From assembly GCA_031267135.1 (NCBI GenBank), contig JAIRZQ010000098.1, forward strand, positions 1 to 49,194: a stretch of DNA of 49,194 nucleotides. The letters are read 5' to 3'. The position numbers and the translations under genes were made by a program. This document shows, piece after piece, positions 1 to 49,194 of this stretch; position 1 is the stretch's first letter, and every line of letters begins with the position of its first letter. The DNA is from Prevotellaceae bacterium (GTDB lineage Bacteria; Bacteroidota; Bacteroidia; Bacteroidales; UBA932). The notes beneath the pieces were generated by a model, which ran no database searches, was not told where the DNA came from, and worked only from the letters and a program-made list of their open reading frames with translations.

Positions 1-36
1 GACCGTGCATTTTGTCTTAAATGTGGGTACTTTCAT
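1..36 (-). CDS. N-terminal start of a gene that runs off the left edge
   Basis: The reverse strand has an ATG at 36 followed by 12 open codons (MKVPTFKTKCTV) to the window edge. It lies about 20 bases downstream of the expected start site of a well-formed Bacteroidota promoter (63-93), which is why I prefer this start. A longer overlapping frame ending at 17 is inconsistent with that promoter position. Too little is visible to name a product. Confidence 0.45.
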   Translation of the reverse strand, partial: MKVPTFKTKCTV

Positions 37-62
37 CGTACTTATCTCTTGCAAATTTAATG

Positions 63-93
63 CAAAGATACGGTAAATTTCGGGAATGTGCAA
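63..93 (-). promoter_or_regulatory. Bacteroidota-type promoter for the leftward gene at the edge
   Basis: On the reverse strand, -7 element TATCTTTG (70-63) fits TAnnTTTG and a TTG (93-91) sits 20 bases upstream as the -33 element. It points at the ATG at 36. Confidence 0.6.
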
Positions 94-256
94 GTAAATG
101 GCGGGAAAAGTTATCGACAGTTGTTTGTTTAATTGATTGATGTAATGATATTTGGTAAAGTGAGGTAAATTTTGGGATTTTGGAAATGAAAACTGGCACA
201 TTTCCTGATTTTTTTGTCTTATACTTTATGTTATCAGACAAAAATATTTTTTAAAA

Positions 257-270
257 ATAAGCATGCTTAT
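257..270. repeat. AT-rich palindrome in the 1-382 gap
   Basis: ATAAGCATGCTTAT is a perfect 14-base palindrome flanked by further A/T-rich complementary sequence. It lies between the end of pdxJ (383) and the promoter at 63-93. It could be an operator or a weak leftward terminator; nothing decides. I see no gene between 94 and 382. Confidence 0.35.
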
Positions 271-382
271 AAATTTTAAACTTGCCCAATATGATTTTAT
301 TGAAAAGGAAAGACTGTTGGTAATGACTTTTAATGCTTTAATATTAATATATAAAATTATAAATTTAATGCATATATTTATT

Positions 383-1096
383 TCATTTTAATTGTTTCAG
401 ATAAAGCTGTATTGTATTTTCGAGTCCTAAATAAATGGCATCGCTTATTATTGCATGCCCGATTGAAACTTCAAGAAGATTAGGAATATTGGAGCAGAAA
501 AAATTCAGATTTACAAGGTTCAAATCATGTCCTGCATTCACTCCCAAGCCAAGTTCCGCAGCTTTTTCTGCAGCAATAACAAATGGTTTTATAGCTTCAT
601 TTTTATTTGCTGCAAAACCTGTTGCATAAGGTTCGGTATATAATTCAATGCGGTCAGTTTCTGTTTCGGCGGCATAACATATATTTATCAAATCTGTGTC
701 AACAAAAACAGATGTCCGTATTCCGTGCTGTTTAAAAACAGCAACGGTTTTTTTTAAAAAATCCTTGTGCTTTCGCATATTCCAACCTGCATTTGAAGTA
801 ATTTGATAATGAGCATCAGGCACTAATGTGACTTGGGCAGGCTGCGTTTCAAGTACCAACTCAATAAATTTCGGAACAGGATTTCCTTCGATGTTAAATT
901 CTGTTACTATTAAAGGCTTCAAATCCTTCACATCCGCATATCTTATATGACGCTCGTCGGGACGCGGATGCACGGTTATGCCCTGCGCTCCAAACCGTTG
1001 ACAGTCTACGGCAGCTTGCAGTACGTCGGGAATGTTTCCTCCGCGTGCATTTCTCAGTGTTGCTATCTTATTTATATTGACGCTTAATTTTGCCAT
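383..1096 (-). CDS. pdxJ: Pyridoxine 5'-phosphate synthase
   Basis: PdxJ condenses 1-deoxy-D-xylulose 5-phosphate with 3-amino-2-oxopropyl phosphate to give pyridoxine 5'-phosphate, the last ring-forming step of DXP-dependent vitamin B6 synthesis in the cytoplasm. The 237 residues match the normal family length. The N-terminus carries the family signature ([17 protein letters not shown], residues 4-20), followed by [13 protein letters not shown] with the basic and histidine substrate residues, TEFNIEGNP, and near the C-terminus NAGHDLNL and the phosphate-binding SIGHAII. The first motif has NINK where the E. coli enzyme has NIDH. I believe this is usual in Bacteroidota PdxJ, from memory. It is divergent from nadK with about 100 bases between starts. 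Confidence 0.95.
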
Positions 1097-1121
1097 TATG
1101 TTAAATTGTGTATTTTATTCA

Positions 1122-1129
1122 CAAAGTTA
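1122..1129 (-). promoter_or_regulatory. -7 element of the pdxJ promoter
   Basis: TAACTTTG on the reverse strand fits TAnnTTTG and lies 26 bases upstream of the pdxJ ATG. I see no good -33 TTTG at the right distance, so this is a partial match. Confidence 0.45.
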
Positions 1130-1196
1130 GTATTTATTCCGGAAATAAATGCATTTTGTAACAAAAAAAATATAACTTGCAGAAAATTTTAAATTT

Positions 1197-2105
1197 ATGA
1201 AAATAGCTGTTTACGGAAGAAACATACATAAATCAGTCGACAATTATTTGTCGATACTAAACATGCTGAAAGCTAATGATTGCGAGCTTTTCATTTATGA
1301 TGAGCTTGCAGAATTTTTAGCAAAAAACATATCCTGTTTTTGCGACGGTTCCACTTTTTCGGAAGAAAATTATCCGACAGTCGATTTTTCTTTTCTTGTA
1401 AGTCTCGGAGGAGATGGAACTTTTTTAGAATCAACGCGCTTCATACGGAAAAACAATGTTCCGATAATCGGCGTAAATACAGGCTCGTTAGGATTTTTAG
1501 CAAATGTTTCGGTTGATGAATTTCAGGTTGTTCTGAATGAAATCCTTAATGGAAAGTATGCAATAGAACACCGTTCTCTGATACACGTTATGGAACATGA
1601 CAAAAAAAACATTTCGACATGCGCTCTCAACGAAATAACCTTGCAGCGAACAATGCCTTCGCTTATTTCAACAACCGTTGAAATCAACGGCGAACGCCTG
1701 TCGCAGTACTGGTCGGATGGATTGATAATAGCAACGCCTACAGGTTCAACAGCATATTCGATGAGCGTTGGAGGACCAATAATTGTGCCGACAGCATCGA
1801 ACTTCGTCATATCGCCTATCGCGCCTCACAATCTGGCAATACGTCCGTTTGTAATATCAGACGATACCGAAATAAAAATAAAACTGCAAACACGCGGAGA
1901 AAAAGCAATGCTGACTGCCGATAATGAAATGTTTGAAGTAGAGTCGGGAATGGAATTTACAGTGAAAAAATCAAAATATAAAATAAGCATCATCAAGCCC
2001 GAAAGTGTAAATTTTTACAAAACGCTTAGAAATAAATTAATGTGGGGATATGATATTCGTAATGATATTAACGTTTATCAACACTCCAATAGATACAGAA
2101 CATAA
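1197..2105 (+). CDS. nadK: NAD kinase
   Basis: Cytoplasmic enzyme that phosphorylates NAD at the 2' position of the adenosine ribose to make NADP. The 302-residue length is normal. Diagnostic motifs are visible: GGDGTFL at residues 71-77 (catalytic GGDG loop), NTGSLGFL at about 94-101, ALNEI with the conserved Asn-Glu pair at 145-146, and the NAD-binding stretch DGLIIATPTGSTAYS starting at 174. The gene opens the rightward envelope cluster. DUF6089, which follows, has its own promoter-like element just after the nadK stop. Confidence 0.95.
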   Translation: MKIAVYGRNIHKSVDNYLSILNMLKANDCELFIYDELAEFLAKNISCFCDGSTFSEENYPTVDFSFLVSLGGDGTFLESTRFIRKNNVPIIGVNTGSLGFLANVSVDEFQVVLNEILNGKYAIEHRSLIHVMEHDKKNISTCALNEITLQRTMPSLISTTVEINGERLSQYWSDGLIIATPTGSTAYSMSVGGPIIVPTASNFVISPIAPHNLAIRPFVISDDTEIKIKLQTRGEKAMLTADNEMFEVESGMEFTVKKSKYKISIIKPESVNFYKTLRNKLMWGYDIRNDINVYQHSNRYRT

Positions 2106-2114
2106 AATAAATAT

Positions 2115-2122
2115 TACCTTTG
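2115..2122 (+). promoter_or_regulatory. -7 element upstream of the beta-barrel gene
   Basis: TACCTTTG matches TAnnTTTG and lies 21 bases before the ATG at 2144. This element decides the start: the longer reading frame would begin with a TTG inside the promoter element itself. No clear -33 partner is visible. Confidence 0.5.
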
Positions 2123-2143
2123 CAACTTGATTTAACAGTTTAC

Positions 2144-2977
2144 ATGAAGTTTCAAAAATTGACAGCAGTAATAAAAATAAATGTATCCGTAATATTGTCG
2201 ATGCTTTGCGTACCTCTGATGTCGCAGGAAAGCAACGGTTTGCTTACTCCGGTTCATAAAAGCGAAATAGGCGTAGCCGCAGGAATTTCATATTATACAG
2301 GCGATTTCAACGAAAGCTTTGTTCCGTATATGATTAGTCCGACAGGCGGCTTGCTGTACAGATATAATTTCACAAAATACATAAATGTCAGAGTTCAGGC
2401 TTCATTAGGATTTGTTAAGGGCGACTCGCGCAAGTATGAAGGCGGATTGCAGGGATTTCCGGAAGGAGTAAATATGGCTTTTAAACGCAATTTCTATAAT
2501 ATTAGCGCTCTCGCAGAATTTAATTTTTTCCCTTTTTCATCGGTTGACCCTAAGCGCGAACAGATTTTTACTCCATTTTTGATAATCGGGGCAGGCTATT
2601 CGTATTTTGATAAAAATAAGATTAATAACGAACCTTACATGCGTAATGCATCGGCATCCTATCCAATGCTGTACGATACGGTTAAAACGGCATCAAGCAT
2701 TGTTGTGCCAATGGGTTTCGGATTTAAATATTCTCCTGTAAATCGATGGACAATAGGCGTTGAATATGTATTTCATAAAACAAATACCGACAAAATGGAT
2801 TATTATATAAACAGAAGCGACAGGAATTCATTTAATATATTTAACAAAGACTGGGTTTCAACAGTATTATTTACTGTGAGTTACAGATTTGTTGACAGTT
2901 CGCCATGTGCAGCATACAGAACAAATAAAAATACAAAAGCGCGCCAATACAAAGGATTTAACAAGGAATTATACTGA
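2144..2977 (+). CDS. DUF6089-type outer-membrane beta-barrel protein
   Basis: Predicted secreted outer-membrane barrel of 277 residues. A hydrophobic N-terminal segment ends around MSQE and probably acts as signal peptide. The mature part shows alternating amphipathic strands, for example SEIGVAAGISYYTGDF, GGLLYRYNFTKYINVRVQAS and VVPMGFGFKYSPVNRWTIGVEY, typical of the DUF6089 / PorG-like small barrels. In many Bacteroidota this gene sits directly before uppS and bamA, as here, where only 5 bases separate it from uppS. An envelope role is inferred from family and position; no ligand or transport function can be read. I chose the ATG at 2144 rather than the upstream TTG, which overlaps the promoter. 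Confidence 0.8.
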   Translation: MKFQKLTAVIKINVSVILSMLCVPLMSQESNGLLTPVHKSEIGVAAGISYYTGDFNESFVPYMISPTGGLLYRYNFTKYINVRVQASLGFVKGDSRKYEGGLQGFPEGVNMAFKRNFYNISALAEFNFFPFSSVDPKREQIFTPFLIIGAGYSYFDKNKINNEPYMRNASASYPMLYDTVKTASSIVVPMGFGFKYSPVNRWTIGVEYVFHKTNTDKMDYYINRSDRNSFNIFNKDWVSTVLFTVSYRFVDSSPCAAYRTNKNTKARQYKGFNKELY

Positions 2978-2982
2978 AAATA

Positions 2983-3723
2983 ATGCACAGACTCGACAAA
3001 AATAATATTCCCGGACATGTTGCCGTTATAATGGACGGCAACGGGCGCTGGGCAAAGCAGCAAGGATTGAAAAGAATTTTTGGACACCGCCATGCATTAC
3101 ATTCCGTGCGGTCTGTCGTTGAAGGCGCAGGCGAATCAGGAATCAAATTCTTAACTCTTTTTGCTTTTTCAACAGAAAACTGGAGTCGTCCGAAAGACGA
3201 AATCGACGAATTGATGAATATGCTTGTTTCTGCAATAGAAAAAGAGCTTCCGGCTTTACATGAAAACAATGTACGGCTGAAAACAATAGGAAATATTTCA
3301 AAAATGAACGGCAAAGTTCAGGAAAAGTTGAAAAAAGCAGTTATATTTACAGCCGAAAATACAGGCTTGACATTAACGCTTGCTCTTAATTACGGCTCGC
3401 GCGAAGAAATTATTGAATGTGTAAAATGCTGTGTACAAGATGTTATCAATAAAAATATGAACATGGACGAGATAAACGAAATGCTGATTTCATCAAAGCT
3501 TTACACAAAAAATATGCCCGACCCCGAACTGATAATTCGCACAAGCGGAGAGCAGCGCATAAGTAATTTTCTGCTGTGGCAGGCAGCTTACAGTGAATTT
3601 TACTTTACCGAAACATTCTGGCCTGATTTTCGCAAGCAACACCTGTTCGATGCTCTTTATGATTATCAGCAGCGCGAAAGAAGATTCGGCAAAACAAGCG
3701 AACAAATTGAAAAATATGAATAA
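2983..3723 (+). CDS. uppS: Isoprenyl transferase (undecaprenyl diphosphate synthase)
   Basis: Adds isopentenyl diphosphate units in cis to farnesyl diphosphate to make undecaprenyl diphosphate, the lipid carrier for peptidoglycan and surface polysaccharides. The 246-residue length is typical. MDGNGRWA at residues 17-24 holds the catalytic Asp18 and the P-loop-like motif; FAFSTENWSRP follows, and the C-terminal signature RTSGEQRISNFLLWQ plus SEFYF closes the active site. It lies 5 bases after the barrel gene and 27 before bamA, so the three are probably co-transcribed. UppP, which recycles the same carrier, is encoded at 31.2 kb. Confidence 0.95.
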   Translation: MHRLDKNNIPGHVAVIMDGNGRWAKQQGLKRIFGHRHALHSVRSVVEGAGESGIKFLTLFAFSTENWSRPKDEIDELMNMLVSAIEKELPALHENNVRLKTIGNISKMNGKVQEKLKKAVIFTAENTGLTLTLALNYGSREEIIECVKCCVQDVINKNMNMDEINEMLISSKLYTKNMPDPELIIRTSGEQRISNFLLWQAAYSEFYFTETFWPDFRKQHLFDALYDYQQRERRFGKTSEQIEKYE

Positions 3724-3750
3724 AATACAGATATATATTATATTAATAAA

Positions 3751-6270
3751 ATGAAAAAATTGTTAAATCTAAAATTACTCGCTATTCTGCTTTTTTCAGG
3801 CAACATTTTGCTTGGACAAGATGCCGTAAATTCGATAGAGGCAAATTACAATAATCCGAAACAGTACGTAATACAAGAACTGACTGTCTCGGGCTTGCAA
3901 TATCTCGATCCGAATCAAATTCTCTCAATATCGGGATTTGCCGTAGGCGATACAATTACAGTACCAAGCGAAGATTTGTCATTTCTGATAAAAAAATTGT
4001 GGCTTAACCGCTATTTTTCAAAAGTAGAGTTGAGATATACAAAAATCGAAGACGATAAAATCTGGCTGGATATAAATCTTATGGAAAATCCGCGTTTGGC
4101 GAAATGGGATTTTACAGGCGCTTCTGGAACAAAAATAACGAAAAGCAATAAAACCGATTTGAACGAAAAGCTCAACCTTCGCAGAGGATCCGAAGTTTCG
4201 GAATTTATGATGGAAAATTCAAAGCGTTTGATAAAAAGATATTTTTCCGATAAAGGATTTCTAAATGTTGATGTTACTGTAATACAGCGTTCCGATACCG
4301 TATTGAAAAACGCCGCGGCATTAACTTTTATGATAAACAAAAATCAAAAAGTGAAAATCAAAAACTTGAATTTTAATGGAAATGACGATATATCCGATAG
4401 AAAACTGCGAAAGGCAATGAAAAAAACAAAACGCAAAAGTCTTTTTCGTACAGGCAAATACATCAGGGAAAAATATGACGAAGATTTGGAAAATATCATC
4501 ACATACTACAATAAAAGAGGTTATCGCGATGCAAAAATTGTTTCCGACACAATGTATGCTCTCGACAGTAAATTTATCGGCGTGGATATAAATATTGAAG
4601 AAGGAAAACAGTATTTTGTACGAGACATAACATGGGTAGGAAATTCGGTATTGCCCGAAGAACATTTGAATGCAACGCTCGGATTCAAAAAAGGAGATGT
4701 GTATGATAAATCGGCGTTAAACAAAATGCTGTTTGAAGATGACCTGTCGGTATCAACTCAATACAATGATATGGGTTACATGTTTTTTTACCTTGACCCG
4801 GTAGAAGTAAACATCGACGGCGACTCGATAGATTTGGAAATGCGAATGATAGAATACGATCAGGCGCGATTCAACAGAATAACCATTAACGGAAACAACA
4901 AAACGGATGAAGAAGTCGTGCGCCGCGAGCTTTATACAAAACCCGGAGAGCTGTACAGCAAAACGGCAATAATGGAATCCATACGGCGTCTGGCAACGTC
5001 GGGATATTTCAATCCCGAAGCATTCAACAAGCCCGAAGGCGTAAGTTTCAACCCCGACAGGGCAAATTCTACTGTTGACCTTTCATATAACCTCGAAGAA
5101 GTTTCTAACGACCAGCTCGAACTTTCGGGAGGCTGGGGAAGCGGAATGTTTGTCGGCTCCGTAGGCGTAACATTTAACAATTTTGCGATGTCGCGGATAT
5201 TCAAAAAAGGCGCTTGGCGTCCCGTCCCATCCGGCGAAGGACAAACGCTATCGCTTCGAGGACAGTCAAACGGATCTTATTATAACACATTCAGTTTAAG
5301 TTTTATGGATCCGTGGTTTGGAAAAAGAAAACCGAATACATTCTCATTCTCGGCATATTTTGCTCACGAATCCAACGCCTCGTACTGGTTTGGCGATTCC
5401 GACCAGTGGATGAGCGTTCTCGGAATTTCCGTAGGACTTGGGAAACGGCTGAAATGGCCCGACAATAATTTTATGCTGCGCGGTGATTTGTCGTATCAGC
5501 GATATACATTGCACGACTGGTCAAGTTATTTTACATTCTCAAACGGTTCATCAAACAATTTGAGTTTGGGATTAACCCTTTCGCGCATATCAATTGACCA
5601 GCAGTTTTACCCGCGTCAGGGTTCCGAATTTTCGATAGGAATACAGTTCACTCCGCCTTATTCGCTGCTCGGCAGCGATAAGGATTATTCGACAATATCG
5701 GATGCCGAACGCTACAGATGGATTGAATACCACAAATGGACGTTCAGATTTGCAACATACACATCATTGACTTCCAACAGGAAATTAGTTTTGCATACAA
5801 AAACAAAATTCGGAGTTTTGGGATACTATAATAAGGATTGGGGATATTCTCCGTTTGAAGGATATATTCTCGGCGGAGACGGCATGAGCGGATATACGCG
5901 TTACGGGCAGGAAGTTGTTGGCTTGCGCGGGTACGAAAACAATTCGCTTTCGCCCATAGATATAGAATCAGGAGTTAACGTTGCAAATATTTATTCCAAA
6001 TTCACAGTAGAAATGCGTTATCCCATAATACTTGAACCAAGCTCGAGCATTTATGCCCTTGCGTTTTTTGAAGCGGGAAATTCGTGGGCAAACATTCGCG
6101 ACTTCAATCCATTCTCGCTGAAGCGTTCGGTAGGCATTGGATTGCGGCTGTATTTGCCTATTGTAGGTATTCTCGGCGTAGACTGGGGTTACGGTTTAGA
6201 CAAAGTGAAAGATTACGACGGCGCAGGCGGAGGAAAATTCCATTTCTCTATTGGCACGATAATTGATTGA
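3751..6270 (+). CDS. bamA: Outer membrane protein assembly factor BamA
   Basis: Central subunit of the machine that folds and inserts beta-barrel proteins into the outer membrane. The 839 residues begin with a signal peptide (cleavage probably after LLGQ). Roughly residues 35-440 form a series of POTRA domains (repeated 'ITVSGL', 'LNFNGNDDISD', 'ITWVGNSVLPEE' and 'ITINGNNKTDEEVVRREL' starts), and the rest is the 16-strand Omp85 barrel, with GGWGSGMFVGSVGVTFNNF opening it. The conserved loop segment LRGYENNSLSP is near residues 730-740. The start follows uppS closely, and two periplasmic Skp-like chaperones lie immediately downstream, matching its job. Confidence 0.93.
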   Translation: MKKLLNLKLLAILLFSGNILLGQDAVNSIEANYNNPKQYVIQELTVSGLQYLDPNQILSISGFAVGDTITVPSEDLSFLIKKLWLNRYFSKVELRYTKIEDDKIWLDINLMENPRLAKWDFTGASGTKITKSNKTDLNEKLNLRRGSEVSEFMMENSKRLIKRYFSDKGFLNVDVTVIQRSDTVLKNAAALTFMINKNQKVKIKNLNFNGNDDISDRKLRKAMKKTKRKSLFRTGKYIREKYDEDLENIITYYNKRGYRDAKIVSDTMYALDSKFIGVDINIEEGKQYFVRDITWVGNSVLPEEHLNATLGFKKGDVYDKSALNKMLFEDDLSVSTQYNDMGYMFFYLDPVEVNIDGDSIDLEMRMIEYDQARFNRITINGNNKTDEEVVRRELYTKPGELYSKTAIMESIRRLATSGYFNPEAFNKPEGVSFNPDRANSTVDLSYNLEEVSNDQLELSGGWGSGMFVGSVGVTFNNFAMSRIFKKGAWRPVPSGEGQTLSLRGQSNGSYYNTFSLSFMDPWFGKRKPNTFSFSAYFAHESNASYWFGDSDQWMSVLGISVGLGKRLKWPDNNFMLRGDLSYQRYTLHDWSSYFTFSNGSSNNLSLGLTLSRISIDQQFYPRQGSEFSIGIQFTPPYSLLGSDKDYSTISDAERYRWIEYHKWTFRFATYTSLTSNRKLVLHTKTKFGVLGYYNKDWGYSPFEGYILGGDGMSGYTRYGQEVVGLRGYENNSLSPIDIESGVNVANIYSKFTVEMRYPIILEPSSSIYALAFFEAGNSWANIRDFNPFSLKRSVGIGLRLYLPIVGILGVDWGYGLDKVKDYDGAGGGKFHFSIGTIID

Positions 6271-6308
6271 TATATTTAAAAACACAATATAATAAAGTAT
6301 AAAAAATT

Positions 6309-6824
6309 ATGAAAAAGATTATTTTAATATCAGCAGGATTGATGATGTTGTCATCACTGGCGTTTGCTCAAAAATACGCATGCGTTGATACGGAATATAT
6401 TTTGGGAAAAATTCCAAACTATAAGTCGGCACAGGAGCAAATGGAAAAAATTTCGGCGCAGTACCAGAAAGAAGTTGAAGACGGCTATAGGAACGTTGAC
6501 GAAATGTATAAATCGTATCAAGCCGAAAAAGCGCTGCTAACGGATGCAATGAAGAAGAAACGCGAAGACGAAATTATTGCAAAGGAAAAAACGGTAAAAG
6601 CTCTGCAGCAAAAATATTTTGCACCTGATGGCGAATTGACAAAAAAACGCGAAGAATTGATGAAACCGATTCAGGAACGAATTTTTAATGCAATAAAAAA
6701 TTTTGCCGACGATGGCGGATATGCTACGATTTTTGATTTGGCAAACAATGCATCTATGATTTATGTAAATTCGCGATATGATGTAAGTGATAAAATTCTT
6801 GAAAAATTAGGGTATAAACAATAA
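6309..6824 (+). CDS. OmpH/Skp family periplasmic chaperone (first copy)
   Basis: Skp-type holdase that escorts unfolded outer-membrane proteins through the periplasm to BamA. The 171-residue protein starts with a cleavable signal peptide ending LAFAQ. Mature YACVDTEYILGKIPNYKSAQ is the usual OmpH entry strand, followed by a long charged coiled coil (about residues 40-120) that forms the tentacles, and a C-terminal strand region (YATIFDLANNASMIYV). It lies 38 bases after bamA and is followed by a paralogue. Tandem ompH copies after bamA are common in Bacteroidota. Confidence 0.9.
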   Translation: MKKIILISAGLMMLSSLAFAQKYACVDTEYILGKIPNYKSAQEQMEKISAQYQKEVEDGYRNVDEMYKSYQAEKALLTDAMKKKREDEIIAKEKTVKALQQKYFAPDGELTKKREELMKPIQERIFNAIKNFADDGGYATIFDLANNASMIYVNSRYDVSDKILEKLGYKQ

Positions 6825-6830
6825 AATTAT

Positions 6831-6838
6831 TACTTTTG
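6831..6838 (+). promoter_or_regulatory. -7 element before the second ompH
   Basis: TACTTTTG matches TAnnTTTG and lies 35 bases upstream of the second ompH ATG, directly after the first ompH stop. No -33 element is seen at the usual distance, so it may be an auxiliary internal promoter. Confidence 0.45.
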
Positions 6839-6873
6839 TACTCTTAAATAAAAAAATTAAAATAAATTATAGT

Positions 6874-7383
6874 ATGAAAAATTTACTGAAAGTAGTATTT
6901 GTCATTGCGTTTGCAATGCTTGGAAACAATACGTTTGCACAACAAAAATTTGCGCATATAAACCGCACCGAACTTATTCAGTCTATGCCTGATTTTAAGA
7001 CGGCGCAGGAAAAGCTGGATGCATACAGCAAAGAATTAATGTCAACAATTGAAGAAATTCAGGTTGAATATAACAGAAAACTTGAGGAATTTCAAAAAGA
7101 CAACGAATCATGGTCGGCTGAAAAGAAAGAGGTAAAATCACAGGAGATTGTAGGCATCCAAAAACGTTATCAGGAACAGCAAGCATCGGCAGAGGAATCG
7201 TATTCACGAAAACAGGAAGAACTGATTGCGCCGGTATTGAAGAGGGCAGGCGATGCAATAAGCAAGGTCGCCAAAACCGGCGGATATATTTATGTGTTTG
7301 AATCTACAGCAGTTCATTATTTTGACGAAGCGCAAAGCACAAATATTTTGCCTGCGGTAAAAAAAGAATTGGGAATAAGCTAA
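6874..7383 (+). CDS. OmpH/Skp family periplasmic chaperone (second copy)
   Basis: Second Skp-like chaperone, 169 residues, with a signal peptide ending FAQQ. The mature start KFAHINRTELIQSMPDFKTA parallels the first copy, and a long Glu/Lys/Gln-rich coiled coil (about residues 45-125) follows. The C-terminus YIYVFESTAVHYFDEAQ is the family's core strand region. Sequence has diverged considerably from the neighbouring copy, so this is an old duplication or sub-functionalised pair. It is the last gene of the cluster and is followed by a strong terminator. Confidence 0.9.
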   Translation: MKNLLKVVFVIAFAMLGNNTFAQQKFAHINRTELIQSMPDFKTAQEKLDAYSKELMSTIEEIQVEYNRKLEEFQKDNESWSAEKKEVKSQEIVGIQKRYQEQQASAEESYSRKQEELIAPVLKRAGDAISKVAKTGGYIYVFESTAVHYFDEAQSTNILPAVKKELGIS

Positions 7384-7401
7384 ATCTTATTAAGCAAAAT
7401 T

Positions 7402-7436
7402 AAAAGAGGCTGTCTCAAAGGCAGCCTCTTTTGTTT
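7402..7436 (+). terminator. Intrinsic terminator of the bamA-ompH cluster
   Basis: An 11-base stem (AAAAGAGGCTG / CAGCCTCTTTT) with a 9-base loop is followed by TTTGTTTTT. It begins 19 bases after the second ompH stop. Confidence 0.9.
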
Positions 7437-7605
7437 TTAGTATTTTTGCTGAAAACAGCAGGCTTATCTATAATATATATAGTTGCTCCTTAAAAAGGTC
7501 ATAAAATGTTTATTAATAAATAATTAAAAATGAAAATCAGAGGGAAAAATTGCAGGGTTTTAATCAATACAGAAATAAAACTTTGCAAATAAAATCTTAG
7601 TTTCT

Positions 7606-7631
7606 CTTCTTTTGTCTTGATACAAAAGAAG
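7606..7631. repeat. Hairpin with CTTGAT loop inside the 652-bp element
   Basis: Ten-base arms CTTCTTTTGT / ACAAAAGAAG enclose CTTGAT, and that loop can itself pair with ATCAAG at 7638-7643. A sister hairpin lies at 8038-8063 near the other end. Confidence 0.65.
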
Positions 7632-8037
7632 CAAAAAATCAAGACGAGCCTTCTCGGCGACCCGCTAACGGCTCGACGGCTAACGGAATTAATGTCTCGC
7701 TTCGCTTGACGGAATTCCGTTTTAACGCCGTCTGCGCCGAACGGGTTCCCCGCCTGCGAAGTCTATGCCGTTTTTATTTGCCAATCAACTTTTGTTCTTG
7801 CATGCAGGTATATTTTTCAACATATCAACATGCAGAAAAATTAATAGCACGTTGAACAGGCGGCGTTCCCACAAGTCACAGCCGTAAATCGGAGCTACCG
7901 TATAGCGTCGGCTGCTCTTGACCTTTTGGTTAATTTGCGTCAAGGCAAAAGTAACAGGAAAAAACTGCTTTTGATTTTTTGCTTACGCTGTTTTATTTTT
8001 TATTTGGTGTTCGCGAGCTTCGCTTATGCTTCAGTTG

Positions 8038-8063
8038 GTTAATTTGTCTTGACACAAATTAAC
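8038..8063. repeat. Hairpin with CTTGAC loop inside the 652-bp element
   Basis: Ten-base arms GTTAATTTGT / ACAAATTAAC enclose CTTGAC. This is the same design as 7606-7631 with compensatory arm changes. A related degenerate copy (GGTTAATTTGCGTCAAGGC) lies at about 7928-7946. Confidence 0.65.
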
Positions 8064-8265
8064 AGAAAAAAATATCTTTATTATCTTTTATCTCTGAAAA
8101 ATATACTTTTTAAAGAGCAACTATATACTGTACGCAGTACGGTTTTGTTAGATACTGTAATGAGACTTGAAAGCCAAGCCTTTCAAACTGCCGATTGTTT
8201 CGAATATTATCAAAATCAAACCGTGCGAAATATAGTATCATTTTTTGCCTGTTTTGCACTGCATA

Positions 8266-8293
8266 TAAAAAAAGAGCGCCTTTTCAGACGCTC
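8266..8293 (-). terminator. Intrinsic terminator of the efflux operon
   Basis: Read leftward: stem GAGCGTC (8293-8287), loop TGAAAA, GGCGCTC (8280-8274), then seven T. It lies about 120 bases beyond the stop of the PII-like gene. The space between 8294 and 8415 shows nothing else. Confidence 0.8.
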
Positions 8294-8415
8294 CCGTTCC
8301 TGCAAAACATGCATTATCAATCTTGTCAATAATTACACGATAAATTTATAACATAACCTGTTTATATAATTCCGTTTAACGATTTGGGCAAGTTATGTTT
8401 CGCACCGTATTAAGA

Positions 8416-8709
8416 CTAACATACCTGTTCTATGTTCCACACAAATGCACGCGAGCCTTGCATTTGTGTTACTTCATCAAGGCTGCGCAAGTCGTTCAAA
8501 ATTTTTCCTACTTTTTCATCTTCAACAATCGCAAGTATTGATGAGTTCATCGATGGCCATGCGTGAGTGCCGTAATGAGGTTCGCCATCAACGCTTCCGC
8601 GACCTTCGGTGAGCGCCCACCTTGTAAACCCGCGCACGTCGTTATCATCAAGCATATTTGCTATTCTTTCGGACAAAGCCTGATTGTACGATATAAATAT
8701 TGCTTTCAT
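8416..8709 (-). CDS. PII-like small protein at the end of the RND efflux operon
   Basis: A 97-residue protein with a PII/CutA-like ferredoxin fold pattern: beta strand MKAIFISYN, helix ALSERIANMLDDND, strand RGFTRWALTEGRG, then HAWPSMNSSILAIVEDE, helix KVGKILNDLRSLDE and final strand RAFVWNIEQV. PII-superfamily proteins are trimeric sensors that modulate partners. Small members are often encoded beside RND pumps in Bacteroidota, and here it follows the pump gene by 16 bases on the same strand. It lacks the T-loop uridylylation site of classical GlnB. Family assignment rests on pattern only; effector and partner are unknown. Confidence 0.7.
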   Translation of the reverse strand: MKAIFISYNQALSERIANMLDDNDVRGFTRWALTEGRGSVDGEPHYGTHAWPSMNSSILAIVEDEKVGKILNDLRSLDEVTQMQGSRAFVWNIEQVC

Positions 8710-8725
8710 ATATTTTCAAATTTTA

Positions 8726-11700
8726 TTAATTAACAGGATTATTCAAACGTTTGATTGATCGTTTCAATTCTTCAATTTCTTGTCGTTCATCTTCGCTTGT
8801 TTTTTTCTTTCTGAACGCTTTATTGCTTACCAGCAAAGCATACAAAACAGGTATTACCAGCAGTGTCAACATGGTAGAGAATGTTAAGCCGCCAATTATG
8901 GCAATTCCCATTGGTTTCCATATTTCGGAACCTACGCCGCTTCCTATTGCCAGCGGAAGCATTCCCAATATTGTTGTGAGCGAAGTCATAAGTACGGGAC
9001 GCAAACGGCTTTTTCCCGCCATTACAACAGATGTGCGTACTTTATAGCCTCGTTCTACAAGCAGGTTTGTATAGTCAACCATCACGATACCGTTCTTAAC
9101 AACAATTCCCACAAGCATGACAGCGCCTATCAAGGCAATAATGCTAAGCGGCGTGTTTGTGAAAAACAGGGCAAGAAATACGCCTGTAAATGCAAACGGA
9201 ATTGTAAACATAATTATAAAAGGCATTTTAAACGACTCGAACTGCGTTGCCATAACGATATAAACAAGAATGACAATAAGCAGCAGCAATGTCATCATGT
9301 CCTGGTTTGATTCCTGCTGATCTTCGATTGTGCCTCCAACAACAATATCTACTCCCTGCGGCACCTCATAAGTTTTCAAAATTGCCGATACATCGTTTAC
9401 CACATCTCCGAGCGCGGCATCAGCCGATAATATTGCATTAACGCTTACAAGCCGTCTCCGGTTTTCGCGTTCGATTGCGGGCGCTGCAAATTCGTCGGTA
9501 ACTGTTGCTACTTCGCCGAGTTTTATACGCTGTCCCAAATTATTGGATAATGAGATATTTTCTATATCTTCCAACGACTTGCGAAATTCTTCGGCATATC
9601 TGACAACAATATCATATTCATCTCCATCTTCGCGATATTTGCTTGCAATAAGTCCGTCTATTCTGTTTCGTACTGCTGTAGATGCCATAGCGCTTGTCAT
9701 TCCGTAATATGCAAGTTTTGTTCTGTCGAACTGCACATTATATTCGGGACGCATATCATCGCGCGACAGTTGAACATCTCTCAGTCCGCTTACTTCTTTT
9801 GACAGTCTGTCTTTCAATTCCAAAGCGATAGTGTTGGTTAAATCCAAATCATTGCCGAATATTTTGAGCTGTACGTTACTCGGACCTCCCATCGAGCCGC
9901 CATTACCTCCGGGAGTAACGGAAGACTGACGTATTTCGGGAATACCTGCAAAATCCTTTCTCAATGAGTCGGATATTTCAAAAATTGTTCGACTGCGTTC
10001 GGTTGAGCGCGGCAGACGCATTCTGAAATTGATTATGTGCGAGCCTGTTGACTGCATCGCAGCAAAAGCGTTGGAACTTGAGTTTGCTCCTGCGCTTGCC
10101 GATAAAATTCGTACTTCCGGATATTTCTCGGCAACTGTTCTTTCTATTTTACGGGCAATTTTTGATGTGTATTCCACGCTTACATTCTGTTCTAACTGCA
10201 CTACTGCCGTAATCATTCCGTTATCGTCCTGAGGAAAAAATTCTACAGGCACAACCATCAGCAAAAACAGCGAAGAAAGAAATATTGTAAATGTTATCAG
10301 CAAAACCGATATTCGATGCCATACAGCCCACGTAAGAAGTTTTGCGTACCAGACATCCAAGCGGGCAAGGAATTTGTCGATAGGCTTGTAAACAATACCT
10401 GCGCCCTTATAACTGTGAATTCCGCCTTCGAGTTTAAGTATATATGCCGAAAGCATTGGCGTGAGCGAAATTGCAACCGTTGTAGAAACGCAGATAACTA
10501 TTGATACTATCCAGCCAAGTTCGCGAAACATGATTCCCATCATTCCCGATACAAGAGTAAGCGGAAGAAATACTGCAACAATTACAAGCGTTGTAACGAT
10601 TACCGAAATCCAGACTTCGTTTGTTGCATATACCGCCGCCTCCTTGGGCGTGCTTCCCCGTTCAATATGCGTTGTAATATTTTCCAAAACCACAATGGCA
10701 TCGTCAACAACCATGCCGATTGCGATTGAAAGCGAACTTAACGAAATAATATTAAGCGTGCTGCCTGTGGCGTACAGATAAATAAATGCCGTAATAAGAG
10801 ATATGGGAATGGTTAGACAAATTATGAACGTTGCCCGCCATCGTCCAAGAAAAACCATTACAACCAGAATAACAAAAATAAAGGCGTACATTACCGTTTC
10901 GGTTAGAGATGAAATGCTGTCTTTGATTTCTTCCGAACCATCCATTACTATATCGATACTAATATCTTTTGGTAATGTTTCCTGTATTTGCGGCAGAAGT
11001 TTGAAAATCTGTTCGGCAATATTAACCGTATTTGCTCCCGACTGTTTCTGCACCAGAATTGTAAGTCCCTTTTTTCCGTTAACGCGCGAATCCATAGTCG
11101 CTTTTTCGAGAGTATCTTTAATTGTTGCTATTTCGCTAAGCAAAACGTTTCTGCCATTCTGGCTGTAAACAACAATATTTTTCAAGTCATCGCTGCTTTG
11201 AAATTCTCCATCCGCTTTGAGGTTGAAAGTATTGTTTCCGACATCGACAGTTCCGCTGGGAATGTTTACGTTTTCGGCTGCTATTATGTTTCCTATCTGT
11301 TCAACCGTAAGATTATACGCATCAATTCTGTTAGGGTCAACATTTATCTGTATCTCGCGTTCGGGAATACCCATAAGGCTTACAGCGCCAACGCCGTCAA
11401 TACGGTTTAGAGTATTTACGAGCTTGTCGTCGAGAATTTTGTTGAGCGCCGCATAGCTTTCGTCGGCAGTTGCCGTCAATACCATCACAGGCATCATCGA
11501 GCTGCTGAATTTGAATATTGTAGGATATGTAATTTCGTCGGGAAGATAATCTCTGGTGCGACTCACCACATCCCTGACATCGTTGACGGCTTCGTTAATA
11601 TCGCAGCCCCATTCAAGTTCGAGAGTAAGCATCGACACGTTATCGCGCGATGTTGATGTAAGTTTTTTGAGATTATTAACCGTATTCAGATTATCTTCGA

Positions 11701-11899
11701 GTACGCGGGTAATATTGGTTTCGATGTCGGCTGCATTTGCTCCCGGATATGTCGTAATAACGCTTACATACGGAATTTCTATTTCTGGAAACTGATCGAT
11801 AGCCAAATTATTGAGCGAAAATAAGCCTAATGTTATTACACCTATAAAAACCAGCATTGTTGATATAGGTTTTTTTACCGCTGTTTGATAAATTTTCAT
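8726..11899 (-). CDS. RND efflux pump, inner-membrane permease (AcrB/HAE1 family)
   Basis: Proton-driven exporter of hydrophobic compounds, acting as a trimer with an adaptor and a TolC-type channel. It has 1057 residues, the normal length. The first transmembrane segment is at about 10-30, with a large periplasmic porter loop to about 335. A membrane block then carries GMVVDDAIVVLENI with the proton-relay pair Asp399-Asp400, a second porter loop follows, and the last membrane block contains VGIVVKNGIVMVDY with the relay Lys935. All three key residues are present, so the pump looks functional. The C-terminal tail is short and charged. It lies about 90 bases after the adaptor gene. Substrate cannot be told from sequence. 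Confidence 0.93.
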   Translation of the reverse strand: MKIYQTAVKKPISTMLVFIGVITLGLFSLNNLAIDQFPEIEIPYVSVITTYPGANAADIETNITRVLEDNLNTVNNLKKLTSTSRDNVSMLTLELEWGCDINEAVNDVRDVVSRTRDYLPDEITYPTIFKFSSSMMPVMVLTATADESYAALNKILDDKLVNTLNRIDGVGAVSLMGIPEREIQINVDPNRIDAYNLTVEQIGNIIAAENVNIPSGTVDVGNNTFNLKADGEFQSSDDLKNIVVYSQNGRNVLLSEIATIKDTLEKATMDSRVNGKKGLTILVQKQSGANTVNIAEQIFKLLPQIQETLPKDISIDIVMDGSEEIKDSISSLTETVMYAFIFVILVVMVFLGRWRATFIICLTIPISLITAFIYLYATGSTLNIISLSSLSIAIGMVVDDAIVVLENITTHIERGSTPKEAAVYATNEVWISVIVTTLVIVAVFLPLTLVSGMMGIMFRELGWIVSIVICVSTTVAISLTPMLSAYILKLEGGIHSYKGAGIVYKPIDKFLARLDVWYAKLLTWAVWHRISVLLITFTIFLSSLFLLMVVPVEFFPQDDNGMITAVVQLEQNVSVEYTSKIARKIERTVAEKYPEVRILSASAGANSSSNAFAAMQSTGSHIINFRMRLPRSTERSRTIFEISDSLRKDFAGIPEIRQSSVTPGGNGGSMGGPSNVQLKIFGNDLDLTNTIALELKDRLSKEVSGLRDVQLSRDDMRPEYNVQFDRTKLAYYGMTSAMASTAVRNRIDGLIASKYREDGDEYDIVVRYAEEFRKSLEDIENISLSNNLGQRIKLGEVATVTDEFAAPAIERENRRRLVSVNAILSADAALGDVVNDVSAILKTYEVPQGVDIVVGGTIEDQQESNQDMMTLLLLIVILVYIVMATQFESFKMPFIIMFTIPFAFTGVFLALFFTNTPLSIIALIGAVMLVGIVVKNGIVMVDYTNLLVERGYKVRTSVVMAGKSRLRPVLMTSLTTILGMLPLAIGSGVGSEIWKPMGIAIIGGLTFSTMLTLLVIPVLYALLVSNKAFRKKKTSEDERQEIEELKRSIKRLNNPVN

Positions 11900-11992
11900 T
11901 TTTATATCTTTTATTTTGTTTGAATTATGTGAATTACCTGCGATTTGTTTTCTTCAAATAAACAAGTCAACAAATAAACAAACCAACATTCA

Positions 11993-13012
11993 TCAATCAT
12001 TTTTAACTGTTACTTCTTTTCCATCGTCAAGTTGCGATAAGCTTGTTATGGCAACTTCCTCGCCTTCGTTAATTCCCGACAATATTTCAATCATATTGCC
12101 GTTTTGGACGCCAAGCGCAACTACCCGGCGTTCGACAGCGCCGTTTTTAACGGCAAAAGCGTATTTTTCGTTTGTGCCTATCTGTTTTTGAACGGCAACA
12201 TCCGAAATCATGATTCCTTCCTTCTTTCCAAAATTAAGAATCACTCTGCCGAACATTCCTGGGCGAACGCGTTCGTCGCGATTTGCAAGTTTGATTTCTA
12301 CGGCAAAAGTTCGCGTCGCCGAATTTAAAGTCGGATGTATCAAGCTTATTTCGCCTTTGAAAATTTCGTCGCCGTAAACATCAAGCTTAACATCTGCCTG
12401 CAGTCCTTTCTTTACTTGCGTGTAATACTGTTCCGAAACGTTTATCAAAAGTTTGACAGGCGTAATCTGCTCTATTACAAGTACCGGTCTTGCTGCGTTG
12501 TACATATCGCCATCGTCATAATTGCGAGCTGTTATGACGCCGCTTATCGGCGCCATCAGTTGAGTGTTTTCGAGCAAATTGCCATATGACGTAACCTGCA
12601 AATCAAGAGCCATTTTTGCGGCATCCCAATTAGCCTTGCTTACTCCTCCTATTTTGTACAGTTCGTCAATGCGCTCAAAATCTTTCTTGCTGTTTTCGAT
12701 TTGCAGTTCGAGTTGAGCAAGATTTGTCGCGTCCATTTGCACAAGTTTTTGTTCTTTGACAACATGATCGCCTGTTTCGACAAGTATTTTACTTATGCGC
12801 ACAGGTGCGTTTGGCGCGATATTGTTTGTCTTTTCCGATTCAACAGTTGCCGAAAATTCCTGTATTCTGTCAATAACCTGTTTTTGTGCAACGGCTGTCT
12901 TAACAAGTATTTTTGTATTGACAGGCTTATTTGTTTCTGTGTTTTTTTTGTCGCTTTGGCTGCAAGAAATCATCATTGCAGCAACCAATAAAATTATTAC
13001 TTTTCTTTTCAT
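11993..13012 (-). CDS. RND efflux periplasmic adaptor lipoprotein
   Basis: Membrane-fusion protein linking the RND pump to the outer-membrane channel. It has 339 residues. A lipoprotein signal ends MMISC, with acylated Cys17. The order is typical of HlyD/AcrA: an entry strand with the lipoyl half-motif (IAPNAPVRISKILVETGDHV), a short coiled coil (about 105-145, QLELQIENSKKDFERIDELY), the second lipoyl half (LMAPISGVITARNYDDGDMY), a beta-barrel (VKLLINVSEQYYTQVKKG) and the membrane-proximal domain ending VKND. It should be transcribed with tolC, but about 8 kb of Rhs genes now separate them. Its own upstream region holds a palindrome (13053-13070) that could be a new control site. Confidence 0.92.
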   Translation of the reverse strand: MKRKVIILLVAAMMISCSQSDKKNTETNKPVNTKILVKTAVAQKQVIDRIQEFSATVESEKTNNIAPNAPVRISKILVETGDHVVKEQKLVQMDATNLAQLELQIENSKKDFERIDELYKIGGVSKANWDAAKMALDLQVTSYGNLLENTQLMAPISGVITARNYDDGDMYNAARPVLVIEQITPVKLLINVSEQYYTQVKKGLQADVKLDVYGDEIFKGEISLIHPTLNSATRTFAVEIKLANRDERVRPGMFGRVILNFGKKEGIMISDVAVQKQIGTNEKYAFAVKNGAVERRVVALGVQNGNMIEILSGINEGEEVAITSLSQLDDGKEVTVKND

Positions 13013-13052
13013 ATTTATTATTTTTATTATTTATATTCCTGTTTTTATTTTA

Positions 13053-13070
13053 ATTATACATTTGTATAAT
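13053..13070. promoter_or_regulatory. Palindrome upstream of the adaptor gene, possible operator
   Basis: ATTATACA-TT-TGTATAAT has perfect 8-base arms and lies 41 bases before the adaptor ATG. A regulator-binding role is inference. No clear leftward TAnnTTTG promoter is visible here. Confidence 0.35.
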
Positions 13071-13083
13071 ATTTATTATTTTC

Positions 13084-13193
13084 GGCATTGCTAATTAAGT
13101 ATAGTTTTTGATATTTTTTAGGAATAATACATTCTGAAAATCAAATATTTATAATCACATATTGCATGAAATCTATATAGCATTAGCAATGCC
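13084..13193. repeat. 12-bp inverted repeat between the immunity gene and the adaptor gene
   Basis: GGCATTGCTAAT (13084-13095) and its exact complement ATTAGCAATGCC (13182-13193) enclose 86 AT-rich bases, followed on the plus strand by an eight-T run (13195-13202). No plus-strand gene needs a terminator here. It may mark the inner border of the Rhs cassette. Confidence 0.45.
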
Positions 13194-13215
13194 CTTTTTT
13201 TATTTGCAAAAAGTA

Positions 13216-13752
13216 TCATTCTTCTATTATTGGAGGCGGTGTACCCACTATAGTTCTAACAAACTCCCCATCCTTATATTCATGAATACTAAAATCCCCT
13301 TCAACATCATACTCTATGAATAATCCATGTGGAGTATCATTTATCCAGTGAGATTCACTTACTATATCTCCATGATAGTATGATATTCTTTTTCCATTGA
13401 ACATATCATTACTCATTTCAGCATATCCCGACAAACTTCCATCTTCACGAAACATTCTTTGTGGTCCTGTTTTCTTACCATCCTTATAAAAAAATATAAA
13501 TTCTATCTTGCCTGTAGAATAAAATGTAATCCATAATCCCTGTTTCACAGAATCTTGCAATATGCCTATTTCTTTAAGAGTACCATTTTCATATTGATTA
13601 TAAACATATTCCACCTTTTGATTACGTTCTGTGATTTGCTGTTTACATGCCATCCATATAATAGTCAAAATCAGTAAAATACTAATTTTTAAAACATAAC
13701 TAACGTTAATGGTTTTTGTAATACTGCACTTGTCTTTGATATTCCTGTTCAT
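13216..13752 (-). CDS. MORN-repeat (YwqK-type) protein, candidate immunity to the Rhs toxin
   Basis: A 178-residue protein with a hydrophobic N-terminal segment ending TIIWMAC (Cys36). This may be a lipoprotein signal, though Trp at -3 is unusual. The rest is a run of MORN_2-type units: YENGTLKEIG, KQGLWITFYSTGKIE, KTGPQRMFREDGSLSG, FNGKRISYY and PHGLFIEYD. YwqK-family proteins of this type act as antitoxin/immunity partners of polymorphic toxins. The ATG overlaps the last 47 bases of the Rhs gene, the arrangement expected for a toxin/immunity pair. Toxin neutralisation is inferred. No MORN-based enzymatic activity is expected. Confidence 0.65.
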   Translation of the reverse strand: MNRNIKDKCSITKTINVSYVLKISILLILTIIWMACKQQITERNQKVEYVYNQYENGTLKEIGILQDSVKQGLWITFYSTGKIEFIFFYKDGKKTGPQRMFREDGSLSGYAEMSNDMFNGKRISYYHGDIVSESHWINDTPHGLFIEYDVEGDFSIHEYKDGEFVRTIVGTPPPIIEE

Positions 13753-16700
13753 AATATTTATCTCCTGTTATTTTTGTTACTTCATGCATATACTGTTTAA
13801 ATTTTGGAACATTATCATTTCCTAATTCTTCGTGGTCTGCTTCTCCGGTATTTGATATATTCTGCAAAGCATTTCCTTTCCCATCTTGAGTCATATTTTG
13901 GCTATTAGCTTCCAGTTCATTTAATGCATTGGCGTCTTTATCCGCATGTACAAATGCTTCATGCCCAAGAACACCTGTAGCAGTCTTCTCATCAATATCT
14001 TTGCTTAATGCAATTGTTTGCTGAACACCATTTTTAATAGTTTTATCAACATCAGATGGAACATATTCTTTTGTCTGTCTTGTAGTACCTTTTATCAATG
14101 TTTGGTTTTGACCAAGAGGATTCATGGATCTTGATTGAATGGATAATAAATCTTTAGCCCTATCGCCTGTTTTGTCAAAAGTATACTGTCGCCCATTTAC
14201 AACTAATGTTTCTCCTGCACTCATATACCTACCAACAAAAGCCCTTCCTGTTTGTGTTGATAAAAATGTTTGCAATGATTTTCGATGTGTCGAAGAAAGA
14301 TTTGCTATACTAATTTTCCGACCATCAGGATCCACATATTTTATAGGATTATTCATGCAATATGCATACGGCGAAATAGAATAATATTTTTCACATAAAG
14401 GATCAATACTTAACCATCCTGTCGGGTCGGTTTCACTGCGTAACATTCTCGCAGAAAAATCAAGCCATCCCAAATCTTTTATAGTTTGCTTTTCCTTGCC
14501 GCTAAATGTGTAGCGGTTGGTATTTGCCATTAAATTAGAATCTTCCCACTGTTTACCAAACGGATAATAATTGTACTGCGCCGCTATTTCGCCGTTAGCG
14601 TTTACAATCACTCTTGTGCTTCCTAAATGGTCTGTAATAAAATAGTTTATGTCATACGCATCAGTACCTGTTCTGTTTATTCGTCCGCCGCCAAAATTTG
14701 TGCTTTCAAAAGTCAGAGTATCGTTATCGCGGCTGTAAACAAATGTTCCGAGATAATCGAAACCCAGCTTATATACATCGGAAGCTGCAACAAAAACAGA
14801 ACCGGAAGAAGCGCCTGTTATACTGTCGTATCTTGCTGCCGTTTTCGTACCATCTGCCAAGTATGAATAATAAGCATATTTGTATGTAAAAGTTCCGAGT
14901 ATTATTCCTTTTTCGTCCGTTGCGGGAACTGCAAACTTTAGTTGATGCGGCAAATTGAGTATATTATAAGTAACATCCATATTTTTTCGGTAATCTCTGC
15001 TCATGTTTCCATTGGCATCATAACCGTATAATAATTGCGAAATCGCCAACATTCCTCGTCGTCTGCTTGTCAACTGGTTGCCGTTGTATGTATATGGCCA
15101 TCCATTGGTAATGTCAACAGTGTCGGCATCGTAATGGTTCATGTATAATATATTGCCATTACGGTCGTAAACCATATCCTGCTGTGTAAATACATTTGTG
15201 GGCGTGTTGTCAATATACAGCAAGCTGTTGGTAAGCCTTGATAATCTGTCGTATTGGAATGTATACATGTTATTATCAAGATCTTTGTGCTGCCATGTCC
15301 ATTCCGTTATGTTTCCCGTGTAGCTCGGCACAGTGTTTGGCTTTGCGGGGTCGTAATACGCCAAATGCATGTTAAATATATTATCCGTTCCGTTCTTTGC
15401 GGTTTTTTCTGTTATCCAGCCCTGAATATTGTAGTCCGTAGAATCAGCAATCAGATTATTGTCGTATATTTTTTCCGCAAGCTGCTCCAGCTCGTTGTAC
15501 CTGTACGCAACTTTTGCCGTGTCGCTGTCATTCACCGTCGTAGCTTCCGAAAGCAGCCGCCCGCGCCCGTCGTAAGTAAACAGTGTTAGTTTTCCATTAT
15601 ATTCGCTTGTTCTACTAAGTTTACTTTTACCTGCGGAACTTCCGCCACCCTGCGAAAATTTGAATGTTTCGTGCTGTTCGTGTTGAGCGAGTACGTTGCC
15701 AACGAAGTCGTACTTCGTGCTGTAGCGGCTTATGCCTCCCAAATGATTCTTTTCTACCGTCTGTATAACGCGTTCGTATCGGTCGTAGTAAAATGCCCGT
15801 TCCACATAAATTCCATTGTCGTTCAGCACTCTCAACCGCTCGTAGGCTTTGAGATTCTTTATCTTTTCGGTTTCCAAATTATCAACAGTGCACACATCAT
15901 CTACCGGCTCAAAGGCAAGATGCGAAGGCGTTATCCACGGGCTGCCCTGATTTGTAACAGGAACGCTGTTCAATATCGCGTAATACCCCGAATTTGCCGC
16001 TCCCGCCAGACACTGCGCCACAGACAGATAACCGGCAGGCAGGCGATAATATTTTATTGCGGGATTTGTATTGTCAATCCCGTAAAAATATTCAAACCTT
16101 ACATGCCCCGTACTGTCGATATAATCGTTTGCCAAGTCGCAATCTTCGCAACCGGTACAGTTCATGGGTACAGACCCGTTTATTTTCAAATATTTATCCG
16201 CCGACGATGATACATAATTCCCGAAATACATCTTACCGTAATATCTTGCCCTGTAAATTGAACGGGGAGATTCTTTACACACAGATCCAATAGTTACACC
16301 CGAAAAAGGTGTTTCAATCCTGTGTGAATTTCCCAGAGTTACATAATCATTACAAAAGGCATCGGCATAATACATTGCACGAAACTGCTCCGGAGTATAA
16401 CTTTCCGTGTTGCATATCAATGTTTTTTCTACAAGATTGCCGATATTGTCGTAAACACTGTAAATCCACTGACTGTTTTCGCGCATGTTGCCATCCTGCA
16501 TCAAAACAAGACGGTCGCCCTTGTCGTAAACCATGTATTCTACGGCTTTGCCCGGCATTTTGCGTTCAATCATATTGCCGCGTTCATCGTATTTGTAAAT
16601 AAAGCAATACTTTTCTGCTACACTGTGATTGGTAATTATTTGATTTGTATATCCATAGTAGAGGTAAGCCGAGCCTTCGGGCTGAATTACCCATGCCGGC

Positions 16701-17785
16701 TGTCCGTAATCGTTGTAAGCATAATACGTTTCAACATTTTCGTCATTGCTGTCTATGCTTCGGGTTAAAACGGTGCGTCCGAGTTTGTCGGTAAATACAT
16801 GAACCGTTGCGCTGTCTTCATTCACTGTCGAATTTTTATACAGCGTATTTGCCGCATAATATCCGCTAATGTTCAACGAATAATCCTGCATGTTTACCGT
16901 CAGATACAACACTTCGTCGGCAGAGTTCGACTGATACGAGTTTATCGATTTTTTATCCTCGCTTCTGTAAACGGAGCCGACATTGTACGTTTGCATTATT
17001 CTGTTAAGCGGCGAGGCTTCAAATATGTTTTCCACATAAGCATACTGCCCTTCGTTGCCGAATTTGCTCTGATAAAACGCAGATTGCGCCGTAAACGGTG
17101 AATTTTCTCCGGCGGCATTACTGTTTTCCGAAACGTAAGGCAGATAAACTTTGGCATTGTTGCGCCGCATATTGTCGTAGTAAACAGGCTTTACAATGTT
17201 TTTCATATTCGGCGAGCCTTTCACCTGTATTACCTGTTCGGGATAGCCCAAGCCATCGTAATACGTAATGTCGCGGTAATACTGTGCGGTATCCGGTTCT
17301 GTGTATGTTGTTTTCATTATCCAATTGCCATCCGAAACATCCGATATCAAAGGGTCAGGCGGAGGTGGCGGTGGCGGAGATGGCGGTAGCGGACATGCAG
17401 CCTGATAAATATAAAAATATCCTGCACCTGAACCGCTTACATGAAAATTGATATCGCCTGTTCCTGCTCCACCTTGATAAATACGCAGTTGCATTTTGTA
17501 AATGCCGGAATTAGAATCATAATATACGGATATTACGTTAATAAAGGCATCGTTTCCATCTTTCATTATTTTTTCATTAATAAATTCAACCAGTATGTCT
17601 TCATGATTGAAAAATGTTGAAGGAATTGATACGGGTATATAAAAAACGCCGCCTTCACAACCTGTATTTATATTATTTGTACCGTTTCCGCTTATGGAAA
17701 TATGCGGTAATATAATCTGATTCTGCGAAAACAAATTTCCGCAGAATACCAATAATAAAAGTATTGTTGTAATATATTTTTTCAT
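13706..17785 (-). CDS. Rhs-family protein with DUF6443 and RHS core, variable C-terminal toxin-like domain
   Basis: A secreted 1359-residue protein. The start is ATG 17785, giving a clear signal peptide (MKKYITTILLLLVFCGNLFS) 10 bases after the upstream Rhs gene; an earlier in-frame ATG at 17842 lacks one. Order: a beta-rich N-terminal domain (to ~140), a polyproline linker (~150-160), a DUF6443-like part (DITYYDGLGYPEQVI onward), YD repeats (YDRYERVIQTVEKN, YDANGNMSRDY and similar), and the RHS core ending ISPYAYCMNNPIKYVDPDGR. The ~215 residues after the core form a unique C-terminus with GVLGHEAFVHADKD (HEAFVH at 1275-1280) and DHEELG. The His-Glu-His triad suggests a metal site of HExxxH spacing, unlike classical HExxH. 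It is probably a polymorphic toxin. Its immunity candidate follows with a 47-base overlap. Confidence 0.82.
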   Translation of the reverse strand: MKKYITTILLLLVFCGNLFSQNQIILPHISISGNGTNNINTGCEGGVFYIPVSIPSTFFNHEDILVEFINEKIMKDGNDAFINVISVYYDSNSGIYKMQLRIYQGGAGTGDINFHVSGSGAGYFYIYQAACPLPPSPPPPPPPDPLISDVSDGNWIMKTTYTEPDTAQYYRDITYYDGLGYPEQVIQVKGSPNMKNIVKPVYYDNMRRNNAKVYLPYVSENSNAAGENSPFTAQSAFYQSKFGNEGQYAYVENIFEASPLNRIMQTYNVGSVYRSEDKKSINSYQSNSADEVLYLTVNMQDYSLNISGYYAANTLYKNSTVNEDSATVHVFTDKLGRTVLTRSIDSNDENVETYYAYNDYGQPAWVIQPEGSAYLYYGYTNQIITNHSVAEKYCFIYKYDERGNMIERKMPGKAVEYMVYDKGDRLVLMQDGNMRENSQWIYSVYDNIGNLVEKTLICNTESYTPEQFRAMYYADAFCNDYVTLGNSHRIETPFSGVTIGSVCKESPRSIYRARYYGKMYFGNYVSSSADKYLKINGSVPMNCTGCEDCDLANDYIDSTGHVRFEYFYGIDNTNPAIKYYRLPAGYLSVAQCLAGAANSGYYAILNSVPVTNQGSPWITPSHLAFEPVDDVCTVDNLETEKIKNLKAYERLRVLNDNGIYVERAFYYDRYERVIQTVEKNHLGGISRYSTKYDFVGNVLAQHEQHETFKFSQGGGSSAGKSKLSRTSEYNGKLTLFTYDGRGRLLSEATTVNDSDTAKVAYRYNELEQLAEKIYDNNLIADSTDYNIQGWITEKTAKNGTDNIFNMHLAYYDPAKPNTVPSYTGNITEWTWQHKDLDNNMYTFQYDRLSRLTNSLLYIDNTPTNVFTQQDMVYDRNGNILYMNHYDADTVDITNGWPYTYNGNQLTSRRRGMLAISQLLYGYDANGNMSRDYRKNMDVTYNILNLPHQLKFAVPATDEKGIILGTFTYKYAYYSYLADGTKTAARYDSITGASSGSVFVAASDVYKLGFDYLGTFVYSRDNDTLTFESTNFGGGRINRTGTDAYDINYFITDHLGSTRVIVNANGEIAAQYNYYPFGKQWEDSNLMANTNRYTFSGKEKQTIKDLGWLDFSARMLRSETDPTGWLSIDPLCEKYYSISPYAYCMNNPIKYVDPDGRKISIANLSSTHRKSLQTFLSTQTGRAFVGRYMSAGETLVVNGRQYTFDKTGDRAKDLLSIQSRSMNPLGQNQTLIKGTTRQTKEYVPSDVDKTIKNGVQQTIALSKDIDEKTATGVLGHEAFVHADKDANALNELEANSQNMTQDGKGNALQNISNTGEADHEELGNDNVPKFKQYMHEVTKITGDKYYEQEYQRQVQYYKNH

Positions 17786-17795
17786 GCTTTGATTT

Positions 17796-20700
17796 TTATT
17801 GTTTATAATTATAATCATATCGCTGTAAAATATTATTGTCATTATCTTTAATGAATTTCAAGCGATTTAATGCATCATATTCGTAATAAACGGTATTTCC
17901 GCTTGGGTTGGTTGCGGACAATCTGCCGACCAAAGGCATATATTTATAAACGGTAACTTGAGCATTAGGTAATTTTGTTCTTAAATTATTGATTAGAGAC
18001 CAGTCTGAACTTGTCGGCTCTGCCTTTGCTGCCAAAGTTTCTCTTTGACTGTCGCTGCTGTAATTCAATGCTGTTTTAGCCTCATCGTAAGTTGCGTTTT
18101 TAATTTCCGCTATCGGATACTGATGTTTGTAGCCCCAAAGATAAACGGTAGATATTTGATTTCCTTCGTGTTTCGCTTCAATAATATTGCCTTTGCTGTC
18201 ATATTTGTAACTAATTTCGGGCTTGAATTGCGAATAACTTGAGGACATGTCGGTTGTTTTTTCGTTAAACGAAACAATGCTGTATCCGTTATGATATATG
18301 TCATAATCCGAATAAATTCTGCTTGTATGAGTTAATTTCAATGTATAAGTACCCGGCTGTAACTCAATGCTGTCTATCCTGTCATAATTATAATAACCAC
18401 TCGTATTGAAACTTCCATAAACAGTACCTGTACCTTCCATACTATAACACACATTTCCATTACTGTCTTTAATCGTCATCATAAAATAACGCGGCATAAT
18501 ATTATTCCCATAATCCGGAGCCTGTTGAAAATGGGACTCTATTTTTATTTTCGATGTATTTTTTTTAACAATAAAACTTGTTTCAACACCGCCAACATCC
18601 GATGGCACTACATCTGTTGCCAACATCACATAAGCATTGTGATAATTAATTGGATACAAACTGCCTAAAGTGCTTGATCCCGTTTTGGGCAATAAATAAA
18701 TCTTTTCAGGTTTGAAAATTCCCGAATTTGCCGCCGTTTCGTTAAACTTGCAATATTCGGCATCAATAACTTTTCCATTTTCCAGATACGAAACCTTTTC
18801 CACATAATTATCCAGCATATTTTTTGTCGTCATCTTACGCAAAACGGCAGTATCCGCTCCTTCTGTAATTTCAAAGGGATATACCAGCTTTGTCGTCTGC
18901 TTTTTGCCATCGCTGCCCAAAACGCTTGTTGATGATAAAAGATTATTAGAGTTGTATTGGTATATAACTTGTTGTTGTACATTATTTTTATCTATTATAT
19001 TTTGGCAAGTTAATAAACAGGGTATTAAATATATTTTATAGGAAGAACGTCCTCTTGCAACAGACCGTACAGAAATATTATATTTGCTTTTTGCAAGATG
19101 AATATTATAAGTATTATATTTTTGCAAAACTAAACAACCTGAACTGTTGTATGTTTTTTCACTTAATAACTTTCCTCTGAATGAAGACATATCATTTGTT
19201 TTGTACAAACCAATTTTTTCTATTTGAGCAATAGTATTCAAAGTAGAAACTGCTGACATTAGTTTTGATTCGTAAGTTATATCTTCTCCATTAGGAACAT
19301 CATTGAATGATGAAAAATGGGAAACCAGACAGCTATTATCAGTGTAATTTTCTATAACATCACTGTATCCTACATGATATTCTTCTAAAATGTCATTTGT
19401 TGAGTAACTATTACTGCTAATATCTGTTACTGTGTTTTCTATTAAATAATTACAATTAATAGATTGATTATTTGTCCATTTAGGTTCCATCCTGTAATAA
19501 GTGACTTTTTCCTGAGTTCTGTATTTAGGAACAACTCCTATAATACCACTTTCTTTGTTAGTTTCATAGTTTTTATACATATAAGTCCTTTCATTAAAAT
19601 ATTGTTGTGAAATATGATCATAATCTCTTAGTTTTTGAACTCTCGCACCTCCACAAGGAATACTTTCGGCAACAGAGTCTATAGCTAAACTTACTTCATT
19701 CATACTGCGTGTTAAATATTTACGATATCTATTATGTTCGTAAAAAATTTCTGTTATACCACCCGTAGGATAAGTAATTCTTTTTAGAAGTCCAACATTA
19801 CATACATTGGTATTTACTTGTTTTTTTGTATCAATATTATAGCAGTAATTAGCAACACTGGAAGCACCACTTTCAGTAAGAGAAACATCGTAGCCACCGT
19901 TCCAGAATCCCCAATGATCTGTTGATATTGTTAATGGATTGGGTAGTATTGTATTCAAATTATATTCAAATTTATATATTTTATCTTTTAAAAATACAGA
20001 ATCTAAAAAAAAATAGTTTCCTGAATATTTATAACTAAATAAGATACTTTTAATTATATTTGAATTATATTTATACTTAATAGATGATAAATATAATGAA
20101 TAGTCGTTAGTATCATAAAACCCAACAGAGTTGAGGTTAATATCAAATTCTATTTCTGTTCCATTATCTACAATAATTTTTTTGATGACAGGAGTATATA
20201 TATTATCTTCCATTATCAGCTTTTTTGCTGTTAATGCAGTACTATAAGGGTTAATAACATCACAGTCTGTTCCTCCTCCCGCATTTTTTATAAAAAATTC
20301 ATTATATGCATATACAAAACTATTATATTTATTTTTTTGTAAAACAGATAAATAATTAAAATTTACTTCTCTACCGTTGGGGCTTCTGATTGATTTTAAG
20401 TACCAAGCAGTAATAAATCTTGGCATTATTTTGACGGCTTTGTCTGGATTATTTGGAATGCAATATTCTAAATAATTGGTATTGCCCCCAAAATTATATA
20501 TGTATCCATCTGGAGTTGTGATTGTTATTGAAGAGCTTATTGGAGCAGAAGATGTATTGTACTCTTGTATGGAAATACCACTTATGTCAATCTTATAACC
20601 CTGTCCGCATAGAGAAATTGGAATACCTTGATTTCCTATAATAAAACTTCCTGAATGTTTACCAAAAGAAAATCTAAAAATATCTGGTTCAAAATCATGC

Positions 20701-21254
20701 TTAAAATCTCCTCTCATGTAAGGAGTGTTATTTCCTCCTGTATTTTCTGCCATTTTAAAGTGCATAAGATCAGCTTCCGAGTATTGGACAAAAGTATTAT
20801 TTTTAATAGGCACAAGTATACCATCTACTATGTAATCTATCACATCTGAGTTTTTATATTTCCCTTTATTATCATCGGGACTTCCCATGACAGACCTTGT
20901 TATTACTCCCCCATAATTAAGTATCCAATTATTTCCTACAAATGATGGACGTTTTGCAGGGACAAAACCATTTGAAATATATTTTAACGACATGCAAAGA
21001 TCAAAATCTTTATCATCATATTCATCTATAGGAATTTCAAAATCTAATAAACCATTATATAAGTTGGTAGATAAGTTACCATACTTAATAAAATCACTAA
21101 CATTCGGAGTGGATATTCCTAAATTTTGAGGAGAATAATAATAGCTATGAAATTCAGGTAATACAGCTATTTCTTGCCCTAACATTTTATTCACTGTAAT
21201 TGCAAATATAAAAAATAGAATTATTATTGCAGAATGATTTGAAATATTTTTCAT
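17796..21254 (-). CDS. YD/RHS-repeat secreted protein, N-terminal partner of the Rhs pair
   Basis: A 1152-residue protein with a signal peptide (first ~26 residues, ending KMLGQ). The first 900 residues are beta-rich, with segments common to large Bacteroidota wall-shell proteins (YGGVITRSVMG, GDFKHDFEPDIFRFSFG, RITYPTGGITEIFYEHN, GGARVQKLRDYDH). YD repeats appear only near the end (SYKYDSKGNIIEAKHEG, YYEYDALNRLKFIKDNDN). In Bacteroidota such a protein is often encoded immediately before a DUF6443/RHS-core protein, as here (10-base gap), and may form the other half of the Rhs cocoon; that is inference. The 19-21 kb part is markedly AT-richer than the efflux genes around it. It ends without a toxin domain. 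Confidence 0.78.
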   Translation of the reverse strand: MKNISNHSAIIILFFIFAITVNKMLGQEIAVLPEFHSYYYSPQNLGISTPNVSDFIKYGNLSTNLYNGLLDFEIPIDEYDDKDFDLCMSLKYISNGFVPAKRPSFVGNNWILNYGGVITRSVMGSPDDNKGKYKNSDVIDYIVDGILVPIKNNTFVQYSEADLMHFKMAENTGGNNTPYMRGDFKHDFEPDIFRFSFGKHSGSFIIGNQGIPISLCGQGYKIDISGISIQEYNTSSAPISSSITITTPDGYIYNFGGNTNYLEYCIPNNPDKAVKIMPRFITAWYLKSIRSPNGREVNFNYLSVLQKNKYNSFVYAYNEFFIKNAGGGTDCDVINPYSTALTAKKLIMEDNIYTPVIKKIIVDNGTEIEFDINLNSVGFYDTNDYSLYLSSIKYKYNSNIIKSILFSYKYSGNYFFLDSVFLKDKIYKFEYNLNTILPNPLTISTDHWGFWNGGYDVSLTESGASSVANYCYNIDTKKQVNTNVCNVGLLKRITYPTGGITEIFYEHNRYRKYLTRSMNEVSLAIDSVAESIPCGGARVQKLRDYDHISQQYFNERTYMYKNYETNKESGIIGVVPKYRTQEKVTYYRMEPKWTNNQSINCNYLIENTVTDISSNSYSTNDILEEYHVGYSDVIENYTDNSCLVSHFSSFNDVPNGEDITYESKLMSAVSTLNTIAQIEKIGLYKTNDMSSFRGKLLSEKTYNSSGCLVLQKYNTYNIHLAKSKYNISVRSVARGRSSYKIYLIPCLLTCQNIIDKNNVQQQVIYQYNSNNLLSSTSVLGSDGKKQTTKLVYPFEITEGADTAVLRKMTTKNMLDNYVEKVSYLENGKVIDAEYCKFNETAANSGIFKPEKIYLLPKTGSSTLGSLYPINYHNAYVMLATDVVPSDVGGVETSFIVKKNTSKIKIESHFQQAPDYGNNIMPRYFMMTIKDSNGNVCYSMEGTGTVYGSFNTSGYYNYDRIDSIELQPGTYTLKLTHTSRIYSDYDIYHNGYSIVSFNEKTTDMSSSYSQFKPEISYKYDSKGNIIEAKHEGNQISTVYLWGYKHQYPIAEIKNATYDEAKTALNYSSDSQRETLAAKAEPTSSDWSLINNLRTKLPNAQVTVYKYMPLVGRLSATNPSGNTVYYEYDALNRLKFIKDNDNNILQRYDYNYKQ

Positions 21255-21324
21255 CTTTATAGTATTAGATTATTATTTAATGAAAGTTAATAAAATTTAT
21301 CTGTTTATACATTACTTCACATTT

Positions 21325-22683
21325 TTATTCGGCAATTGTTTCGCGTCCGAGAGTTTTGTACAGGTCGGCTTTTGCAGTGAGGTAATTATATATCGACTGA
21401 TTATATACAAGTTCGGCCTGTGTCAGAGCGATTTCGCTGTCATTGACTTCAAGAATCGTTCCGGCTCCTACTTCATAACGTTTTACGGCTATTGTTCTGC
21501 CCTTTTCCGCCTGATTTATGCTTTCTCTGTCGGATATTACCTGTTCGACGCTTGTCGACATGCTGTTCAGATAGCTCTGCACAAGCATGCTCAACTGGCG
21601 TTCGGCATTCAGGCGAGTGTCTTCCATTTGCTGAATCTGTATCTTTATCTGTTTTGTTTTTTTGTTTGTCGTAGCATTAAACAAAGGAATGTTCAAATTC
21701 AGTCCGAGTGTTGAATACGGAAACCACTTGTAATGAAAAACCCTGAAATCGTTGTTCAGCGATGTGTACGTATATCCGAATGACGCCGAAAGCGTAGGAA
21801 GATAATTTGTACGCTGAATGCTCAACTGTTTTTTCAGCATTTCGGTATTCAAATCCAATTGTTTGATGTCGCTGTTTTGTTCAAGATTTGAAGCGTTTGC
21901 CTGAATCTGCCGTGTAAACATTCCGCGTTCGTGGTCTTTCAGGTTGCCTTCTATTGCAATTTCAGTACCCGGATCTATTCCCATTAGCACTTTAAGCTGC
22001 AGCATGGCTAAATTAATTCCGTTTGCAGCGCTTACGACATTAGGCTTTATGGAACGCATCTGCACATCAGCGCGTATTTTGTCATATTCGCTTACCAAGC
22101 CCTGTTGGTATTTGGCATCTATGTTTTTATAATTTTCTTCGGCATTTTTGTAACTTTTTTCAAGAACAGCATAACTGTCCTGAGCCAAAAGCAGCTGATA
22201 ATACGCTTTTGCAACCTGATTTATTAAATCCAGACGCGATGCATGAGCTTTTTCCTTTGCCAGTTCAATATCGACTTTGGTAATATTAATGGTTTTATAT
22301 AATGACGGAGCAAATACAGGCAGGCTTATCTGAATTCCTCCCGAATAACTGTTGTCGCTGCCCATCTGAATTTCCTGTGACTGTCCGCCGAAATCCATAA
22401 CCATGGTTTGTTTTTTGATGGCTCGCGAATATGTTGCTATGGCGCTTGCCTGAGGAAACAATCCTGCATAGATTTCCTTATTTGCCGCTTTTTTCAGTTC
22501 GATATCCTTGTCGGCAATCCTGATTACGGGATTTTCGCTTTGCGCAATTTCCAGTGCCTGTTTTAATGTGATTTTCAATATGCTGTCGTTTGCGCTCTGT
22601 GAATGCTGAGCGTAAACGTTTGCCGATATTGTAAAGCCAAGCATTAATACTAAAATTTTCTTTGTTGTTGAAATATTTCTCAT
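21325..22683 (-). CDS. TolC-family outer membrane efflux channel
   Basis: Outer-membrane and periplasmic tunnel for the RND pump, 452 residues. The signal peptide ends NVYAQ. Two OEP repeats are visible: the first begins LTLKQALEIAQSENPVIRIADKDIELKKA and the second around SDIKQLDLNTEMLKKQLSIQRTNYLPTLSASFGYTY. Each has long helices (ELAKEKAHASRLDLINQVAKAYYQLLLAQ) and paired barrel strands, with the C-terminal helix ALTQAELVYNQSIYNYLTAKADLYKTLG. It is the second gene of the tetR-led operon. The adaptor that would normally follow is displaced 8.3 kb by the Rhs cassette. Confidence 0.92.
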   Translation of the reverse strand: MRNISTTKKILVLMLGFTISANVYAQHSQSANDSILKITLKQALEIAQSENPVIRIADKDIELKKAANKEIYAGLFPQASAIATYSRAIKKQTMVMDFGGQSQEIQMGSDNSYSGGIQISLPVFAPSLYKTINITKVDIELAKEKAHASRLDLINQVAKAYYQLLLAQDSYAVLEKSYKNAEENYKNIDAKYQQGLVSEYDKIRADVQMRSIKPNVVSAANGINLAMLQLKVLMGIDPGTEIAIEGNLKDHERGMFTRQIQANASNLEQNSDIKQLDLNTEMLKKQLSIQRTNYLPTLSASFGYTYTSLNNDFRVFHYKWFPYSTLGLNLNIPLFNATTNKKTKQIKIQIQQMEDTRLNAERQLSMLVQSYLNSMSTSVEQVISDRESINQAEKGRTIAVKRYEVGAGTILEVNDSEIALTQAELVYNQSIYNYLTAKADLYKTLGRETIAE

Positions 22684-22795
22684 TATTTATTGTTTTAACT
22701 CTGTAATTTATAAATTCATTTTATTTGGAGCAATATTAACCCTGTAATTATGAAAACAGTTGAGCATGGAAAATATTTTAAAATATACGTTAATT

Positions 22796-23413
22796 TTATA
22801 TGTATGCATTATTTTCCAATACAAAATTTTCTATTTCCTTTAATCCTTTTTCCGTTGATATTCCTCTGCAAAAACTGATGATAATGGTTTTAAAAATTTC
22901 ACGCGGATGAAACTGCTGTAAAGTTTTCATACCGTCGAGTCCTTCGATTTGGGCAAAAAATAAAGCTGATACCAGATCAAGATTTAAATCATTTCGTACG
23001 GTTTGCTGTTCTACGCCTTTTTCAAGATGCTTTGCCATAAACGATAAATACTTCTCTGTGTATTCCTTGTGTTTTTCAGCTACTTTGGGATAAAACTTTT
23101 TCAAATCAATAGAAAAACATTCGTTTGCCTTAGTCGATATTTCGTTTTTAGTTTCTTCTGCTACATATTTCAGAATATTCAAAATGCCGATAATGCAACT
23201 TGGCGTTGTGTCAGTAATTTGTTTAACAACATTTCGATGCTTAAACCACATGCTTTCGAGCAATTTTTCGAGCAAATCTTCTTTATTGGCAAACATTTCA
23301 TACAATGTGCGTTTTGATATTCCTGCTTCTGCGGCAATTTCATCCATTGTTACCGAGCGTATTCCGCGTTGCAGAAACAGACTGCGCGCTATATTTATAA
23401 TTTTGTTGTGCAT
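22796..23413 (-). CDS. TetR/AcrR-family regulator of the efflux operon
   Basis: A 205-residue DNA-binding repressor. The N-terminal helix-turn-helix is clear (SVTMDEIAAEAGISKRTLYE, residues ~20-39, then MFANKEDLLEKLL), followed by an all-helical ligand-binding and dimerisation domain. It leads the leftward tetR-tolC-(Rhs)-adaptor-RND-PII unit. A canonical promoter just upstream overlaps inverted repeats, so it very probably represses its own operon and is released by a pump substrate. The inducer cannot be predicted. About 110 AT-rich bases separate it from tolC. Confidence 0.9.
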   Translation of the reverse strand: MHNKIINIARSLFLQRGIRSVTMDEIAAEAGISKRTLYEMFANKEDLLEKLLESMWFKHRNVVKQITDTTPSCIIGILNILKYVAEETKNEISTKANECFSIDLKKFYPKVAEKHKEYTEKYLSFMAKHLEKGVEQQTVRNDLNLDLVSALFFAQIEGLDGMKTLQQFHPREIFKTIIISFCRGISTEKGLKEIENFVLENNAYI

Positions 23414-23461
23414 TTATATCTGTTTATTACTTATTCCTATTTACTGTTTTGTTATTTCGAG

Positions 23462-23504
23462 TGCAAAAGTACATAAAACTTTCAAAACCGCAAAAGTTTT
23501 TGCA
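23462..23504 (-). promoter_or_regulatory. tetR-tolC promoter with overlapping dyad operators
   Basis: On the reverse strand, -33 TTTG (23494-23491), a 19-base spacer and -7 TACTTTTG (23471-23464) make a textbook Bacteroidota promoter about 50 bases before the TetR start. Two dyads cover it: AAAACTTT/AAAGTTTT (23475-23482 and 23493-23500) and TGCAAAA/TTTTGCA ending at 23504. They are the likely TetR binding sites. Confidence 0.7.
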
Positions 23505-23608
23505 GTTTTAATGTAAATTAACGATAAACGCTATTTCGGATGATGCAGCAAAAAATATTTTTCTTTTCAATTTCAAGCTTTTAGACGTTTTTTGTCGAAT
23601 CATGATCT

Positions 23609-23788
23609 TTAATACGCAACTTCGAGTATTGAATGCAACTTTTTTTGAAGCAGCTGTCTATAGTGCCTCAAAGTTAAGTAATTTTCTTGAACGTTTGTTA
23701 AATTTGATTGAAAAGATTTGATGTCGTCATTAATATTATTAAAACTTTGCTGTTTAGGAACGTACTGCCGCACAAGTTCATTACATAA
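23609..23788 (-). pseudogene. Relic of an IS30-family transposase C-terminus
   Basis: The reverse strand reads 59 codons to a stop with no start: NELVRQYVPKQQSFNNIN, then DDIKSFQSNL and a diverged tail. This resembles the IS30 transposase ending 'NGLxRQYFPKxxxFxxIT..I..IQ.KLNNRPRK', including the Arg-Gln-Tyr-x-Pro-Lys block. The NNRPRK motif and everything upstream are gone, and the tail is extended out of family. No IS ends are visible nearby. The rest of 23.5-24.4 kb shows no intact gene. Confidence 0.55.
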
Positions 23789-23956
23789 TTTCTAATTGAA
23801 ACGGCAAAGGTATAAAATATCGGGTAAACCAAGTTCGCAAACAGCAAACACTAAAACAGCATGAGTAAAAAGTCACAAACAGTCAATTCCGATTTACAAC
23901 TGCGACCTATAGAAATGCCGCCTGCAACGTTTCTGTTTTTAATAAATAATTTATTC

Positions 23957-23972
23957 CATTTTTAAGGAACAA
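23957..23972 (-). repeat. Half copy of the TIR sequence shared with the 652-bp element
   Basis: Reverse strand TTGTTCCTTAAAAA matches the GTTGCTCCTTAAAAAG end with one change. There is no partner end nearby. Confidence 0.45.
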
Positions 23973-24129
23973 TTAAATTTAGAATTTCTTTTCAGCTTCC
24001 ACCCGTAACGGCAAAATTACGTATGTACTTAGCGAGCACAACCTTTTCAAAGTAACCAATCACAGGTAGAGTAGTATCACGCGCTCCGTAAAAACAAAAT
24101 CGCTCCCGAAATGCGTGTTGCATTTGGGG

Positions 24130-24149
24130 ATTCCGGCGAAAGCCGGAAT
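24130..24149. repeat. REP-like palindrome
   Basis: ATTCCGGC-GAAA-GCCGGAAT has perfect 8-base arms with a GAAA tetraloop. This is a common intergenic repeat type in bacteria. A short reading frame over it (23992-24201) is explained by the repeat. Confidence 0.7.
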
Positions 24150-24379
24150 GACGGTTCAATTCTGGTCGCTCAAATCCGGGATTAATATCCTGTATGCCCA
24201 CACGATTAGTTACAGAGCTATAAAATTACATAATAAAAGCAGTAAAAAGCCGTATGTCAACGGCAAATTTATGCACGGTTTTTAAAATATTTTGTGTTCC
24301 CGGTTGTTTTAAATTATAAAAGCTCTGAAAAAAATGAATAAATTATTGTAAAATTAACACGTAAAGTCATTATTTTTTG

Positions 24380-24387
24380 TAACTTTG
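24380..24387 (+). promoter_or_regulatory. -7 element of a probable antiporter promoter
   Basis: TAACTTTG fits TAnnTTTG. The predicted transcript would have a leader of about 230 bases before the antiporter ATG at 24625. No well-spaced -33 element is seen. Confidence 0.4.
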
Positions 24388-24398
24388 GCAGTTGTTTT

Positions 24399-24443
24399 GC
24401 AGGATGACTGCCGTATTCTTACAAAATGCAATCCTGCGAATAC
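24399..24443 (+). promoter_or_regulatory. Two interleaved helices and a 26-codon frame in the antiporter leader
   Basis: GCAGGAT (24399-24405) can pair with ATCCTGC (24431-24437), and GTATTC (24413-24418) with GAATAC (24438-24443). The pairs cross, so they are alternatives or a strained pseudoknot. An ATG at 24404 opens 26 codons to a stop at 24484, overlapping both helices. Leader-based control is inference. Confidence 0.35.
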
Positions 24444-24624
24444 AGCGCTTGCTTTTCGATGCGACAGTAAAAATGTACGACTGAACATGGCTGCTGTTAA
24501 TTTCGACAAATATGATTTATTGCAATACGTATAAAATTCAACAAATATATTCGTTGTGGAACAAAATATATTATGTAAACCGTAAGAAATGAAAATTAAA
24601 ATTTAATAATAAAAATATATAATA

Positions 24625-26364
24625 ATGACACATTTGCCTATTTTGGTACACGACCTTGTATTAATACTGATAACAGCCGGAGTTGTTGTTATTCTGTTCA
24701 AATGGCTGAAGCAGCCCGTTGTGCTGGGTTATATTGTTGCCGGATTTCTGGTAGGTCCTCACATGAACCTGCTGCCTACCGTTGTTGACAATGCAAGTAT
24801 TGACACATGGTCTGAAATAGGAATTATTTTCCTGCTGTTTTCTTTGGGATTGGAATTCAGATACAAGAAGCTGCTCGAAGTCGGAACTTCGGCATTCATT
24901 GCCACAATAGTAAACATGGCGCTGATGATAAGCATAGGCTATCTGGCAGGATATTTACTGGGCTGGACGGGTATCGAATGTCTGTTTCTCGGCGGAATGC
25001 TGTCGATGGCATCAACAACAATAATAATAAAGGCGTTTGCCGATATGAACAAGCAGACTCAACGCTTTGCTAACATAGTGTTTGCCATTCTGATTATCGA
25101 AGATATTGCCGCTATTTTGATGATGGTGCTGTTTTCAACCATTGCAGCCAGCCGAACCATTGAGGAAATGCAGTTTGTTGAATCGGTGCTGTATCTTATA
25201 TTTTTTATTGTTATATGGTTTGTTGTCGGCATTTACATTATACCGACAGTATTCAAGCGCATAAAAAAATACCTGAACGATGAAACGCTGATAATTGTTT
25301 CGGTAGGATTATGCCTGGGCATGGTCAGTATTGCGCATACGGTTGGATTTTCGGCTGCTCTTGGCGCGTTCATAATGGGTTCCATTCTGGCTGAAACAGC
25401 CGAAGCAAAACGCATAGAGCATTTATTGCGACCGCTTAAAAATCTGTTCGGCGCCGTATTTTTTGTTTCCGTTGGCATGATGATTGTTCCAAGCCTGATA
25501 TTGGCGCACATATTGCCGATATTAATCCTTACCGCAATAGTGCTTGTATTTCGACCGGTATTCGTACTGATAGGCGTGCTGGCTTCGGGCGAAAGCCTGA
25601 AAGTGGCAATACAGGCAGGGTTCAGCCTGGCGCAAATAGGCGAATTTTCGTTTATAATAGCTACAATGGGAATGCAGTTGGGCGTTATAGGCGAATTTGT
25701 ATATCCGGTTATAGTCGCCGTATCGGTAATCACAACGTTTACAACGCCGTACGGAATCAAATATTCCGAAACAATTTATAACAGAACCGTGAAAATAATA
25801 CCCCAAAAATGGAACAGGCTCATAACGGGACGCGCAGAAAGCAGGCGTAAAAAAATAAATATTCCAAACGACTGGGGCAGACTGGCGAAGATACTGTTTG
25901 TGCCTATTTTCATATATTTTATGCTGGCAATTGCGGTAATACTGCTTTCGAGAATGTATTTGCTTCCGCTGATTACGGATCAAATTCCTGCCACAGGCGG
26001 GATTATTGCATTTGCGGTAATCACCGTTCTGCTGATGTCGCCTTTTTTATACGGAATAATAAGAATACGCTACTCGGCAAGGTTTCTGTACATACGTATT
26101 TTGAAAAGAAGCAATCATTTCAGCAAGCTTGCACTGTTGCTGCTAAGTCTTCTTCGTACAGTGATGTGCATATCGCTGATGCTTTATGTACTGATACCGC
26201 TTTTCCCGCATGTCAAAGTCATTTTAATAATTATTTCAATAATTGTTCTTATGCTTATCGGTATTACTCCGCGCTACGAACTGCAAGCAAAAAAACTTGA
26301 AAGCCAATTTCTCGGAAATCTCAACAACAAAGATGATTTCGACGAGTATGGCAGCGAGCATTGA
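24625..26364 (+). CDS. CPA2-family cation:proton antiporter (KefB-like)
   Basis: Inner-membrane monovalent cation/H+ exchanger, 579 residues. The first ~380 residues form the Na_H_Exchanger domain with about 12 membrane segments. Recognisable blocks are GYIVAGFLVGPHM, FLLFSLGLEFRYKKL, SMASTTIIIKAFADMN, IIEDIAAILMMVLFS (the conserved Asp pair region) and SAALGAFIMGSILAET. After a short basic stretch (RAESRRKKINIP) there are about four more hydrophobic segments. There is no RCK/TrkA-N nucleotide-binding domain, unlike E. coli KefB/KefC, so gating by NAD or glutathione is not expected. A role in pH or potassium balance is inferred. It stands alone between repeat-rich gaps. Confidence 0.85.
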   Translation: MTHLPILVHDLVLILITAGVVVILFKWLKQPVVLGYIVAGFLVGPHMNLLPTVVDNASIDTWSEIGIIFLLFSLGLEFRYKKLLEVGTSAFIATIVNMALMISIGYLAGYLLGWTGIECLFLGGMLSMASTTIIIKAFADMNKQTQRFANIVFAILIIEDIAAILMMVLFSTIAASRTIEEMQFVESVLYLIFFIVIWFVVGIYIIPTVFKRIKKYLNDETLIIVSVGLCLGMVSIAHTVGFSAALGAFIMGSILAETAEAKRIEHLLRPLKNLFGAVFFVSVGMMIVPSLILAHILPILILTAIVLVFRPVFVLIGVLASGESLKVAIQAGFSLAQIGEFSFIIATMGMQLGVIGEFVYPVIVAVSVITTFTTPYGIKYSETIYNRTVKIIPQKWNRLITGRAESRRKKINIPNDWGRLAKILFVPIFIYFMLAIAVILLSRMYLLPLITDQIPATGGIIAFAVITVLLMSPFLYGIIRIRYSARFLYIRILKRSNHFSKLALLLLSLLRTVMCISLMLYVLIPLFPHVKVILIIISIIVLMLIGITPRYELQAKKLESQFLGNLNNKDDFDEYGSEH

Positions 26365-26502
26365 CTGTTTTAATTTCTCGACAATATTACATTATAAATT
26401 ATTACGGCGCTTTGCGAGTAGTAACTAAATAGTTGCTAATCATGCATTTTCAAGTATGTTTTATATTGCCGTATTCAGGGATTATTTTTTTGAGCGCAAG
26501 CA

Positions 26503-26576
26503 CGTAAATTTCTATCCGCATGGAGGAAAATTTTCGCTTAGGAGAAAAATAATTTTTATATAGGAAGAAATTTACG
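26503..26576. repeat. Inverted repeat in the antiporter-era gap
   Basis: CGTAAATTTCT (26503-26513) and AGAAATTTACG (26566-26576) are exact complements enclosing purine-rich AGGAAAA/AGGAGAAAAA tracts. A third similar word (AAAGAAATTTATCG) follows at about 26586. There is no gene in 26365-26949. Confidence 0.5.
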
Positions 26577-26752
26577 CGCATCCGTAAAGAAATTTATCGA
26601 CATATAGAAAAAGAATAAAAGCTGATTGCGCGTGAAAATAATTTATTTCTGTCAGTCGGTTAAATCTTCCATTTAATACCTGAGTTTTGGATAAGAAAAA
26701 CTCAAAAAAGTAGCGAGTTCACTCTCTTCTATCCTTTCCTGATATTGTTATT

Positions 26753-26909
26753 TATGAACTCATGTTAGCACCATCTATCAGAGTTTCGCCGTCTTGAAAG
26801 GACGTAATCTTCATAACCGCAGGTCGGCGACCTACGGCGGTTAAACGACAAGGTTATGCTGCCTGAAAGGCAATGTAACTTTGACTGTAATGCGTAACAT
26901 GAGTTATGA
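26753..26909. repeat. ~155-bp folded intergenic element with 10-bp inverted ends
   Basis: ACTCATGTTA (26758-26767) and TAACATGAGT (26895-26904) form the outer pair, and CATAACC (26812-26818) / GGTTATG (26852-26858) a second. The core hairpin AACCGC-AGGTC / GACCT..GCGGTT lies at 26815-26842. The middle is clearly GC-richer than its flanks. It looks like a dispersed repeat or a structured RNA. Confidence 0.55.
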
Positions 26910-26949
26910 ATACAAAAATCTAAAACATTACAATTCCAATATCATGCAA

Positions 26950-27861
26950 TCAATCTTGAATATATCCGAATTTTTTTAACTGCTGTTCGCTGTCGCGCCA
27001 GTCAGGGTAAACTTTTACAAATAATTTCAAGAATACTTTCCTGTCAAAAAACTTTTCCATATCCCTGCGTGCATCCGTACCTACGCGTTTCAGTGATTTT
27101 CCGCCGTGTCCTATAATTATCCCCTTTTGCGATTCGCGGGCAACATATATTACAGCTTCTACAGTGTACATGTTTTTGTCTTCTGTGAAATTTTCTATGC
27201 CGACTTCAACGCAATACGGAATTTCTTTCCGATAACACAATAATATTTTTTCACGAATAATTTCCGATGCAAAAAAACGCAGGTTTTTATCTGTTAACTC
27301 ATCTTTCGAATAATATGCCGGACCTTCGGGAATTAATTCCAGTATCTTGGAAAATATATTTTCGAGATTAAACTTTTCCAGCGCTGATGCCGGATAAATA
27401 AACGCTTGAGGTAAAAGTTTCCGCCACTGTTCTGCCAAATTATTCAGAATTTGCCGGTTTGTCAAATCAATTTTATTTATCACCAGAATTATCGGAGTCT
27501 TAATGTTGTTTAGCTTTTCAATATATTCCACATTTTTATCAATTTTTTCGATAACATCGGTAACGTAAACAATAACATCAGCGTCGCCTATTGCCGCATG
27601 TACGAATTTCATCATCGACGATTGCAGCCTGTATTTTGGCTTTATAATTCCGGGCGTATCCGAATATACTATTTGAAAATCATCGCCGCTGACAATGCCT
27701 AAGATGCGATGTCGGGTTGTTTGCGATTTTGAAGTAATTATCGACAGGTTTTCGCCTACAAGCATATTCATCAGTGTTGATTTGCCTACATTAGGATTGC
27801 CTATTATGTTTACAAATCCCGACCGGTGAACATTGGCTGACTGCTGCAAACCGTTATTCAT
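26950..27861 (-). CDS. era: GTPase Era
   Basis: Ras-like GTPase with a KH domain that binds the 3' end of 16S rRNA and supports 30S maturation. The 303-residue length is normal. Motifs: G1 GNPNVGKST (21-29), G2 TTRHRILG, G3 DTPGIIKPKYRLQ, G4 NKIDL, and the C-terminal KH signature GIIIGHGGKSLKRVG. Its ATG overlaps the end of the upstream pseudouridine synthase gene by 8 bases, so the two rRNA-maturation genes are co-transcribed and probably translationally coupled. Confidence 0.95.
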   Translation of the reverse strand: MNNGLQQSANVHRSGFVNIIGNPNVGKSTLMNMLVGENLSIITSKSQTTRHRILGIVSGDDFQIVYSDTPGIIKPKYRLQSSMMKFVHAAIGDADVIVYVTDVIEKIDKNVEYIEKLNNIKTPIILVINKIDLTNRQILNNLAEQWRKLLPQAFIYPASALEKFNLENIFSKILELIPEGPAYYSKDELTDKNLRFFASEIIREKILLCYRKEIPYCVEVGIENFTEDKNMYTVEAVIYVARESQKGIIIGHGGKSLKRVGTDARRDMEKFFDRKVFLKLFVKVYPDWRDSEQQLKKFGYIQD

Positions 27862-29248
27862 AGGCGCCCATTTTCAGTGATATTATTTCCCGTTCGCTAA
27901 GTAAACGGCATTCGCCCCGTTTGAGTTTCGATTTGGTTAATCCTGCAAAATACACGCGGTCGAGCTTGGTAATCTTATATCCCAAATGTTCAAACATGCG
28001 GCGTACTATTCTGTTTCTGCCCGAATGTATCTCAACGCCTATTTTTCTTTTATCGTCGTTGTCGGTATATGAAATTTCGTCAAAAAATGCCATTCCGTCA
28101 TCAAGTTGAACGCCGTTGGCAAGGCGTGTCATGTCGTTTTTTGTCAGGTTTTTATCTATTCCTACGGCATATATTTTTTTCTTTTCGTAGCTCGGATGAG
28201 TCAGAACTTTTGTCAGTTCCCCATCGTTTGTAAAAAGCAGGACGCCTGTTGTGTTTTTATCAAGCCTGCCGACAGGATAAACGCGTTCGGTGCAATAATT
28301 ACGCACAATAGTCATTACGGTTTTGTCGGCATGAGGATCTTCTACTGTTGTAACAAAATTTTTAGGCTTATTCATAACCAAATAAACCTTTTTTTCTCCG
28401 TGCAAGCGCTCGCCGTTGAACAGTATTTCATCGGCAGGCGAAACCTTAACTCCCAGCTCGGTTACCACAACTCCGTTCACCATAACAACGCCGGCTTTTA
28501 TAAACGTATCAGCTTCGCGACGTGAGCAAACTCCCGAATTTGCGATAAATTTATTCAAGCGTATTTTATTGTCTGTACCGGTATCTTCCGTGCGCACGCT
28601 GCCTGCTTTTTTCTCTTTTATCTGACGCCGTAACCGGCTGTCAACAGGTTCGGACGTGCGAATATAATTTGTTGGCCGCTGTTCTGTTCTATCGGAAAAC
28701 CGTCTGTTAATACTATTCTCTTCACTGCGCCTGTAAGTTCTTTTCGGACGTTCATCGGTCGTGCTGAACCTGCGCTTGCGTGATGCCGTATCATCATCGT
28801 TTCTTCGTTTGAATTCCGTATTTTCACTGCGCCTGTAAGTTCTTTTCGGACGTTCGTCGGTAGCGCTGAATCTGCGCTTGCGCGATGCCGTATCATCATC
28901 GTTTCTTCGCTTGAATTCCGTATTTTCACTGCGCCTGTAAGCTCTTTTCGGACGTTCATCGGTAGCGCTGAATCTGCGCTTGCGCGATGTTGCATCATCA
29001 TCGTTTCTTCGCTTAAATTCCGTATCTTCACTGCGCCTGTAAGTTCTTTTCGGACGTTCGTCGGTAGCGCTGAACCTGCGCTTGCGCGATGTTGCATCAT
29101 CGTCGTTTCTTCGCTTGAAGCTTTTGCCATCATTGGACTTTCTGGCGTATTTTTTTTCCGAATGTGATTTGGATGATTTATCTTTTGTTTTAAATGTTTG
29201 CCTCGAAACATTTTTTTTACTGCTTTCAGTTGACTTTTTATATGCCAT
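27854..29248 (-). CDS. rRNA pseudouridine synthase (RluB/RsuA type) with a repetitive basic N-terminus
   Basis: Isomerises a specific uridine of rRNA to pseudouridine. It has 464 residues, against roughly 240-290 for the bare enzyme. The last ~235 carry an S4 RNA-binding domain (IRLNKFIANSGVCSRREADT onward, residues ~229-283) and the catalytic block PVGRLDKNTTGVLL with Asp330. The extra N-terminus is lysine/arginine-rich and contains four 34-residue repeats (residues 43-178). I use the ATG at 29248; the upstream TTG at 29266 overlaps the promoter -7 element. S4 plus a basic repeat tail suggests ribosomal-RNA tethering (inference). The tail coding DNA is itself a tandem repeat, so its length may vary between strains. 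Confidence 0.88.
   Translation of the reverse strand: MAYKKSTESSKKNVSRQTFKTKDKSSKSHSEKKYARKSNDGKSFKRRNDDDATSRKRRFSATDERPKRTYRRSEDTEFKRRNDDDATSRKRRFSATDERPKRAYRRSENTEFKRRNDDDTASRKRRFSATDERPKRTYRRSENTEFKRRNDDDTASRKRRFSTTDERPKRTYRRSEENSINRRFSDRTEQRPTNYIRTSEPVDSRLRRQIKEKKAGSVRTEDTGTDNKIRLNKFIANSGVCSRREADTFIKAGVVMVNGVVVTELGVKVSPADEILFNGERLHGEKKVYLVMNKPKNFVTTVEDPHADKTVMTIVRNYCTERVYPVGRLDKNTTGVLLFTNDGELTKVLTHPSYEKKKIYAVGIDKNLTKNDMTRLANGVQLDDGMAFFDEISYTDNDDKRKIGVEIHSGRNRIVRRMFEHLGYKITKLDRVYFAGLTKSKLKRGECRLLSEREIISLKMGAYE
28715..29122 (-). repeat. Four tandem 102-bp coding repeats in the pseudouridine synthase gene
   Basis: Each 34-codon unit encodes EFKRRNDDDATSRKRRF then SATDERPKRTYRRSEDT, with small changes (AT/TA, T/A, D/N/E). 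The 102-bp length is a multiple of three, which also keeps a false frame open across the array. Confidence 0.9.
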
Positions 29249-29263
29249 TTCATTAATTTTGCG

Positions 29264-29271
29264 CAAAGGTA
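29264..29271 (-). promoter_or_regulatory. -7 element of the pseudouridine synthase-era operon
   Basis: TACCTTTG on the reverse strand lies 15 bases upstream of the ATG at 29248. It rules out the TTG at 29266 as start. Confidence 0.55.
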
Positions 29272-29308
29272 CAAAAATAATATGAGAAGTATATTTATTG
29301 TGTTAATT

Positions 29309-29366
29309 AGTTGCTCCTTAAAAAGTATATTTTCAGAGGGAAAAGATAATAAAGATGTTTTTTCTG
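29309..29366 (+). repeat. Solo 58-bp copy of one end of the 652-bp element
   Basis: AGTTGCTCCTTAAAAAGTAT, then TTTTCAGAGGGAAAAGATAA and TAAAGATGTTTTTTCTG, matches the reverse complement of 8063-8123 with only a few differences. The similarity stops after TTCTG. It is either a deleted copy or an independent terminal fragment. Confidence 0.65.
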
Positions 29367-29431
29367 AAAAATATTTACGTTAAATGTATAAATTCATGAA
29401 ATATTTTTGGATGTATTTCAAATAAAAATTG

Positions 29432-29439
29432 TAAATTTG
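29432..29439 (+). promoter_or_regulatory. -7 element upstream of the folded RNA
   Basis: TAAATTTG fits TAnnTTTG, with TTTTTGG about 22 bases upstream as a loose -33. A transcript from ~29446 would reach the terminator after about 190 bases. A 16-codon frame (29449-29499; MKKLICRIKKKKKHID) would start almost at its 5' end. Confidence 0.4.
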
Positions 29440-29517
29440 CCGTGTAAAATGAAAAAATTAATATGTAGAATAAAAAAGAAAAAAAAACATATAGATTAGC
29501 ATTTTTGCTATGTTCTT

Positions 29518-29636
29518 GCTCTGAAATTTAGACACTTTCAAGCGTACAAGGATAAGTATAATGCTCGCAACATGCGGGCTTATATCATGTACGCAGGTCG
29601 TCTAAAACCTCAGAGCGGATGTAAGTCCGCTTTTTT
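29518..29636 (+). ncRNA. Candidate structured small RNA with four nested helices
   Basis: Four arms pair in strict order: GCTCTGA (29518-29524)/TCAGAGC (29610-29616), TTTAGAC (29527-29533)/GTCTAAA (29600-29606), GCGTACA (29542-29548)/TGTACGC (29588-29594), and ATAATGCTCGC (29558-29568)/GCGGGCTTAT (29574-29583) with one bulge, around an AACAT loop. An intrinsic terminator follows at once and shares three bases with the outer stem, so the two compete. It is not a tRNA, tmRNA, SRP or 6S RNA by eye. It could be a free small RNA or an attenuator for the secreted-protein gene 230 bases downstream. Confidence 0.6.
29614..29636 (+). terminator. Intrinsic terminator of the folded RNA
   Basis: AGCGGA (29614-29619), a 6-base loop, TCCGCT (29626-29631), then six T. 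Bases 29614-29616 are also the end of the RNA's outermost helix. Confidence 0.8.
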
Positions 29637-29869
29637 ATTTGTCAAATTTTGAAAAATCCGACGACGGGAAAACCGCCACAGCATATAAGACAGAACTGCA
29701 ACTGTTACAAAAAAATGCAGAGTGAAACTGCAAAACACTCAAATCATATTGCAGCGAGAGCAGAAACTCGTAAAAACGGGCAAGACACTCGCGAAGCCGA
29801 CAGAGCGGGAAAAATAAAATTTTAACTAAAAACCGATGGGTCGATGGTATATAACCGGCAAAATTATTT

Positions 29870-30217
29870 ATGAAAAAATATATATTAATTTTAGTAGCAA
29901 TGATTTGTTTAGGATTTAGTGCAAATGCGGATAGTACCCCAAAACATTATTGCACAATAAGCAATGTTCCTGGAGGAGCTGTATATGCAGAGTATTATAA
30001 TGCAAGCTACGTGAGCCTACAAATAGAGAAAGCTTTGACTACAGATCTTATTGTTCTTGTAGAGACTAAAACACCAACAGGTAATTATAGTGAATATGCA
30101 ACAATAAAAGCAGGAGAAAAAAGTGCAACAGTAAAAATGTGTGATTGCGGAATTGGGTTTGCAGGTGGTAGTAGTAGTGCTTATACAGTAAAAGTTTCTA
30201 ATGCTTATTGTAAGTAA
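29870..30217 (+). CDS. Small secreted cysteine-containing protein, function unknown
   Basis: A 115-residue protein with a good signal peptide (MKKYILILVAMICLGFSANA, cleavage near 20). The mature 95 residues contain four cysteines (HYC, MCDC, AYCK) and alternate as in a small beta-sandwich (YVSLQIEKALTTDLIVLVET, EYATIKAGEKSATVKMCDC, AYTVKVSNAYC). I do not recognise the family. It stands alone: the folded RNA and its terminator lie upstream, and a 230-base stretch without a clear promoter separates them. A palindromic terminator follows at 30321. The signal peptide and codon pattern make it a likely real gene. An extracytoplasmic binding or inhibitor role would be a guess. Confidence 0.65.
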   Translation: MKKYILILVAMICLGFSANADSTPKHYCTISNVPGGAVYAEYYNASYVSLQIEKALTTDLIVLVETKTPTGNYSEYATIKAGEKSATVKMCDCGIGFAGGSSSAYTVKVSNAYCK

Positions 30218-30320
30218 TAAACTTTCCGTTCTTTTGAATTTGTAATTTTGGAAGGATAGAAGTATAAGCATTTGTGATGCGTATTAGGATTTATAATCCA
30301 TATATCGAATACGCAACCTC

Positions 30321-30353
30321 AACCCTAACAGGTTTTAAAAACCTGTTAGGGTT
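30321..30353. terminator. Palindromic bidirectional terminator-like hairpin
   Basis: AACCCTAACAGGTTTT and its exact complement AAAACCTGTTAGGGTT flank a single base, followed by TTTGTTTG. It lies 103 bases after the secreted-protein stop. Confidence 0.65.
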
Positions 30354-30419
30354 TGTTTGTTGCAGATAGCGTTCCCCCCTGTTCGGCGCAGCGTTCTTGC
30401 TATGCCGAATTAAAAACAT

Positions 30420-30745
30420 GCAGGGAGCAATCTCAATATTGCTGTTTGGGACAAATATATTGACCTTAGTCTGTGGAATTTTCCTGTCTGTAACAGCAAT
30501 GTTCCCATCGGCAACCTCGACATTGCATTTAAAACTGACAGATTTTGCTGTCAGGAAACGGAATGTTTTGGTTGGCGACAGCAATATTCCCATCTGCAAT
30601 GGAAAGTTTGCTGTTATTGACAGGAAATTCGAGCTTTCGGAAGCACACAATTCATGTCATGGACAGAAATATTTTTATTGACGACAGGAATGTTGCGGTA
30701 AAATACGGCAATGCTCACGTTTGCAATAGCAATGTCGAGGTCTGA
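30420..30745. repeat. Two degenerate 21-bp tandem arrays in opposite orientation
   Basis: Left half, read on the minus strand, gives heptads KCNVEVA-DGNIAVT-DRKIPQT-KVNIFVP-NSNIEIA. Right half, read on the plus strand, gives DSNIPIC-NGKFAVI and, one frame over, DRNIFID-DRNVAVK-YGNAHVC. The shared DNA word is about GACAGSAATRTTGCYGTT. The halves meet near the hairpin CTGACAG-N6-CTGTCAG (30535-30554). Short frames across it are broken, so I call it repeat DNA or a decayed repeat gene, not a coding sequence. 30746-30905 holds nothing clear. Confidence 0.5.
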
Positions 30746-30905
30746 CAATAGCAATTTCGGTTTTATAACGAATTGGACAGGTAAAAAGAATATACAGGCG
30801 GTATCATTGACAAACCCTGTCAGGCTTTACTGTATCTAAACGCTATGCCGAATGGCGGTGTTTTTATTATTTCACGCTTAAAATTCATATTTGTAAATTA
30901 AATAT

Positions 30906-30960
30906 TATATAGTTGCTCCTTAAAAGGAAATAAACGATTTGTATCCTTTTTAAGGAACAA
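30906..30960. repeat. Short palindromic derivative of the 652-bp element family
   Basis: TATATAGTTGCTCCTTAAAA (30906-30925) followed by GGA is answered by TCCTTTTTAAGGAACAA at 30944-30960. The arms are nearly complementary around a 15-base centre, like two element ends fused. Confidence 0.6.
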
Positions 30961-30963
30961 AAA

Positions 30964-31073
30964 ATATCAATAGAAAAATGTAGCAAATCACAACGAAAAT
31001 CTCGACGAGGTTTCATCAATGAATCTCCTGACGGACATTTTGGAAATGTTTCAAAAATGTTTTCTATTGATAT
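30964..31073. repeat. 110-bp element with 14-bp perfect inverted ends
   Basis: ATATCAATAGAAAA (30964-30977) and TTTTCTATTGATAT (31060-31073) are exact complements. Between them is a GC-richer core (CTCGACGAGG, CTCCTGACGGACATTTTGG). It abuts the palindrome at 30906-30960. 31074-31204 shows no gene. Confidence 0.55.
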
Positions 31074-31204
31074 ATAAGTCTTAATGGACTATTCTTATCC
31101 CGAACTCAGGTTCACAGATAAGAATTGTTGAAAAAGTAGAATGATAAAATCCGGAAAATCAATTATCCGCTTTGACGAACATGCTGCGCGTCGGAATAAC
31201 ATTA

Positions 31205-31990
31205 TTACTGCAATGCCAACGCGGCGATTGCGGCTATTACGCAATAAACGGCAAACCAGACAAGTTTTCCGCGTTTCACAATATTTATCATTACAGTGCA
31301 GGCAAATAATCCCGAAACAAATGCGCTTAAAAATCCTGCAATCAGCGCCGTACCTGATATTGATGCATTATCGGTAAAATCTCTGCCTGCCAAATCAAGC
31401 AATGCCTCGCCCATTACGGGAATCAAAACCATAAGAAATGAAAACTGCGCAACATCTTCCTTTTTGTTTCCAAGAAGCAAGCCTGTGGCTATTGTGCTGC
31501 CCGAACGCGAAAGTCCCGGAAGCACTGCTATTGCCTGCGCCATTCCTATTATAAACGAATCAACGAAAGTTATATTGTTTTTTGTGCGCGGTTTGAAATA
31601 ATATGAAAATACTAACAATACAGCAGTAACAAACAGGCAAATTCCCACAATAGCAAGTCCGCTGCCGAAAATTGCTTCGACTTTATCTTTGAAAAATATT
31701 CCTGCAATGGCAACAGGAATCATAGAAACAGCGAGTTTGGCTACATATTCGGTTTCGGCGTTCCATTTAAATTTGAACAAACCTGCAAAAAGTTTTATTA
31801 TTACTTTCCAAAAAACGACAACAGTACTTAACACCGTTGCTGCATGTACGGTAATGGCAAACGACATGTTTCCGTCTGCATTTGTTCCAAACAAAGCTGC
31901 GCCAATTTGTAAATGCCCGCTGCTGCTTACAGGCAGAAATTCGGTAATGCCTTGAACAATACCGAGTATAAGCGCTTCAAGCCAATTCAT
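31205..31990 (-). CDS. uppP: Undecaprenyl-diphosphate phosphatase (BacA/UppP)
   Basis: Inner-membrane phosphatase that converts undecaprenyl diphosphate to the monophosphate, recycling the cell-wall lipid carrier and giving bacitracin tolerance. It has 261 residues with about eight membrane segments. Both signature loops are intact: [14 protein letters not shown] (14-27, with the catalytic Glu and Ser/His) and [14 protein letters not shown] (157-170, with the Arg). Its ATG overlaps the stop of the DUF3098 gene by four bases, indicating translational coupling. It is the last gene of the ftsX-DUF3098-uppP unit. Confidence 0.95.
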
Positions 31991-32295
31991 TTGTTATTTT
32001 TGGGCTTACGCATAATTGCATATCCTACAAAAATAAATCCTGCAACAACTATTACAGGCGCAAGCGTTATGCGTTGAAAACTGAACATTTTCGATGCATC
32101 AAACTGTGCAGGGTCGGCATTCCCTCCGCCAATCATTAATAAAAATCCCAAAACTATAACAACACAGCCTATTGCCATAAATTTGTAGTTTTGCCTGTGC
32201 ATTGCAAAATTTTTATTTTCAATTTCTTTTACCGGAGCAGCTTTCTTTGCCGTATCGGTTTTTATTGCATTAGTAGATTTTTTAAGTGTTGCCAT
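31987..32295 (-). CDS. DUF3098 small membrane protein
   Basis: A 102-residue protein with a charged N-terminal third ([20 protein letters not shown]) and two hydrophobic segments ([19 protein letters not shown] and [18 protein letters not shown]) forming a hairpin, ending in a basic tail. This is the DUF3098 arrangement, a family found between ftsX and uppP in many Bacteroidota. Function is unknown. Gene position suggests a link to divisome or cell-wall work. It is 26 bases after ftsX and overlaps uppP. Confidence 0.85.
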
Positions 32296-32321
32296 AATTT
32301 TTATATTTTTTTATAAAAGTT

Positions 32322-33200
32322 TTAATAATATAATTTGTCAAAATCAATCCGTATGTATTTTCTAACGGCAAAATATGTTGAAACATAATTAATACCTATG
32401 CCGAGAAGCAATATGCCAAACAAAAGAACGAGCATTGTTTCAGTATCGGCAAATTCGATAATGTCGCTAAATTCAGATTGCAGGGCGTAAATGGTTACAT
32501 GTAATATGATAATTGCAATAAGTCCCGAAATTATGCCGCGTAAAACACTTTGAAACAGAAAGGGCTTGCTTATGAAGTACCGTGTAGCGCCTACAAGCTT
32601 CATCGTGTGAATTGCAAAGCGCTTTGCATATACCGACAAGCGAATTGTATGATTGATAAGAACTATCGACACAAACAGCAACAATAGAATGAATACTGCC
32701 ATTATCAGATTTATTTTGTTGATATTTGAATTTACCAGGCTTAAAATTGATTTTTCATATTTCACCGATTCTACCTGATACATTGATTCGAGCTGCTGCT
32801 GAATAACGCTAATGCTGTCGATAGATGAATATGTCGCCGAAATCCATATTTCTATTGATTCGGGCAAAGGGTTTCCGTCGAGAATTGTCAAAAAATCTTT
32901 TCCCATTTCCTTTTCAAAGTTTTTTGCGGCATCTTCTTTGGAAATATATTTTGTTTCGCGTGTATAAGGCATAATATCAACCTGTTTGCGAAATTGCGAA
33001 ATATCGCTTTCTTTCAAGCCATCATTCAAATACACATCAATATAAATGCTGTCGCGAAAATATTTTGTTACCTGATTTGCATTAATGTAAAAAAGTCCTG
33101 CCATGCCAAGTAAAAAAAGAACAAGCGACATGCTTATAATCGATGACAGATATGAACTGTGCAATCTTGCATTTGTTATCTTTTGCTCTTTGCTGATCAT
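32322..33200 (-). CDS. ftsX: Cell-division permease-like protein FtsX
   Basis: FtsX with the ATPase FtsE couples cytoplasmic division signals to periplasmic peptidoglycan hydrolase activation. It has 292 residues. The first membrane segment is at ~18-40, then a periplasmic domain (~45-165: YFRDSIYIDVYLNDGLKESD, KYISKEDAAKNFEKEMGKDF). Three further segments in the FtsX domain start near INKINLIMAVFILLLLFVSIV and run to the end. KLVGATRYFISKPFLFQS is the characteristic cytoplasmic coupling helix. ftsE is not in the window, which is common in Bacteroidota. Confidence 0.9.
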   Translation of the reverse strand: MISKEQKITNARLHSSYLSSIISMSLVLFLLGMAGLFYINANQVTKYFRDSIYIDVYLNDGLKESDISQFRKQVDIMPYTRETKYISKEDAAKNFEKEMGKDFLTILDGNPLPESIEIWISATYSSIDSISVIQQQLESMYQVESVKYEKSILSLVNSNINKINLIMAVFILLLLFVSIVLINHTIRLSVYAKRFAIHTMKLVGATRYFISKPFLFQSVLRGIISGLIAIIILHVTIYALQSEFSDIIEFADTETMLVLLFGILLLGIGINYVSTYFAVRKYIRIDFDKLYY

Positions 33201-33221
33201 TTCGATTCAATAGAATAAATG

Positions 33222-33229
33222 CAAAGGTA
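33222..33229 (-). promoter_or_regulatory. -7 element of the ftsX-DUF3098-uppP operon
   Basis: TACCTTTG on the reverse strand, 21 bases upstream of the ftsX ATG. No clear -33. Confidence 0.5.
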
Positions 33230-33275
33230 GCAAAATTAATTTTCATAGCGCTTAAAATATTTTTTATTTTTTCAA

Positions 33276-33908
33276 TTATCCGAATAAGTCGTTTATGGTT
33301 TTTCCAACTGTAAGATGAAAAGCATTTAGTCCGGCGAGCTTGGCGCCTTCGATATTTTTTACCGTATCGTCGATGAATAATGTTTGAGATGCCTGTAAGT
33401 GCGCGTCATTCAAAACAAATTCATATATCTCCGCATTCGGTTTGCGCATGTGTATTTCGTGAGAAAGATATACTTTTTCAAACTTTGATTTTATTATCTC
33501 AAATTTCGGATTTTTCATGCAGTAATCAATATGAATTTGATTGGTATTGCTGAGTAGAAATATTCTGTAATTCAAGCGCAGTTTATCAAGTATGTCAATT
33601 CTGTCGCATGGGAAATCCAAAATCATTGCATTCCATGCATTGTCAATCGTAATATCCGAGATGTTAAATCCGCACAGTTTGCGCAGACTTTCACGAAATT
33701 CGGCAGGTGAAATATCTCCGACTTCAAGTTTGTCAGCAATTCTGCTTTGCTTCGCCTGTGAAAATATTTTATCAAAATCAGAAATTCCCAAGCCTTTAAA
33801 GGCATTTTCGGTTTTATGATAATCAACATCTATTATGACTCCGCCTAAATCGAAGATAATGTTACGAATATCCTTATTAAAGTCGTTTAAGAAATTGTTT
33901 TTTTTCAT
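33276..33908 (-). CDS. HAD-family phosphatase
   Basis: Haloacid-dehalogenase-type hydrolase of 210 residues, probably acting on a small phosphorylated metabolite. Motif I is IIFDLGGVIIDVD (nucleophile Asp20), motif II LLSNTN, motif III Lys in the MRKPNAEIY segment, and motif IV LFIDDTVKNIEGA. The helical cap between motifs I and II is the small C1 type, as in the YihX/YrfG-like group. Substrate unknown. It is leftward, 75 bases from ftsX, with its own AT-rich upstream shared back to back with the tRNA promoter. Confidence 0.85.
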   Translation of the reverse strand: MKKNNFLNDFNKDIRNIIFDLGGVIIDVDYHKTENAFKGLGISDFDKIFSQAKQSRIADKLEVGDISPAEFRESLRKLCGFNISDITIDNAWNAMILDFPCDRIDILDKLRLNYRIFLLSNTNQIHIDYCMKNPKFEIIKSKFEKVYLSHEIHMRKPNAEIYEFVLNDAHLQASQTLFIDDTVKNIEGAKLAGLNAFHLTVGKTINDLFG

Positions 33909-33924
33909 TTTATTTTAATTAAAA

Positions 33925-33956
33925 TTTGGAAATAGACTGCAAAGGTTGTAAATTTG
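33925..33956 (+). promoter_or_regulatory. Promoter of the tRNA(CAT) gene
   Basis: TTTG (33925-33928), a 20-base spacer and TAAATTTG (33949-33956) form a canonical Bacteroidota promoter 32 bases before the tRNA. Confidence 0.65.
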
Positions 33957-33988
33957 CAGCTCAAAACGAAAAAAATAATGTTTTTTTC

Positions 33989-34063
33989 GGGCCCATAGCT
34001 CAGTTGGTTAGCAGCACCTGACTCATAATCAGGGGGTCGTAGGATCATGCCCTACAGGGACCA
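33989..34063 (+). tRNA. tRNA with CAT anticodon (Met/Ile2 type), possibly defective
   Basis: The 5' half is that of tRNA-Met/Ile(CAT): GGGCCCA acceptor, GCTCAGTTGGTTA D arm, anticodon arm CCTGA-CTCATAA-TCAGG. Several positions are abnormal. One base is inserted in the D-stem 3' strand (GCAGC for GAGC). Acceptor pairs 3-70 and 7-66 are mismatched. The T loop reads ATCATGC, replacing the invariant T54 and A58. The stop of a nuclease relic on the other strand falls inside its 3' end. It has a good promoter, so it may be transcribed, but it could be a pseudo-tRNA. Confidence 0.55.
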
Positions 34064-34371
34064 CCGGAAAATCACGCGCTCCTGCCGCGCTTTCGGACAG
34101 TCGGCAAGCACGGAAAGGTTTTTGAACACGAACATCCACTTGTCCGGCAGCGTTTCAAGCCTGTCTTCTGTCTTTGTGCATTTCAAAAGTTCAATCACAA
34201 AATAGAAGTATGGGATCGCTATCGCTACAAACTTATTTGCTCCCCGTTGATTTCGTTACGGTATTGAAACTCTTGCATTTTGTTTGTCGCATTATTATAG
34301 TAGTATCGGAAAGCGACATACCACACCTTTTTATATCGTGGTTTTTTGGAAAATTTTTTGAACTTGGTCAT
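34052..34371 (-). pseudogene. Frameshifted relic of an Rpn / PD-(D/E)XK nuclease-family transposase
   Basis: The reverse strand codes for FVIELLKCTKTEDRLETLPD then KWMFVFKNLSVLADCP before a stop at 34052. This is the Rpn (PF12784-type) pattern 'IELPKFxKTEDxLETxxDKWLYFLKNL'. The region before it (ATG at 34371, 48 codons to a stop at 34225, ending EFQYRNEINGEQIS) reads like the preceding part in another frame. The nuclease core motifs and the C-terminus are missing. The Rpn half is GC-rich and the upstream half AT-rich. Confidence 0.55.
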
Positions 34372-34448
34372 ATTCACTTGAGTTTTTACTTGAGATATAA
34401 CCAAACGTTTCGGAGTGTCTTATAAATCTGTACTTTGCCAGCAAAAAG

Positions 34449-34532
34449 TGCCCAGGACGAGACTCGAACTCACACGAGCTAACGCCCACTACCCCCTCAA
34501 AGTAGCGTGTCTACCAATTCCACCACCTGGGC
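34449..34532 (-). tRNA. tRNA-Leu (GAG)
   Basis: Class II tRNA of 84 bases. Acceptor GCCCAGG pairs with CCTGGGC; the anticodon loop is TTGAGGG (anticodon GAG) on a CTACT/GGTAG stem. It has a long variable arm and T arm GTTCGAGTC. CCA is not encoded. It lies 25 bases after the other leucine tRNA. Confidence 0.92.
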
Positions 34533-34557
34533 AAAAACATTCAAAACTCAAATTTCG

Positions 34558-34641
34558 TACCCAGAACAGGACTCGAACCTGCACATCCTTGCGGACACTA
34601 GTCCCTGAAACTAGCGCGTCTACCAATTCCGCCATCTGGGC
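34558..34641 (-). tRNA. tRNA-Leu (CAG)
   Basis: Class II tRNA of 84 bases. Acceptor GCCCAGA pairs with TCTGGGT (one G-U). The anticodon loop is TTCAGGG (anticodon CAG) on a perfect CTAGT/ACTAG stem, with the usual long variable arm. It is first in a two-tRNA transcript. Confidence 0.92.
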
Positions 34642-34657
34642 ATGATGTTTTGCGGTG

Positions 34658-34687
34658 CAAAAGTAGCCAATTTTTATCATGCAACAA
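34658..34687 (-). promoter_or_regulatory. Promoter of the tRNA-Leu pair
   Basis: Reverse strand -33 TTG (34687-34685), a 19-base spacer, -7 TACTTTTG (34665-34658), ending 16 bases before the tRNA-Leu(CAG) 5' end. Confidence 0.65.
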
Positions 34688-34733
34688 GTTTTCCCATATA
34701 AAAAACTCTAAAAAAAGGTAAATTTTATTTTTT

Positions 34734-34766
34734 TTTGCGGTACTATCGTAAATATGATTACTTTTG
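34734..34766 (+). promoter_or_regulatory. rpsA promoter
   Basis: TTTG (34734-34737) at the end of a T8 tract, a 21-base spacer, then TACTTTTG (34759-34766), 60 bases before the rpsA ATG. Confidence 0.7.
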
Positions 34767-34826
34767 CAGTTTCGAGTTAAACAACATAATGTCTAATCTC
34801 ATTAATTTTAAAAATAATCATTTTGA

Positions 34827-37025
34827 ATGACAACGCAATCAAAAGAAAAAGAGTTTGAAGAAAAACTCGATATGGAAATCAAGGTGAAAGCCGATGAGGA
34901 AAGTGCAGACACAGAAGTGGATGTAGAAGAAGATGAATCTTTCGAAGACGAAGGAGCCGAGGAAGTAGTTAAAGAAATTAAAAAAATCAAGAAAGAAGAC
35001 GTATCGCTTGAAAACTTCAATTGGGATACGTATTCGAATGCGCCCAATGCGTATGCAACTGACGAACGGGCAGAAATGGAAGCGATGTACGACAAAACCC
35101 TGTCGTCGATCTCTGAAAACGAAATCATTGACGGGACGGTAATTGCCATGAATAAACGCGAGGTGGTGATTAACATCGGTTACAAATCGGAAGGTATTGT
35201 CAGCATGAACGAATTTCGCTACAATCCCGGCCTGAAAACAGGCGACACGGTTGAAGTGTATGTCGAAAGTTCTGAAGATAAAAAAGGACAGTTAATACTT
35301 TCACACAAGACCGCACGCTCGATGCGTTCGTGGGACAGGGTAAACCAGGCGCTTGAAAACAACGAAGTGATCACCGGCTACATCAAATGCCGTACCAAGG
35401 GCGGTATGATCGTGGACGTATTCGGTATCGAAGCGTTCCTGCCCGGTTCGCAAATCGACGTGAAACCGATCCGCGACTACGATGTATTTGTAGGTAAAAC
35501 CACAGAATTCAAGATCGTCAAGATCAACCATGAGTTCAAGAATGTGGTGGTATCGCACAAAGCGCTCATCGAAGCCGAATTGGAGCAGCAAAAGGCCGAA
35601 ATTATTTCGAAACTTGAAAAAGGACAGGTGCTTGAAGGTACCGTCAAAAACATCACTTCTTACGGTGTATTCATCGACCTGGGCGGCGTAGACGGTTTGA
35701 TCCACATCACCGACCTTTCGTGGGGCCGCGTAACCCATCCCGAAGAAGTGGTTCAGTTGGATCAGAAGTTGAACGTGGTAATCCTTGATTTCGACGATGC
35801 TAAAAAACGTATCGCTTTAGGTTTGAAACAATTGACTCCGCACCCATGGGACGCTTTGAATCCCGACCTGAAAGTAGGCGACACCGTCAGCGGGAAAGCA
35901 GTAGTTATTGCCGATTACGGAGCATTTGTAGAAATTTCGCCGGGTGTAGAAGGTTTGATCCACGTATCGGAAATGTCGTGGTCGCAGCATCTGCGTAGCG
36001 CACAGGATTTCCTGAAAGTGGGCGACACCGTGGAAGCGCAGATCCTGACCCTGGATCGCGACGATCGCAAAATGTCGCTGGGTATCAAGCAACTCAAAAC
36101 TGATCCGTGGGAAAAGATCGATGAAAAATATGCCGTTGGCTCGCAACATGTTGCCAAAGTACGCAACTTCACTAATTTCGGCGTATTCGTCGAAATAGAA
36201 GAAGGCGTAGACGGTTTGATCCATATCTCCGACCTTTCGTGGACCAAAAAGGTAAAACATCCTTCGGAATTTACCCAAGTCGGCGAAGACATCGACGTTG
36301 TGGTACTCGAAATCGACAAGGAAAACCGTCGATTAAGCCTTGGTCACAAACAGTTGGAAGAAAATCCGTGGGATGTATTCGAAAGTATCTTCATCATTGA
36401 TTCGATCCACGAAGGAACCATTGTAGAAATTTTCGACAAAGGCGCCATCGTTGCTTTACCTTATGGCGTGGAAGGTTTCGTAACTCCGAAACACATGGTA
36501 AAAGAAGACGGTACGCCTGCGAAGCTGGATGAAAAGTTGAACTTCAAGGTCATTGAATTCAATAAATCATCGAAGCGCATCATTCTTTCGCACAGTCGCA
36601 CTTTCGAAGATCTTCGAAAAGACGACGGCGCCTCATCGGGAAAACCGCGTTCGGCAAGCGAAGAAACCAAGCTGGCAGCCAAGAAGCTGAAAGCGTCTCT
36701 GGAAAGGACTACATTTGGCGACATCACCGAATTGGTAGCCTTGAAGGAAGAAATGGAAGCCACTGAAAAGAAAGGCCCTAAGAAAAAGTCCGAAGCAAAA
36801 AAAGCCAAAAAAGAAACGCCTGTAGCCGAAGTTACCGAAGCACAGGTTGAGGCGGAGCCAACTGAACCGGATGCTGAAGTTGTTGAAGAAAAGAAAACCA
36901 AAAAGGAAGAAAAAAAAGTTGAAGAATCAGAATCAGTTGAAAAATCAGAATCAGAATCAGTTGAAGAATCAGGATCAGTTGAAGAATCAGAATCAGAATC
37001 AGATAAAGAATCAGATAAAGAATAA
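34827..37025 (+). CDS. rpsA: 30S ribosomal protein S1
   Basis: Binds mRNA and docks it on the 30S subunit for initiation. It has 732 residues, longer than the ~560 of E. coli. An acidic N-terminal arm (~1-70, Glu/Asp-rich) precedes six S1/OB domains starting near 92, 178, 264, 350, 437 and 524. Domains 3-6 have classic openings such as GTVKNITSYGVFIDLGGVDG and GLIHISDLSW. After ~600 comes a Lys/Ala/Glu-rich linker and a Ser-Glu tail (SESESVEESGSVEESESES) coded by GAATCA hexamer repeats. Extended acidic S1 proteins are usual in Bacteroidota, which lack strong Shine-Dalgarno use. The gene is much GC-richer than those to its left. Confidence 0.93.
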   Translation: MTTQSKEKEFEEKLDMEIKVKADEESADTEVDVEEDESFEDEGAEEVVKEIKKIKKEDVSLENFNWDTYSNAPNAYATDERAEMEAMYDKTLSSISENEIIDGTVIAMNKREVVINIGYKSEGIVSMNEFRYNPGLKTGDTVEVYVESSEDKKGQLILSHKTARSMRSWDRVNQALENNEVITGYIKCRTKGGMIVDVFGIEAFLPGSQIDVKPIRDYDVFVGKTTEFKIVKINHEFKNVVVSHKALIEAELEQQKAEIISKLEKGQVLEGTVKNITSYGVFIDLGGVDGLIHITDLSWGRVTHPEEVVQLDQKLNVVILDFDDAKKRIALGLKQLTPHPWDALNPDLKVGDTVSGKAVVIADYGAFVEISPGVEGLIHVSEMSWSQHLRSAQDFLKVGDTVEAQILTLDRDDRKMSLGIKQLKTDPWEKIDEKYAVGSQHVAKVRNFTNFGVFVEIEEGVDGLIHISDLSWTKKVKHPSEFTQVGEDIDVVVLEIDKENRRLSLGHKQLEENPWDVFESIFIIDSIHEGTIVEIFDKGAIVALPYGVEGFVTPKHMVKEDGTPAKLDEKLNFKVIEFNKSSKRIILSHSRTFEDLRKDDGASSGKPRSASEETKLAAKKLKASLERTTFGDITELVALKEEMEATEKKGPKKKSEAKKAKKETPVAEVTEAQVEAEPTEPDAEVVEEKKTKKEEKKVEESESVEKSESESVEESGSVEESESESDKESDKE
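36921..37025 (+). repeat. GAATCA microsatellite coding the Ser-Glu tail of S1
   Basis: Runs of the hexamer GAATCA, interspersed with GTTGAA and GATAAA, keep the frame. Slippage by whole units would change tail length only, not frame. Confidence 0.8.
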
Positions 37026-37040
37026 TTAATAATATCAGTT

Positions 37041-37385
37041 ATGGATTTTAAAGTAGAACAACAGCCCAATTACACGTTTATCAGGGTGCTGCACGAGAAA
37101 TTGGACACCCATGTTGCTCCAAGCCTTAAATCGGAATTAGTGCTGATCTCGGGCAATGGTGAAAAAAACATCATTCTTGATTTGAGCAAATGTCGTTATT
37201 GCGATTCCTCGGGATTAAGTTCCATCCTTGTCGCCAACCGGCTGTGCAAAAATGCCGGCGGCGTATTTGTTTTGACCGGGCTGAACGATGCCGTAGAACG
37301 CCTGGTCACGATCTCGCAACTCGACACAGTGCTGAACATCACCATGAACGTGGAAGAAGCAGTTGCCATGATTGAAAAAACCTGA
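37041..37385 (+). CDS. STAS-domain anti-sigma factor antagonist-like protein
   Basis: A single STAS domain of 114 residues. FKVEQQPNYTFIRVLHEKLD gives the first strands, and IILDLSKCRYCDSSGLSSIL contains the loop DSSG (55-58), with the serine that is phosphorylated by anti-sigma kinases in SpoIIAA/RsbV proteins. In Bacteroidota, single STAS proteins are commonly placed before rnz. The partner kinase and target are unknown, and no anti-sigma factor lies in the window. It begins 15 bases after the rpsA stop, so it is probably read with rpsA, and a strong terminator follows it. Confidence 0.85.
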   Translation: MDFKVEQQPNYTFIRVLHEKLDTHVAPSLKSELVLISGNGEKNIILDLSKCRYCDSSGLSSILVANRLCKNAGGVFVLTGLNDAVERLVTISQLDTVLNITMNVEEAVAMIEKT

Positions 37386-37413
37386 TTTAACAGCGAAACA
37401 TTTTTCCTGAAAC

Positions 37414-37456
37414 AACAAATCGGTAACCGTTCTGTAACCGGTGCCGATTTGTTTTT
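37414..37456 (+). terminator. Intrinsic terminator after the STAS gene
   Basis: AACAAATCGG (37414-37423) pairs with CCGATTTGTT (37444-37453), enclosing a 20-base loop with further partial pairing, followed by TTT. It ends the rpsA-STAS unit 29 bases after the STAS stop. Confidence 0.75.
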
Positions 37457-37501
37457 CATTGATGTTGCCTCTGCATCAGCCGTGCAGGATACTATCGGAT
37501 C

Positions 37502-38434
37502 ATGACATTTTCGGTCACAATTTTGGGAAGTAGCGCTGCTGTGCCTACATCACAACGTTACCCAACTGCCCAGGCGCTACAGGTTGACGACCATTTTTTC
37601 CTGGTCGATTGCGCCGAAGGAACTCAAATGCAATTGCGCCGCTATAAAATCAGGGTACAACAGATACGGGCTATCTTTATTTCCCATCTGCATGGTGATC
37701 ATGTGTTCGGACTTCCGGGTTTGTTGTCGTCGTTAAGTTTGCTGAAACGTACGGAGTCGGTGGATTTGTTCGGGCCGCCATACATGGAGGACTGGCTCCG
37801 GGGACAATTGAAATACTTTACGCCTCTTGGGTTCCCGTTGCTTTTTCATACGTTAACTGCCGAAGAGCCGGAATTTATTTACGAAGACAAGCGGATTACT
37901 GTTACCTGTTTCCCGTTGAAGCATCGTGTTCCTACTTGGGGTTACCTGTTCAGGGAAAAGAAGAAATTACTGAATATCCGAAAGGATATGATTGATTTTT
38001 ACCATATTCCGCTACGGGATATCCCCGCCATCAAAGCGGGTGGCGACTATTATACCGAAGAAGGGAAGCCGGTTCCCAACGCACAATTGACACATCCTCC
38101 CGTTAAGCCCCGTTCATACGCCTATTGTTCGGATACCGTTTACGTCGACGGTTTGTCGCGGATCGTCAAGGATGTTGACTTATTGTATCACGAGGCGACT
38201 TATGGTAATGACGGAAGGGCGAGATCGAAAGAAACCGTCCACTCCACAGCCGAAGATGCTGCCCGTGTCGCTCTTGCCGCCAATGCCGGGAAACTGGTTA
38301 TCGGGCATTTTTCGGCACGTTACAAGGATGTAACCCCGCTCGTGAACGAAGCCAGGAATATTTTCCCGATGACGGAAGCAGCCGAAGACGGGATGGTTTT
38401 TGAAATTGAAAAAAGACACCGGCCGAAACAATAA
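37502..38434 (+). CDS. rnz: Ribonuclease Z
   Basis: Zinc-dependent endonuclease of the metallo-beta-lactamase fold that cuts the 3' trailer from tRNA precursors. The 310-residue length is normal. The metal site FISHLHGDHVFGLPGLL has HLHGDH at 62-67. The flexible-arm region (~150-175) follows, then YCSDTVY and LLYHEATYG with the Asp and His ligands, and the late HFSARY motif. Such an enzyme suits the neighbourhood, where the tRNA genes lack encoded CCA ends. It follows the STAS terminator, and I see no clear TAnnTTTG in the short gap. Confidence 0.93.
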   Translation: MTFSVTILGSSAAVPTSQRYPTAQALQVDDHFFLVDCAEGTQMQLRRYKIRVQQIRAIFISHLHGDHVFGLPGLLSSLSLLKRTESVDLFGPPYMEDWLRGQLKYFTPLGFPLLFHTLTAEEPEFIYEDKRITVTCFPLKHRVPTWGYLFREKKKLLNIRKDMIDFYHIPLRDIPAIKAGGDYYTEEGKPVPNAQLTHPPVKPRSYAYCSDTVYVDGLSRIVKDVDLLYHEATYGNDGRARSKETVHSTAEDAARVALAANAGKLVIGHFSARYKDVTPLVNEARNIFPMTEAAEDGMVFEIEKRHRPKQ

Positions 38435-38513
38435 AAACTGCGTTTCTTAGTTCAAAGTATTGGAGTTCCATATTGGCAAAGCTGCGTAACATTGAATCCG
38501 GAACTCAAAAAAT

Positions 38514-39662
38514 ATGAATATCTATAATTTACGGTCGAAATGGAAGGTTTTCCTGTTGGTTTGCGCCGTTACCATCGGGGTATGCTCGTTGTTGTATACC
38601 AACTACATGGTGGAAAAATTATCTGTCGAGGAACGGAAAAAAATAGAAATCTGGGCAGACGCGAACCGGATGATTGCCGAATCGGATATTGACGATACCA
38701 ATCTCGATTTTTATCTCTATGTGATTGAGGATAATGCTACGATCCCGGTGATCATTGTCGATGAAAACCAGCAGATCAAATTTTACCGGAACCTTGATTC
38801 ACTCAAAGTACGTAATCCCGATTATGTTGCACGCCGCTTGGAATACATGAAGAGGCAGCACGAACCGATCGCCATTGACCTTTTCGACGATCCCCAGTAT
38901 ATTTACTACGATGATTCGTCCACGCTCTACCAGTTGTCCTATTACCCGTACATACAGCTGGGCATCATATTCCTGTTTATCGGCGTGGCTTATTTTGCTT
39001 TCAACACATCGCGCAAATCGGAAGAGAACCAGGTTTGGGTAGGTTTATCTAAAGAAACGGCACACCAGTTGGGAACGCCTATTTCATCGCTCCTTGCTAT
39101 CACTGAGATGCTCAAGATGCAGGTACACGACCAGGCGCTGGTGGCAGAGCTGGAGAAGGATGTATCGCGACTGCTCGCTATTACCGAACGTTTCTCAAAA
39201 ATAGGTTCGAAGCCGGCCACCCCAATGACTGATGTGGGTCAGGCTATAGCCGGCAGCCTGAATTATATCCGCAAACGTTCGTCGGACAAGGTAAGCATCT
39301 GTTGCAATCAACCCGACGAAGCCGTGATGGCGCCGTTGAGCGAACAGCTGTTCGGCTGGGTGATCGAAAACCTTTGTAAAAATGCCCTTGATGCAATGGC
39401 GGGGGCAGGGACAATCAGTGTGAAATTGAAACCATCGCGCAATCAGGTGGTGATTGATGTTTCGGATACCGGGAGGGGGATTCCCAAACGCAAGTTCAAA
39501 ACGGTCTTTAAGCCCGGATATACCACGAAATCGAGAGGCTGGGGACTTGGACTGTCGCTGACCAAACGTATTATCGAGGATTACCACAACGGGCGTATCT
39601 TTGTGCTGCGTTCAGAGCCTGACAAAGGGACAACATTCCGGATCATATTAAAAACGGTGTAA
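38514..39662 (+). CDS. Membrane sensor histidine kinase
   Basis: Two-component sensor of 382 residues. Membrane segment one is ~12-30. A periplasmic domain (~31-145) holds PVIIVDENQQIKFYRNL, a PAS/Cache-like strand pair. Segment two is ~147-165. The H box is SKETAHQLGTPISSLLAITE with phospho-acceptor His184. The ATPase domain shows the N box ENLCKNALDAMAG, G1 DTGRGIP and G2 GWGLGLSLTKRI. AHQLGTPISS is a variant of the usual HELRTPL. No HAMP domain is visible. No response regulator lies beside it, so it is an orphan with unknown stimulus. Confidence 0.9.
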   Translation: MNIYNLRSKWKVFLLVCAVTIGVCSLLYTNYMVEKLSVEERKKIEIWADANRMIAESDIDDTNLDFYLYVIEDNATIPVIIVDENQQIKFYRNLDSLKVRNPDYVARRLEYMKRQHEPIAIDLFDDPQYIYYDDSSTLYQLSYYPYIQLGIIFLFIGVAYFAFNTSRKSEENQVWVGLSKETAHQLGTPISSLLAITEMLKMQVHDQALVAELEKDVSRLLAITERFSKIGSKPATPMTDVGQAIAGSLNYIRKRSSDKVSICCNQPDEAVMAPLSEQLFGWVIENLCKNALDAMAGAGTISVKLKPSRNQVVIDVSDTGRGIPKRKFKTVFKPGYTTKSRGWGLGLSLTKRIIEDYHNGRIFVLRSEPDKGTTFRIILKTV

Positions 39663-39715
39663 ATATTTCGAGTTTCGGTTTTCCAACCCTGTCAGCCATA
39701 AGTTCGCCCGATTCC

Positions 39716-40510
39716 CTACGATCTTACTGTCCCCGTGTGATCTTCTTTTTTGGCTTCTTCCCATATAGCGTTCATTTCATCCAGCGTCATGGACGTTAAT
39801 GGCCGTCCAGCTTTGATGGTATGCTGTTCCAGATAGTTGAAGCGTTTGATGAATTTCTTGTTGGTGCGTTCCAGGGCAGCTTCGGGATCGATGCCATACA
39901 ACCGTGCTGCGTTGACCATCGAAAAGAGCAGATCGCCGAACTCAGCTTCCATCTTTTCCGCGTCCATCCTGCCGATTTCTACTTTCAGCTCGCCTAATTC
40001 TTCCTCGATTTTGTCCCATACCTGTTCGCGCTCATCCCAGTCAAATCCCACGGCGCGCACTTTATCCTGCACGCGGTTGGCTTTCACGATGGCGGGCAGC
40101 GATTTGGGCACGCCGGCCAGGATCGATTTGTTGCCCTCCTTGATCTTCAGGTTTTCCCAGTTCGTTTTTACATCTTCCGCACTGTTCACCGACACGTCGC
40201 CGAACACATGCGGGTGACGGAAAACCAGCTTGTTGCAGATGCCGTCAATCACCTCTGTGAGGGTAAACCGCCCGGTTTCGGAAGCTATTTTCGCGTAAAA
40301 GACAATATGCAGTAAGACGTCGCCCAATTCCTTGCGGATATCGTCCATGTTATTTTCGAGGATGGCGTCGGCCAGCTCGTAGGTTTCTTCGATGGTCAGG
40401 TATCGCAGGCTTTCGATGGTTTGTTTCTGATCCCACGGGCATTTTACCCGCAATTCGTCCATGATGTCGATCAGTCGGCCGAAAGATTCTTTTGCTGTAT
40501 GGTTGCTCAT
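39716..40510 (-). CDS. mazG: Nucleoside triphosphate pyrophosphohydrolase
   Basis: Hydrolyses NTPs and dNTPs to monophosphate and diphosphate, cleaning aberrant nucleotides. 264 residues hold two MazG domains. The first has CPWDQKQTIESLRYLTIEETYEL with the EExxE metal helix and ELGDVLLHIVFYA (ExxD). The second repeats them in ELGELKVEIGRM and EAEFGDLLFSMVNAARL, the active half in the E. coli enzyme. The start is the ATG at 40510; the frame could extend to a TTG at 40534, but that overlaps the promoter. It is convergent with the histidine kinase. Confidence 0.93.
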   Translation of the reverse strand: MSNHTAKESFGRLIDIMDELRVKCPWDQKQTIESLRYLTIEETYELADAILENNMDDIRKELGDVLLHIVFYAKIASETGRFTLTEVIDGICNKLVFRHPHVFGDVSVNSAEDVKTNWENLKIKEGNKSILAGVPKSLPAIVKANRVQDKVRAVGFDWDEREQVWDKIEEELGELKVEIGRMDAEKMEAEFGDLLFSMVNAARLYGIDPEAALERTNKKFIKRFNYLEQHTIKAGRPLTSMTLDEMNAIWEEAKKEDHTGTVRS

Positions 40511-40531
40511 GGTATGATTCAAACTTTCCGT

Positions 40532-40562
40532 CAAAGGTAACCGGATTTGTTAATTGCACAAA
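40532..40562 (-). promoter_or_regulatory. mazG promoter
   Basis: Reverse strand -33 TTTG (40562-40559), a 19-base spacer, -7 TACCTTTG (40539-40532). Transcription should begin near 40525, supporting the ATG at 40510. Confidence 0.7.
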
Positions 40563-40637
40563 AATACCTCCTCGCAAAAAAATGGGTACATTCAAATCTT
40601 TGCGCCTCGACGTCTTTGCGTAATAATTTTCTGATAA

Positions 40638-41252
40638 TCAGTCAGGAAAGACGTATATTGTTTTATTGATTTTTTCGGTCCCGTCAATGTCCACTTCAAT
40701 CGTCTTTGGAATACGCGGGGGGCACAGCTTGACGCCGAGGAGCAATCCGAGTACGAAAGAAATAATGATCAGGGCAAGCGAAATAAAAAGCAAAATGTCA
40801 ACCGACTGGTGATAATATGTATATGCAGCCATGATGGTGATCAATGTAACCACAGCACGAGCGGCAATCCAACTGTAGGTTTCGATCCGGTGCAATAATA
40901 TGCCGATCAAAAATATCACGTCCAGCACAACGTTTAATGTTGAGTTGACATCGACGATTCGGTTGCCCCAGTCCAACCGGAAAAGCAATATTGTATCTAA
41001 AACCAGGGCCGCTAATAATAATGCTGCAAGCATGTAATTGTGCAGCCGATACTTATATTTCATCAACCTGGACGGGGTCAGTTCGAGTTGCTTCACTATC
41101 GTTACTTTGTCCTTATACAGTTGAGATAACTCTTCGAGTATCTGCTGTTTCGGCTCTCCCTTACTGATGCGAGATTTTACCTCCTCAATAATCTGTTTTT
41201 TCTCTATTGACTGTTTATTATCCATATCACTAATTTTTAAATCTTTGTCCAC
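40638..41252 (-). CDS. Integral membrane protein with helical cytoplasmic N-terminus, function unknown
   Basis: A 204-residue protein. The first ~65 residues are charged and probably helical (EKKQIIEEVKSRISKGEPKQ, LEELSQLYKDKVTIVKQL), followed by four hydrophobic segments: YMLAALLLAALVLDTILLF, LNVVLDVIFLIGILL, AARAVVTLITIMAAY and ILLFISLALIIISFVLGLLLG. The C-terminus after GVKLCPPRIPK is soluble and beta-like (TIEVDIDGTEKINKTIYVF). I do not recognise the family. A second in-frame ATG at 41225 is an alternative start. It has its own canonical promoter and a 103-base gap to mazG's promoter, so it is a separate unit. Confidence 0.75.
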   Translation of the reverse strand: MDKDLKISDMDNKQSIEKKQIIEEVKSRISKGEPKQQILEELSQLYKDKVTIVKQLELTPSRLMKYKYRLHNYMLAALLLAALVLDTILLFRLDWGNRIVDVNSTLNVVLDVIFLIGILLHRIETYSWIAARAVVTLITIMAAYTYYHQSVDILLFISLALIIISFVLGLLLGVKLCPPRIPKTIEVDIDGTEKINKTIYVFPD

Positions 41253-41309
41253 TCCTCCTACTGTTTATTTTATGAGTGCTCAAGCCTTCAAAAGCCTACC
41301 AAGAGGGCG

Positions 41310-41340
41310 CAAATGTATATCATGTTTATCTCACATGCAA
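41310..41340 (-). promoter_or_regulatory. Promoter of the four-segment membrane protein gene
   Basis: Reverse strand -33 TTG (41340-41338), a 20-base spacer, -7 TACATTTG (41317-41310), about 58 bases before the ATG. Confidence 0.6.
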
Positions 41341-41387
41341 GAGATCAACGATTTTTTTATTCCCAAAATGATAGCGTGAACCCCTAA

Positions 41388-44147
41388 TCATTTATAAACA
41401 GAATAGTTATATAAAAAATTGTTTTTGCTGCCCACCAATAAGTTAAAATTGTTGCTTGATTTGTCCGGACGGCCAATTGAAAACAGGGTACTTCCTTTCA
41501 GGGGAAAACCTTTGCTCGCTTTTCCCCTGTTATCGTACAGCCAGATACGGTTGTTCTGCGGCTGCACAATTCCAATACGCAAGTCGGAAGCTGCAAACTC
41601 GTAGACATAAGGGCGCATAGAGATTGGTTCTTCCGTTTCTATATTGATGATTTGTTGGGTATCCTGTCTAAACACCTCCAGTTTGTTGCCCGATGCAAAG
41701 ATGAAATCGCCTTGTCCGTCGCCGTCTACGTCCTGGAAAACGAAGAGATGCGATGACGGATAGGGCTTGATGATCTGCCGGGTCATGCTGCCGTTGGCCA
41801 GCGAAATGAAATGTACCGTTCCCGCAGTGTCAGTCAAAGCCAGGCGCGCGCGCTGCTGGTCGAGGGCAATCGACGTTTGGCGTCCTACCGGAAGGTTATG
41901 CTCGGGCGAAACCCGTGTACGTCCCTGCCGGTCGAGGATATATACGCGGTACTTGTCGGCAAATACAATGTAGTCTTTGTTTTCCGTACGGAAATGGTAG
42001 ATGTCGGTTTGCGCCGGGTGTTCGCTTTGCTTGAAACTCCACCCGTCCACCGGTTTTCCGGTTCTATCGAAAGCGTATACCTTGCGATCTTCGCAAGCGA
42101 CCATCATTCTGTATTGCCTGTTGCTGTCGTAATCGAACAGGGCGACGCTGCCAACAGCCGGAGAATTTAATGCTACGGGAAAGTTATCGACGAAATTTCC
42201 CAGACGGTCAATCACATACAGATGGCTCTTTGTATTAAAAAGCATTTGCAGCTTTCCGTTGCGGTAGATATCGACCTGGTATACCGGACTGATGATGGGT
42301 TCAGGGAGTTTTACTTTCCAGAGTATCCGCCCGGCGTTGTTCAGCAGGCAGGCGTTGTTAGCCATGTCCTGCACAAAAATATCCGTTTCGCCGGTACTGT
42401 GGTTCTGAATCAGTTGCGGTTTGAATGAAATGGCCGTATCCAGCAGGCTCTCCCATGATGTTTGCGTTCCGGAAGCCACCAGGGCTTCTGCGGACGAATA
42501 TTTCAGGAAAAAGGTGTTGTACAGTTTTCCGCCGGCGCTGCTGAGCTGGTACGCCATCGCCTGCATTTGCGAGAGGGCGTCGGGCGCCTGCTGTGTTTCT
42601 CTGTACCTGTCGCTTTTCAGGGCGTTTTCGAAAAGCCCGCCGGACTGTGCGGGATGGCAATAAAACATGAGGTTGCTGCGCGTCGAAAACAGGTTGGCCA
42701 GTTTCCCATAGCCGGGGTCGGTTTGCAAAGTTGCATGCAGCGCCGTGTAGTGCAGGTATTTCTGTAAGTTGGTCGGCGAGCTGCCAAAAACCAAGTAATT
42801 GTCGGCCACCACGCACCATTGGTTTCCACCTGCAAAGATGTCGCCGAAAAGGGCTGCCGGCACGTCAAACGGAAGTCGGTATGCCGTAAACGTCAACTGG
42901 TTGTCGATGGCCAGCAGTTTTTTATCCGTTCCGCCGGTTTTACTCTTCTCTACGGCATCCTGCCACTCTTCAATCATGCTGATAGCCGACGAAGCGCTTT
43001 TGATGCGGAAAAGGGCAAACGGTTCGTCTTTCGACTGTGTCTGCCCGACGTTGGCATACACCAGCGCGGCCTCGTCCTCGAACCGCTCGGCAAAGTCCTT
43101 CTGCAGCTCCACCCGGAAGGATGTTTGGAGTCGGGCCAATTCCTTTTTGTAGTCGGATTCCCTGTTCAGGTCGAGATAGCGGCCATAATCCGTAAAATAT
43201 TGCTGTATCTGGCGTATTCCCAGCCAAAGGAAGGCGTAAGCGGTGGATGGCATGGCATCCGTCAGTCCCGCGGGTATGGCCGGCTGCGAAAGAAAAGTTT
43301 CGAACCAGTGATCGGAAGCGTCGCCACACGCCGTAAAACCGTTGAACAGGAATAAATCGGGTTTTATGTTCAGGTCGAGTTCCGTCCAATCGGCAAATCG
43401 TGCCAGAGGCTCGATGAGTTGATGGTTCCGGGCATGAAAAACGGTCAGTGCGGTACGTGGCAACCAGCGATAATTGACATAGATGTTTGCCGGCGCGTTT
43501 TTCCCGGCGGAGTGCATCAGTTCGGCGAGTTTTCCCCGGTCGGCGATGTTGCTGTCGGCTGCAATCTGCCGTATGGCGTGTTCAAGAAGGATGGATGACC
43601 GCGAGAAGATAAAGATGCCGCCGCGACAGGCGCATGAGAAATTACAGGATTGTTGTTTCTTATCATTGAAAACGACGTCCGTGATGTTCACCTGATCGTA
43701 CAGACGTTGTGACACAACGGCTTTTCCGGATAACTGCCCTTTGAGCAGATCTGCAAGAGCACGGGCTTCCTTGTCGTTACCCGTCCGGACATAGCCGATG
43801 CTTTGCATTTCCTCTTTCCCCACAGGGTGGAAAGAAAAGAGGATGTTGTTGCGTAGGGGCGCCGCCTGTTCGTATTTTTGCACAAGGCTGTCGAGCATCT
43901 GCATTTCACCGTTGAGGTTTCCGACGGAGGATATTTCGCCTAAAATATTCCACAAACCGTTTTCCCGCAGTGTACGGCACAATTCGCCGTAATCGCGGAT
44001 GTCGACGATTAATCCTGCATCGAGCGGTATGGCGTCATACAGCGTATCCGGGACCGGTTCTTCGGTTTTCGAAAAAAGAGCCCGGAAAGACGCGCCGGCT
44101 GTCACAGCCGCCAGGATGATCAATATGGTTGCAAGTACTTTGCGCAT
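41388..44147 (-). CDS. DUF3352-like membrane-anchored protein with C-terminal beta-propeller region
   Basis: A 919-residue protein. I use the ATG at 44147 because it gives a clean N-terminal membrane anchor (MRKVLATILIILAAVTAGAS); the frame continues upstream to 44198 without one. Residues ~35-550 resemble DUF3352-type surface proteins (PLDAGLIVDIRDYGELCRTL, ANIYVNYRWLPRTALTVF). From ~600 on there are repeated blade-like units: NAGRILWKVKLPEPIISPVY, IDRLGNFVDNFPVALNSP, FDRTGKPVDGW, LDRQGRTRVSP and DNRGKASKGFPL. They also carry DVDGDGQGDF-type FG-GAP-like segments. An extracytoplasmic, propeller-bearing protein is the safe description. Function is unknown. GC-rich compared with the first 34 kb. 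Confidence 0.7.
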   Translation of the reverse strand: MRKVLATILIILAAVTAGASFRALFSKTEEPVPDTLYDAIPLDAGLIVDIRDYGELCRTLRENGLWNILGEISSVGNLNGEMQMLDSLVQKYEQAAPLRNNILFSFHPVGKEEMQSIGYVRTGNDKEARALADLLKGQLSGKAVVSQRLYDQVNITDVVFNDKKQQSCNFSCACRGGIFIFSRSSILLEHAIRQIAADSNIADRGKLAELMHSAGKNAPANIYVNYRWLPRTALTVFHARNHQLIEPLARFADWTELDLNIKPDLFLFNGFTACGDASDHWFETFLSQPAIPAGLTDAMPSTAYAFLWLGIRQIQQYFTDYGRYLDLNRESDYKKELARLQTSFRVELQKDFAERFEDEAALVYANVGQTQSKDEPFALFRIKSASSAISMIEEWQDAVEKSKTGGTDKKLLAIDNQLTFTAYRLPFDVPAALFGDIFAGGNQWCVVADNYLVFGSSPTNLQKYLHYTALHATLQTDPGYGKLANLFSTRSNLMFYCHPAQSGGLFENALKSDRYRETQQAPDALSQMQAMAYQLSSAGGKLYNTFFLKYSSAEALVASGTQTSWESLLDTAISFKPQLIQNHSTGETDIFVQDMANNACLLNNAGRILWKVKLPEPIISPVYQVDIYRNGKLQMLFNTKSHLYVIDRLGNFVDNFPVALNSPAVGSVALFDYDSNRQYRMMVACEDRKVYAFDRTGKPVDGWSFKQSEHPAQTDIYHFRTENKDYIVFADKYRVYILDRQGRTRVSPEHNLPVGRQTSIALDQQRARLALTDTAGTVHFISLANGSMTRQIIKPYPSSHLFVFQDVDGDGQGDFIFASGNKLEVFRQDTQQIINIETEEPISMRPYVYEFAASDLRIGIVQPQNNRIWLYDNRGKASKGFPLKGSTLFSIGRPDKSSNNFNLLVGSKNNFLYNYSVYK

Positions 44148-44209
44148 GCCTGAGATTTTACGGATAAAGCAAGGCAAAAGTACGAAAAATCCGGTCACGC
44201 AGTAAATTT

Positions 44210-44284
44210 TTCCCGCAGTTTTCGCAGATCATCGCAAATTTTATCTGTTCACTCTTTAGCGACCATCTGCGTGATTTGCGGGAA
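44210..44284. repeat. Imperfect 26-bp inverted repeat between DUF3352-like and cyclotransferase genes
   Basis: TTCCCGCA-N5-CGCAGAT-N3-CGC on the left (44210-44235) is matched by the complement GCG-N3-ATCTGCG-N5-TGCGGGAA on the right (44259-44284). It looks like a dispersed REP-type unit and may also act as a terminator-like fold. Confidence 0.6.
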
Positions 44285-44308
44285 CGCCTTCGCCGTATGG
44301 CAGAATAG

Positions 44309-45412
44309 CTACTTTCCGATTACCTGTATTTCGAACAGTTTTGGCCAGTTTTTCCCGGTAACAAATATCCTGCCTGTTTTTTCGTCGTAGGCGATTCCGT
44401 TCAGCACGTCGGTGTCGGCTTTTCTATCGCTGTTTTTCAGCAATCCGTCCAGATGGATACATCCCAGGACTGCGCCCGTTTTCGGGTCGATACGCAGGAT
44501 GTCGTCCGTATAGTATACATTTGCCCACAGTTCGCCACTGATATGTTCCAGTTCGTTCAGTTGCGGTACAATGCCTTTGTTATCGCATACTTCCAGCCGG
44601 CGTACTTCGGTCAGGTATTCCCTGTCAAGGAAATACACTGTTGCCGAACCGTCGGTCATCAGCAGGTGCGTGCCGTCACAGGTCAATCCCCACCCTTCGC
44701 GCATGGGATAACTGATGCGGTTCAGCAGTTTGAAATCGCTTTTCCGGTACACAAATGCCGTCTGGTTTTTATAGCTCAACTGTATCAGCTTATCGTCTAC
44801 CAGGGCCAGGCCTTCGCCGAATATTTCGGCCGGAAGGTTGGTTACCTGTACGATATGACCTGTTTGGAAATTCACTTGACGCAACGACGATTCTCCTTCC
44901 AGACCGGTACTTTCGTACAGGAAACCGTCGTCGAAAAGCAGGCCCTGCGTATACGCTTTCGGGTCGTGCGGGTAAACCCGCATCACCTTATAGCCGTATT
45001 GCCTGGGCGCCTGGGGAGCCAGCAGGAAGACGGTTGCCGGAACAATATCGCGCTGCCCGGACGCATAATGAGCCACAGCCTCGATACGGTGTGTGCCGAC
45101 GGTTTGCTCCCCGGTATCCCAGGCTGTATCCTCGCCTTTGTTTGTTTTCAGCCATTTGCCGTCGATAAACCAGCGCAGCGAGTCGATCGTTTCAGCGCCG
45201 TCCTTTGTTGTTACGGACAGTGTGATGGCGGCGCCCAGCGGCTGCTGTTCGTTGTTTTTCGGCGATGCGATGGCTATTTGTGATTTCCGCTGGCGCGGCC
45301 GCTGCTGTTCGGCTGTGCTGCTCGATTTTGTTTCCCTGCCGCCCCGGTTACACGACGAGCAGGCGGTAAAAAGCATACAACACAGATATGTCATCAAAAA
45401 AAAGGATCTCAT
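44309..45412 (-). CDS. Glutaminyl-peptide cyclotransferase, lipoprotein
   Basis: Plant/bacterial-type glutaminyl cyclase (beta-propeller; converts N-terminal Gln to pyroglutamate). It has 367 residues. The lipoprotein signal ends MLFTAC (Cys18), followed by a Ser/Arg-rich linker. Residues ~48-130 form an Ig-like domain (IAIASPKNNEQQPLGAAITL, DSLRWFIDGKWL). The propeller starts near 139 (YGYKVMRVYPHDPKAYTQGLLFDDG) with the family marks FLYESTGLEGESSLRQV, GWGLTCDG, LMTDGSATVYFLD, LNELEHISGELWANVY and NGIAYDEKTGRIFVTGKNWPKLFEI. A cell-surface or periplasmic location is inferred. The extra Ig-like module is an addition to the bare enzyme. Confidence 0.87.
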   Translation of the reverse strand: MRSFFLMTYLCCMLFTACSSCNRGGRETKSSSTAEQQRPRQRKSQIAIASPKNNEQQPLGAAITLSVTTKDGAETIDSLRWFIDGKWLKTNKGEDTAWDTGEQTVGTHRIEAVAHYASGQRDIVPATVFLLAPQAPRQYGYKVMRVYPHDPKAYTQGLLFDDGFLYESTGLEGESSLRQVNFQTGHIVQVTNLPAEIFGEGLALVDDKLIQLSYKNQTAFVYRKSDFKLLNRISYPMREGWGLTCDGTHLLMTDGSATVYFLDREYLTEVRRLEVCDNKGIVPQLNELEHISGELWANVYYTDDILRIDPKTGAVLGCIHLDGLLKNSDRKADTDVLNGIAYDEKTGRIFVTGKNWPKLFEIQVIGK

Positions 45413-45468
45413 ATCGGGATTAATTTTTTACGAATGTATGAAGATGGTGCAAAAAATGAGAACAGGTT

Positions 45469-45498
45469 GAATCCTCCCACACAAATGCGGGAGGATTC
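45469..45498. terminator. Hairpin after the NahK-like kinase gene
   Basis: GAATCCTCCC and GGGAGGATTC are perfect 10-base arms around ten bases, 20 bases past the kinase stop. There is no adjacent T run on the leftward strand, so it may be a transcript-end stabiliser or a REP unit rather than a true intrinsic terminator. Confidence 0.5.
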
Positions 45499-45517
45499 AT
45501 GGGATGAATCACATCTT

Positions 45518-46618
45518 TTATTTTGCAGCTTCGGCTACTATGCGGCGCATTTCGTCGAAATTTTCTTCCATCCTCACTAACAGTATGAATTGCGCTGCGG
45601 TGCGTTGCCAGTTATGATCGGGCGAATGGATCTTATAATACAGGTCGCCGTCCAGGTAATCGGCAAAGAACCGTACCGTTTGCATGTAGGTCATTAATTC
45701 GGCGCCAAACGCCAGATGGTCGATTTCCACAGGCAACAGGAATGACCTGGCTTTTTCGAGGTATCCTTTTGTATACGCTTCAAAAATCTTCAAGTCAATC
45801 GAAATCCTGGCCGGATCAAGCTCGTCTTCCCTGCCGGTATTGGCGCCCGTACGCATAAAATCGCCAAAATCGCTGAGGACATAGCCCGGCATTACCGTAT
45901 CCAGATCAACGACACAAAGTACCTGGTTGTTCGTATCAAACAGGACATTGTTCACCTTCGTATCGCAATGGTTGATGCGTTTCGGCAGCACGCCTTCGCG
46001 ATGGAGCCGTTCGGCCTCGCACATTTCGTCGGCGCGTTCTTCGATCGCGTCTACCAGATATCGCTTCCCTGACAAACGTCCGGCTTTGTTGTCCTTCACA
46101 GCCTGGCGAAAGGCAGCCAGCCGGCTTTCCACGTTGTGGAAATCCGGAATGGTTTCTACCAGCGGCGCACCGGGGAGGTCGGCCAGCATGGCCTGGAAAT
46201 CGCCGAACGCACGACCTGCATGTAAAGCCAGCCCGGGCGTAATGCCTCCGTCGTAACTGTGGCTATCGGGGATGAAATACAGGATCCGCCAACAGTTACC
46301 ATCCGCATCCCTGTGGTACAGTTTACCATCCCTGGTCGGAGCAAGTCGCAGTACGCGGTTTTCAACATCCCGAACACCCGCTGTGGCGAGTTTCGCACGA
46401 ATATGATCCGTCACTCTGCGGATGTTATCCTGTAACGCATCCACATTCTTAAAAATGTAATGGTTGATGCGTTGCAACACGTAATCGGGTGTTGTATCCG
46501 ACAGGGTCGCCACCTTGTACGAATCGTTGATATGCCCGGCGCCAAGCGGTTTCACCGATGCTACTGTTCCCTGTATGTCGAATTGTCCGACAATGTCTTT
46601 TAATTGTTGTTCTTGCAT
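45518..46618 (-). CDS. Aminoglycoside-phosphotransferase-fold sugar kinase (NahK-like)
   Basis: A 366-residue kinase of the APH/choline-kinase fold. VKPLGAGHINDSYKVAT is the glycine-rich loop seen in N-acetylhexosamine 1-kinases. YVLQRINHYIFKNVDALQDN supplies the ATP-binding region. INHCDTKVNNVLFD is the catalytic loop, with Asp and Asn of the Brenner motif H-x-D-x(4)-N. CVVDLDTVMPGYVLSDFGDF provides the metal-binding DLD. Phosphorylation of N-acetylhexosamine or a related sugar is the best family-based guess; the same fold includes aminoglycoside kinases, which is less likely without a resistance context. It is 166 bases from the tannase gene on the same strand. Confidence 0.82.
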   Translation of the reverse strand: MQEQQLKDIVGQFDIQGTVASVKPLGAGHINDSYKVATLSDTTPDYVLQRINHYIFKNVDALQDNIRRVTDHIRAKLATAGVRDVENRVLRLAPTRDGKLYHRDADGNCWRILYFIPDSHSYDGGITPGLALHAGRAFGDFQAMLADLPGAPLVETIPDFHNVESRLAAFRQAVKDNKAGRLSGKRYLVDAIEERADEMCEAERLHREGVLPKRINHCDTKVNNVLFDTNNQVLCVVDLDTVMPGYVLSDFGDFMRTGANTGREDELDPARISIDLKIFEAYTKGYLEKARSFLLPVEIDHLAFGAELMTYMQTVRFFADYLDGDLYYKIHSPDHNWQRTAAQFILLVRMEENFDEMRRIVAEAAK

Positions 46619-46784
46619 ATTGGTTTGATTTTTTGCCGAATTGAAAGCTGTAAAGCTGGCAAAAAAATCGGAACAGGCAAATGATTTTAATAAAAATCAT
46701 TTCAACCCGGGGTCAGTACCGCCGGCATGGCGTTTCGCAACTCGCCTGCCGGCGGCGGCGATGGCAACGCATCGCTTTGCGCTT

Positions 46785-48365
46785 CTATTTTGAATATCTC
46801 GGCGCCGGGATCACTACATTTCCCCGTTCGTGGTACGCTCCCCGGTAACTGGCCGGTATTCTCGGCTTTTTCCCTTTGATGAGATGCGGGAATAACGGAT
46901 AGGGATAAACAGGCGTCTGGAAGAGCATATCGCCATTTCCCCTGTATGCTGTGGCAATAATATGTTCGGGAACCATGCCTTTTTCGACCCAGCGGATCAA
47001 TGCGATAAAGATGTTGTATTCGCCGGGTTCCGACAGGTCGGAAATGTACTGTCCCATGCTGCAGGCGCCCGGCCCGCCGCTGCAATGCCACATGCCCGGT
47101 ATGACGAAGTAACGGAAAAACGCCTGTGTACTGTCCAGGCTGCCTTGCGCTGCCACTACCCGTTCGTAGTAATTAACCGCATCCTGGAAAGGTACCAGCG
47201 GATCGGCGGCGCCGGTGTACATCAGCAGTTTCCCACCCGTAGCCCTGAACAGTTTCAAATCGGGATCGTTGGCATTCAGGACAGGCGCAAGAACAGAATC
47301 GACGCGGGCCATATCCCTGTTAAAATCGAATTTCATGGGATCGAAATCCGGCCCGAACACCCAGCGGAACGGGTAAAACTGGTACGCGAACCTCCTGTCC
47401 TGCTGTTCAAGCAGCCCCGAGCCGGCCGATTCGCTGCCCGGCGGAACGGACGTGTAGATGTATTCTCCTGTCGCCGGGTTGACCGGGCCTGAATATATTT
47501 TTTTCAGGATGTTCTTTTGCTCCTGTGTCAGTGAATCCGATTCGTTGAAATTGAGCGCCGCCATACGGGGATCGGTCAGGAAATTGTCGCCCGAATAGCC
47601 GCCGTCCTTCCCTACATTGGCTTTCAGCACGTCCCGTGTAATGGAATTAATCTGTTGCCGCGTGAACCGGTTGCCGGGCTTTTCGTTGATTGCCAGGTAG
47701 TTCCACAGGAACATCGAGTGCAGGTGCGTTCGGTTGTTGGCGGGTGCGCCGGCCAGGATCCCGTTGTAATCCGCCGGATAACGCTGAGCGGTCATTAACG
47801 CCTGCTGTCCGCCTGTAGAACAGCCTATGAAGTACGAATACCTCGGCGGACGCTGGTAGTATCTTTCGATCACGGCTTTGGCGGCTACGGTCATCTCGTG
47901 TGTGGCGCGATAGCCAAAATCGGCCCACCGTTCGGGCTTGTTCACCAGGCTGTCTACATGCGGCGAGGTGCCCATGTCGGTATTGGCAACGGCATAACTG
48001 TGCTTTACACCCGATGCCAGCGCGTCGTAGCTGATACGTCCGGCGCCGCCCCCGTTGCCTGTTCCTACAAAACGACCGTTCCACCAGCCCTGCGGCAACC
48101 ATACCTCAATACGGATGTACGATTGCGGCGTTGGCCGCGAAACCAGCGCTACCCGCACAAAGGCCGGCAATCCTTCAATGGCGTTCCTTTGCCCGGGAGG
48201 CGTGAATTTTCCTGCAGGAACCTGCTCAACTTCCGTAACGGTGACTCCGTCCAGGTTCAGCCCTTTGATCCAGTCGTCAGGCTGCTGGGCTTCGGCAATA
48301 AAACAGTACCCCTGGAGCAAAGCCAGGAATAACAGGACAGGGAAAAACTTTGTTGTCATAAGCAT
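46785..48365 (-). CDS. Tannase/feruloyl esterase family alpha/beta-hydrolase
   Basis: Secreted esterase of 526 residues that hydrolyses ester bonds of phenolic esters such as gallates or ferulates. The signal peptide covers the first ~26 residues (ends AEAQ). WLPQGWWNGRFVGTGNGGGAG is the family's early glycine-rich segment, and YSYFIGCSTGGQQALMTAQR holds the nucleophile Ser183 in G-C-S-T-G-G. AADPLVPFQD supplies the acid, and the late block PGMWHCSGGPGACSM carries the catalytic His and the conserved Cys pair. Ser, Asp and His are all present. ATG 48365 and 48359 are both possible starts. Substrate is not readable. Confidence 0.85.
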   Translation of the reverse strand: MLMTTKFFPVLLFLALLQGYCFIAEAQQPDDWIKGLNLDGVTVTEVEQVPAGKFTPPGQRNAIEGLPAFVRVALVSRPTPQSYIRIEVWLPQGWWNGRFVGTGNGGGAGRISYDALASGVKHSYAVANTDMGTSPHVDSLVNKPERWADFGYRATHEMTVAAKAVIERYYQRPPRYSYFIGCSTGGQQALMTAQRYPADYNGILAGAPANNRTHLHSMFLWNYLAINEKPGNRFTRQQINSITRDVLKANVGKDGGYSGDNFLTDPRMAALNFNESDSLTQEQKNILKKIYSGPVNPATGEYIYTSVPPGSESAGSGLLEQQDRRFAYQFYPFRWVFGPDFDPMKFDFNRDMARVDSVLAPVLNANDPDLKLFRATGGKLLMYTGAADPLVPFQDAVNYYERVVAAQGSLDSTQAFFRYFVIPGMWHCSGGPGACSMGQYISDLSEPGEYNIFIALIRWVEKGMVPEHIIATAYRGNGDMLFQTPVYPYPLFPHLIKGKKPRIPASYRGAYHERGNVVIPAPRYSK

Positions 48366-48540
48366 TCATCTTGGCGAACCGCTCATGTACACACCGGTGT
48401 AAATGAACGGTCGAATTTTTCAACAGCAAAGGAAATAAAAAACTTTGGATTTTATGGGTTATTTGCTGTTGAGATTGTTTTTGTTCAAAAAAATAAGGTA
48501 AAGATGAGGTTGAATACCTGCGGGGTGCTTCCCGAAGGTA

Positions 48541-48568
48541 GTAGAGACGTGGCGTGCCACGTCTCTAC
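48541..48568. repeat. Perfect 28-base REP-like palindrome
   Basis: GTAGAGACGTGGC-GT-GCCACGTCTCTAC has 13-base arms. This is a widespread intergenic hairpin type. It lies in the gene-free 48366-48760 upstream of the tannase gene, which also holds ACACCGGTGT (48391-48400), a possible operator. Confidence 0.75.
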
Positions 48569-48660
48569 CCGGTAAAATATGATGCCAACCGATGCCAACC
48601 GGATGGATGTGTTCAGTCGTAAGTCCTGTCGCAATCTGTTCCTGAAAAAGCCTGACATAT

Positions 48661-48681
48661 TGCCGGATTACAAATCCGGCA
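48661..48681. repeat. REP-like hairpin
   Basis: TGCCGGATT-ACA-AATCCGGCA, perfect 9-base arms with a 3-base loop, 92 bases after the previous palindrome. Confidence 0.7.
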
Positions 48682-48767
48682 GTGTTCCGAGCGGCAATAA
48701 AATTACCTGCGGTGAGATCGCTTCGCTAAGTTGCCGCTCAACGGGGTACCGGTTTGTCCGGTGGTAA

Positions 48768-49194
48768 AACGTACACGATTTGTGACCGTCACAACGTGAA
48801 TGGTCAAAGAACGTACGCGATAGATGACCAATGGCGCGTTAACAGTCAAAGAACGTATACGATTTGTGACCGTCACAACGTGAATGGTCAAAAAATGTAC
48901 GCGATAGATGACCAATGGCGCGTTAACAGTCAAAGAACGTACACGATTTGTGACCGTCACAACGTGAATGGTCGAAAAATGTACGCAATAGATGACCGTC
49001 ACAACGTCAATGGTCAAAAAATGTATGCAATAAGTGACCGTCACAACGTGAATGGTCAAAAAATGTACGCAATAAATGACCGTCACAACGTGAATGGTCG
49101 AAAAATGTACGCAATAAATGACCGGTGACACGTCAATGGTCGAAGAATGTACGCAATAAATGACCGTCACAACGTTAATGGTCGAAAAATGTAC
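48768..49194. repeat. 42-bp tandem repeat array, cut by the window end
   Basis: About ten units of 42 bases, typified by ACGTACACGATTTGTGACC then GTCACAACGTGAATGGTCAAA. Two unit types alternate at the start (one with GTCACAACGTGAATGGTC, the other with AATGGCGCGTTAACAGTC), giving an 84-base higher-order period that then collapses to one type. The common unit contains the interrupted dyad GACC-gt-CAC-aac-GTG-aat-GGTC. Because 42 is a multiple of three, frames stay open on both strands. I see no start signal or function for them. Confidence 0.9.

Follow-up and report, generated by a model that had tools for sequence, protein, structure and literature searches.

The window analysed here, a stretch of 49,194 nucleotides from a Prevotellaceae bacterium (GenBank assembly GCA_031267135.1, contig JAIRZQ010000098.1), contains a folded RNA of ca. 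190 nt (approximately 29446-29637), with a promoter at its 5' side and a U-tract at its 3' end (Table 1). Upstream lies an RsuA gene (28600-29270), the 5' part of which carries tandem repeats of ca. 100 bp (multiple overlapping matches), and downstream lies the gene of a 115-residue protein that has no match in Pfam and is followed by a perfect, terminator-like inverted repeat (AACCCTAACAGGTT/AACCTGTTAGGGTT, 30321-30353). The segment 29500-29650 folds with -46.2 kcal/mol compared with a mean of -29.4 kcal/mol for shuffled sequences (z = -4.6), a value equalled by none of 200 shuffles.

An earlier note on this DNA had correctly placed four nested arms around an AACAT loop and the terminator behind them, as well as the promoter-like sequence upstream, which is TAAATTTG and follows the Bacteroidota -7 consensus TAnnTTTG (PMC7366714). 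This motif recurs upstream of 46 of 50 homologous copies (4.7 in shuffles), and the transcript is expected to start near 29446. The note further held that the outermost stem and the terminator overlap and that only one of them can form fully. The overlap exists and is small, being confined to GC 29615-29616 (2-3 bases) rather than spanning 29614-29616, and the proposed exclusivity is a weak claim, for the predicted fold contains both helices; as the main competition within the element this pairing was therefore set aside as wrong or minor. Neither the kissing loops nor the P0 hairpin upstream had been seen, nor had the multi-copy, phylum-wide nature of the element.

Table 1. Positions of the RNA element, its helices and its neighbouring features in the window.
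Feature	Position	Strand	Remark
TAAATTTG	29432..29439	+	Bacteroidota -7 promoter element
ATG-TAG start-stop minigene	29463..29468	+	ATG-NNN-TAA/TAG in other copies
P0 hairpin, TTAGC-ATTTT-TGCTA	29496..29510	+	
P0 5' strand, AGCATT	29498-29503		complementary to AATGCT 29560-29565 (helix P6)
P5 helix, CAAGGA : TTCTTG	29513-29518		CAAGGA in P3 5' strand; TTCTTG upstream of P1
P1 5' strand, GCTCTGA	29518..29524	+	outer arm pair (1) with P1 3' strand; P1 pairs 99% standard in 106 copies
Hairpin A, TGAAA-loop-TTTCA	29522..29540	+	loop carries P2 5' strand
P2, TTTAGAC : GTCTAAA	29527-29533 : 29600-29606		arm pair 2
P3 5' strand, GCGTACAAGGATAAGT	29542..29557	+	P3 covaries
GCGTACA : TGTACGC	29542-29548 : 29588-29594		arm pair 3
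P4 hairpin, AATGCTCGC-AACAT-GCGGGCTTA	29560..29582	+	P4 pairs 97% standard
GCTCGC : GCGGGC	29563-29568 : 29574-29579		arm pair 4, AACAT between
P3 3' strand, TGTACGC	29588..29594	+	
Hairpin B, AGGT-loop-ACCT	29595..29610	+	loop carries P2 3' strand
P1 3' strand, TCAGAGC	29610..29616	+	
Terminator-like GCGGATGTAAGTCCGC-TTTTTT	29615..29636	+	GCGGA...UCCGC-U6
TGTAAGTCCGC	29620-29630		complementary to GCGGGCTTATA of P4 3' strand, 11 bp
Degenerate DUF805-type RNA (RF03081)	29750..29815	+	between U-tract and start codon
Downstream gene	29870..30217	+	115-aa protein, signal-peptide-like start

A DNA search of the window's genome finds seven near-full-length places, including the window itself, with 71-78% identity to the window; relatives yield many more copies. 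Counted with a covariance model, R1, the genome of the window contains 26 copies (5 to 27 per genome within the genus). The model finds the element in 117 of 200 genomes (24 of 26 genera) within the family, in 139 of 393 genomes (85 of 207 genera) within the order, and in 41 of 395 genomes across the phylum, among which are closed genomes from other orders. Almost all named records that carry the window's sub-type are metagenome bins of Bacteroidales or other Bacteroidota; several look like termite-gut samples, the habitat being read from isolate codes. A viral origin was rejected, the class-1 pattern being absent from viral contigs; of ten looser matches, two are true members.

Beside the same RsuA gene, the window (29364-30376) and copy L098 (G005:C36) hold different promoter-RNA-gene units between conserved flanks, and other members of the genus have other sequence at this site; the difference looks like a cassette exchange. 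Copies L040 (2695-2855) and L069 (3094-3254) have near-identical RNA cores with different loci, promoters and genes. Three contigs of genome G003 (L041, L044 and L051) break within one identical core, so that a single upstream flank is joined to two downstream ones, and in L060 and L014 the two kissing loops do not agree in type, as though copies had recombined with each other.

Comparison of the copies shows a new and widespread family of structured RNAs with two competing, covarying folds. In an alignment of 106 copies, which was fitted to the R1 structure (P1, P2, P3 and P4) and so leans toward those helices, the 37 pairs of fold I are 94.4% paired and 33 of them are changed on both sides, so that the compensatory changes in homologues which the earlier note had set as a check are present on a massive scale. 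The covariation amounts to 0.587 versus 0.196 for shuffled alignments and was equalled in none of 500 shuffles, which keep the relatedness of the copies and yield figures that are not probabilities; slid controls are 34-46% paired. P1, P3, P4, stems A and B and the pairing between loops A and B all covary in these 106 copies, every pair of P1 being changed on both sides. Stems A and B lie outside the R1 structure: stem A has at least 4 bp in 93 of 105 copies, with both-side changes at three of its four pairs (GAAA/UUUC, GAAU/AUUC, UAAA/UUUA), and stem B varies likewise (AGGU/ACCU, GGC/GCC, AAGU/ACUU). Also free of the lean toward R1 are the permutation tests and an independent, plain MAFFT alignment, in which 90% of cells are paired, 24 of 35 pairs are changed on both sides and the covariation is 0.449 versus 0.172. 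In an alignment of ca. 50 copies, too, the arms change together.

The second helix of the earlier note, P2, is from these comparisons a predicted kissing interaction between the loops of hairpins A and B. At least 6 contiguous Watson-Crick pairs join the two loops in 100 of 105 copies, compared with 17 when permuted, and the 105 copies contain 60 distinct pairings; in an early set of ca. 50 copies, the loops had shared 6 or more complementary bases in 47 of 50 versus ca. 10 permuted.

A second set of predicted helices, mutually exclusive with fold I, covaries as well. This fold II pairs the P0 5' strand with the P4 5' strand (helix P6) and the P4 3' strand with the terminator 3' strand; its 14 pairs are 94.1% paired, with both-side changes in nine, and it has 30 double-change cells versus 10, a number equalled in none of 500 shuffles. 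The P4 3' strand (GCGGGCUUAUA in the window) is complementary to the strand that precedes the U-tract (UGUAAGUCCGC) and is a candidate switching strand, with the P4 5' strand and the terminator 3' strand as its two partners. The latter helix spans 7 bp or more in 98 of 105 copies (74 permuted); its compensatory changes, some of them in distant copies, include GCACGG/CCGUGC in copy L178, GCGCAGGCUU/AAGUCUGCGC in L175 and UCGUGAGCUU/AAGUUCGCGA in L022. P6 (AGCGUU : AACGCU) spans 6 bp or more in 114 of 130 copies (89 permuted) and occurs as AGCAUU/AAUGCU in the window and elsewhere as GACAUU/AGUGUU, AACGUU/AACGUU and GGUUUUC/GAAAACC. Both helices are conserved in sequence, and as a consequence their permutation controls are high and their margin over chance is smaller than that of fold I. 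P5, with at least 6 Watson-Crick pairs in 53 of 125 copies versus 36 permuted, is suggestive of a third alternative helix.

In constrained folding of the full-length RNA, a model that leaves out pseudoknots and co-transcriptional folding, fold II lies a median of ca. 12 kcal/mol above fold I, and the RNA would therefore have to enter it while being transcribed, or with help. Furthermore, the terminator-like helix of fold II would enclose a loop of ca. 60 nt, which is unusual for an intrinsic terminator. A U-tract (5 or more T in 8 positions) closes the element in 101 of 105 copies; the local terminator hairpin, which in class 1 gives a terminator in fold I too, is missing in ca. 30% of copies. 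A pairing of AAAAGCG with CGCUUUU of the U-tract as an outer helix, plausible in class 2, was also considered and rejected, as AGCG/AGCA varies without a matching change.

Between promoter and RNA, the Bacteroidales copies often carry a start-stop minigene such as ATGATATAA or ATGACATAA. The minigene occurs in 87 of 125 copies versus 45 in shuffles, its first stop lying in frame in 118 cases against 38 and 26 out of frame; the form ATG-(NNN)-stop, considered as the short frame of a possible leader-peptide attenuator, is enriched in Bacteroidales copies and absent from distant members.

On the 3' side, 92 of 101 copies share their strand with the first downstream reading frame of 60 or more codons, at a median distance of 77 nt. 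The products of these frames include TonB receptor plugs, ECF sigma factors, radical-SAM enzymes, HlyD, CsgG, BspA-type repeats, a DUF4011 protein and an EcoRI-type methylase, as well as secreted proteins and small proteins resembling HTH regulators, one of which was examined and has no match in Pfam. No common pathway unites these genes, and they consequently give no hint of a ligand. The secreted proteins downstream of L069, L039, L052, L018, L056, L066 and L067 are unrelated, yet have a similar, MYQKTTKTKAGADFNSAMEQKPFEKRASLKSQKSRRN-like N-terminal lead ahead of the signal peptide. In many copies a DUF805 RNA stands in tandem with the element, between U-tract and start codon: the match in the window is below gathering (20 bits), whereas RF03081 scores above gathering at the same position in L058, L162 and L170, and with 31-42 bits in L010, L011, L013, L040, L059, L064 and L074.

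The element probably represents a new family of transcription attenuators that act in cis, or of riboswitch candidates (probability about 0.68). It constitutes a 5' leader on the strand of the gene that follows (92 of 101 copies), and sequence and covariation combine a terminator-like helix and U-tract with a mutually exclusive fold. Of the two possibilities that the earlier note had raised, a small RNA or an attenuation switch, this position and the competing helices favour the switch; the attenuator idea was right in kind and wrong in the detail of setting the outer stem against the terminator. In the proposed mechanism, the element would serve the gene at 29870 as its 5' untranslated leader, transcribed from a start near 29446, and the RNA would then adopt one of two folds. 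Fold I would comprise the P0 hairpin, P1, hairpins A and B with their kissing loops (P2), P3 and P4. In fold II, the P0 5' strand would pair with the P4 5' strand (P6), the auxiliary helix P5 would close hairpin A, and the freed P4 3' strand would form the terminator-like helix with the strand just before the U-tract. A signal that stabilises one fold or the other, possibly a ligand, a protein, an ion or the kinetics of RNA polymerase, would set the share of transcription that continues beyond the U-tract into the gene. Termination at the U-tract, the identity of the ON fold and the action of a signal are what we infer from these sequences: in members without the local terminator hairpin, fold I would be the ON state, while in the window's class, where a local hairpin coexists with fold I, either fold may be the ON state. 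As both folds are readable from covariation, mutations can put the switch model to a direct test.

With up to ca. 27 copies per genome, a range that extends across the phylum, and positions ahead of genes for surface proteins, TonB receptors, sigma factors, peptide-modifying enzymes and DNA methylases, such an RNA would be among the largest RNA regulons of a phylum that dominates animal guts and many soils and of which few regulatory RNAs are known. The bolder proposal is a riboswitch-like class, found throughout the phylum, with a kissing-loop aptamer and two alternative folds that covary, which would place up to tens of unrelated surface, defence and signalling genes per genome under one global signal; it is tentative and falls somewhat short of even odds.

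The complete promoter-RNA-terminator unit and its very stable fold would also suit a stand-alone small RNA acting in trans, with a separate promoter for the gene, and the many kissing-loop types of this multi-copy element could give each copy its own identity. Such a small RNA is nevertheless unlikely, because the element, at very different loci, nearly always stands immediately before a gene on its own strand, many copies have no local terminator hairpin, and the conserved pairing of the P4 3' strand with two partners would be needless for an RNA of fixed structure. Less probable again is a processive antitermination leader of the put/EAR kind, in which the RNA modifies RNA polymerase to pass terminators in horizontally acquired genes; the heterogeneous accessory genes downstream, the single copies in otherwise copy-poor genomes and the complex fold with kissing loops are consistent with it, but a local switch accounts better for the competing fold beside the U-tract. 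Least probable is the boundary of a mobile or recombining cassette, with the RNA fold as by-product of an attC-like inverted-repeat site, for although different promoter-RNA-gene units occupy the RsuA-adjacent site in the window and G005, and near-identical cores at separate loci, contig breaks inside identical cores and apparent chimeras occur, the breaks may come from repeat assembly, and the freely varying stems with pairing kept on one strand, the promoter motif, the U-tract and the G-U pairs point to RNA.

No family of Rfam 15 lies over the element above its gathering threshold in the window or in class 1, class 2 or distant copies, nor does any at permissive E-values, the weak permissive matches in the window being chance-like except for a DUF805-like match that lies 3' of the element. 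No description of the element turned up in literature searches either, and the earlier note's statement that no known Bacteroidota family has this shape holds against Rfam 15. A 6S-like RNA was dropped in view of the missing Rfam match, the multiple copies and the position 5' of genes. The DUF805 RNA (RF03081, clan CL00115) is cis-regulatory, shares the same leaders and lies directly 3' of the element in many copies; it is, however, a separate structure of 68 nt, whereas the element upstream measures ca. 160-190 nt and has no covariance-model match to RF03081 on itself, such matches always lying 3' of it. The Flavo-1, Bacteroidales-1 and Bacteroid-trp RNAs are structured RNAs of Bacteroidota (Weinberg 2010, PMC2864571), all are in Rfam and none matched the element. 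HMP2_1881, a 108-nt candidate RNA from gut Bacteroidetes near radical-SAM genes (PMC8040213), is compatible in phylum, rough length and one gene association, as compared by description only.

Unlike riboswitches, the element precedes functionally unrelated genes, and it matches no riboswitch in Rfam. Lysine and purine riboswitches have a multi-helix junction closed by P1 and a loop-loop kissing interaction. The element has such a P1-closed junction with kissing loops, but its helix order and sequences differ, its kissing pairs change freely and the corresponding Rfam models are unmatched. With terminator-platform riboswitches it shares the 5' leader, the conserved junction with kissing loops, the competing terminator-like helix and the presence of several copies per genome.
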